A DNA stretch of 39,192 nt, from the NCBI GenBank assembly GCA_030706455.1, contig JAUZOL010000013.1:1-39192 (forward strand), in the 5' to 3' direction. The position numbers and the translations under genes are program-made. Source of the DNA: Bacteroidota bacterium (GTDB lineage Bacteria; Bacteroidota; Bacteroidia; Bacteroidales; Paludibacteraceae). Of the stretch, positions 1 to 39,192 are shown in pieces. The notes below the pieces were generated by a model. It saw nothing but the letters and a program-made list of their open reading frames with translations, was not told the origin of the DNA and ran no database searches. Each line of letters opens with the position of its first letter. The first letter of the stretch is position 1.

Positions 1-383
1 AAACTATTAATCTTAGCTCTTGCTACATCAACAGAAACAGTATATTTCTGATAAACATCTTTATTCATTACGGTGTAAGTTACAGGGGTCAGATTACCTT
101 TTGAGTCAACAAAGTCAACAGGTGTACCAGTGTTTGGAGTTACAATAGCTCCATCTGCTACAGTAATAACCGGTGAAAGATTCTTTAGACTTGAGCCTGA
201 AGGTAAAATAACTGATATAGTTGAATTCTGAGAATTAATTGTTCCTTTAACTCCATTAATGCTGAAAGTTTGAATATCAACATCACCAGTTGTGTCCAAA
301 GTACTCCGCAAATCATCTTTGCAAGAAGAAAAGGCAATTGTTATGCAAAGTACGAATAAAATATTATAAATTATTTTTTTCAT
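1..383 (-). CDS. SusE-position surface glycan-binding lipoprotein, partial (3' end outside window)
   Basis: The gene starts at 383 and reads leftwards off the window, giving about 127 residues. The N-terminus MKKIIYNILFVLCITIAFSSC is a lipoprotein signal with Cys21 as the lipidation site. It is followed by an Ig-like module (FSINGVKGTI, then LSPVITVADGAIVTPNTG and TYTV) of the kind often annotated DUF5018 in SusE-position proteins. The start lies 12 nt after the susD stop, so it is the distal gene seen of the MFS-kinase-susC-susD operon. By position it should be an outer-membrane protein that holds polysaccharide for the SusCD pair; levan or inulin is likely given the fructokinase. The binding domain itself lies outside the window, so the ligand is inference. 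Confidence 0.75.
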   Translation of the reverse strand, partial: MKKIIYNILFVLCITIAFSSCKDDLRSTLDTTGDVDIQTFSINGVKGTINSQNSTISVILPSGSSLKNLSPVITVADGAIVTPNTGTPVDFVDSKGNLTPVTYTVMNKDVYQKYTVSVDVARAKINS

Positions 384-395
384 AAATGTCAGTTT

Positions 396-2075
396 TTAAA
401 ATCCGTAATTCTGATGATAAATTCCTTTGCTAAAATTAATTTGCTGAATAGGAACCGGCACATATTCATTTTTGTTTTTTGTGAATTGTGCGCCCTGAAA
501 GAATGTATGTTTTAATTCTTCTTTCCGATAATAGTTATTGATAACAATATCGGTTACACCCCATCTAGTCAAATCAAAGAAACGGCTACCTTCCATTGCA
601 AATTCTAACCGGCGTTCCCAGCGTAAAGCCTTTCTTGCAAAATCCTGATTCCATGTGCAATTAACACCAGGTTGATAAAGTTGAATGTCCAGATTGGTTG
701 CAAATCCTATCAAACTTGTACTTGCTTTGGCTCGACTACGTATCTGATTAATAAGAGGTAATGCATCGTTATAATTTCCCGTTTCAATCAAAGCTTCAGC
801 ACGCATCAAAATGACATCCGCGTAGCGAATTACGATTTGGTTCTTCGAATTAGCATACCATGGACCCGTTTTTACGTAGTATTTACTTGCAGGATCTACA
901 TTTTCCTTTAATGAAGAAAAATAGCCATACATTCCCGGATTACGAGACTGATTTTTCTGATAGTTTACATTAGTATATTTATATGGCTTACCAGGAATGG
1001 CTACCGTATGAAATAAACGAGGATCAACCTTGTCTGTTGTTTCATCATAATCAGCATCAGCGTATGTATCAAACAGAGGCAAGCCATTTTTAGTTTTATA
1101 GGCATCTACCAGATTTTGACTCGGTTTATTGAAATCTCCGCCAGGAGTAGGAGTTGTCAAAGCATTTCCCATATTTAATCGTCCGTAGGTTGTGCCATCA
1201 TCGTGCGAATACTGTACGGCAAACAATGATTCTGGACCATTTTCGTAACTTCCAGGCAGGAAATTGTTGGCAAAGTCTGTTTCTAAACGATAAGGTGAAG
1301 TCATCACATAAGCGGTCAGGTCAAGCACTTTTTTCATGTCATTCGGATCGATTGAAACAACGTTGTGCTTATCATCCTGACGATATGCCTTATATAAATA
1401 CACTTTAGCCAGATATGCTGCAGCAGCATATTTATTGGCACGTCCAACTTCCGATTGACTTGCAGGCAAATTGTCGTAAGCATATTGGAAATCATCTGCA
1501 ATTTTTTGCCATAGTTCATCGTTTGTCAAAGCCACATTCGAAACATTGGCTATGTCTTCCGGCGATTTTGTTTCGTCAATATATGGAACCATTTTGAACA
1601 CAATCTTTTGAATAAAATGCATATGTCCACGAAGGAAACGCATTTCTGCAATACGCACTTTCTTGTTCGGCATATCTTTTTCACTGGCTTTGTTCAATAA
1701 CTGTAATGCAAAGTTTGCACGTGAAATAGCTACGTAATTATTATACCAAAAACCGTCGGTATACCAGGTTTCATTGCCAATAGACGGAGATGAAATTTCC
1801 AAAAAATGAAGGAAATCACCGTCGTTTTGATCGTTACCCCCTTTGTAAGCATCGTCTGAACGAACATTGCCGTAGTTCCACAAGCTTAAGGGTCTATTTA
1901 TTTCATCGTTACCTATTGCGGCATAGGCTGATATAACTTCGTTTTCTATCTGTTTAACTCCGGTCAAGTTATCTTCAGTTAGGTTTCCATACGATGGCAC
2001 CTCCAGAAAATCATGACATGAATTCATTGTAAAAATTGCAATCAGAGTTAGAACTGTTATTTTAAATTTTTTCAT
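396..2075 (-). CDS. susD: SusD/RagB family outer-membrane glycan-binding lipoprotein
   Basis: This 559-residue protein has a lipoprotein signal ending in TMNSC (Cys20), followed by HDFLEVPSYG, the usual start of mature SusD proteins. The middle has the SusD tetratricopeptide-like features (AYLAKVYLYKAYRQ near the centre). The C-terminal RagB/SusD part has VIRYADVILMRAEALIETG, NQIRSRA and RWERRLEFAMEGSRFFDLTRWG, all family hallmarks. SusD acts as the lid on the SusC channel at the cell surface and captures oligosaccharides. It lies 25 nt after susC and 12 nt before the SusE-like gene, so the three are co-transcribed. The family is certain; the specificity is inferred from the adjacent fructokinase gene. 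Confidence 0.95.
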   Translation of the reverse strand: MKKFKITVLTLIAIFTMNSCHDFLEVPSYGNLTEDNLTGVKQIENEVISAYAAIGNDEINRPLSLWNYGNVRSDDAYKGGNDQNDGDFLHFLEISSPSIGNETWYTDGFWYNNYVAISRANFALQLLNKASEKDMPNKKVRIAEMRFLRGHMHFIQKIVFKMVPYIDETKSPEDIANVSNVALTNDELWQKIADDFQYAYDNLPASQSEVGRANKYAAAAYLAKVYLYKAYRQDDKHNVVSIDPNDMKKVLDLTAYVMTSPYRLETDFANNFLPGSYENGPESLFAVQYSHDDGTTYGRLNMGNALTTPTPGGDFNKPSQNLVDAYKTKNGLPLFDTYADADYDETTDKVDPRLFHTVAIPGKPYKYTNVNYQKNQSRNPGMYGYFSSLKENVDPASKYYVKTGPWYANSKNQIVIRYADVILMRAEALIETGNYNDALPLINQIRSRAKASTSLIGFATNLDIQLYQPGVNCTWNQDFARKALRWERRLEFAMEGSRFFDLTRWGVTDIVINNYYRKEELKHTFFQGAQFTKNKNEYVPVPIQQINFSKGIYHQNYGF

Positions 2076-2100
2076 ACTGTTTCTTTTTTATAATGAAAAA

Positions 2101-5100
2101 TTAAAACGCCACATTTAAGCCTACGGTGAATGTAGTGGAAATAGGATAAGCTAAGTTGGGATTTTCAGGATCTAATCCTGTAAACTTGCTACTTTTCAAC
2201 GTCATCAGATTTTGTCCGCTCACATACATACGCACTTTGTCTAATTTCAGTTTGTTGACCAACTTTGATGAAAATGAATAACCCAATTGTAGATTACGTA
2301 ATTTTAAATACGAACCTGGTTCAACGTAATATGATGAGAATCTTTTTTCGTTATTCAAATCACTGAATGATAGTGCCGGAATAGTAGATGAAGTATTGGT
2401 CGGAGACCATGCATTCAAAAGACGCGTGCTTTTGTTTGACCCCAACTCATTAACTGCCCAAAAATCGGTAAATTGTTTTACTGTATTGTTTACTTTGTTT
2501 CCTGACAAGCCCTGGAAAAATGCAGTAAGATCAAAGCCCTTATAATCGAGTACGATATTAAATCCATACTGAAAATCAGGATTTGGATTTCCTAACCACG
2601 TTCTGTCTTTTTCATCAATAACTCCATCACCGCTAATGTCTTTGTAGCGAATTCTACCTAATCCTTTCCCAGTTTGAGTCGCTGAGTTATCCACTTCACT
2701 CTGTGTCTGAAATAATCCTTCGGCCACGTAACCATAATAAGAACCAATTGGTTTTCCCAGAATATTGTCTGTTGTGCCATTTCCACCATAATTATTGACT
2801 ACGCTTTCGGGCAATTTTGTGATTTTATTTCTGTAGCCCGAGATATTGGCTGTTACATCATATTCCAATCCGAAAGAGGTTTTTCCGCGGTATCCAACCG
2901 TGAATTCCAATCCTTTATTTTCTATTGAAGCGCCGTTAACCCAGTGATTGCCACCTTCGCCAATTGCAGCCAGATAAGGAGGGTTTACTAAAATATTATT
3001 AGTTTGCTTAAAGTACCATTCAAGACTTCCATACAAGCTCTGTTTAAAAAGTCCGAAATCAAGACCAACGTTGGTTTGAGTGGTTGTTTCCCATTTTATT
3101 TTGTCGTTTGCACGTTGTGTAATCATGTACCCAGAAGGTAACAGACCAGAGTCAGCGCCAGTAATGTCATAAGCACTTCCAGAATTAATTCCAGCACCAG
3201 TAGACCCAATATAATTGGCAACAATTATGGAACGATTAGCATAATTATCTATCTCCTGATTACCTGTTTGACCCCAACCTATACGGAATTTCAGGTCGGA
3301 AATAGTGTTTTTCAACTCGTTCATAAATTTTTCCTGACTGATACGCCAGCCTGCCGAGAATGCAGGGAAAGTTGCATAACGATTGTCGATACCAAATCGT
3401 GAAGAACCATCGTTTCTGAGAGTTACAGAAGCAAGATATTTGTCATCATAAGCATAATCAATTTTACCGAAAAATGAACTTAGTGCATAGCCTGTTGCTC
3501 CACCTGTTGAATACATTTCACCAACTCCTGCTGATGGCCACATATAGTCTGGATCTTCAAGTTCATAAGTTCTTCTTTCGGTTGAAAAATTTATATCGTT
3601 CTGATTTATAAATTCGGTACCAGCAAGTAAATTGAATTGATGTTTGTTGATTTTGAAATCATAGGTTGCCGTGTTAGTCCATGACCATTTCTTTGAATGG
3701 CTTTGGATTATCTTGGATGAAGTGAGGTCAGAACCCAATCTTCCTGTAAAACTGTAGGTCAATGCACGTTGATAATAATTACCGTAATCAATGCCGAAGC
3801 TACTCTTTATGTGCAGGTTTTTAATTGGTTGGATATCTATATAGGCGTTCCCAAAGGTACGCCAGTAGTTGTACGGATTGTCTTTATTAGCATCCAAAAT
3901 TCGAGCCGGATTGTCCCTGTCACGCATGCCGGAAGTAACACTACCCCAATCACCATTGGTTTTCTTAACCGGCATAATCGGAAGCGACAAAATTGCCAGT
4001 TGAAGAACGCCATCTGGAGCCTGTAGCTCACCGGTATTGTTTATTGTAAAGTTTTCACCAACTGTAATCAAATCACCCAGTAACTTGTACGAATTATTCA
4101 TACGAGCTGAAATTCGGTTGAAGTAGGTGTCTTTAATTGTACCCTTATTATTATAATAGCCAAGCGAAAAGAAACTGTTGGATTTGTCAGTACCGTTGCT
4201 TACTGAAAGATTGTAGGATTGAGCAATTCCAGGTCGGGTTAATTGTCCAAACCAGTCTGTATTCGACGATAACATGGTATTGGTTCCGTCTCTGGAATCG
4301 ATATATTTCGGAACTTTGATGCCATTTAGTACAGGCTTCCCATTTGTGTCGTAGCTGTAATTATACATGTACCCAATCTGATTTGTATTCGGATCTACAC
4401 CACTGTTAATCATTGCCTGCCACTGAACCTGACCAAATTCATCTGTATTGAGCATATCAATCACTTTTCCATAGTGCGATGTACTCAAATAGCTATCAAA
4501 ATTGACTTTGGCTTTCCCCGATTTTCCTTTTTTCGTGGTAATGATAATAACCCCATTGCCTGCACGAGATCCGTAAATGCTTGCTGCTGAGGCATCTCTT
4601 AATACTTGAATACTTTCAATGTCGGATGAATTTAATTCGTGCATTCCACTCTTAGTTGGTACCCCATCAATAACGTAAAGCGGATCATTGTTGTTAAGTG
4701 TGCCAATACCTCGTATACGAACAGTCGTTCCCGAACCACTCGGTGAACCATCAGTGGTGATATCCACTCCGGCAGCACGACCTTGTAAGGCCTGCATAGG
4801 ATTATTTGCTGCGGTTTTTTTGAGTTCACTTACATTTACTACGGTAACTGCACCTGTCAGGTCGGCTTTTTTTTGCGTTGAATAACCGGTTACCACTACT
4901 TCGTTCATAATTTTTGAGTCGGAGTTTAAAACTACATTTAGAACTGAATTATTTCCCGGTTTTAGTTCTTCTTTTTTCATTCCGATCATCGAAAACACTA
5001 ATACATCATCTTTCCCTTTTAGGCTAATAGTGTATTTGCCATCAATGTCAGTAACAGTTCCTGTCGTTGAGCCTTTTATTAATACAGTTACTCCGATCAG

Positions 5101-5241
5101 GGGTTGTCCATCATCCGAAGATTTTACAATTCCCGAAACTGTTTTTGTTTGTGCGAATAATGCGAAACTAAATATGCACAGAAGAGTTAACAAACTCAAT
5201 CTTCGCCAAACACTGTTTGTCAAATTCGTGTTTTTGTTCAT
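2101..5241 (-). CDS. susC: SusC/RagA family TonB-dependent outer-membrane transporter
   Basis: This 1046-residue protein has a signal peptide ending near LFAQ. A carboxypeptidase-regulatory-like beta-sandwich follows (VSGIVKSSDDGQPLIGVTVLIKG, about 35-110). Next come the TonB-box region EVVVTGY and a plug domain with the SusC signature (IRGIGTLNNNDPLYVIDGVP; VLRDASAASIYGSRAGNGVIIITTKKG). The rest is a large beta-barrel ending in FTVGLNVAF with the usual terminal Phe. It imports oligosaccharides across the outer membrane using TonB energy, paired with the SusD next door. It sits 21 nt after the fructokinase gene. The length is normal for SusC. No extended N-terminal signalling (STN) domain is seen, so sigma/anti-sigma control is unlikely. 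Confidence 0.96.
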   Translation of the reverse strand: MNKNTNLTNSVWRRLSLLTLLCIFSFALFAQTKTVSGIVKSSDDGQPLIGVTVLIKGSTTGTVTDIDGKYTISLKGKDDVLVFSMIGMKKEELKPGNNSVLNVVLNSDSKIMNEVVVTGYSTQKKADLTGAVTVVNVSELKKTAANNPMQALQGRAAGVDITTDGSPSGSGTTVRIRGIGTLNNNDPLYVIDGVPTKSGMHELNSSDIESIQVLRDASAASIYGSRAGNGVIIITTKKGKSGKAKVNFDSYLSTSHYGKVIDMLNTDEFGQVQWQAMINSGVDPNTNQIGYMYNYSYDTNGKPVLNGIKVPKYIDSRDGTNTMLSSNTDWFGQLTRPGIAQSYNLSVSNGTDKSNSFFSLGYYNNKGTIKDTYFNRISARMNNSYKLLGDLITVGENFTINNTGELQAPDGVLQLAILSLPIMPVKKTNGDWGSVTSGMRDRDNPARILDANKDNPYNYWRTFGNAYIDIQPIKNLHIKSSFGIDYGNYYQRALTYSFTGRLGSDLTSSKIIQSHSKKWSWTNTATYDFKINKHQFNLLAGTEFINQNDINFSTERRTYELEDPDYMWPSAGVGEMYSTGGATGYALSSFFGKIDYAYDDKYLASVTLRNDGSSRFGIDNRYATFPAFSAGWRISQEKFMNELKNTISDLKFRIGWGQTGNQEIDNYANRSIIVANYIGSTGAGINSGSAYDITGADSGLLPSGYMITQRANDKIKWETTTQTNVGLDFGLFKQSLYGSLEWYFKQTNNILVNPPYLAAIGEGGNHWVNGASIENKGLEFTVGYRGKTSFGLEYDVTANISGYRNKITKLPESVVNNYGGNGTTDNILGKPIGSYYGYVAEGLFQTQSEVDNSATQTGKGLGRIRYKDISGDGVIDEKDRTWLGNPNPDFQYGFNIVLDYKGFDLTAFFQGLSGNKVNNTVKQFTDFWAVNELGSNKSTRLLNAWSPTNTSSTIPALSFSDLNNEKRFSSYYVEPGSYLKLRNLQLGYSFSSKLVNKLKLDKVRMYVSGQNLMTLKSSKFTGLDPENPNLAYPISTTFTVGLNVAF

Positions 5242-5262
5242 ACTATTAAAGATTAATATTAA

Positions 5263-6153
5263 TTAGAATATGCTCTTACACTTTATTTCTTCAATATTAT
5301 ATTCAGGATTAGCTCCTTTAAAAGTAGCCACATGAGCTCCTAAAGCACACGCATCACTTACAATTTGGTCGGGAGCGTCATTATTAAATATACCCGAAAT
5401 AAATGAGGCCAGGAAAGCATCTCCCGAACCAATTGTATTTTCCACTTTTACTTGAAAGCCGGAATGTTCAGTAAAAATCCCATTATGCAGCATTGCCGCT
5501 CCATTTTCGGCTCTGGTTACACAAACTGTTGCACAGGAGAACGTTTCTCCCAGCCAACGCATTTGGGCGTCTAAGCTTTTACCTTGTTCCCCATGCCACG
5601 AAGCTATGATCTCCATCTCTTCGTGGTTTAGTTTGATTATGTCAGCAAAAAGCATCAGGTCTTCTATCAGGTCTTTGGAATAATGTGGAGCGCGAAGATT
5701 TACATCAAAGATTTTTTTTGCTTTTGCTTTCAATAGATAACATAGCGTGTTGCGTGAAATTTCATGACGTGCAGCCAAGCTGCCATAAACGATTGCATCA
5801 ACTTCCTGTACTTTTTTGATCAGCTTTTCATCCAGCTGAATGAAATCCCATGCAGAAGGGAATGCAATGTCGTATGTGGCATTTTGCTTTTCATCCAGAA
5901 ATACATTTACTACGCCGGTTGGAATAGAAGGATCAACCTGAATGTAATCGGTGGTTAATCCTGCAGGCTCAATAAATTTGAGTAGGTCGGTACCATCTTC
6001 ATCATCGCCTATACGACTGACCACATAGACTTCGTGTCCGTGCTTCTGAAGATGAAAACCCACATTCATAGGAGCGCCACCAGGCCTTTTGTCTGTTGCG
6101 GAAATTTTGTCCCACAACATTTCTCCAAAACATAAGATTTTTTTCTTGTTCAT
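5263..6153 (-). CDS. PfkB-family carbohydrate kinase, probable fructokinase
   Basis: This 296-residue PfkB (ribokinase-fold) kinase would phosphorylate a cytoplasmic sugar, probably fructose to fructose-6-phosphate. The N-terminal sugar-binding signature is LCFGEMLWD with RPGGAPMNVGFHL. The C-terminal signature is NTIGSGDAFLASFISG, whose GSGD supplies the anion hole and the catalytic Asp. It lies between the MFS porter (24 nt upstream) and susC (21 nt downstream). A kinase and an inner-membrane sugar porter beside a SusCD pair is the arrangement known from Bacteroides fructan loci. PfkB kinases for other sugars share these motifs, so fructose is a context-based inference. Confidence 0.85.
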   Translation of the reverse strand: MNKKKILCFGEMLWDKISATDKRPGGAPMNVGFHLQKHGHEVYVVSRIGDDEDGTDLLKFIEPAGLTTDYIQVDPSIPTGVVNVFLDEKQNATYDIAFPSAWDFIQLDEKLIKKVQEVDAIVYGSLAARHEISRNTLCYLLKAKAKKIFDVNLRAPHYSKDLIEDLMLFADIIKLNHEEMEIIASWHGEQGKSLDAQMRWLGETFSCATVCVTRAENGAAMLHNGIFTEHSGFQVKVENTIGSGDAFLASFISGIFNNDAPDQIVSDACALGAHVATFKGANPEYNIEEIKCKSIF

Positions 6154-6177
6154 TGTTTTGCTATTGATAAGGTTATT

Positions 6178-7518
6178 TTAATGTTTGAAAATTTCTCTTT
6201 CAATTTGTTCCAGCGATTTTCCTTTAGTTTCGGGAATCCAGATTTTGACAAAGACAAAAGCGATTATGCTAAAAATTCCGAAAATGCCAAACAAATATTG
6301 TAAACCTAATACACCATGAATAATTGGGGCAAAATAAACTGTCAAAAATGTACACAGCCAACTGACGGCTGTGGAAAACGACATGGCGACTCCCTTGATG
6401 CGGTTTGGATAGATTTCTGAAATAATCACCCACATAACCGGAGCAAACGAAGCGGCAAAAAATGAAATGTATACCAACAAGGCAATCAATACACCAGCAC
6501 CGTTTTGAACAGGTTTTGAGAATTCAAAAGTCAGATATGCCAGCGAAACAATCATACCTACAGCTCCCCATAACAATAGGGTTTTACGTCCTTTTTTATC
6601 TACCAGCCATAATGCTACAATTGTCATCAAAAAATTTACCATACCCACAATCATAGCTTGCATCATGGAATCGCTTTTTGCAGAACCGGCGGCATGAAAA
6701 ATATCAGGAGCAAACATGATTACGGCATTAATACCCGTAATTTGCTGTAAAGCAGCAATTAGAGTTCCAATTAATACGATTTTACCCGTTTTGCCTTTGA
6801 ATAACTCATTTACAGACATTTTTTCTTTTTTCTGTTCAGCAAGCAGCATGCTTTCCATTTCGGGTAATTCCTGATTGACAAGGGTTTTACCACCGATACT
6901 GTTTAATACCTTGATTGCTTCTGCTTGTTGCCCGTGAGCCAGTAACCAACGAGGACTTTCGGGAAATCGTGTCAATAGAAATATCAGATATAACACCCCA
7001 AAGACAGCCGGAACAAGCAGCATATAGCGCCAGGCATTATCACTAAGTCCGATTAACAGGTAATCGAAAATATAGGCTAATACAATACCAATAGTAATGG
7101 CAAACTGATTAAATGAAACCAAACGTCCGCGGTTTTTAGCCGGAGAAATTTCAGAAATATACATTGGCGCGACAACCGAAGTGGCGCCGACAGCAAGACC
7201 AGATAAGACTCGGAAGATAATGAGCATGGTTGCTGATTCTGCCAATGCGCAACCTAATGCTGAAATAATATAAAGCACAGCGGTGGTAATCATTACTTTT
7301 TTGCGTCCGAATTTTTCAGTGAAATTGCCGGTAAATAAAGCTCCCACCAGACAGCCGAAGGTTAATAGGGCAGCTACAGTTCCTAAACCACTATCAGTAA
7401 GAGAAAATTGCCCTTTTATCATGTCCACGGCTCCCGATATTCCGGCCATGTTCAGGCCAAAAAGCAAACCTCCATTGATAGCTACAAAGGTTGTCCAATA
7501 TAAAAATTTGTTATTCAT
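6178..7518 (-). CDS. MFS sugar porter (inner-membrane monosaccharide transporter)
   Basis: This 446-residue protein of about twelve membrane segments belongs to the major facilitator sugar-porter family. Motifs seen are GGLLFGLNMAGISGA in TM1, the loop 2-3 motif GNFTEKFGRKK, RVLSGLAVGATSVVAPMYISEISPAKNRG, the PESPRWL motif after TM6, and PETKGKSLEQIE at the C-terminus. The QQITGINAVIMFAP segment in TM7 is typical of proton-coupled hexose porters. It is the first gene of the five-gene operon, so it probably carries the fructose released in the periplasm into the cytoplasm for the adjacent kinase. No clear TAnnTTTG promoter was found upstream, so the promoter is not assigned. Confidence 0.9.
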   Translation of the reverse strand: MNNKFLYWTTFVAINGGLLFGLNMAGISGAVDMIKGQFSLTDSGLGTVAALLTFGCLVGALFTGNFTEKFGRKKVMITTAVLYIISALGCALAESATMLIIFRVLSGLAVGATSVVAPMYISEISPAKNRGRLVSFNQFAITIGIVLAYIFDYLLIGLSDNAWRYMLLVPAVFGVLYLIFLLTRFPESPRWLLAHGQQAEAIKVLNSIGGKTLVNQELPEMESMLLAEQKKEKMSVNELFKGKTGKIVLIGTLIAALQQITGINAVIMFAPDIFHAAGSAKSDSMMQAMIVGMVNFLMTIVALWLVDKKGRKTLLLWGAVGMIVSLAYLTFEFSKPVQNGAGVLIALLVYISFFAASFAPVMWVIISEIYPNRIKGVAMSFSTAVSWLCTFLTVYFAPIIHGVLGLQYLFGIFGIFSIIAFVFVKIWIPETKGKSLEQIEREIFKH

Positions 7519-8255
7519 AAATTATGAGTGTTTTGTTTATGGTGTTTGAATTGTTTTTATTTGAATAGCGGAATTAGGTATTACACTTTAATACACATAC
7601 AGCGATGTCGTGTCAATATCCTAAATAGAATTCAAGAAATGACTTCGTAATACTTGAAAATGTAATATGAATTATAAGGCTGGCTGTCGGAGTATTGACA
7701 GACTTCTTGTGTAGGTGTATTTTTATCATGACGTTTCAACTTTAAGATTAAATTTCTAATGGACTTTATCCAATGCAAAAATCGTATGATAAATGACGAA
7801 ACACTGTAATATTTGTTTCAAATGCGTGTAAAATTGTATCAAATCAAAATAAAAAATATACATTTAAGTCATGTTTTTTATTTCTGAAATGTTTCTATGT
7901 GTTTGTGAATAAGTGTAATAGTTCTTGATGAGTTTGATTTGCAACAACAAAAAATCTTATGTGTTCAAGATTTTATATTTGCATAATGGATATTTAGGAT
8001 TGTCGGTTTTGTGCAAATAAACTATTACGAATATCGATTAACGAGTGGCCATGTCTGGTGTACCCAAACCTTCCAGCAAGTGTAGGAGGTGTGAAATTTG
8101 CTTTGGTTGAACTATGGTGAAGTAAGTGTGGAGTTGATCTTCGCTGACTTTTAAATTGAATATTAAAATTCTATTTTGAATGAGGTGGGCATTGCCTTGA
8201 AAAGTACGTTTAAGAGAGAGGCGATAGAAATTATCTTGGTTCTGCCGAGCATGTG
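7519..8255. other. long AT-rich non-coding stretch upstream of the sugar operon
   Basis: About 740 bases hold no reading frame that resembles a protein. The stretch must contain the promoter of the minus-strand sugar operon starting at 7518, but no TAnnTTTG element on that strand could be picked out by eye. The right part (about 8040-8255) is less AT-rich and broken by stops in every frame. It may be decayed coding sequence leading into the recombinase remnant that follows. Confidence 0.5.
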
Positions 8256-8345
8256 CTTTTAATGAAGTGTTTCTAACATATTAGGATGTAAGATATGAAA
8301 GCGACCCAGCATTATGTCAAGAGTAAGATAAGTTTAGGATATTAG
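8256..8345 (+). pseudogene. decayed C-terminus of a tyrosine recombinase
   Basis: Reading 8266-8286 gives SVSNILG. After eight bases the next frame, 8295-8345, gives MKATQHYVKSKISLGY and a stop. Joined with one lost base this reads SVSNILGHxxMKATQHYVK, the last conserved block of Bacteroidetes tyrosine recombinases, including the catalytic Tyr of QHY and the region of the last His. The intact recombinase at 31830-33014 has the equivalent SAVLGHSNIKMTQHYAKL. Nothing upstream could be aligned with confidence, so the catalytic core is gone. It may mark the left side of the accessory island. Confidence 0.55.
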
Positions 8346-8397
8346 AGCTATTAAAATGAAACACAGCACCTGTCTAAAGGCATGAAGAGGCTGTTTC

Positions 8398-8450
8398 AAA
8401 AAAACAATGCACCCTAAATGTTTTTTTTGTCTTACTTTTAAGGTGCACTG
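8398..8450 (-). terminator. rho-independent terminator of the AraC gene
   Basis: On the minus strand TGCACCTTAAA (8447-8437) pairs with TTTAGGGTGCA (8418-8408), eleven pairs including one G-U. A run of seven U follows, complementary to the A run at 8398-8404. It lies 25-77 nt after the stop of the AraC gene at 8475. Confidence 0.75.
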
Positions 8451-8474
8451 CATTTCTATTATGAGTCTTTCTTT

Positions 8475-9371
8475 CTAATTCAAATTTCGGAATTCACTTG
8501 GTGAAACTCCAACCGATCTCTTAAACAATCGTGTAAAATGTTGAGGGTATTTGAATCCGAGTTCGTCTGCGATTTGACTGATTGTTTTGGAATCATCTAA
8601 AATGCGGTCTTTGGCTATATTCATGATCTTAAAATGAATATATTCCAGAGCTGTTTTGCCACTTTCTTTTTTCACTAAATCCCCGAAATAATTGGGTGAC
8701 AAATGTAAAATATCTGCAAAATATGCAACAGATGGTAAGCCCAGAGCTTGAGGTTTTTCTGAATTAAAATAATTATTCAGCTCTTTTTCAAATAACTCCA
8801 TAGCACCCTGATTTAGTCTTTCACGGGTAATAAACTGACGATCGTAGAAGCGCTCACAATAGCTAAGCAATAACTCAATATTAAATGAAATCAGTTTTTT
8901 ACTGTGTTTATCTATTGATTGTGATAGTTCAAACTGAATTTGTTCAAACAGGTCGTATATCATTTTTTTCTCCCGTTGAGAGATATGTAATGCTTCATTG
9001 GCTTCATAAGAGAAAAAATGGTACTTATTGATATTTTGAGCCAGGGGAGTGCCGTTGATCAAATCAGGATGAAAAATTAGCGTTAGTCCTTTATGTGGTT
9101 TCGTGTTATCATCGTGGTTGACACTAATTACTTGTCCGGGGGCAATAAACACCAAAGTTCCTTCTTCATAATCGTATTTATTTCTACCATATCCCAATTC
9201 CCCGCAAACTGTTTCTTTCAAAAATACGGCATAAAAACCGAAATGATATTTCCCGTTTGGTAAAGGTATTTGATTTGAATTATCAATGACACTTACCAAT
9301 GGATGTAAAGTTTCAGTTTGCTTCAATACATTATACTCTGATATTTTCTCTAAGCGAATTACCTGTTCCAT
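8475..9371 (-). CDS. AraC-family transcriptional regulator
   Basis: This 298-residue protein has an N-terminal cupin-like sensor region (about 20-150) and a C-terminal double helix-turn-helix. The first HTH is VAYFADILHLSPNYFGDLVKKESGKTA and the second is KTISQIADELGFKYPQHFTRLFKRSVGVSPSEFR, the AraC signature. I chose the ATG at 9371 (MEQVIRLEKISEYN). An in-frame ATG at 9410 adds 13 residues that overlap the likely promoter. The gene diverges from the flavodoxin at 9532 across about 160 nt, so it probably controls that gene and the aldo/keto reductase after it. Related regulators often sit beside flavodoxin and oxidoreductase genes in Bacteroidales. The effector is unknown. Confidence 0.88.
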   Translation of the reverse strand: MEQVIRLEKISEYNVLKQTETLHPLVSVIDNSNQIPLPNGKYHFGFYAVFLKETVCGELGYGRNKYDYEEGTLVFIAPGQVISVNHDDNTKPHKGLTLIFHPDLINGTPLAQNINKYHFFSYEANEALHISQREKKMIYDLFEQIQFELSQSIDKHSKKLISFNIELLLSYCERFYDRQFITRERLNQGAMELFEKELNNYFNSEKPQALGLPSVAYFADILHLSPNYFGDLVKKESGKTALEYIHFKIMNIAKDRILDDSKTISQIADELGFKYPQHFTRLFKRSVGVSPSEFRNLN

Positions 9372-9396
9372 AATTTGTTTTGTTTTAAATGCGATG

Positions 9397-9404
9397 CAAA
9401 TATA
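9397..9404 (-). promoter_or_regulatory. candidate -7 element of the AraC gene
   Basis: The minus strand reads TATATTTG, a full match to the Bacteroidetes TAnnTTTG -7 box, 26 nt before the chosen start at 9371. No good -33 TTTG was found at the usual spacing. Confidence 0.4.
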
Positions 9405-9531
9405 ATACACTCATTTCAACTATTTTATAATTGATTCGTCAATCAGTGAAAATGGTAGTTTATTCTGTAATCTGTATAACAACCAGAACTGAAATGTGTC
9501 GCAACTTTGCACTGATAAATAATGACAACTT

Positions 9532-10038
9532 ATGACAAAGTGTTTAATAGCGTATTATTCGCGCAAAGGACAAAATTATGTAAATGGCAGAATCATTGAT
9601 TTGGCTGAGGGAAACACCGAAGTCATAGCTAAAAAAATTCAGGCTATGACCGGAAGTGATATTTTTGAGATTGATACTGTAAAAGAGTATCCGATTGACT
9701 ATACTGCAACTACCCGGGTGGCAAAAGCTGAGTTGAATGCTGATGCAAGGCCGGAACTAACCGATAGCATTGACAATATGAATGAGTATGACACCATTTA
9801 TTTGGGATATCCTAATTGGTGGGGAACGTTTCCGATGGCAGTTTTTACGTTTCTGGAATCGTATGATTTTTCAGGTAAAACGATTATCCCTTTTTGTACG
9901 CACGAAGGTAGCGGAATGGGTGGACATTCGGACCTCAGCATGTTGTGTCCGAAGGCAAAAATAGAAAAAGGTATTGCAATAAAAGGGAGTTCGGTACATG
10001 GCGCCGATCACCTGATTCAAAACTGGTTAAACAAATAA
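9532..10038 (+). CDS. flavodoxin (Flavodoxin_4-like), cytoplasmic
   Basis: This 168-residue protein lacks a signal peptide. The N-terminal phosphate-binding loop of FMN proteins is present as CLIAYYSRKGQNYVNG. The isoalloxazine-binding loops are YDTIYLGYPNWWGTFPMAV and PFCTHEGSGMGG. It is closely similar throughout to the flavodoxin at 23146-23658, with a long identical core from the DTIYLG strand to GSGMGG. It probably carries electrons, or acts as an FMN-dependent reductase of quinone-like substrates. It begins the transcription unit divergent from the AraC gene and is followed 11 nt later by an aldo/keto reductase. The role is inferred from the fold and context. Confidence 0.9.
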   Translation: MTKCLIAYYSRKGQNYVNGRIIDLAEGNTEVIAKKIQAMTGSDIFEIDTVKEYPIDYTATTRVAKAELNADARPELTDSIDNMNEYDTIYLGYPNWWGTFPMAVFTFLESYDFSGKTIIPFCTHEGSGMGGHSDLSMLCPKAKIEKGIAIKGSSVHGADHLIQNWLNK

Positions 10039-10043
10039 TTTGA

Positions 10044-11033
<990 letters not shown>

Positions 11034-11066
11034 TTAGAAAGAATCATCGAAAAAATATTCTCAATT

Positions 11067-11101
11067 CAATAGTCCGATGAAATTGCTTTGTTGGACTATT
11101 G
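11067..11101 (+). other. stem-loop between the AKR and SDR genes
   Basis: CAATAGTCC (11067-11075) and GGACTATTG (11093-11101) form a nine-pair stem with a 17-nt loop, 33 nt after the AKR stop. No T run follows directly, so it may be a weak terminator, an RNA-processing site or a 3' stabiliser rather than a strong terminator. Confidence 0.4.
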
Positions 11102-11175
11102 GAAATAATAAATCAAATTCCGACTCTTTGTTTTTTCAGGCCGGAAAAATGCTAAAATAATTAAAAATCAGAATT

Positions 11176-12018
11176 ATGTATCAACCATTAGAAGTTGTTG
11201 TAGTGATTGGCCCTGGATCAATTGGTCAAGCTATTGCACGTCGGGTAAGTGTAGGTAAACATGTTCTGCTAGCCGACTTGAAAAAGGAAAATGCCGACGC
11301 AGCAGCCAAAACATTAAGTGACGCAGGCTTTATTGTAAGCACCACTACCGTTGATATTTCATCCCGCGAATCTGTCCACGCACTTGTAGAAAAGTCCACT
11401 GCTCTCGGACAAATTACCGGGCTTGTCCATGCTGCCGGAGTATCGCCCTCGCAGGCTTCTCCATCTACGATTTTCAAAGTAGACTTGTATGGCACTGCTA
11501 TTATACTCGAAGAATTTGGAAATGTAATCGCTCCGGGCGGATCGGGTGTGGTTATCGCTTCACAATCCGGTCATCGGTTACCATCCTTAACTCCGGAACA
11601 AGACAAAGCGCTTGCAACAACTCCAGCCGAAGAATTATTGTCACTTCCCTTTTTGCAATCAGAAGCTGTAGACAGCTCTCTATTTGCTTATCAATTGTCA
11701 AAAAGAGGAAATTCATTGCGCGTAAAAGCTGAAGCTGTGCGCTGGGGAAAACGAGGTGCCCGTATCAACACGATCAGTCCTGGTATTATCATGACGCCGC
11801 TTGCTAACGACGAGCTGAGCGGGCCAAGAGGTGAAGGCTACAGACGGATGCTGGAATTATCGCCTGCAGGCAGAGCCGGCACTCCCGATGAAGTAGGCGT
11901 ACTGGCAGCTTTGTTAATGGGCAGAGATGGTGCATTTATTACCGGAAGTGATTTTCTGATGGACGGTGGAGTTACTTCAGCCTATTGGTATGGCGACTTG
12001 GCTCCTCAATCCAAATAA
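11176..12018 (+). CDS. short-chain dehydrogenase/reductase with atypical dinucleotide motif
   Basis: This 280-residue Rossmann-fold reductase replaces the usual TGxxxGxG with IGPGSIGQAIA. It retains the N-terminal Asp strand (VLLADL), a Ser in VIASQSG, and the catalytic YQLSK (Tyr-x3-Lys). About 35 extra residues lie between the Ser and Tyr blocks. The C-terminus has ISPGIIMTPLA and the FITGSDFLMDGGVT ending of classical SDRs. It is homologous along its full length to the SDR at 21041, which has the same insertion, so the two form a distinct subfamily. It lies downstream of the flavodoxin-AKR pair with a 142-nt gap. The substrate is unknown. Confidence 0.88.
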   Translation: MYQPLEVVVVIGPGSIGQAIARRVSVGKHVLLADLKKENADAAAKTLSDAGFIVSTTTVDISSRESVHALVEKSTALGQITGLVHAAGVSPSQASPSTIFKVDLYGTAIILEEFGNVIAPGGSGVVIASQSGHRLPSLTPEQDKALATTPAEELLSLPFLQSEAVDSSLFAYQLSKRGNSLRVKAEAVRWGKRGARINTISPGIIMTPLANDELSGPRGEGYRRMLELSPAGRAGTPDEVGVLAALLMGRDGAFITGSDFLMDGGVTSAYWYGDLAPQSK

Positions 12019-12038
12019 TAATATAATCTAAATGCAGA

Positions 12039-12137
12039 ATATGAAACGAACATGTTGTTTCTGAACACCCAAGGGTAATATAATAATTGCAGCAACATGA
12101 AGTTCCATACTACCTTAAACGAAAAAATTATTATAGT
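12039..12137 (+). repeat. leader repeat copy A (upstream of exported Zn-ADH)
   Basis: This leader aligns base for base with 13310-13429, apart from a ~21-base insertion there. Shared blocks are ATATGAARCGAAYATGTTG, CAGCAACATG, CCATACTWCCTTA and AATTATTATAGTATGAAAAA, the last running into both start codons. An inverted pair CATGTTG/CAACATG (12051-12057 and 12093-12099) lies inside. It probably carries the promoter and a common control site. Confidence 0.75.
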
Positions 12138-13271
12138 ATGAAAAAGATAATAGGTATTAGTTTTTTATTGGTTTTTGTATTGTCTTCTATGACAATTGCG
12201 CAAGAAAAAAGAATTCCGGCTAAAGGCCTTGCTGTTTACGAGGCCGGAGGAGGTTTTAAACCCTATGAGTTTACCCGTCATGCCATCGGCGATGATGACA
12301 TTCTCATCGAAACAATGTACGCCAGCATCTGCCATAGCGACTTACATCACACACACCAAGATTGGGGAACTGAAATTTACCCAATGGTTCCCGGACACGA
12401 AATTGTTGGAAAAGTAGTCAAAGTGGGGAAGAATGTTACCAAATTTAAAGTAGGCGATTATGCCGGTGTGGGTTGTATGGTAAACTCTTGTGGAGAATGT
12501 GATTATTGTAAAGCCGGTTTAGAGCAGTATTGCAAAAAAGTAATGATGACTTATCATGGTAAGGATTGGGCTCACGGCAACGAAATCACGCAAGGCGGAT
12601 ATTCAAATAATATTGTTGTCAAAGACCGTTTTGCGGTATTGGTACCTAAAAATGCGGATATGAAAAAAGTGGCTCCTTTATTGTGCGCCGGTATCACCAC
12701 TTATTCGCCACTCAGGCAGTCGCACATAAAAAAAGGAGACAATGTGGCTATTGCCGGTTTTGGAGGGCTTGGTCATATGGCCGTAAAATATGCAGTAGCA
12801 TTGGGCGCCAAAGTTACCGTATTTGATATCACCGAAGACAAACGGGCTGAGGCTGCTAAAATGGGCGCAATAAAATATGTCAATGTCAATAATGAAAGCG
12901 AGTTGAAGGGAATGGACGATAGCTTTGACTTTATCCTAAGTACCATTCCTGCAATGTACAATCCTTCCATGTATCTTAAAATGACAAAATTCAAAGGCGA
13001 TTTTGCAATTGTCGGCTTACCCGCATTTAATAACCAACCTACATTTAAAGTAATGGACTTTGTGTTTTGTGCTGGCAGAAATGTATATGGATCTCAAATT
13101 GGAGGCATGAAAGAAACACAGGAAATGTTGGACTATTCGGTAACTAACAATATTTATCCTGAGGTGGAAATTATCAAAGCCAATGCCGATACCGTTACAC
13201 AAGCTTATAAAAATGTATTGGCCGGAAAAGTAAAATTCCGATATGTTATTGATATGTCGACTTTGAAGTAA
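12138..13271 (+). CDS. zinc-dependent alcohol dehydrogenase (CAD/YahK type) with signal peptide
   Basis: This 377-residue medium-chain dehydrogenase starts at 12138 (MKKIIGISFLLVFVLSSM then TIAQ). A longer frame from 12087 adds 17 residues that read through the conserved leader, so I reject it. The catalytic zinc ligands appear in ASICHSDLHH and VPGHE. The structural zinc site has four Cys in NSCGECDYCKAGLEQYC. The cofactor motif is GFGGLGHMAVK. Relatives such as E. coli YahK and YjgB are cytoplasmic, NADPH-dependent, broad-range aldehyde reductases. Here a Sec-type signal with a probable AQ cleavage site precedes an otherwise normal enzyme. How a periplasmic form would obtain NADPH is not clear. 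Confidence 0.9.
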   Translation: MKKIIGISFLLVFVLSSMTIAQEKRIPAKGLAVYEAGGGFKPYEFTRHAIGDDDILIETMYASICHSDLHHTHQDWGTEIYPMVPGHEIVGKVVKVGKNVTKFKVGDYAGVGCMVNSCGECDYCKAGLEQYCKKVMMTYHGKDWAHGNEITQGGYSNNIVVKDRFAVLVPKNADMKKVAPLLCAGITTYSPLRQSHIKKGDNVAIAGFGGLGHMAVKYAVALGAKVTVFDITEDKRAEAAKMGAIKYVNVNNESELKGMDDSFDFILSTIPAMYNPSMYLKMTKFKGDFAIVGLPAFNNQPTFKVMDFVFCAGRNVYGSQIGGMKETQEMLDYSVTNNIYPEVEIIKANADTVTQAYKNVLAGKVKFRYVIDMSTLK

Positions 13272-13309
13272 TTCTGTTTGGATAGATAGACTCAGAATTT
13301 AAAATAGTT

Positions 13310-13429
13310 ATATGAAGCGAATATGTTGCATCACAACGTCCAAGAGAATTGTAATAATTTCAGCAACATGGAGTTAGCTTCGCTGATTTTTCAATTCCAT
13401 ACTTCCTTAGATGAATAAATTATTATAGT
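13310..13429 (+). repeat. leader repeat copy B (upstream of flavodoxin lipoprotein)
   Basis: This is the second copy of the leader found at 12039-12137. It contains an extra segment at about 13376-13396 and an extra small inverted pair GTTG/CAAC at its left part. The match runs up to and across the start codon at 13430, including AATTATTATAGTATGAAAAA. Confidence 0.75.
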
Positions 13430-14185
13430 ATGAAAAAAGTCATTGCCATTACTGTTTGTTTGCTGTTGAAATTCACGTTGATTTCATGTGCTGCCGTAGA
13501 TAATACTTCTCACGATAAAAATAGGAATACCATCACTGTTGATAGTATTTCCAAAGAAAAGATTCTTATTGTATATTTTTCTCATGCTGGCGAGAATTAT
13601 GCTGTAGGTCATATTAGTGTTGGCAATACGGCTGTAATGGCTGGCTTTATCCGCGATTTTACAGGTGGTTCTATATTTGAAATTGTGCCCAAAGTACCTT
13701 ATCCGGATAGTTATGAGGAAATGAAAACGATTTCAACCAATGAATCAAAAAACAATATACGTCCTCAAATAAAAGATACAATATCGGATTTAGATAAATA
13801 CTCAATTGTCTTTGTTGGTTCACCCATTTGGTATGACGGACCCCCAATGATTATGCGCACATTTTATGAAACCTACAAGGAAAAGCTCAAGAATAAAATC
13901 ATTATTCCCTTTGGAACTCATGAGGGTAGTGGCGTAAGTAGTTGCACTGATCTAATAAAAGAGTATTTCCCCGATATTAAGTCTTATGACGCCTTTGGGG
14001 TTAGAGGACGGGATGTGCGAAAATCCCGGGATAGTGTTGATACTTGGCTTCGAGGTCTTGGCTTCGCTAAAAACAAGTCAGATGTTAATGAAAAAATTAG
14101 TATACCTGTTCACAGTTGCAATGATTTTATCTTGCAACGGAACTTTAAATGCACAAAAAATGAAAAAAGAAATACCGACTATTAG
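13430..14185 (+). CDS. flavodoxin-domain lipoprotein (exported), with abnormal C-terminal extension
   Basis: The frame is 251 residues long. MKKVIAITVCLLLKFTLISC is a lipoprotein signal with Cys20. A ~35-residue linker precedes a Flavodoxin_4-type domain: ILIVYFSHAGENYAVG for the FMN phosphate, IVFVGSPIWYDGPP and IIPFGTHEGSG for the ring. The domain should end near DTWLRGLGF (about residue 213). The frame instead continues for about 38 low-complexity residues and overlaps the next gene by 98 nt. A TAA in the +2 frame at 14068 lies exactly where the domain should stop, so a one-base indel is likely. Predicted location is the periplasmic face of a membrane. The redox partner is unknown. Confidence 0.85.
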   Translation: MKKVIAITVCLLLKFTLISCAAVDNTSHDKNRNTITVDSISKEKILIVYFSHAGENYAVGHISVGNTAVMAGFIRDFTGGSIFEIVPKVPYPDSYEEMKTISTNESKNNIRPQIKDTISDLDKYSIVFVGSPIWYDGPPMIMRTFYETYKEKLKNKIIIPFGTHEGSGVSSCTDLIKEYFPDIKSYDAFGVRGRDVRKSRDSVDTWLRGLGFAKNKSDVNEKISIPVHSCNDFILQRNFKCTKNEKRNTDY

Positions 14186-15350
14186 TAATTTTTCGGTTGG
14201 CAACCCGCTTCCGGAAATGTATTCCAAATATTTTATCGGCCAGGCATATCTGGCACCTTTGGCTCAGAGCAAAGACCTGAATTGCCCGATAATGAACGTA
14301 ACTTTCGAGCCCGGTTGCCGAAACAATTGGCACAGTCATACAGGAGGACAAATCCTTGTTGTAGTAGGCGGGAAAGGCTACTATCAGGCAAAAGGAGAAC
14401 CCGCCCGTATGCTTTTGCCCGGCGATGTTGTAGAAATTGCACCCAATGTCATTCATTGGCACGGTGCAGCCCCGGATAGCTGGTTTTCGCATTTGGCAGT
14501 TGAGACTAATCCGCAGAATAATAAAAACACTTGGTTAGAACCGGTTGATGATGAAGAATATAAAAAAGCTACAGCAGGTTCTGTAACTAAAGCGGTAAAC
14601 CTGACAAAAGCCGCCATTAAGAATCATGAAGAATTGTGGCCCGGTTACGATTCAAAAGCTGCCAAAACAGACCCGGAACTGATTGAGATCTTCGACAACT
14701 GGGCATTTGATGAAGTGATTCAGAAAAGTGGAGATCTCGACACCAAAACCCGTACTATGATGATAATGGGTTCCTGCATTGCTCAAGGAGCACTAACCGA
14801 ATATAAAATGTTTGTAAATGCAGCACTCAATGTGGGAGTTACTCCTGTTGCAGTAAAGGAAATCCTATACCAGTCAGTGGCTTATGTAGGTGTGGCAAAA
14901 GTGATTGATTTTCTGTACGCAGCCAACGAGATTTTGAAAGAACGTGGTATTGAACTGCCTTTGGAAGGACAAGCGACCACCACACCTGAGAATAGACATG
15001 AAAAAGGCTTGGCTCTCATGAAATCGACATTCGGCGATCAGATAGCTTTGGCTAAAGATAAAGCACCTGACGATCAGAAACATATTCAAGATTATTTAAG
15101 AGGCAACTGCTTTGGCGATTATTACACCCGCACCGGATTGGATATGAAAACGCGTGAATTGTTGACTTTTTCTATGCTTATCAGCATGGGAGGAACTGAT
15201 TCTCAAGTTCGCGGGCATATTCAGGGTAATCTAAATGTTGGTAACGATAGAGCAACACTGGTTGATATTACAACACAACTATTACCATATATTGGTTATC
15301 CCAGAACACTGAATGCACTGAATGCAATTAACGAAGTGTTACCTGAATAA
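14088..15350 (+). CDS. exported cupin-carboxymuconolactone decarboxylase fusion
   Basis: I chose the ATG at 14088 (MKKLVYLFTVAMILSC, then NGTLNAQ), giving 420 residues with a lipoprotein or Sec signal. The upstream frame from 13986 lies inside the flavodoxin gene. A cupin follows: RNNWHSHTGGQILVVVGGKG with His-x-His metal ligands, then PGDVVEIAPNVIHWHGA. After a linker come two CMD/AhpD-like repeats: TRTMMIMGSCIAQGALTEYKM and TRELLTFSMLISMGGTDSQVRGH. No CxxC pair of true AhpD peroxidase is seen. Such fusions are common in gut Bacteroidales near flavodoxins and reductases, but the reaction is not established. It may be translationally coupled to the overlapping flavodoxin. Confidence 0.88.
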   Translation: MKKLVYLFTVAMILSCNGTLNAQKMKKEIPTISNFSVGNPLPEMYSKYFIGQAYLAPLAQSKDLNCPIMNVTFEPGCRNNWHSHTGGQILVVVGGKGYYQAKGEPARMLLPGDVVEIAPNVIHWHGAAPDSWFSHLAVETNPQNNKNTWLEPVDDEEYKKATAGSVTKAVNLTKAAIKNHEELWPGYDSKAAKTDPELIEIFDNWAFDEVIQKSGDLDTKTRTMMIMGSCIAQGALTEYKMFVNAALNVGVTPVAVKEILYQSVAYVGVAKVIDFLYAANEILKERGIELPLEGQATTTPENRHEKGLALMKSTFGDQIALAKDKAPDDQKHIQDYLRGNCFGDYYTRTGLDMKTRELLTFSMLISMGGTDSQVRGHIQGNLNVGNDRATLVDITTQLLPYIGYPRTLNALNAINEVLPE

Positions 15351-15393
15351 TAAAAAGCAGGATTACATCAAAAAATAATTTGAATACAACAAA

Positions 15394-16578
15394 ATGGAAA
15401 ATTTCAGTTTTTATCTGCCTACTATCGTTCATTTCGGTAAAGGCCAAATTTCAAGTTTAGGTGCTTCCATAAAACAATTTGGCGGAAGCAAAGTGTTGCT
15501 CGCTTATGGCGGCGGAAGTATTAAGGCAAATGGCATTTACAATGCAGTTGTTGCAGCGTTGAAAAAAGCAAACATTCCATTTGTCGATTGCGATGGCATT
15601 AAACCCAATCCTCCGGTTGAGGATGTAAACAGGGGGATTAAACTTTACAGGGATAACGGTTGTGATTTTATACTTGCTGTTGGTGGTGGTTCCACCATTG
15701 ACGCTTGCAAGGCAATGGCTGCCGGAGTTTGCTACGATGGCGATGTGATGGACCTTATGGCAGGTGGCAAAGGTGAGATTAAAACGGCTGCACCATTGGC
15801 TGCCGTGCTTACGATGGCCGGCACAGGAAGTGAACTGGATCTGGGTGGGGTGATTACTGCTGGAGCAGATCATAAGAAGCACACGATTATGCACCCGCTA
15901 CTTTATCCTAAATTCTCAATATTGGATCCGACTTATACCTTCTCTGTTCCGGAAAAACATTCCATGGCAGGTAGTTTTGATGCATTGGATCACTTAATTG
16001 AGTGTTATTTCATTGCAGGCAGCGAATCTACCGATGTTCAGAATATGATGAACGAAGGATTGATGCGTTCAATAGTGAAAAATGCACCATTGATTCTTGA
16101 GAATCCGGAAAATTATGATGCCCGGGCTAATATTATGTGGGCTAGCTCAATGGCTTTAGCAAGCTTTCAGTTTGCATTGGGGAAAAAAGGTTCAAATTGG
16201 CCTATGCACGCCATGGGACATGAATTATCAAGCCTTTATGATATGACTCACGGAGTAACATTGGCCCTGATAGCGCCTTCTTATTTGGCATTTACCTTGG
16301 AGAAGGCACCCGAATATACCTGGTTGTTTGCCAATTTTGCCCGAAATGTATTTGGAGTTGTTGAAACCGACGATGCATTAGCGGCTAAAATGGGAATCGC
16401 AAAACTCAAAGAATTCACTTTGACATTGAAGATGCCTAACAATCTGAAAGAAGTAGGTGTTGAAGAGGATAAGCTTGAATATCTGGCCGAAAAAGCAACC
16501 GAATGGGGTAATATCGGGGCTTTGTGTAAAATTGAAAAAGATGAAGCTTTGGAGATTTACAAAAATGCTTTTGCATAA
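15394..16578 (+). CDS. iron-containing alcohol dehydrogenase (YqhD/BdhA-like)
   Basis: This 394-residue type III ADH belongs to the YqhD branch. MENFSFYLPTIVHFGKG begins the Rossmann-like domain and AVGGGSTIDACKAMA is the NADPH-binding GGGS segment. Metal ligands are Asp and His in SFDALDHLIECY and two His in MHAMGHELSSLYDMTHGVTLALI. E. coli YqhD reduces many short aldehydes, including products of lipid peroxidation and methylglyoxal-type compounds, with NADPH. No signal peptide is present, so it acts in the cytoplasm. It follows the cupin-CMD gene by 43 nt and is probably in the same operon. Confidence 0.93.
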   Translation: MENFSFYLPTIVHFGKGQISSLGASIKQFGGSKVLLAYGGGSIKANGIYNAVVAALKKANIPFVDCDGIKPNPPVEDVNRGIKLYRDNGCDFILAVGGGSTIDACKAMAAGVCYDGDVMDLMAGGKGEIKTAAPLAAVLTMAGTGSELDLGGVITAGADHKKHTIMHPLLYPKFSILDPTYTFSVPEKHSMAGSFDALDHLIECYFIAGSESTDVQNMMNEGLMRSIVKNAPLILENPENYDARANIMWASSMALASFQFALGKKGSNWPMHAMGHELSSLYDMTHGVTLALIAPSYLAFTLEKAPEYTWLFANFARNVFGVVETDDALAAKMGIAKLKEFTLTLKMPNNLKEVGVEEDKLEYLAEKATEWGNIGALCKIEKDEALEIYKNAFA

Positions 16579-16588
16579 ATAAAAACGA

Positions 16589-16625
16589 TTAGAAACGAAC
16601 TTAATAATAAGAAGTTTGTTTCTAA
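16589..16625 (+). terminator. stem-loop after the iron-ADH gene
   Basis: TTAGAAACGAACTT (16589-16602) and AAGTTTGTTTCTAA (16612-16625) pair over 14 positions with one G-U and a nine-base loop, eleven bases after the stop. The following T run is short (TTTGCC), so read-through to the next gene is possible. Confidence 0.55.
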
Positions 16626-16668
16626 TTTGCCTATTTATTTCATTGATAATGAATTAAATAAAGTCATT

Positions 16669-17247
16669 ATGAAAAACGTTCTAATACTTGGCGCAAGTGG
16701 TGGACTTGCAAAATATGTTATTGATGAATTGCAAAAACAAGACGATATTCACCTTACACTCTTTTTGAGAGATAAAAACAGACTAAACAACAAACTAGGC
16801 AAAAACTGTGACATTATTGAAGGAGATGTTTTGGACGGTAGAAAACTTACCGAGGCAATGGTTGGTAAGGATATTGTATATGTAAATCTGGCAGGTGACT
16901 TATGGGCAATGGCCGAAAAGATTGAAAAGGCTATGATTGAAACTGGAGTGAAAAGAGTAATTGCCATTAGCTCAATTGGAATTTATGATACGCCGCTGAA
17001 ATCGGTACTGGTATCTTATCGAAAATTGGCTGATGTGTTTGAAAATTCAAATCTGGATTATACCATTCTGAGGCCCGCGTGGTTTACTTCCACTAATGAG
17101 GTTGACTTCGAAATTACCCGCAAAGGTGAACCGGAACGAGGATCGGTTATTTCCATGAAAAGCCTGGCAACATTCATTACAAGTATCATCCATTTGCCTC
17201 AAAATTATATTCGTGAAAGTTTGGGAATCAATAAACCCAACTCATAA
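16669..17247 (+). CDS. NmrA-like atypical SDR (NAD(P)H-binding)
   Basis: This 192-residue protein starts at 16669 (MKNVLILGASGGLAKYV); a TTG at 16627 in the same frame lies directly after the stem-loop and is less likely. GASGGLA is the atypical-SDR glycine motif, with IEGDVLD and VYVNLAGD following. RVIAISSIGIYD is the end of the fourth strand. YTILRPAWFT is the NmrA/NAD(P)H-binding hallmark. Such short proteins may be sensors or reductases, and many lack the Tyr-Lys pair. It lies 12 nt before the TMEM175-like gene. Confidence 0.85.
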   Translation: MKNVLILGASGGLAKYVIDELQKQDDIHLTLFLRDKNRLNNKLGKNCDIIEGDVLDGRKLTEAMVGKDIVYVNLAGDLWAMAEKIEKAMIETGVKRVIAISSIGIYDTPLKSVLVSYRKLADVFENSNLDYTILRPAWFTSTNEVDFEITRKGEPERGSVISMKSLATFITSIIHLPQNYIRESLGINKPNS

Positions 17248-17259
17248 ATAGTCGAAAAT

Positions 17260-17847
17260 ATGGACAAGAACAGATTAGAAGCTTTTTCAGATGGTGTAAT
17301 GGCAATCATTATAACCATTATGGTATTGGAGTTTAAGATTCCAAAAGAAACGACATGGAATGCACTATCTCAACTTTGGCCCGTATTTTTAAGCTATGCC
17401 CTGAGTTTCTTCTTTGTTGGTTTGAACTGGAGCAATCATCATCACTTATTTCATCAGGCTAAAAAGGTAAACAACAAAATTTTATGGGCGAATTTGCTCA
17501 ATCTTTTCTTTCTCTCATTTGTTCCGTTTTCTACTGCCTGGATGGGCGAGAACTCGTTTAATAGTAATACGGTAACTTTTTATGCGTTAATCCTGACTTC
17601 AAGTGTTTTTGCCTATTTGTTATTAGTACATCAGTTACGTTGCTTACATGGCCTTGAATCGGATTTTTCAAAAGCATTTAAGGGATATATCAAGGTCTAT
17701 TGGACTATTGCTTTAAATATAAGTGCCGCTTTAATCGCATTTTTGGGCTTACCAAAACTTGCGTTTATTTTATTGATTCTAATCTCAATATTTTGGTTTA
17801 TTCCGAATCATAGAACTGTACAGCAGGGCAATGAAGTATCAGAATAA
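17260..17847 (+). CDS. TMEM175-family potassium channel-like membrane protein
   Basis: This 195-residue integral membrane protein begins MDKNRLEAFSDGVMAIIITIMVLE. The RxxxFSDGVxAIxxTxxVL motif of TM1 is diagnostic of TMEM175/DUF1211 and lines the pore of bacterial homologues. About six membrane segments can be counted, and NWSNHHHLF is the conserved stretch after the third. Bacterial members form tetrameric potassium-selective channels. The gene starts 12 nt after the NmrA-like gene, suggesting joint transcription. Its role in a redox cluster is unclear; ion balance during electrophile stress, as with Kef systems, is only a conjecture. Confidence 0.88.
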   Translation: MDKNRLEAFSDGVMAIIITIMVLEFKIPKETTWNALSQLWPVFLSYALSFFFVGLNWSNHHHLFHQAKKVNNKILWANLLNLFFLSFVPFSTAWMGENSFNSNTVTFYALILTSSVFAYLLLVHQLRCLHGLESDFSKAFKGYIKVYWTIALNISAALIAFLGLPKLAFILLILISIFWFIPNHRTVQQGNEVSE

Positions 17848-17928
17848 CCTTAACCAATTGAAGATTTTATAGAACAATAATTCAGAGGCTGTTTGCTCTG
17901 ATCAGATCAAATATAGATTAATCATATA

Positions 17929-18828
17929 ATGGAAAAGATTGAAAATATAGAAGATTTTTACCTGCAAAAGTTCAATAAAATACCGGATAATTTACAGCAG
18001 GAAATTGGACATTTTAATGTCTTTAGATTAGAACCATTTGTAGGAGAACAAGCTAAACCAGTACCCTACAAACGGAGAGATTACTATAAAATTTCTTTAG
18101 TAATAGGGAAAAGCAGAGTCCATTATGCCGATAAGGTTGTTGAGATTCAAAAACAGGCTTTGGTGTTTTCCAATCCGTTAATTCCCTTTAAATGGGAAAA
18201 TCTGGAGAGTGTCAGTAATGGCGCTTTTTGTGTGTTTAATCAGTCATTTTTTCATCAATATGGAAATCTGAATCAATATGAGGTGTTTTTGCCTAACGGA
18301 ACGCATGTATTCGAATTGACAGATGATCAGCTCAGTGAAATAACTTCGTTCTATGAACGAATGTTCATGGAAAAAAATTCAGAATATCTTCATAAAGATG
18401 ATATTCTACGGACTGTTGTTTTAGAAATTCTACATTATGCCATGAAGATGCAACCGGCAGTGAGCATCGTAAAACAGCAAATTAATTCAAGTCAAAGAAT
18501 CTCTATGTTGTTTCAAGATCTTTTGGAACGGCAATTCCCGATTGACGAGAGTTATCAACAAGTAAAACTTCGGTCAGCTTCCGACTTTGCAAAGCAGCTC
18601 AATATCCATGTAACTCATCTCAACAGGGTGATTAAAAGCATATATAATAAAACAACTACTCAAATCATTGCAGAACGCATTTTGCAAGAAGCAAAAGTGC
18701 TTTTAAAGTATAGTGTTTGGAGTGTATCTGAAATAGCCTATGCACTCGGATTTACAGAGACAACTCATTTCAATAACTTTTTTAAGAAATACGTACAGAC
18801 GTCTCCCCTGAAATTCAGAAATGCTTGA
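17929..18828 (+). CDS. AraC-family transcriptional regulator
   Basis: This 299-residue protein has a cupin-like N-terminal sensor (about 35-150) and a C-terminal AraC DNA-binding domain. The first HTH is SASDFAKQLNIHVTHLNRVIK and the second is WSVSEIAYALGFTETTHFNNFFKKY, ending PLKFRNA. It lies on the same strand as its neighbours, between the TMEM175-like gene and the aldo/keto reductase at 19022. By position it probably controls that AKR. It is not a close copy of the AraC protein at 8475. Confidence 0.88.
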   Translation: MEKIENIEDFYLQKFNKIPDNLQQEIGHFNVFRLEPFVGEQAKPVPYKRRDYYKISLVIGKSRVHYADKVVEIQKQALVFSNPLIPFKWENLESVSNGAFCVFNQSFFHQYGNLNQYEVFLPNGTHVFELTDDQLSEITSFYERMFMEKNSEYLHKDDILRTVVLEILHYAMKMQPAVSIVKQQINSSQRISMLFQDLLERQFPIDESYQQVKLRSASDFAKQLNIHVTHLNRVIKSIYNKTTTQIIAERILQEAKVLLKYSVWSVSEIAYALGFTETTHFNNFFKKYVQTSPLKFRNA

Positions 18829-18879
18829 ATTTCGTAATTTCTTGTTCGAATTTAGTTATTTATCCGCTACCGGAACGCC

Positions 18880-18887
18880 TAACTTTG
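18880..18887 (+). promoter_or_regulatory. candidate -7 element of the AKR gene
   Basis: TAACTTTG matches TAnnTTTG, 135 nt before the start at 19022. A matching -33 element is not clear. Confidence 0.35.
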
Positions 18888-19021
18888 CTGTATCAATTTA
18901 AACAACAAGACATACAATCCCGGAAATTGAATAATAGAGTTTTTTGCACTAATATCAGTGGAATAGCTACTTATGAGTAAATTTCGGAGAGCGTATTGAT
19001 TCAATTTAAAATTAAAGCAAA

Positions 19022-20014
19022 ATGAAGTACGTAAAATTAGGTAACACAGGTTTGGATGTTTCTAAAATCTGTTTGGGTATGATGAGTTTCGGAAAACCCG
19101 GTAATGAGAACGGTCTTTTCCCATGGGCAAAAGATTTTGAAGATGCTAAACCGATCTTTAAAAAAGCAATTGAGTTGGGTATCAATTTTTTCGATACGGC
19201 CAACATCTATCAAATGGGATCAAGCGAGGAAGTGACTGGGAAATTGATTAAGGAGTTTGGTCTCGATAGAGACGATATTGTAGTCGCATCAAAAGTAAGA
19301 ATGGATATGCGCCCGGGCAAACCTAATGGCGGCGGTCTTTCCCGCAAAGAAATCCTGTGTGAGATTGATAAGACTTTGAAGCGGTTACAACTGGATTATA
19401 TTGATCTTTACCAGATTCACCGATTGGATCCCCTGACTCCTAAAGAAGAAATTATGGAAGCTCTTCATGATGTGGTTAAAAGTGGTAAAGTAAGATACAT
19501 TGGTGCATCTACCATGTATGCATGGGAGTTCGAAAGAATGCAAACCATTGCAGAGAGAAACGGATGGACCAAATTTGTTTCCATGCAAAACCAATATAAC
19601 CTGATCTATCGCGAGGAAGAGCGTGAAATGATTCCTTTGTGTCAGGATCGCAAAGTGGCCATTATACCTTGGAGTCCACTTGCCGGTGGACGTACAGCTC
19701 ACCCTTGGGGTACTAAAACAGCTCGTGTGGAGATTGATGAAGTTTCTAAATGGGTATGGGATGGCACCAATGACTTAGACAAGGTTGTCGTGGATAACCT
19801 GGAGAAAATAGCTAAAGAACGTGGTATATCAATGGCACAAGCCTCATTGGCATGGATGCTAAGCAAACCTTATGTTACAGCTCCTATTGTAGGAACAACA
19901 TCTGTTCATCATGTTGAAGAAGCTGTGGCAGCTCTCGATATTACGCTTACTGCAGACGAAATCTCGGCACTTGAAAAGCCATACGTAAACCATCCGGTTT
20001 TAGGCATGATGTAA
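19022..20014 (+). CDS. YajO-like aldo/keto reductase
   Basis: This 330-residue AKR closely resembles E. coli YajO along its length, with shared blocks such as GINFFDTAN, GKVRYIGAS, QYNLIYREEEREM and IPWSPLAGGR. The catalytic Asp and Tyr are in FFDTANIYQ, the Lys in VVASKVRM and the His in YQIHRLDP. The cofactor end is APIVGTTSVHHVEEAV. It is followed by a strong terminator and preceded by its own likely promoter, so it appears monocistronic. The physiological substrate is unknown. Confidence 0.93.
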   Translation: MKYVKLGNTGLDVSKICLGMMSFGKPGNENGLFPWAKDFEDAKPIFKKAIELGINFFDTANIYQMGSSEEVTGKLIKEFGLDRDDIVVASKVRMDMRPGKPNGGGLSRKEILCEIDKTLKRLQLDYIDLYQIHRLDPLTPKEEIMEALHDVVKSGKVRYIGASTMYAWEFERMQTIAERNGWTKFVSMQNQYNLIYREEEREMIPLCQDRKVAIIPWSPLAGGRTAHPWGTKTARVEIDEVSKWVWDGTNDLDKVVVDNLEKIAKERGISMAQASLAWMLSKPYVTAPIVGTTSVHHVEEAVAALDITLTADEISALEKPYVNHPVLGMM

Positions 20015-20030
20015 ATATAAAATTTACTTC

Positions 20031-20061
20031 AGGAGGATGTCAGGAATGGCATCCTCTTTTT
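20031..20061 (+). terminator. rho-independent terminator of the YajO-like AKR
   Basis: GAGGATGTCA (20033-20042) pairs with TGGCATCCTC (20047-20056), ten pairs with one T-G, around a GGAA tetraloop. Five T follow. It lies 19 nt after the stop. Confidence 0.85.
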
Positions 20062-20257
20062 GGGTATTTCTAATTTCTTTTTCTCTTGCTATTTTATGAC
20101 AGAAAGAGGCATTTAACCTACATTAGAAGAATAAGAGACTACCAAATACCTAAGGGTGAGAACTAAGAATGCCAATTTGGATGTATGGATTTCTAAAAGG
20201 CAGAGGAAATACATTGCGAACTGAAATACATTCAGAACAATATGGTGGACAATTTCT

Positions 20258-20326
20258 GTACCGGCCGAAGGTGCTACAACCGAATGGTTGAACGAAGTTA
20301 CTGACGATGAATATAATAAATTGTAA
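20258..20326 (+). pseudogene. remnant C-terminus of a cupin-domain protein
   Basis: The frame reads VPAEGATTEWLNEVTDDEYNKL and a stop at 20324-20326. EWLxxVxDEEY is the ending of single-domain cupins of the type fused in the 14088 gene, where the matching stretch is TWLEPVDDEEYKKA. Upstream of 20258 the frame is interrupted (a stop within GCGAACTGA), and no start or His-x-His motif can be found. It directly abuts the next reductase gene. Bases 20062-20257 hold nothing else recognisable. Confidence 0.5.
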
Positions 20327-20338
20327 TTGACAAATAGA

Positions 20339-20974
20339 ATGAAAGTCGTTGCTATTAACGGAAGCCCAAACAAAAAAGGGAATACACATCAGACATTGGA
20401 AATAGTAGGGGAGAAACTCAAAGAAACAGGTATCGATTTCGAAATAATTCATACAGGACACAAATTGATACATGGTTGTATTGGCTGTGGACAATGTGTT
20501 AAAAACAGAGACGAAAAATGCAGCATTACTAAAGATCCCGTAAATGAAGTGATTCAGCAAATGAAATCTGCCGATGGGATTATTCTGGGTGCTCCTGTTT
20601 ATTTTTCAGGTGTGCCGGGAACGATGAAAAGTTTTCTTGATCGGGCTTTTTACGTGGCTGCTGTCAATGGCGGTCTGTTTCGGCACAAAGTGGGAGCTGC
20701 TTTAGTCACCTTGCGACGTACCGGTGGGTCATCAACGTTTGATCAACTCAATCATTTTCTTACTTATTCAGAAATGATACTGGCAACATCCAATTATTGG
20801 AACATCATACATGGCCGTTTGCCGGGTGAAGTTTTGCAAGATACCGAAGGTATCAAGATTATGGAAGCATTGGGAAAAAATATGGCTTGGTTGCTGAAAA
20901 TGAAGGAACAAACCAAAGATTCGCTTTCTGCTCCCGAACAAGGGCAACGAGTGTTGACAAATTTTATCAGATAA
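20339..20974 (+). CDS. iron-sulfur flavoprotein / NADPH-dependent FMN reductase family
   Basis: This 211-residue flavodoxin-fold protein begins MKVVAINGSPNKKGNT, the FMN phosphate loop; I chose ATG 20339 rather than the TTG at 20327 that abuts the cupin remnant. HGCIGCGQCVKNRDEKC has Cys spaced CX2CX2CX7C, the compact cluster motif of archaeal and bacterial iron-sulfur flavoproteins. DGIILGAPVYFSGVPGTMKSFLDR is the flavin-ring region. Such proteins transfer electrons from ferredoxin, and some reduce oxygen, peroxide or quinones. It is probably the first gene of a unit running on to the SDR at 21041. Confidence 0.88.
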   Translation: MKVVAINGSPNKKGNTHQTLEIVGEKLKETGIDFEIIHTGHKLIHGCIGCGQCVKNRDEKCSITKDPVNEVIQQMKSADGIILGAPVYFSGVPGTMKSFLDRAFYVAAVNGGLFRHKVGAALVTLRRTGGSSTFDQLNHFLTYSEMILATSNYWNIIHGRLPGEVLQDTEGIKIMEALGKNMAWLLKMKEQTKDSLSAPEQGQRVLTNFIR

Positions 20975-21040
20975 GATGAGGTAATAAGCTCATATAAAAT
21001 TCATTCTTGAAAGTTGCAAACATTATAAAAGACAATCATT

Positions 21041-22749
<1,709 letters not shown>

Positions 22750-22756
22750 AACGAAT

Positions 22757-23134
22757 ATGAATGTAATGAGCAAATCAATAAGATTAACAATAGATGGCAA
22801 AGAATTTTCGGTATCATTAAAAGATAATCAAACAGTAAATGACATTTTAAAAATGTTGCCGTTAGAGCTAACCTTGCAGCGGTATGCCGAACATGAGTAT
22901 TATGGTAAATTACCACAAAAACCATCCATCAAAGGCGTACTAATGACTTCTTCAGCCTGCGCCGGAGGTATTTATTATTACGATGGTTGGTCTGCATTTA
23001 CTGTGCTTTATGGCGATGCGTATATTGCACCTTACGAAGTAGTTCATATTGGCGATGTAGAACCAACTGTCATTGAATTTCTCAAAAACTCGGATACACA
23101 TGTATCAGCAAAAATTGAAATCATAAATCATTAA
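22757..23134 (+). CDS. cyclophilin-like fold protein (PF18050-like)
   Basis: This 125-residue protein starts MNVMSKSIRLTIDGKEFSVSL; an earlier in-frame ATG at 22730 overlaps the AKR gene. LTLQRYAEHEYYGKLP, the central Gly-rich GGIYYYDGWSAFTVLYGD and IAPYEVVHIGDVE are typical of the small bacterial cyclophilin-like family, which is regularly found beside flavodoxins and AKRs. Isomerase activity has not been shown for such proteins, so no reaction is claimed. It is 11 nt before the flavodoxin. Confidence 0.8.
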   Translation: MNVMSKSIRLTIDGKEFSVSLKDNQTVNDILKMLPLELTLQRYAEHEYYGKLPQKPSIKGVLMTSSACAGGIYYYDGWSAFTVLYGDAYIAPYEVVHIGDVEPTVIEFLKNSDTHVSAKIEIINH

Positions 23135-23145
23135 AAAATAAAAAC

Positions 23146-23658
23146 ATGGACTCAAATAAAATACTCATAGCCTATTATTCACGCAAAGGGCAAAATTATG
23201 TTAGTGGTGATATCGTTAATCTTCCCGTAGGAAATACCGAAGTTGTTGCAAAGAAAATACAAGCCATAAAAGGTGGAGATTTATTCTATATCGACACCAT
23301 CAAACCCTATCCGGCTGATTATATGCAAACTACTGAAGTAGCTAAAGTGGAACTTCGCCAAAATGCACGGCCTGAATTAAATGACTCGGTTAAAAACATG
23401 GACTACTATGATACCATTTATTTGGGTTATCCCAACTGGTGGGGCACTTTCCCAATGGCTGTATCTACTTTTTTAGAATCGTATGACTTTTCAGGCAAAA
23501 CCATTATCCCTTTTTGCACACACGAAGGGAGCGGAATGGGTGGCGAGCGGGATATTAAAAAACTATGCCCCAATACCACGGTTCTTAAAGGTATTGCGTT
23601 ACATGGTAGCACTGTGACAAGTGCCGATAAAATGATTCAGAGTTGGCTTAATCATTAA
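23146..23658 (+). CDS. flavodoxin (Flavodoxin_4-like), paralogue of the 9532 gene
   Basis: This 170-residue protein has no signal peptide. KILIAYYSRKGQNYVSG is the FMN phosphate loop, and YDTIYLGYPNWWGTFPMAV and PFCTHEGSGMGG are the ring-binding loops. It is most similar to the flavodoxin at 9532, identical over long stretches of the core. It ends the SDR-AKR-cyclophilin-like-flavodoxin unit and converges on the hxlR gene at 23705. No strong terminator is visible in the 46-nt gap. Confidence 0.9.
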   Translation: MDSNKILIAYYSRKGQNYVSGDIVNLPVGNTEVVAKKIQAIKGGDLFYIDTIKPYPADYMQTTEVAKVELRQNARPELNDSVKNMDYYDTIYLGYPNWWGTFPMAVSTFLESYDFSGKTIIPFCTHEGSGMGGERDIKKLCPNTTVLKGIALHGSTVTSADKMIQSWLNH

Positions 23659-23704
23659 AGATATTCAGTGGGGCTTCATGTTTCATGGTAAATAACTCAA
23701 AAAA

Positions 23705-24067
23705 TTATTTGCCAAGTATTACTTTCCTGTGCTTAAGCCCCCATTTACTAAGTTCTACAAGGATTTTTTTCAATGACCTCCCATGCTCAGTAATGGCATA
23801 TTCTACTGTTGGTGGAAATGTGTCGTAAACAGTCCGGCTGATGAGCTTGTTTAGCTCCATATCTTTCAGTTCCTTCGATAATACTTTGTCCGTAATACCA
23901 TGCACTTCTTTAGAGATTTCATTAAATCGTTTATTTTCATAATACAATGATATGATAATCTGCAATTTCCATCTGCCATTTAAAACATCTAACGCATCTT
24001 TTACAGGAAGAATTGCTTGCGTGCATTCTAACTTTTGATCTTCAATCTTTCTATTGTTTTTAGCCAT
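23705..24067 (-). CDS. HxlR-family transcriptional regulator
   Basis: This 120-residue winged-helix protein has the HxlR pattern: C-x5-PVKDALDVLNGRWKLQIIISL, then RFNEISKEVHGITDKVLSKELKDMELNKLI and EYAITEHGRSL. The single Cys15 occupies the position of the redox-active N-terminal Cys of YodB, CatR and HypR, which sense quinones, diamide or hypochlorite. The gene diverges from the ABM-domain gene, with a large inverted repeat in between. It probably represses itself and that gene, and may release them when Cys15 reacts; that last point is inference. Confidence 0.9.
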   Translation of the reverse strand: MAKNNRKIEDQKLECTQAILPVKDALDVLNGRWKLQIIISLYYENKRFNEISKEVHGITDKVLSKELKDMELNKLISRTVYDTFPPTVEYAITEHGRSLKKILVELSKWGLKHRKVILGK

Positions 24068-24075
24068 GGTTTCTT

Positions 24076-24115
24076 ATACTATCCTTGTGGATAGCACTAT
24101 CCACAAGGATAGTAT
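24076..24115. promoter_or_regulatory. HxlR operator: 19-bp-arm inverted repeat containing two tandem dyads
   Basis: Arms 24076-24094 and 24097-24115 are perfect reverse complements separated by two bases. Each arm itself holds a dyad TATCC-N4-GGATA (24080-24093 and 24098-24111), with centres 18 bp apart. It begins nine bases before the hxlR start. The minus-strand TATCCTTG (24111-24104) is a near -7 box, so binding would block hxlR. Confidence 0.75.
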
Positions 24116-24139
24116 TATCCGTTAACGACCAGATACATC

Positions 24140-24147
24140 TAATTTTG
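24140..24147 (+). promoter_or_regulatory. candidate -7 element of the ABM gene
   Basis: TAATTTTG matches TAnnTTTG, 38 nt before the start at 24186. The HxlR operator ends 24 nt upstream, close to where the -33 element would be. Confidence 0.5.
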
Positions 24148-24185
24148 CAGCGAAGGTAATGAATTATTTATTTAAAAAATCAAAC

Positions 24186-24482
24186 ATGAAAGTAATTGAA
24201 GTTTTTCGTTATGAAGTATCTCCTCAACAAGTTGCTCAATTTGACCAAGCTATTTCAGAAGCGATGCACATTTTAGACACTGAGAAAAGGGTGGAACGTT
24301 ACGAAATCGCAAAAAATCTGGACGAACCCGGTAAGTATATCATTCGTATGGAGTGGGAAAGCCGTGAAGCTCAATCCGAATACACGAAGAGTGCCGAATT
24401 CTTGCAAATCATTGATTTTGTCAAGCCATTTAGAGACAACACCCTGGAACATCAATTCTACCAGTGTATGCAGGCTAAATGA
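24186..24482 (+). CDS. ABM-domain protein (antibiotic biosynthesis/quinol monooxygenase-like)
   Basis: This 98-residue single-domain protein, MKVIEVFRYEVSPQQVAQF to QFYQCMQAK, has the alpha+beta barrel pattern of ABM proteins: FRYEV first strand, YIIRMEWESREAQSEYTKSAEF middle. E. coli YgiN, a small quinol monooxygenase, has a similar size. I prefer the ATG at 24186 over 24159, which lies 11 nt after the -7 box. As the apparent target of a quinone-sensor-type regulator, a role in quinone or electrophile handling is plausible. Some family members only bind haem or have no known activity. Confidence 0.75.
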   Translation: MKVIEVFRYEVSPQQVAQFDQAISEAMHILDTEKRVERYEIAKNLDEPGKYIIRMEWESREAQSEYTKSAEFLQIIDFVKPFRDNTLEHQFYQCMQAK

Positions 24483-24513
24483 TATTTTGAGTAATCAAGA
24501 TATCATTCACTCA

Positions 24514-24555
24514 AAAATGCAAAGTTTCATTACAGAGACTTTGCATTTTGTTTTT
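24514..24555 (+). terminator. rho-independent terminator of the ABM gene
   Basis: AAAATGCAAAGT (24514-24525) pairs perfectly over 12 positions with ACTTTGCATTTT (24538-24549); GTTTTT follows. It lies 31 nt after the stop. Confidence 0.8.
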
Positions 24556-24802
24556 AACCAGAGCTGATTGATACAAAACTCAGGAGTTGTCAAGTAACAA
24601 TCTGCTCAGTATTATTTACCACATGAGATATCAGTAGATGTTGGATTACCGGAGGTTGTTGACAGATAATTTCCTAGGATGCATTTCCTTGTAAAACCAA
24701 ATCAATTAAGATGTTTTTTTTGCGCTGCCTAATGATTTGTATGCCAGTTGATTATTTGCTTGTAGGTGAATGACTATAGATGAAGAGAATAAAAATATTT
24801 CA
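24556..24802. other. non-coding stretch before the tetR operator
   Basis: I see no reading frame, repeat or RNA structure that can be supported in these 247 bases. Base composition is like the neighbouring intergenic DNA. Confidence 0.5.
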
Positions 24803-24826
24803 AAAATATACCAATTGGTATATTTT
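24803..24826. promoter_or_regulatory. TetR operator O1 (24-bp perfect palindrome)
   Basis: The core is ATATACCAATTGGTATAT (24806-24823) and symmetry extends three bases on each side. It ends five bases before the -7 box of tetR and covers the -33 position, so binding should repress tetR. The half-site ATATACC is identical to that of the palindrome at 25459-25484. Confidence 0.85.
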
Positions 24827-24831
24827 ATTGC

Positions 24832-24839
24832 TATCTTTG
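24832..24839 (+). promoter_or_regulatory. -7 element of tetR
   Basis: TATCTTTG matches TAnnTTTG, 21 nt before the start at 24861. The -33 position falls inside operator O1. Confidence 0.55.
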
Positions 24840-24860
24840 CACCAGAATTAATATCAAATC

Positions 24861-25445
24861 ATGTCAAAAGCAGACAAAACCAAGGGGTATATTATTGAAA
24901 AGACAGCATCGATCTTCAATACAAAGGGTTATGCTGGTACTTCTCTCAATGACTTGACTGAAGTAACCGGTTTGACCAAGGGAAGTATCTACGGCAATTT
25001 TAAAAATAAAGATGATGTCGCTGTAGAGGCATTTAAATATAACCTGCAGTTGATGAACCAGCTTTTCACCTCGGAAAAGGCGAAAGAAGAGAGTTGCAGG
25101 GGCAAACTTTTGATATACACTAAAATACTATGTGATTCATCCGGATCAAAGTTGCCCATTGGGGGATGTCCAATACTTAACACTGCTGTAGAGTCCGATG
25201 ATACACATCCGGTACTTAAGGAGCTTGCAAAAAAAGCGTTGTTGAATTGGAAAAATGATTTTGTCGGGATATTGAATGCAGGTATTCAGGCTGGTGAATT
25301 CTCGTCCGACTTAAATACAGAACAGATTGCAATTACGATACTGGCATTGATTGAAGGTGCAATCATGATAAATAAACTCACGGATAACAATAACCATATC
25401 CGCTTAATTATGCAATCATTACGTGATTACATAAATCAGATATAA
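24861..25445 (+). CDS. TetR-family transcriptional repressor
   Basis: This 194-residue regulator has an N-terminal HTH (ASIFNTKGYAGTSLNDLTEVTGLTKGSIYGNFKNKDDV, about 12-50) and a ligand domain containing KLPIGGCPILNTAVE with Cys103. The GGCP...NTAVE block is shared by the TetR branch that includes NemR- and AcuR-like regulators; the NemR cysteine responds to electrophiles. Here Cys103 may serve the same purpose, but that is inference. Perfect palindromes with the same half-site lie before and after the gene, so it should repress itself and the fabF-like operon at 25499. Confidence 0.9.
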   Translation: MSKADKTKGYIIEKTASIFNTKGYAGTSLNDLTEVTGLTKGSIYGNFKNKDDVAVEAFKYNLQLMNQLFTSEKAKEESCRGKLLIYTKILCDSSGSKLPIGGCPILNTAVESDDTHPVLKELAKKALLNWKNDFVGILNAGIQAGEFSSDLNTEQIAITILALIEGAIMINKLTDNNNHIRLIMQSLRDYINQI

Positions 25446-25458
25446 TTTTTTTTTACCC

Positions 25459-25484
25459 AATAATATACCGATCGGTATATTATT
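25459..25484. promoter_or_regulatory. TetR operator O2 (26-bp perfect palindrome) before the fabF-like operon
   Basis: The core is ATATACCGATCGGTATAT (25463-25480), with four more symmetric bases each side. It differs from O1 in the core only at the central NATN (GATC instead of AATT) and ends 14 bases before the start codon at 25499. It lies in the leader, where a bound repressor could block initiation or elongation. Confidence 0.85.
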
Positions 25485-25498
25485 TAAAAATGTAATTT

Positions 25499-26746
25499 AT
25501 GAGACGAGTAGTAATAACAGGACTTGGGGCAATTACCCCTCTGGGAAATACGATCAATGAATTTTGGAAAAACATTGTCGAAGGAAAAAGTGGAGCTGCT
25601 CCGCTTACTAAATTTGATAGCACAAAATTTAAAACACAGTTTGGTTGTGAAGTAAAAGACTTTCACCCCGAAGAATTTTTGGATCGGAAAGAACTACGTT
25701 CGTACGATCTTTTTACACAATATGCTATCGCAGCATCTGATCAGGCTATTCAGGACTCAGGGTTGAATTTGAAAACAATGAGTGAAGCCGGGCGGTCTGA
25801 AATTGGTGTAATTTGGGCTTCGGGAAATGGCGGTATCGGAACGTTCGAAAAAGAATTGAAAGAGTACCATTCCGGAGATGGAACTCCACGCTTTAGTCCT
25901 TTTCTTATTCCAAAAATGATTGTGGATATTGCCGCCGGAGTTATTTCAATTCGTAACGGTTTGTTGGGTCCGAACTATGCAACTGTTTCTGCTTGCGCTT
26001 CATCCAATACTGCCATCATCAACGCTTTCGATACGATCAGGTTGGGGAAAGCAACTGCAATGATTTGTGGAGGTTCCGAAGCAGCCATCACGGAAGCTTC
26101 GGTGGGTGGTTTCAATGCATTGCAGGCATTGTCAAAAAGGAATGATGATCCACAAGGGGCTTCACGCCCTTTTGATGAAACCCGCGATGGATTTATTATT
26201 GGGGAAGGTGCCGGAGCATTAGTACTCGAAGAGTTGGAGCATGCGCTGAACCGTAATGCAACCATTTATGCCGAAATAATTGGAGGTGGTATGGCAGCCG
26301 ATGCTTATCATCTTACAGGAACTCATCCTGACGGTTTAGGTGCAATGTTGTGCATTCAAAAAGCACTTGCTGACGCTGGTATTGAGTCTTCTCAAATTGA
26401 TTATGTAAATGCTCATGCCACTTCTACTCCAATGGGTGATATTAGCGAATTGAAAGGTATAAAAAGAGTATTTGGGGAGAAGTCAATAAAGGTTACTGGA
26501 ACAAAATCGATGACAGGTCATCTCCTTGGGGCTGCCGGCGCTATAGAAAGTATCATCTCGTTATTATCTGTACGGGATAATATCATACCTGCAACTATAA
26601 ATACACTTCATCCTGACAGTGAAATTCCGCAAGGAATCGACTTGGTTTTGGATCATTCGCGTTATGAGCCGGTGAATTACGTGCTTAATAATACGTTTGG
26701 TTTCGGAGGACATACTGCCAGTTCCATTTTTAAAAAATACCAATAA
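25499..26746 (+). CDS. 3-oxoacyl-ACP synthase II-like ketosynthase (FabF family)
   Basis: This 415-residue thiolase-fold condensing enzyme has a complete Cys-His-His triad: Cys166 in VSACASSNTA, His306 in NAHATSTPMGD and His341 in KSMTGHLLGAAGA. The C-terminal NNTFGFGGHTASSIFKKY is also typical. FabF adds malonyl-ACP units to acyl-ACP. It lies away from other fatty-acid genes and heads a TetR-controlled operon with a Fe-S protein, a hydrolase and two SDRs. It is therefore probably not the housekeeping enzyme; a role in modifying or remaking an acyl chain is possible. Confidence 0.92.
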   Translation: MRRVVITGLGAITPLGNTINEFWKNIVEGKSGAAPLTKFDSTKFKTQFGCEVKDFHPEEFLDRKELRSYDLFTQYAIAASDQAIQDSGLNLKTMSEAGRSEIGVIWASGNGGIGTFEKELKEYHSGDGTPRFSPFLIPKMIVDIAAGVISIRNGLLGPNYATVSACASSNTAIINAFDTIRLGKATAMICGGSEAAITEASVGGFNALQALSKRNDDPQGASRPFDETRDGFIIGEGAGALVLEELEHALNRNATIYAEIIGGGMAADAYHLTGTHPDGLGAMLCIQKALADAGIESSQIDYVNAHATSTPMGDISELKGIKRVFGEKSIKVTGTKSMTGHLLGAAGAIESIISLLSVRDNIIPATINTLHPDSEIPQGIDLVLDHSRYEPVNYVLNNTFGFGGHTASSIFKKYQ

Positions 26747-26756
26747 GGTGCTCAAT

Positions 26757-27620
26757 ATGAAACAACTGATTATAGACTCTGTCAATCAGTTTGTAATCCA
26801 AAGTGAGTTCAATAGAATGGTCAATACGAACTCACCTTACTACGATCAACCGCTTGTGAAATTTGCGGCTGCTCATGACCCTCTATTTGAGGAATACAAA
26901 CAGATTATCGGGCCGTTTCATCTCACACCCCGTGAAGCTTTTGAAATGGAATACGGAAAAGGAAGCTTTCACGAGGGGACAGTTATAAGCGTGGTTTTAC
27001 CCATAAGTGAAGCTATTCGGAAAAGTAACCGTGTTCAGAAAGAATTTGCTTCAAAAGAGTGGGCTTTGCTTCGCACATTTGGCGATGAATTTTTCATTGA
27101 TTCACTATCAAATCACATTGTCAACTTGCTGAAAAATAGCGGCTTTAAATCTTTAGATCCTTCTCGGTCGGAGCAGTTCAAGATTTTCGCGAAAACTGAA
27201 GTTGGCATAGCTTCCAATTGGTCGGAACGGCATGTAGCCTATGTGGCAGGTCAGGGATCTTTTTCTCTTAATGATGGTTTTATAAGCGAAAAGGGGATGG
27301 CAGTCCGTATGATGTCTGTTGTAACGGACGCCATATTGCCTACAGATGTTCGACCCGCGAAGCATCATACCGAAAATTGCTTGTTTTGCAATAATGGTAC
27401 TTGTGGGGCTTGTATTAAAAGATGTCCAGCCGGAGCCATTACTAAAAAGGGACATGATAAATATAAATGTTATGAATTTACGTATAGTGAAGAAGGACGC
27501 CAACGCGCTGTAGCTTGGGGCTGTGAATATCAATATGGCTCAGGCTGCGGTTTGTGCCAAACTAAAGTTCCATGCGAATTCAATAACCCGGTATTAAACG
27601 CTAAATCTCAATTTCAATAA
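26757..27620 (+). CDS. 4Fe-4S protein, epoxyqueuosine reductase (QueG)-like C-terminal domain
   Basis: The 287-residue protein starts at 26757 (MKQLIIDSVNQFV), ten bases after fabF; a longer frame from 26697 overlaps fabF. The N-terminal half has no recognisable motif beyond helices. The C-terminal half has CLFCNNGTCGACIKRCP, including the CxxCxxxCP cluster pattern, and a second set in WGCEYQYGSGCGLCQTKVPCE, so two 4Fe-4S clusters are likely. GIASNWSERHVAYVAGQG resembles the GKN-type segment of QueG-like corrinoid proteins. Whether a corrinoid binds is not evident. It is probably an electron donor or reductase for the operon. Confidence 0.75.
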   Translation: MKQLIIDSVNQFVIQSEFNRMVNTNSPYYDQPLVKFAAAHDPLFEEYKQIIGPFHLTPREAFEMEYGKGSFHEGTVISVVLPISEAIRKSNRVQKEFASKEWALLRTFGDEFFIDSLSNHIVNLLKNSGFKSLDPSRSEQFKIFAKTEVGIASNWSERHVAYVAGQGSFSLNDGFISEKGMAVRMMSVVTDAILPTDVRPAKHHTENCLFCNNGTCGACIKRCPAGAITKKGHDKYKCYEFTYSEEGRQRAVAWGCEYQYGSGCGLCQTKVPCEFNNPVLNAKSQFQ

Positions 27621-27639
27621 TACAATAAAATCATTTTTT

Positions 27640-28563
27640 ATGAAAACAATAAATTCATTCGCTCTATTCTTAGTAATAGCATTATTATCATCAAATTATG
27701 CGTATTCTCAAAAAACAAACAAAAGTATGGAACAATTAGCAACAAAAGCTCAAACGCAATTTGCGAGCATCGACAACAACAAAATTGCATATCGGAAATT
27801 CGGGAAAGGCACACCTATTATCATAGCCAATCGATTTCGTGGTACATTAGATACTTGGGATCCGCTTTTTCTCGATTTGTTGGCACAAAACAATACTGTT
27901 ATAACATTCGATTATGCCGGTATTGGCTACTCCAGTGGCGAACTACCATTGGATATTAAACTAGTAGCGGCCGAAGTAACAAAACTGGCAGATTATCTGA
28001 AAATCGACAAGTTTAACGTTATGGGTTGGTCCTATGGTGGTTGGGTAGCACAATATGTTACCTTTTTGAACCCTTCAAGAGTGTTGAAAACTGTACTTAT
28101 CGGGACAAATCCAATGGGTAAAAATGAAATATCATTCGAACCTGCATTTCTAGAGAGAGCATTGAAACCGCAAAACGATTTTGAAGATGGAGTAGTAATT
28201 TTCTATGAACCTACATCAGAAAAAAGCAGAACTGCTGCACAAGCGTCAATGGGTCGAATTTTTGCCCATGCCGATGTCTCAAAAATCCCGGCAACACAAG
28301 AATTATTTCAACGCTATTTTGCGTCAAATGTAGCCATTGCCGAAGATAAAGACCACTTTAGAGAAGCTTATGCAACATTGAAAACACCCGTGTTGGTACT
28401 CTCTGCCGACCACGACATATCGTTTGCCGCCGCAAATTGGTTTCCGCTCCTAAAACATGCACCATCGGTTCAGCACATTATTTTCCCTGAATCCGGACAT
28501 GCAATGCATTTTCAATATCCCGAATTATCAACACAATATATCAAAGCTTTCCTCAACAATTAA
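27640..28563 (+). CDS. exported alpha/beta hydrolase
   Basis: This 307-residue protein has a Sec signal (MKTINSFALFLVIALLSSN, then YAYSQ) and an alpha/beta-hydrolase fold. The nucleophile elbow is MGWSYGGW (GxSxG), the acid is in LSADHDISF and the His in PESGHAMHF. NRFRGTLDTWDPLF is the oxyanion strand. The enzyme is likely an esterase or related hydrolase in the periplasm. It is 19 nt after the Fe-S gene and 11 nt before the first SDR, within the TetR operon. The substrate is unknown. Confidence 0.88.
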   Translation: MKTINSFALFLVIALLSSNYAYSQKTNKSMEQLATKAQTQFASIDNNKIAYRKFGKGTPIIIANRFRGTLDTWDPLFLDLLAQNNTVITFDYAGIGYSSGELPLDIKLVAAEVTKLADYLKIDKFNVMGWSYGGWVAQYVTFLNPSRVLKTVLIGTNPMGKNEISFEPAFLERALKPQNDFEDGVVIFYEPTSEKSRTAAQASMGRIFAHADVSKIPATQELFQRYFASNVAIAEDKDHFREAYATLKTPVLVLSADHDISFAAANWFPLLKHAPSVQHIIFPESGHAMHFQYPELSTQYIKAFLNN

Positions 28564-28574
28564 AAAATAAAGAA

Positions 28575-29381
28575 ATGAGCAAGACAATTTTAATAACAGG
28601 TGCTTCGTCCGGATTTGGATTGATGTTAGCAAATGAACTGCATCAAAAGGGCTATACGGTTATAGGCACAAGTCGTGAACCGGAAAAATATAAGGGCGAA
28701 ACACCTTTTAAATTATTACGGCTAAACATTGATGATGATAACTCAATCAATTCGTTTACTCAGGAATTATTTCAGTATATAAAACAATTAGATGTGCTGG
28801 TAAACAATGCCGGGTTTATGATAACAGGAATCGCTGAAGAAACTTCAATAGAACTTGGACGCCAACAATTTGAAACTAATTTCTGGGGCACAGTTAAAAT
28901 TACAAATGCCCTATTGCCCTATTTCAGAAGTCAAAGAAACGGTAAGATCATTACTGTTAGTTCTATAGTTGGTTTAATTGGGCCACCTAACTTGTCTTAT
29001 TATTCAGCGTCCAAACATGCAGTTGAAGGTTTCTTCAAATCACTTCGTTTTGAATTGGAACAGTTCAATGTAAAAGTAAGTATGGTAGAGCCCGGATGGT
29101 TTAAAACTAACTTGGGGCACAATTCGGTTTCGTCAAAAGGCAAAAATATCGATGATTATGATGCATATAGAAAAAAAGTGGATGCCTTTACCCAAAATGG
29201 GATAAAAAATGCAGAAGCTCCTGATGCAGTTGTAAATTCAATTATAAAAATAATAGAGACAAAAGAGCCAAAACTTAAAAATCTGGTGGGGAAAATGACA
29301 GGTGTGATTGTGTTCCTGCAAAGTCATGCAACAAAAATGTTTGAAAGCACAATGTTGAATAATGTAAAAAATGCCAGATAA
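28575..29381 (+). CDS. classical SDR oxidoreductase
   Basis: This 268-residue SDR has TGASSGFG (cofactor), NNAGF, SSIVG (Ser) and YYSASKHAVEG (Tyr-x3-Lys), plus VEPGWFKTN. It is cytoplasmic, with no signal. It lies 11 nt after the hydrolase gene. It is related to, but distinct from, the next SDR at 29418 and does not share the IGxGxIG start of the 11176/21041 pair. Confidence 0.93.
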   Translation: MSKTILITGASSGFGLMLANELHQKGYTVIGTSREPEKYKGETPFKLLRLNIDDDNSINSFTQELFQYIKQLDVLVNNAGFMITGIAEETSIELGRQQFETNFWGTVKITNALLPYFRSQRNGKIITVSSIVGLIGPPNLSYYSASKHAVEGFFKSLRFELEQFNVKVSMVEPGWFKTNLGHNSVSSKGKNIDDYDAYRKKVDAFTQNGIKNAEAPDAVVNSIIKIIETKEPKLKNLVGKMTGVIVFLQSHATKMFESTMLNNVKNAR

Positions 29382-29417
29382 AACACCTCCATTTATTCAA
29401 TTTTAATATTAAACAAG

Positions 29418-30236
29418 ATGAACAAAACAATTTTAATTACAGGCGCTTCACGTGGATTTGGAAAAATCTGGACAGAAGCATTTTTGAAACAAGGCTATAA
29501 AGTTGCTGCAACAGCACGAAACGTAGATTCACTTAATTATTTAGTGGAAGAATATGGTGAATCAGTACTTCCACTACAACTGGATGTAACCAATCGGGAT
29601 CAGTGCTTCGAGGTAGTAAGTAAAACTCAACAACGATTTGGAAAAATTGATGTACTGATAAACAATGCAGGTTATGGTTTATTCGGAACAATCGAAGAAG
29701 CCAGTGAAAAGGAAGCTCGGGATCAGTTTGAAACCAACGTATTCGGTACATTATGGATGACACAGGCTGCAATTCCTGTAATGAGAAATCAGGGTGGTGG
29801 CCATATCATACAATTATCCAGCGTTTTAGGTGTTGCTACCGTTCCTCTTATGGGACTTTACAATGCTACCAAATTTGCTATCGAAGGTTTAACGGAAACG
29901 ATGGCTACAGAAGTACAAGCTTTTGGAATTAAAACAACTCTGGTTGAGCCTATAGCCTATACCACCGATTTTTCAACTGCTTCAGGTGTAATATCAAGCA
30001 ATCCCATTGCAGTATACGAAGAATTTAAAAAAGCAGTGTTTGAACAGTTTAGAACTATGCCTAACGGTGACCCTTCGGCAACTGCTGATGTTATTTTGAA
30101 GGTGGTCGAAGCAGAAAATCCACCCACAAGAATTTTCTTCGGGAAAACAGCTTTGCCATGGGTCAAACAGGTGTATCAAGGTCGTTTAAACGAATGGGAA
30201 AGTGTAAACGATTTATCCGAAGCGGCACACGAATAA
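29418..30236 (+). CDS. classical SDR oxidoreductase
   Basis: This 272-residue SDR has TGASRGFG, NNAGYG, the Ser in IQLSSVLG and YNATKFAIEG (Tyr-x3-Lys). It retains VEPIAYTTDF near the C-terminal third. It lies 36 nt after the previous SDR and is followed by a strong terminator, so it closes the TetR-controlled operon. Similar SDRs reduce ketones or hydroxysteroids; no substrate can be read from the sequence. Confidence 0.93.
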   Translation: MNKTILITGASRGFGKIWTEAFLKQGYKVAATARNVDSLNYLVEEYGESVLPLQLDVTNRDQCFEVVSKTQQRFGKIDVLINNAGYGLFGTIEEASEKEARDQFETNVFGTLWMTQAAIPVMRNQGGGHIIQLSSVLGVATVPLMGLYNATKFAIEGLTETMATEVQAFGIKTTLVEPIAYTTDFSTASGVISSNPIAVYEEFKKAVFEQFRTMPNGDPSATADVILKVVEAENPPTRIFFGKTALPWVKQVYQGRLNEWESVNDLSEAAHE

Positions 30237-30252
30237 AACCATATTCTCTACA

Positions 30253-30292
30253 GTAAAAATCTATACTTTAGATGTATAGATTTTTACTTTTA
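30253..30292 (+). terminator. rho-independent terminator of the fabF-SDR operon
   Basis: GTAAAAATCTATAC (30253-30266) pairs perfectly with GTATAGATTTTTAC (30274-30287) across a 7-base loop, followed by TTTTAATT. The symmetric T/A runs could also act in the other direction. Confidence 0.85.
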
Positions 30293-30317
30293 ATTCTCAT
30301 AAATCAATCCGGCAATA

Positions 30318-31571
30318 ATGATGAAGTATTATTCAACTTTCGAAAGGGTTCGCGAAGCTTCTCGTCATTTAAATAAGATAGATGTCAACACAATAAATGA
30401 AGTGCTTAACGTATTAGCTGATGAAGTAGAAAAACAAACTTCATATATTTTAGCTGAAAACCAAAAAGATCTTGCTCGGATAGAGCAAACAAATCATAAA
30501 TATGACCGTCTGAAGCTTACCGAAGATCGGATTAAAGGAATAGCAAATGACATTCGCAACGTTGCGAGACTTCCTTATCCTGTCGGTAAAGTATTGGAAC
30601 AGCGGGAACTGGCATCCGGTCTTCAACTTTCGAAAATTACGGTTCCTTTGGGCGTAGTCGGAATCATATACGAAGCACGCCCAAATGTAACGCTCGATTG
30701 TTTTGCACTAAGTTTCAAGTCAGGAAATGCCTGCATTCTAAAAGGAGCTGGTGATGCAATTCATTCAAACACGGCAATTGTATCCGTTATCAAAGTGATT
30801 CTTGCTGACTTTTCGCTGAATACCTCCATCTGCGAATTACTACCTGCAGAACGTGAAGCAACACAGGCAATGCTTTCGGCTCGGGGTTTTGTTGATGTTG
30901 TAATACCAAGGGGTGGTCGGCAATTGATTGATTTTGTAGTTGAAAATTCAAAAGTACCAATCATTGAAACGGGTGCCGGTATCGTCCATACTTATATTGA
31001 TGAAGATGCAGATATTAATATGGCTGCCCAAATTGTAAACAACGCCAAAACCCGCAGGGTTAGTGTTTGTAATGCACTTGATTGTTTAATCATCAACAAG
31101 CATCAACTAGGCAATTTGGCTAAAGTGGTTAGTTTGTTGGCAAAGAGCAATGTAATTCTGTACGCAGACAAAGCATCTAAGTCAATTCTGACAGGCTGCT
31201 ATCCGGAAGGACTTTTGTTTGAGGTAACCGATCAATTGTATAGTACTGAATTCGAAGATTATAAAATGTCAATAAAAACGGTTAGCAATCTCGATGAAGC
31301 AATAAGCCATATCTCAAAGTACAGCTCAAAACACAGCGAAGCAATCATTAGCAACAATGTTCAAAACATTGAACGGTTTATGAATGAAATAGATGCTGCT
31401 GTAGTATACGCTAATGCATCAACTGCCTTTACAGATGGAAGTGAGTTTGGTTTTGGTGCCGAAATAGGCATCAGCACTCAAAAACTTCATGCCAGAGGTC
31501 CAATGGGGTTAGCGGAACTTTGTAGCTACAAATGGATGGTTAGAGGAAATGGGCAAGTAAGACTTCAATAA
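30318..31571 (+). CDS. proA: glutamate-5-semialdehyde dehydrogenase
   Basis: This 417-residue enzyme has the standard ProA length. GVVGIIYEARPNVTLDCFAL and FKSGNACILKGAGDA form the NADPH-binding part. RRVSVCNALDCLI holds the catalytic Cys and FTDGSEFGFGAEIGISTQKLHARGPMG the C-terminal signature. ProA reduces gamma-glutamyl phosphate to glutamate-5-semialdehyde in proline synthesis. No proB is adjacent within the window. It sits between the redox island and the recombinase, behind its own terminator-separated region. Confidence 0.95.
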   Translation: MMKYYSTFERVREASRHLNKIDVNTINEVLNVLADEVEKQTSYILAENQKDLARIEQTNHKYDRLKLTEDRIKGIANDIRNVARLPYPVGKVLEQRELASGLQLSKITVPLGVVGIIYEARPNVTLDCFALSFKSGNACILKGAGDAIHSNTAIVSVIKVILADFSLNTSICELLPAEREATQAMLSARGFVDVVIPRGGRQLIDFVVENSKVPIIETGAGIVHTYIDEDADINMAAQIVNNAKTRRVSVCNALDCLIINKHQLGNLAKVVSLLAKSNVILYADKASKSILTGCYPEGLLFEVTDQLYSTEFEDYKMSIKTVSNLDEAISHISKYSSKHSEAIISNNVQNIERFMNEIDAAVVYANASTAFTDGSEFGFGAEIGISTQKLHARGPMGLAELCSYKWMVRGNGQVRLQ

Positions 31572-31587
31572 ACTTGAGCATGAATTC

Positions 31588-31661
31588 GAGGATGTAAATT
31601 AAACTGTGTTTGTAAAGTTATTCCTTTTTCCTTTACTTGACACAGTTTAATTTACATCCTC
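31588..31661. repeat. 74-bp near-perfect palindrome resembling paired IS (IS256-like) termini
   Basis: The left arm starts GAGGATGTAAATTAAACTGT (31588); the right arm (31640-31661) is its exact reverse complement over 22 bases. A further six pairs (31612-31617 with 31631-31636) leave a 13-base loop. There is no T run after it. The outward order and sequence look like inverted repeats of an insertion sequence brought together, or a tiny MITE. No target duplication flanks it. It might alternatively serve as a terminator for proA. Confidence 0.6.
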
Positions 31662-31741
31662 TCCAAATCTAATATTGGGATAACTTCTAGTGCATTTTCT
31701 TCGCTCTTTTGGATTTGATATACTTTATTTAGTGTATATTC

Positions 31742-31787
31742 CTAATTAATACAGTTTGTTATATGTAAGCTGTATAAAGTTAATTAG
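31742..31787. repeat. imperfect inverted repeat downstream of the recombinase
   Basis: CTAATTAA plus TACAG (31742-31754) mirrors CTGTA (31770-31774) and TTAATTAG (31780-31787), with a five-base bulge. It may be a terminator-like structure or part of an attachment region; there is no T run. Confidence 0.35.
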
Positions 31788-31829
31788 AATGTTCAACTAA
31801 TAAGGCGCAACGTTATTTGACTTGTATGT

Positions 31830-33014
31830 TCATTTGTCTTTATTTGTAGCAGAATCATCATTTGCTAAAAGCTTAATACGTTTGATTTCATTAATTACTG
31901 TTTGGTCAATTAACTTTGCATAATGTTGGGTCATTTTGATGTTGCTATGGCCTAATACCGCACTTACGGTGCTAAGGTTTGCTCCATGATTCAGCAAAAG
32001 GGTTGCTGCCGAATGTCTAGCGGTATGAGTTGTTAGTGTTTTATTTATTCCACATATATCTGCAATCTCTTTTAGATAGGAGTTCATCCGTTGATTACTA
32101 AGTACAGGCAAAGAAAAATTATATTTTTCAAGTATAGATAATGCTATCTCGTTGAGCGGGATCGTTGCCATGACTTTTGTTTTTTGCCTTGGCTTTTTGA
32201 TGTATAAGCCACCTTGGTTGTCTGTAAATATTTGCTCTTTAGTCAGATTTTTGCAATCGATAAATGCTAAGCCTGTAAGGCAGTTGAAGATATATACATC
32301 TTTTACTTGTTCTATCCGCTTTGAGCTAAATTGTTTTTGCCATATTTTGACTATTTCGTCTTCAGATAAGTAGGTCGGTGTGACTTTGTCGAGCTTGTAC
32401 TTAATCCCTGAGAAGGGATTCCTTTGAATCAGATTGTCATTAACCGCTAAATTTATGATTTTCTTGATTTTTTTCATGCAACCAACGGCTGTATTGTTAC
32501 ATTGTCCTTTATCATGGATGAGATAGTTGTAGAAGCTATTTAGAAATGATGAGGTAAGTTCATTTAAGGGCTTATCAGCATTATTCAAATATGATCTTAA
32601 ATAATTCAATACATATACATGCTTTTTAAAGCTGTCCTCTACAATTGTATGACCTACTAATTTTTTCATCTCTTCATTATGATGTTCGTAGAATTCTAGC
32701 AATCCCCATTCCTTATGAATTTGAACACCATTAAAGATTTCCTTTATTTTGAAAGCAGTTACAGGAATCCCTTGTGCAAACAGTTGAGTTTGGATCTCAA
32801 ATATTCTTGAGCGAACAACATTCATATAACTGTTTATATCATCATTCGATGAACGTTGAGATTTGACATTAAAATCCCTTGGATCGACTTTTTTGGGAAG
32901 TTGGATGCAGACTCTTTGGTTGCCCACGGAAATGGTCAGAAATAATGGAGTTAATCCATTTTTGCCAGCTCTAGAAGATGAAGCTGAAAACCTTAATGAA
33001 AATGTTTGATACAT
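31830..33014 (-). CDS. tyrosine recombinase/integrase of Bacteroidetes mobile elements
   Basis: This 394-residue integrase has an N-terminal arm-binding domain (SLRFSASSSRAGKNGLTPLFL, about 5-90), a SAM-like core-binding domain (about 105-200) and a catalytic domain. Catalytic residues seen are HTARHSAATLLLNHG (His-x2-Arg), LGHSNIKMTQHYAKL (His and nucleophile Tyr) and a Lys/Arg in KKPRQKTKV. Where the first catalytic Arg is expected the sequence is TGLAFIDCKN, without Arg, as reported for the CTnDOT integrase. It lies about 290 nt from the 3' end of tRNA-Asp. It is intact and could be active. Confidence 0.93.
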   Translation of the reverse strand: MYQTFSLRFSASSSRAGKNGLTPLFLTISVGNQRVCIQLPKKVDPRDFNVKSQRSSNDDINSYMNVVRSRIFEIQTQLFAQGIPVTAFKIKEIFNGVQIHKEWGLLEFYEHHNEEMKKLVGHTIVEDSFKKHVYVLNYLRSYLNNADKPLNELTSSFLNSFYNYLIHDKGQCNNTAVGCMKKIKKIINLAVNDNLIQRNPFSGIKYKLDKVTPTYLSEDEIVKIWQKQFSSKRIEQVKDVYIFNCLTGLAFIDCKNLTKEQIFTDNQGGLYIKKPRQKTKVMATIPLNEIALSILEKYNFSLPVLSNQRMNSYLKEIADICGINKTLTTHTARHSAATLLLNHGANLSTVSAVLGHSNIKMTQHYAKLIDQTVINEIKRIKLLANDDSATNKDK

Positions 33015-33079
33015 AAAACTAATTTATTGGAAATTAATATATTAGCTTTCAGTATTTCAAACTGCTTGTATTAACAAAA

Positions 33080-33111
33080 ATTTAGGTAGCATTAACGTAT
33101 ATTTAGGTAGC
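33080..33111. repeat. direct repeat, possible recombinase arm-binding sites
   Basis: ATTTAGGTAGC occurs at 33080-33090 and again at 33101-33111, exactly 21 bp apart (two helical turns), 65-100 nt upstream of the recombinase start. Phase-matched short repeats next to an integrase gene are typical of arm-type sites, but no binding is shown. Confidence 0.45.
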
Positions 33112-33157
33112 GTATTTTGAAGCAAATTGTCGCTACAATATTGTTTTCATCAATAAA

Positions 33158-33179
33158 TTGTCATCACAGCGAATGACAA
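33158..33179. repeat. inverted repeat between recombinase and tRNA
   Basis: TTGTCAT (33158-33164) and ATGACAA (33173-33179) flank eight bases. Spacing resembles a core-type site of a tyrosine recombinase, but chance cannot be excluded. Confidence 0.3.
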
Positions 33180-33265
33180 CTATTGCATATCAACAATATT
33201 CAATAAGATGCTGATTTATATTAGATAAGAAGGAACGGAGGGAGTCGTGGGGTTGAGTTTTGGGC

Positions 33266-33294
33266 ATAAAAAAAGGGGTCTAAAAAGACCCCTT
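33266..33294 (-). terminator. rho-independent terminator of tRNA-Asp
   Basis: On the minus strand AAGGGGTC (33294-33287) pairs with GACCCCTT (33280-33273) across a short loop, followed by a U run (complement of the A run 33268-33274). It begins 11 nt after the tRNA 3' end. Confidence 0.9.
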
Positions 33295-33304
33295 AAGCAA
33301 CGTA

Positions 33305-33381
33305 TGGCGGTATGGACGGGACTCGAACCCGCGACCCCCTGCGTGACAGGCAGGTATTCTAACCAGCTGAACTACCACACC
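33305..33381 (-). tRNA. tRNA-Asp (GTC)
   Basis: The 77-nt cloverleaf includes an encoded CCA. The acceptor GGTGTGG pairs with CCATACC (one G-U). The anticodon stem-loop CCTGC-CTGTCAC-GCAGG presents GTC, which reads Asp codons. The T arm contains GGGTTCGAGTCCC. The gene lies between DUF554 and the recombinase. tRNA 3' ends are common integration targets, but no second copy of its 3' end is found in the window. Confidence 0.95.
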
Positions 33382-33417
33382 ATTTTGTTGTCATTGCTAT
33401 TGCTCTCAATTGCCCTG

Positions 33418-33447
33418 CAAAGGTACGACAATTTTTGGAATCTGCAA
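33418..33447 (-). promoter_or_regulatory. promoter of tRNA-Asp
   Basis: The minus strand has TACCTTTG (33425-33418), a full TAnnTTTG -7 box, with TTG (33447-33445) exactly 19 nt upstream as the -33 element. Transcription would start a short distance before the tRNA 5' end at 33381. Confidence 0.6.
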
Positions 33448-33540
33448 GTGCTGCGGCGAAAAAAATGACTGTTTTTTTTGTTTCTTGTTTTAACCTTTTG
33501 TCTCTGAATAATGTAGAATTCTACTTTTTTTACCGGCTTG

Positions 33541-34227
33541 TCAGAAAAGATGGATTTTGCACCATACAAAGAGGCAAATGAAGATTAATGCCGGGAGCAT
33601 ATTGGTTACTTTTACCTTTTTTATTTCTAAAATGGAAAAGGCAATGCCGATTAAAAGGATTCCGCCCACTGCTGTCAGCTCAGTAATTATGGTCATAGAG
33701 ATGTTTGCGCCAAAGAACATAGCAAGCAAAGTAAGTCCTCCCTGAAACAAAAAGAGCGGGATGGCAGTTACTGCAACACCGGCTCCAAAGGTGGTGGCCA
33801 ATATCAATGAGGAAAATCCATCCATTAAGGCTTTGGTGAGTAACAATTCATGCCCTTGCCCAAGTCCTTCCTGAATAGAACCCAGAATTGTCATCGAACC
33901 GGAACAGAACAACAGAAATGAAGTGATAAGGCCTTCACTAAACTGTTCGTTATTGCCTTTAAGTCGTTTTTTGCACCAGTCGCCGAAAGATTCAATGCGT
34001 TTATCCAGCTTCAGCCATTCACCGACGAATGAACCAGCGATCAGAGAAAAGATGATCAAAAGAATTTCGTGCCCTTCCAATGCCATTTTTATCCCGAGGA
34101 CAAGGGTAAATAAGCCTACTGCCTGAAAAAAAATACCGGCAAAACGTTTTGAAATATGATTTTTGAATACAACTCCCAAAGTGCCTCCAAGAAGGACGGT
34201 CGCGGTATTTACTATTGTGCCGATCAT
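33541..34227 (-). CDS. DUF554-family membrane protein
   Basis: This 228-residue protein of about six to seven membrane segments begins MIGTIVNTATVLLGGTLGVVF, the DUF554/YdfK-YqgA signature. GLITSFLLFCSGSMTILGSIQEGL and GAGVAVTAIPLFLFQGGLTL are the conserved middle and late parts. The function of the family is not established. It starts 15 nt after the dxs stop and so belongs to the same unit. Confidence 0.9.
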   Translation of the reverse strand: MIGTIVNTATVLLGGTLGVVFKNHISKRFAGIFFQAVGLFTLVLGIKMALEGHEILLIIFSLIAGSFVGEWLKLDKRIESFGDWCKKRLKGNNEQFSEGLITSFLLFCSGSMTILGSIQEGLGQGHELLLTKALMDGFSSLILATTFGAGVAVTAIPLFLFQGGLTLLAMFFGANISMTIITELTAVGGILLIGIAFSILEIKKVKVTNMLPALIFICLFVWCKIHLF

Positions 34228-34242
34228 AAAGCAGAAAGCGGT

Positions 34243-36153
34243 TTATTGTTTTGAAAGGAATTTGCGCACAGAATTTGCTATGCCGTTAACGTCAAGATCT
34301 ACTTCGTGGTAGAGTTCTTCCGGCGTTCCATGTTCAATGAATCTGTCTGGAAGTCCAATGCGTTTCACGCTGGCCTGATAGTCGTTGTCAGCCAGGAATT
34401 CAAGTACGGCACTGCCAAATCCTCCGCTAATTACGCCGTCTTCAATGGTGACGATACGGTTGAATTTTTTTGCAACAGTGTGCAACAATTCCTCATCAAT
34501 AGGTTTTAGAAAGCGCATGTCATAATGAGCCACAGACCAACCTTCTTCTTCCAGTACTTTAATGGCTTTAGTTGCCGTATTGCCGATGGATCCGAGCGAA
34601 AGAATGGCGAAGTCATTACCTGGTTTTAAACAACGGCCTTTGCCGATGGGAAGTTCGTTGAAGGGTTGTTCCCACTCGCAATGGCAAAAAACGCCTTTCC
34701 CTTTCGGATAACGGATAACAAAAGATCCTTTGTCGGGGAGTTGCGCCGTGTACATAAGGTTGCGCAATTCCAGCTCATTCAGCGGTGCGGCAATGGTTAA
34801 GTTGGGAATACAGCGGAAATATGCCAAATCGAACATGCCCTGATGTGTCGCGCCATCGGGACCAACCAATCCTGCACGGTCAATACAAAATACAACCGGC
34901 AGCTTTTGTAGAGCTACATCGTGAATAACATTGTCGTAGGCCCGTTGCATGAATGAAGAGTAGATGTTGCAAAACGGAATCATCCCTTCTGCCGCCATTC
35001 CGGCCGAAAAAGTGACGGCATGTCCTTCTGCAATACCCACGTCGAATGCTCGACGGGGCATCTTTTCCATCAGAAAATTAAGGGAACAGCCACTCACCAT
35101 GGCGGGGGTTACTCCCACAATTTTGTCGTTTTTTTCAGCCAGTTCCAATAATGTTTTGCCAAATACATCCTGATAGAGTGATGGTTGTCCGCAAGGGTCG
35201 CTGATAATCCGTTCTCCTGTTTCTTTGTTGAACTTGCCGGGAGCATGCCATTCGGTGGCCGATTCTTCTGCCGGTTTATAACCTTTCCCTTTCTTGGTGA
35301 CAATATGCAAAACCTTTGGGCCGCTGTAATCTTTAATCTCATTCAGAATTCGGGCAAGGTTCATGCAGTCGTGCCCATCCACGGGACCGAAATAGCGGAT
35401 GTTCATGCCCTCAAAGATATTGCTCTGGCGGGCAAACGATGTTTTTATCTGATTAGTTATTTGTGTGATTTTACGCTTTTTGCCTGAAGTCAGAATGTTG
35501 AAATCGGTAAATAATTTTGACAAACGGAAGCGTAGCTGGTTGTACGTCCTGGATGTCGTGATATTGACCAGATAATGGTGCATTCCGCCTCGGATGGGGT
35601 CAATGGCAATCTGGTTGTCGTTGAGTATAATAAGCAGATTGTTCGGGTTGATAGAGGCGTTGTTCAATCCTTCGAAAGCCAGTCCGCCGGTCATTGAACC
35701 ATCTCCGATTACGGCAACAATATGGCGTTCTTTTTCCTGTTTGAGATTGGCAGCTACAGACATACCCAATCCGGCAGAAATAGAAGTGGAAGCATGTCCG
35801 ACTCCGAAAGCATCGTATTCGCTCTCTTCCGGTTTCGGGAAACCGCTGATGCCTTTGTACTGCCGGTTGGTGTGAAATTGCTTTCTTCGCCCGGTAAGGA
35901 TTTTGTGTATGTAGGCCTGATGCCCGACATCCCATACGATACGGTCGTAGGGAGTGTTCATGATGTAATGGAGAGCTACAGTGATTTCCACTACGCCTAA
36001 ACTTGCGGCAAAGTGTCCCGGATGTTCCGACAGTTCGTCAATAATAAAGCTCCGAAGTTCTTCGCAAACTTTTGGTAGTTCGGTTATTGGAATTTTCTTC
36101 AGATCATCGGGCGTATTTATGGTGTCAAGTAACGTATATGTATTTTTTGACAT
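34243..36153 (-). CDS. dxs: 1-deoxy-D-xylulose-5-phosphate synthase
   Basis: This 636-residue thiamine-diphosphate enzyme joins pyruvate and glyceraldehyde-3-phosphate in the first step of the MEP isoprenoid pathway. Seen are [20 protein letters not shown] and [17 protein letters not shown] near the N-terminus, the ThDP/Mg motif [17 protein letters not shown] to LNDNQ, and [18 protein letters not shown] in the central domain. The C-terminal transketolase domain ends [13 protein letters not shown]. The length is normal. It is a core gene, located after the glycosyltransferase with a 48-nt gap. Confidence 0.97.
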
Positions 36154-36201
36154 GTGACTTTCAAATATTAGTTACAAAAATAATGCTTAGAAGGATTTGG
36201 T

Positions 36202-37002
36202 TCAGGATAAATATTTGCTGATACCCTCATCGCATTTTACAATTTTCTGTTTCTGAGCCTCTTTTAGTAATTGATTATTCCGTTCAAGCCTCCGGTTGTT
36301 GATCTTTAATTTGTGATGGAGGTGATAACAGACGGCTCCGAATTTTATGACTTTGAGTTTAATACCTGAATTATAGAGACGGACGGCCAGCTCTTTGTCT
36401 TCGCTGCCCCAGCCGACAAATAATTCATTATATCCATTTACATTAATCAGGTCTTCTTTCCAGAATGACGCATTACAACCCCGTATTCTTCTTACGCTTT
36501 GCGTTCTGACTTTGGTAAAAAGTTTTGCCAGAAAGGGCGACGAGATTGTGTTGTGCCGGTTGTAAATGGCCGGATTAAAATAAGATACGTGGGTGTCTCC
36601 GTTTCTGAGAATTTTTTTAGAGGCGGCCTCGAACAGAATAACGCGTCCTCCCTGTATAAAACATCCTTTTTCGGCAAATGCTTTATGATCTCTCACGAAA
36701 TGTTGATGCAAAATAATATCTCCGTCGATAGAAATCAGGTAATCGTATTTTGCCAGAGCTACCGCTTTGTTGCGGATATGTGCCAAACGGAATCCTTCGT
36801 CGGGCTGCCATACATGTGTCAAAGGAACCGGAAACAGAACTTCTTCTTTGAGAATGAGCTCTTTGGTCGCTTCTCCGGAACCGTCATCAGCCACAATTAC
36901 CTCTTCCGGTAAAACGGACTGCAGTCGCACGCTCTTGAGCAGTAACGCCAGAGCTTCCGTATTATTGTAGGTGGAGATGATTAATGATGTTTTAGGTTCC
37001 AT
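36202..37002 (-). CDS. GT2-family glycosyltransferase
   Basis: The 266-residue protein opens with the GT-A nucleotide-sugar fold: SLIISTYNNTEALALLLKSV, VIVADDGSGE, then YLISIDGDIILH as the DxD-type metal site. GWGSEDKELAVRLYNSGIKL is the C-terminal galactosyltransferase-like (GT7-C) block. No membrane segment is seen. It would add a sugar to a cell-envelope glycan or other acceptor; the donor and acceptor are unknown. It begins seven bases after the HU-LysM gene. Confidence 0.9.
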   Translation of the reverse strand: MEPKTSLIISTYNNTEALALLLKSVRLQSVLPEEVIVADDGSGEATKELILKEEVLFPVPLTHVWQPDEGFRLAHIRNKAVALAKYDYLISIDGDIILHQHFVRDHKAFAEKGCFIQGGRVILFEAASKKILRNGDTHVSYFNPAIYNRHNTISSPFLAKLFTKVRTQSVRRIRGCNASFWKEDLINVNGYNELFVGWGSEDKELAVRLYNSGIKLKVIKFGAVCYHLHHKLKINNRRLERNNQLLKEAQKQKIVKCDEGISKYLS

Positions 37003-37009
37003 AAATGAA

Positions 37010-38386
37010 TCACTGCTTTGTGGTGTACAATGTTTGCAATTCGCTTGCTTGTCGGAAACAACGCCCGTTATGTTTGTCGATTAGTCTCGGATCAAGTTTG
37101 GGAATTTTCAGTTTTGTTCCGGGAGGCAAAACTCCGGGATTGTGTATTTTGTCTTTGTTGGCTTCGTAAATATAGACCCAGAATAGCTTGTGTCCGTAAT
37201 ATTTCAACGATAACATGGTTAGCCATGTTCCTTCTGTGGTTGTTTCGGTTGTGATAAATTCTTTATACACCCGTGGCGTTTCAAACACATCTTTAGGTGG
37301 AGCAGGAGCGGGAGCCGGTGCCTTTTCTTTTACGCTTCCGTGTTCAGGTTTTGCCTTCGGCTTTTCCACAGAATCGGTTTGGCTTTTTGCCGGAGCCTGA
37401 ATCTGAACAGTCGATTGGGTTTTTACTACGTCTTTTACAACCACCGGTTTCTCTATTGTCTGCGGTGGAAATAATACAGGATAATAATAGTAAAATGCAA
37501 AAGCGGCTCCTGAAAGTGAAATTATGATTGCCAGGCTAATGTATAGCCATTTATAACTTCTCTTTTCCGGCTGAGAAGCCATTTGCTCTATCAATTGCGC
37601 TTCTGCCGCAATAGGAGACGCTTCCGGCTCGCGATGGTTTTCGGCTTCTTTTGCAATGACTTCGGTTACAGTCGCAGAAGGAATTGTTGGCTCTGACTCT
37701 TTCTGTTTCGGTGTTTCCTGAATGATTGGTTCGGATGTACGTTCCTCTGGTGTTGGCTGAAGCGGCTCTTCGATTTTTTCGGGAGTTGTAGCTACAGGTT
37801 CGGAGACAACGTCAGCTTCTGTAGCGGCGGCCGGTAGAGGTTCTTCTTCTTTTACAGGTTCCGGTTCAATTGCCGGTGTAATTTTGATTTCAGGTTCGGG
37901 TTCAATGGGTTGTGTTTCCTGAACGGGCTCTGGCTTCGCTTTCTTTTTTGGCTTGAAGGCCTGCATGTCGGCAATCAGGTTGACGATTTCTGATGCCTGT
38001 TCGGAGAAACGCTTCATGTGCGGATCTTCTTCCGGCAGTTCTGCTGCTTTTTCGGGAAAATTTCCATCCAAGTCCATCGGCTCCAGATGAGCATAAGGAC
38101 GGTTCACTATGTCCGATACTTCATCGTCCGGTGTAAATGATATTTTGTTATGTCCGGCAATTTCGTAACGTTCGCCGGTATTTACATTGATACTTGATCG
38201 GCTTTCGTTCCAGGTGATTTTATATGTTCCAAAGCCTTTGATCTTTACAATACCATCGCGCAACAAAGCTTCTTCAACAGTTTCAGACAACTGTCGCATG
38301 AAAGCAGTGGCTACCTTTTTGGTTGTGCCGCTCTGCTCCGAAATAGCCGATATCAGCTCAAGGGATGAAATCTTTTCGTTACTCAT
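37010..38386 (-). CDS. HU DNA-binding domain fused to a transmembrane segment and LysM-like domain
   Basis: This 458-residue protein has three parts. Residues 1-95 are an HU/IHF-type fold (ISAISEQSGTTKKVATAFMRQ, GIVKIKGFGTYKITW, NVNTGERYEIAGHNKISFTP). Residues 96-277 are a Pro/Glu-rich linker. One membrane helix follows at about 278-302 (WLYISLAIIISLSGAAFAFYY), then a Pro/Ala/Lys-rich stretch and a C-terminal LysM-like module (about 385-445; GTWLTMLSLKYYGHKLFWVYI, PPGTKLKIPKL). With the HU part in the cytoplasm, the LysM end would lie in the periplasm next to peptidoglycan. It overlaps the HU gene by eight bases and is thus coupled to it. Confidence 0.88.
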   Translation of the reverse strand: MSNEKISSLELISAISEQSGTTKKVATAFMRQLSETVEEALLRDGIVKIKGFGTYKITWNESRSSINVNTGERYEIAGHNKISFTPDDEVSDIVNRPYAHLEPMDLDGNFPEKAAELPEEDPHMKRFSEQASEIVNLIADMQAFKPKKKAKPEPVQETQPIEPEPEIKITPAIEPEPVKEEEPLPAAATEADVVSEPVATTPEKIEEPLQPTPEERTSEPIIQETPKQKESEPTIPSATVTEVIAKEAENHREPEASPIAAEAQLIEQMASQPEKRSYKWLYISLAIIISLSGAAFAFYYYYPVLFPPQTIEKPVVVKDVVKTQSTVQIQAPAKSQTDSVEKPKAKPEHGSVKEKAPAPAPAPPKDVFETPRVYKEFITTETTTEGTWLTMLSLKYYGHKLFWVYIYEANKDKIHNPGVLPPGTKLKIPKLDPRLIDKHNGRCFRQASELQTLYTTKQ

Positions 38387-38669
38387 GAAGGTTGCTTTGC
38401 TTTACTTTGTCTTTTAATGAATTGCTTGGCTTGAAAACCACTACCTGTTTCGGTGGGATAAGAGTCCGGATTTTGGTACGGGGATTTACAGAAACCCGCT
38501 CGTCTTTCCGCCTTGATTCGAAAACTCCAAATCCCTGCATATTTACAGAGTTTCCTTTGCTTAATTCTTCGGCCATCGCTTTCGCGGTAGCATCAAGCAG
38601 TGCGCTGATTTTTTCTTTGGGCAAGTCCAGACTGCGCGCTAATTCTGTAATTAATTCTTTATTGTTCAT
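38379..38669 (-). CDS. HU-family DNA-binding protein
   Basis: This 96-residue protein starts at 38669 (MNNKELITELARSLDLPK), inside the end of rimO (11-base overlap); a longer frame from 38714 adds 15 residues that lie within rimO. The HU pattern is AKAMAEELSKGNSVNMQGFGVFESRRKDERVSVNPRTK. It bends DNA and structures the nucleoid as a dimer. It overlaps the next gene by eight bases, so the two HU-domain proteins are made together and could form mixed dimers. Confidence 0.92.
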   Translation of the reverse strand: MNNKELITELARSLDLPKEKISALLDATAKAMAEELSKGNSVNMQGFGVFESRRKDERVSVNPRTKIRTLIPPKQVVVFKPSNSLKDKVKQSNLHE

Positions 38670-39192
38670 CTTTCTGTGGATTTGAAATTTCACCAAACAG
38701 GTCGTAATCGTCAAAGGTAGTGATTTTTACCGGATAAAAATGTCCGGTTTTTACTTTATGTGTTTTGGAAATTAGAACTTCCGGATCAACTTCTGGTGAA
38801 TCAAATTCCGTACGTCCGACGTAATATTCGTTTTCTTCCCGGTCGATAATGACTTTGAAGGTTTGTCCCACTTTCTTTTCGTTGTGTTTTGCCGAAATTG
38901 GGCGTTGCAACTCCATAATGTCGTCGACGCGCTGTTGTTTTACATCGTCCGGAATGTTGTCCTTGTAATGTTTGTGAGCGTATGTGCTTTCTTCGTGCGA
39001 GTAGGCGAACACCCCGAGTCGCTCGAATTGTTGCTCCCTGACAAATTCTTTCAGTTGCTCAACGTCTTCTTCCGTCTCTTCGGGATGACCCACCAAAAGT
39101 GTGGTGCGCAGATGAATTCCGGGTACTTCGTTGCGAATGCGGGCCAGTAAATCTTTCGTTTCGGCTGTCGTTACATTACGGCGCATCAGTTT
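38659..39192 (-). CDS. rimO: ribosomal protein S12 methylthiotransferase, partial (5' end outside window)
   Basis: Only the C-terminal ~177 residues are present; the frame runs off the right edge (KLMRRNVT...). RTTLLVGHPEETEEDVEQL is the end of the radical-SAM barrel. FAYSHEESTYAH and GRTEFDSPEVDPEVLIS, followed by the TRAM domain, are characteristic of RimO rather than MiaB. RimO adds a methylthio group to an Asp of ribosomal protein S12. The two HU genes follow with overlaps. Confidence 0.93.
   Translation of the reverse strand, partial: KLMRRNVTTAETKDLLARIRNEVPGIHLRTTLLVGHPEETEEDVEQLKEFVREQQFERLGVFAYSHEESTYAHKHYKDNIPDDVKQQRVDDIMELQRPISAKHNEKKVGQTFKVIIDREENEYYVGRTEFDSPEVDPEVLISKTHKVKTGHFYPVKITTFDDYDLFGEISNPQKDEQ

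Follow-up and report, generated by a model that had tools for sequence, protein, structure and literature searches.

Can redox enzymes that are normally cytoplasmic work outside the inner membrane? The question is raised by three consecutive genes on the plus strand of a 39,192-nucleotide window (the whole stretch of DNA that was analyzed, on contig C35) from a Bacteroidota bacterium of the Paludibacteraceae. They encode a CAD-type zinc alcohol dehydrogenase (ADH; positions 12138..13271; Pfam ADH_N and ADH_zinc_N), a Flavodoxin_4 protein (13430..14185; domain, 13619-14050), and a fusion of Cupin_2 and CMD domains (14088..15350, with an alternative start at 14082). The cupin-CMD start at 14088 (or 14082) creates a 98-nt overlap with the 3' end of the flavodoxin gene, whose final 39 residues (14066-14182) extend beyond the ends of its relatives. 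Signals were called with our own simple caller, based on the mean Kyte-Doolittle value of the h-region, and not with SignalP; the usual score threshold was 2.2. By this caller, all three proteins have predicted Sec-type N termini, in agreement with the preliminary description of three signal-bearing neighbors. The ADH begins with MKKIIGISFLLVFVLSSMTIA-Q (hyphens mark predicted cuts), a type I signal at 12138-12200 with an h-region of 3.2, and the flavodoxin with MKKVIAITVCLLLKFTLIS-C (h-region, 3.2; signal, 13430-13486), where the lipobox LIS-C has its Cys at +1 (Cys20; codon, 13487-13489). The cupin-CMD N terminus, (ML)MKKLVYLFTVAMILS-C, has an h-region of 2.4 and was called SPII, with lipobox ILS-C; read by eye, it can alternatively be cut as a type I signal at LNA-Q. 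Two Flavodoxin_4 paralogues on the plus strand carry no signal (9532..10038, an internal control, and 23146..23658), nor is there one at the start of the Fe-ADH in the same gene run as the three genes (15394..16578, plus strand). The preliminary description had also placed an exported hydrolase in a TetR operon. An alpha/beta hydrolase with a signal peptide is indeed predicted at 27640..28563 on the plus strand (h-region, 3.4; called SPI, with a cut at AYS-Q read by eye), but it belongs to a gene run of its own that follows the TetR gene (from 24861).

Export signals recur among relatives. In the neighborhoods examined, which were mostly retrieved with exported proteins as queries so that exported fractions do not represent genome-wide rates, the same caller scored as exported 36 of 48 flavodoxin rows (35 of 47 without L044, a chance match to a CMD protein) and 18 of 24 CMD rows, three of the 18 bearing "Tat" labels on what resemble type I signals with an RR pair. 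Flavodoxin rows L034, L186, and L187 were called "none" and appear exported by eye. Among the controls, none of 61 was scored as exported (Fe-ADH, 0/19; AKR of the AKR3 type, 0/17; AraC, 0/25), although two of the 17 AKR rows (L186 and L187) are flavodoxin-AKR fusions that look lipoprotein-like by eye and were missed by the caller. The predicted signals thus reveal a recurrent Bacteroidales set in which the flavodoxin, the CMD/cupin protein, and often a hydrolase are exported, while the Fe-ADH, the AKR3-type AKR, and the AraC regulator are unsignalled. At the sequence level, export of the window ADH, flavodoxin, and cupin-CMD is well supported, and since the signals are kept in relatives, the three enzymes probably work outside the inner membrane. 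In titles and abstracts of the open-licence literature, we found no paper on a periplasmic, exported, secreted, or lipoprotein flavodoxin, and the combination of flavodoxin, lipoprotein signal peptide, and Bacteroid- in the open-licence literature yielded only Fusobacterium annotation work. A Tannerella forsythia vesicle proteome lists a 21.1-kDa flavodoxin predicted to be periplasmic by CELLO, in a preparation where small contamination is possible (PMC4604654).

Such N termini could also reflect two-start products, in which an older cytosolic gene gained a signal at its 5' end while part of the protein is still translated from the original start, so that the ADH and cupin-CMD, along with many relatives, are also or mainly cytoplasmic; in a variant, the signal stays uncleaved and anchors a protein whose active part faces the cytoplasm. 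An in-frame Met18 (12189) stands at the end of the ADH signal, after the hydrophobic core, and an in-frame Met25 (14160) lies 3' of the cupin-CMD signal. Translation that bypasses the signal regions may therefore occur for these two proteins, but the idea fails for the flavodoxin, where no Met is encoded between residues 1 and 70, so that a product with an intact first strand cannot come from a later ATG. A Met is found in the linker just before the domain in 21 of the 36 exported flavodoxin rows, as if a signal had been joined onto an older cytosolic gene, which makes a dual location possible. Likewise, four ADHs from Campylobacterota and Bacteroidia (L076, L085, L103, and L159) have a Tat-like region and then a Met shortly before the domain; such a Met is missing between signal and domain in ADH relatives L140 and L187. 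The positively charged n-regions, the cleavage sites and lipobox, the retention of signals despite sequence divergence, and the occurrence of Sec as well as Tat signals in close relatives argue against two-start products and lend no support to the earlier proposal of anchoring with the active part inside. We consider both versions improbable and favor genuine export.

The ADH and flavodoxin genes have about 140 bp in common at their 5' ends. A duplicated "leader plus signal peptide" cassette was ruled out as the source, as the common stretch is a genome-wide repeat stopping at ATGAAA. This mobile-looking interspersed element of about 100 bp stops at ATGAAA start codons throughout the genome; one plus-strand copy (12041..12143, with ATGAAA at both ends) ends on the ADH start codon and another (13312..13435, plus strand, left end ATGAAG) on that of the flavodoxin. 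Copy numbers per genome from the repeat model search, which scored no more than 64 candidates in each, are lower bounds. The repeat had no match in Rfam, and a conserved MKRTCC leader peptide within it was dropped by eye, given that its frame and stop positions vary among copies.

If the ADH acts outside, which cofactor might it use? It was compared within 106 aligned ADHs, after exclusion of matches with fewer than 250 aligned residues or a domain of at most 300. Its four nearest relatives (L067, L068, L140, and L187; 76 to 59% identical in the domain) have Sec-type signals, that of L068 being accepted by eye at a score of 1.81, below the 2.2 threshold, and they form one clade with the window ADH in a tree of 48 of the 106 sequences. 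At the end of the Rossmann beta2 strand (VFDITEDK), the window ADH lacks the NADP-type residues and has Asp230 instead. Only 6 of the 106 sequences have this Asp, all labelled exported, and S, T, or A occupies the position in the 94 rows that lack a signal label (Asp, 0/94). Rows L163, L136, and L006, labelled exported on weak scores, were discounted, and the nine exported ADH rows used in a Fisher test were picked by hand. An Asp at the beta2 end is established as NAD-type, so that the NADPH assumed in the preliminary description is not supported for the ADH. Helicobacter sp. 16-1353 encodes a Tat-signalled ADH with the Asp and, 1.6 kb apart, an unsignalled copy without it; the former is more distant from the window ADH than the four nearest relatives, and its place in the tree is tentative. 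Three Tat-signalled relatives (L070, L103, and L159) are without the Asp, and L103 has lost its structural zinc ligands. All five clade members, like the Helicobacter Tat copy, have the full set of catalytic and structural zinc ligands. Cysteines number 7 to 8 in the exported clade and 8 to 11 in nearby unsignalled Campylobacterota rows. The best PDB match of the window ADH is the Helicobacter pylori mannitol dehydrogenase (3two). Like this enzyme and Escherichia coli YahK (1uuf), it is a medium-chain zinc ADH with the zinc ligands kept, but it differs from both by its signal peptide, and its Asp230-Ile aligns with Ala-Arg of 3two, which points to NAD rather than NADP. Other nucleotide-dependent oxidoreductases are active outside and retain their cofactor, namely, periplasmic glucose-fructose oxidoreductase and exported Gfo/Idh/MocA enzymes; these are Tat exported and of another fold, whereas the window ADH has a Sec-type signal. 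For a CAD-type ADH with signal peptide, periplasm, and NAD, only a review was found in the open-licence literature.

The window flavodoxin model best matched 4ici and 3klb (FMN complex). The closest published system is that of extracytosolic Flavodoxin_4 proteins flavinylated by ApbE, with NapH-like or DUF4405 membrane partners, as described in two papers (PMC11334425, PMC8238504), the first of which contrasts them with unflavinylated cytosolic Flavodoxin_4 and places the ApbE-associated ones mainly in Firmicutes (PMC11334425). The window protein shares with this system a PF12682 domain that its export signal would place outside the membrane, and some of its relatives adjoin NapH-like (PF12801) or DUF4405 genes; unlike the published proteins, it is a predicted lipoprotein of a Bacteroidales-like genome. 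With our own pattern, no flavinylation motif was detected in the window flavodoxin, including its beta1-alpha1 insert (GENYAVGHISVGNT). A motif-like sequence occurs in this insert only in two exported flavodoxins of L183 (G071), DASSGASRV and DASTSASRV; the L008 and L013 flavodoxins match the pattern elsewhere, after helix 1. No apbE was found on the window contig, and the ApbE matches of this genome lie on contigs C157, C272, and C51.

The preliminary description had raised the possibility of an electron route outside the membrane. This is plausible, and operons of relatives provide a candidate. In three of them, an exported flavodoxin, a NapH/NapG-like quinol dehydrogenase, and a Tat-exported AKR are encoded in one operon, arranged as Tat-AKR-Fer4, exported flavodoxin, and NapGH-like with overlapping genes in G023; flavodoxin, NapGH, and Tat-AKR in G102; and lipoprotein flavodoxin, Tat Fe-S protein, NapGH, and Tat-AKR in G071. 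In G013, an exported flavodoxin shares an operon with a DUF4405 cytochrome. Of the 33 genomes with both a flavodoxin and NapGH, 4 encode the two within 5 kb of each other, versus 0.26 expected, one of the four (G102) being the source of the NapGH query. By analogy, a NapH/NapG-like or DUF4405 partner is a candidate electron route for the exported flavodoxin. In the genome under study, the NapGH-like (PF12801) gene is on a separate contig (G000:C79) instead of in the flavodoxin cluster, and a search at E ≤ 1e-60 revealed no Tat-AKR, so the relay is modeled on that of relatives and is a candidate route here. The mere presence of NapGH was rejected as an explanation for this genome: each of the eight genomes of the genus has such genes, also the four that lack a flavodoxin match (G001, G003, G006, and G007), so presence alone indicates no link. 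A regular expression for AKR NADP residues missed 12 of 14 AKR3 rows and was not used as a count. A search of the open-licence literature for NapH, AKR, Tat, Bacteroides, and flavodoxin together returned nothing.

The three proteins might instead be exported and largely redox-silent outside, for instance as nucleotide- or small-molecule-binding proteins. Proteins exported by Sec should arrive in apo form, a pool of NAD(H) in the periplasm is not generally known, and the window flavodoxin is without a covalent flavin attachment motif. Yet the zinc ligands are kept across the exported ADH clade, its pocket has switched to another specific cofactor signature, and the exported flavodoxins of relatives accompany Fe-S electron-transfer genes. 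To redox silence we give little credence, less even than to two-start products, and we retain activity outside the inner membrane as the preferred reading.

Whether the three proteins act together is less certain. The domains of the cupin-CMD match by sequence the cupins 2f4p (TM1010), 4bif, and 4uxa and the gamma-carboxymuconolactone decarboxylase 2af7, from which it differs in having both in one exported chain. It reached 87.2 bits against an NCBIfam equivalog cut-off of 155.7 for 4-carboxymuconolactone decarboxylase (PcaC), and it also scored below the NCBIfam cut-off for mandelonitrile lyase, so that neither activity was assigned. Conceivably, the flavodoxin is exported and carries electrons, and the ADH and cupin-CMD arrived separately and receive none from it. 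The G+C content is a patchwork along the gene run (0.37 at 12-14 kb, 0.43 at 14-16 kb), the ADH and the flavodoxin are each preceded by their own repeat copy, and most relatives have an exported flavodoxin and CMD protein without the window-type ADH. Nonetheless, in two loci an exported ADH shares one stretch with a cupin-CMD and with a flavodoxin that is either membrane tied or exported. In about 7 kb, L067 groups an exported ADH and an anchored flavodoxin with a Tat AKR and a cupin-CMD that looks exported. In G226:C68, an exported ADH has an exported hydrolase on one side and, past one transporter gene on the other, a lipoprotein-like flavodoxin-AKR fusion; an exported cupin-CMD and flavodoxin lie 7 kb further. 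Separate arrival seems to us rather unlikely, though it is the likeliest of the alternatives.

As a whole, we find it probable that the three enzymes are exported and active outside the inner membrane as part of a recurrent Bacteroidales set, with a quinol-fed flavodoxin and an NAD-type ADH. The ADH would move freely in the periplasm, a lipid anchor would hold the flavodoxin, and the cupin-CMD could be of either kind. Outside, the flavodoxin would receive electrons from a quinol-linked membrane protein, probably NapH/NapG-like (compare that on G000:C79), and pass them to exported partners, and the ADH would draw on NAD(H) that is present or retained in the periplasm, perhaps bound as a cofactor. 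Acting on both sides of the membrane, the set most likely reduces or detoxifies small carbonyl or aromatic compounds. After Sec export, the proteins would arrive in apo form and have to acquire FMN and NAD outside, and eight cysteines of the ADH, six of them zinc ligands, would be exposed to an oxidizing compartment. More tentatively, we propose as a possibility a Bacteroidales periplasmic flavodoxin relay with noncovalent FMN, in which electrons would pass from menaquinol via a NapH/NapG-like Fe-S membrane protein and a lipoprotein flavodoxin to exported nucleotide-type oxidoreductases (Tat-AKR, flavodoxin-AKR fusions, and the NAD-switched ADH) for reductive chemistry outside the inner membrane. 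A lipoprotein flavodoxin without an attachment motif, frequent in the Bacteroidales loci examined and in some of them beside quinol dehydrogenases and exported reductases, would constitute a second route to flavin chemistry beyond the inner membrane. An exported NAD-type ADH would open the matter of periplasmic NAD(H) to direct testing, and the finding may be relevant to the way in which such bacteria convert aldehydes and aromatic compounds ahead of uptake.

The CAD-type zinc alcohol dehydrogenase (ADH; 12138-13271), the Flavodoxin_4 protein (13430-14185), and the cupin-CMD fusion (14088-15350) are consecutive genes of the window, which is contig C35 of genome G000 (~4.0 Mb), read here as Bacteroidales-like from its gene content and relatives. 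The three lie in a longer + strand run together with a signal-less flavodoxin and with aldo/keto reductase (AKR), SDR, Fe-ADH, NmrA-like, and AraC genes. Their nearest solved relatives are Helicobacter pylori 3two for the ADH, 3klb for the flavodoxin, and 2f4p and 2af7 for the cupin and CMD parts, respectively. Export signals were scored with our own caller, which looks for a charged n-region and a hydrophobic 9-mer followed by a cleavage site or lipobox. The preliminary description held that these three normally cytosolic redox folds, as well as a hydrolase, carry export signals, which was borne out by scores of 3.2, 3.2, and 2.4 for the three, by the retention of their signals in relatives, and by a score of 3.4 for the hydrolase (gene at 27640). 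Since the caller also flagged Rossmann strands and membrane proteins of the same window, comparisons were made at a threshold of 2.2 with an ATG start. In the comparison neighborhoods, 36 of 48 flavodoxin rows and 18 of 24 CMD rows were called as exported, while no signal was called among the control rows, i.e., Fe-ADH (0/19), AraC (0/25), and AKR (0/17, of which two are flavodoxin-AKR fusions that appear lipoprotein-like by eye); Fisher values were computed for these counts. At several loci, exported CMD or cupin proteins adjoin exported flavodoxins, with signal-less Fe-ADH, AKR, and AraC genes beside them. Judged from these sequences, these normally cytosolic redox folds do carry real, conserved export signals. 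Elsewhere, among the genes that follow TetR, a 4Fe-4S-type protein (26757-27620) weakly matched a reductive-dehalogenase model (TIGR02486), at 30.8 bits against a cut-off of 160.

A set of 106 related ADHs was aligned. In a tree of 48 of them, the window ADH clusters with the copies at L067 and L068 (loci of metagenome-assembled genomes titled Crocinitomicaceae and Akkermansia, respectively) and with two copies from genome G226, all with Sec-type signals. Asp at position 230, the end of the Rossmann beta2 strand, occurs in 6 of the 106 ADHs, all six of them exported (five Sec, one Tat), but is absent from all 94 rows that lack a signal label. We take this residue to mean NAD preference, as established for medium-chain ADHs. 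The Tat case is found in Helicobacter sp. 16-1353 (L069), where the ADH copy at 4391 has both the Tat signal and the Asp and the neighboring copy at 6004 has neither. Further Tat-signaled relatives at L070, L103, and L159 have no Asp at this position. Zinc ligands are complete in all six Asp-bearing ADHs; the structural zinc ligand set is gone from the L103 protein. The six are related rather than independent cases, and one ancestral change may lie behind them.

On G226 contig C68, the exported ADH (L186, 9547-10686) comes after two genes, one for an FMN_red-like lipoprotein and one for an exported hydrolase, and is followed by one transporter gene and a flavodoxin-AKR fusion, with an exported cupin-CMD and a flavodoxin further on (17623-19037). 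L067 groups its exported ADH, within ~7 kb, with a Tat AKR, an anchored flavodoxin, and a cupin-CMD that looks exported. The G226 Flavodoxin_4-AKR fusions (L186:11920-13377 and L187:11577-13073) are lipoprotein-like; by eye, their AKR part reads IPGSSNPD versus IPKSVRKE in the window AKR at 21904, possibly reflecting a loss of NADP binding.

Potential second starts were present in part of these proteins. In 21 of the 36 exported flavodoxin rows, the linker carries an in-frame Met right ahead of the domain, which resembles an older start codon kept when a signal was added to an older gene; the window flavodoxin has no Met ahead of residue 70. Met18 of the window ADH lies at the end of the signal and Met25 of the cupin-CMD directly after it, and some product of both genes may stay cytosolic.

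The ~100 bases ahead of the ADH and of the flavodoxin are two + strand copies of one interspersed repeat (12041-12143 and 13312-13435), ending on the ATGAAA start codon of the ADH and on the flavodoxin start codon, respectively. G000 contains 23 DNA matches and, by the repeat model, 31 or more; the model matches number 9 to 44 per genome (lower bounds) among the eight genus members, and 15 of 61 genomes have some. Right ends were analyzed in 43 distinct copies in which this end is complete (L230-L278; L230-L249 from G000 and L251-L278 from other genomes). A frame of at least 80 residues runs from the ATG in 32 of them, the remainder being cut by locus ends or having no long frame. All 33 copies matched from the profile's first position start with ATGAA, a feature partly built into the profile; L236 and L254 have ACGAAA at the ATGAAA site. 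Unrelated genes start at the repeat end, among them dnaN and, as judged by eye, trpB-, hisIE-, and SusD-like genes and many encoding exported proteins. Upstream of dnaN, G000, G005, and G001 carry the repeat and G006, G004, G002, G003, and G007 lack it; dnaN begins with ATGAAATTT in seven of the eight members and with ATGAGATTT in G002. Covariation is modest in the two hairpins of the repeat, both of its ends bear ATGAAA-like sequence, and tandem copies have one boundary in common. It looks like a non-autonomous mobile element that targets start codons, and our guess is a single-strand, IS200/IS605-like one. A report on Borrelia links lipoprotein genes to dispersed IS605 stem-loops (PMC2775950). 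Rfam has no family for the repeat, and a literature search by title and abstract found no description of it.

A model of the window flavodoxin, for which five sequences were used, is of fair quality in its core (residues 41-210, block pLDDT 74 to 96), with best structural matches to 4ici, 3klb with FMN, and 4j8p. Its close relatives end at ~WLKGLGY/F, and the window protein has 39 extra residues (14066-14185) over the cupin-CMD signal region in another frame, apparently through loss of its original stop. ApbE-associated Flavodoxin_4 proteins, described as predominantly from Firmicutes, carry a flavinylated Ser/Thr in a beta1-alpha1 insert (PMC11334425). An insert also occurs at this position in the window flavodoxin and in its signal-less paralogues, but that of the window flavodoxin lacks the flavinylation motif; no apbE lies near the window genes, the G000 copies being on other contigs. 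On these features, the window flavodoxin is not a member of the published flavinylated system. A flavinylation-like motif was found inside the insert only in two lipoprotein flavodoxins of G071 (L183:7940-17722), adjoined by a Tat-signaled Fe-S protein, a NapH/NapG-like quinol dehydrogenase (NapGH-like) protein, and a Tat AKR. Table 1 of a Tannerella forsythia vesicle proteome includes a 21.1-kDa, predicted periplasmic flavodoxin (PMC4604654), putatively an exported Flavodoxin_4.

Gene neighborhoods point to a candidate electron donor. G023 (L288:1731-5186) has an operon of three overlapping genes, encoding a Tat-signaled AKR that includes a ferredoxin domain, an exported flavodoxin, and a NapH/NapG-like membrane protein, and the same gene kinds occur together in G102 and G071. 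A DUF4405 protein lies 4 bases from an exported flavodoxin in G013, and in G101 a flavodoxin and a DUF4405 match are 2.6 kb apart. Flavinylation gene clusters with NapH-like membrane proteins have been described (PMC8238504), and DUF4405 clusters often include an ApbE-associated Flavodoxin_4 (PMC11334425). Of 33 genomes having both, 4 place a flavodoxin no more than 5 kb from NapGH (0.26 expected); the corresponding figure for DUF4405 is 2 of 6 (0.04 expected). These counts were entered by hand, and the NapGH query was taken from G102, itself one of the cases. Because the G000 NapGH-like gene stands apart on contig C79, with no exported flavodoxin near, and no Tat-AKR match in G000 passed 1e-60, a route to the exported flavodoxin via a NapGH-like protein is a candidate only. 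A flavodoxin relay would be the boldest reading compatible with the evidence.
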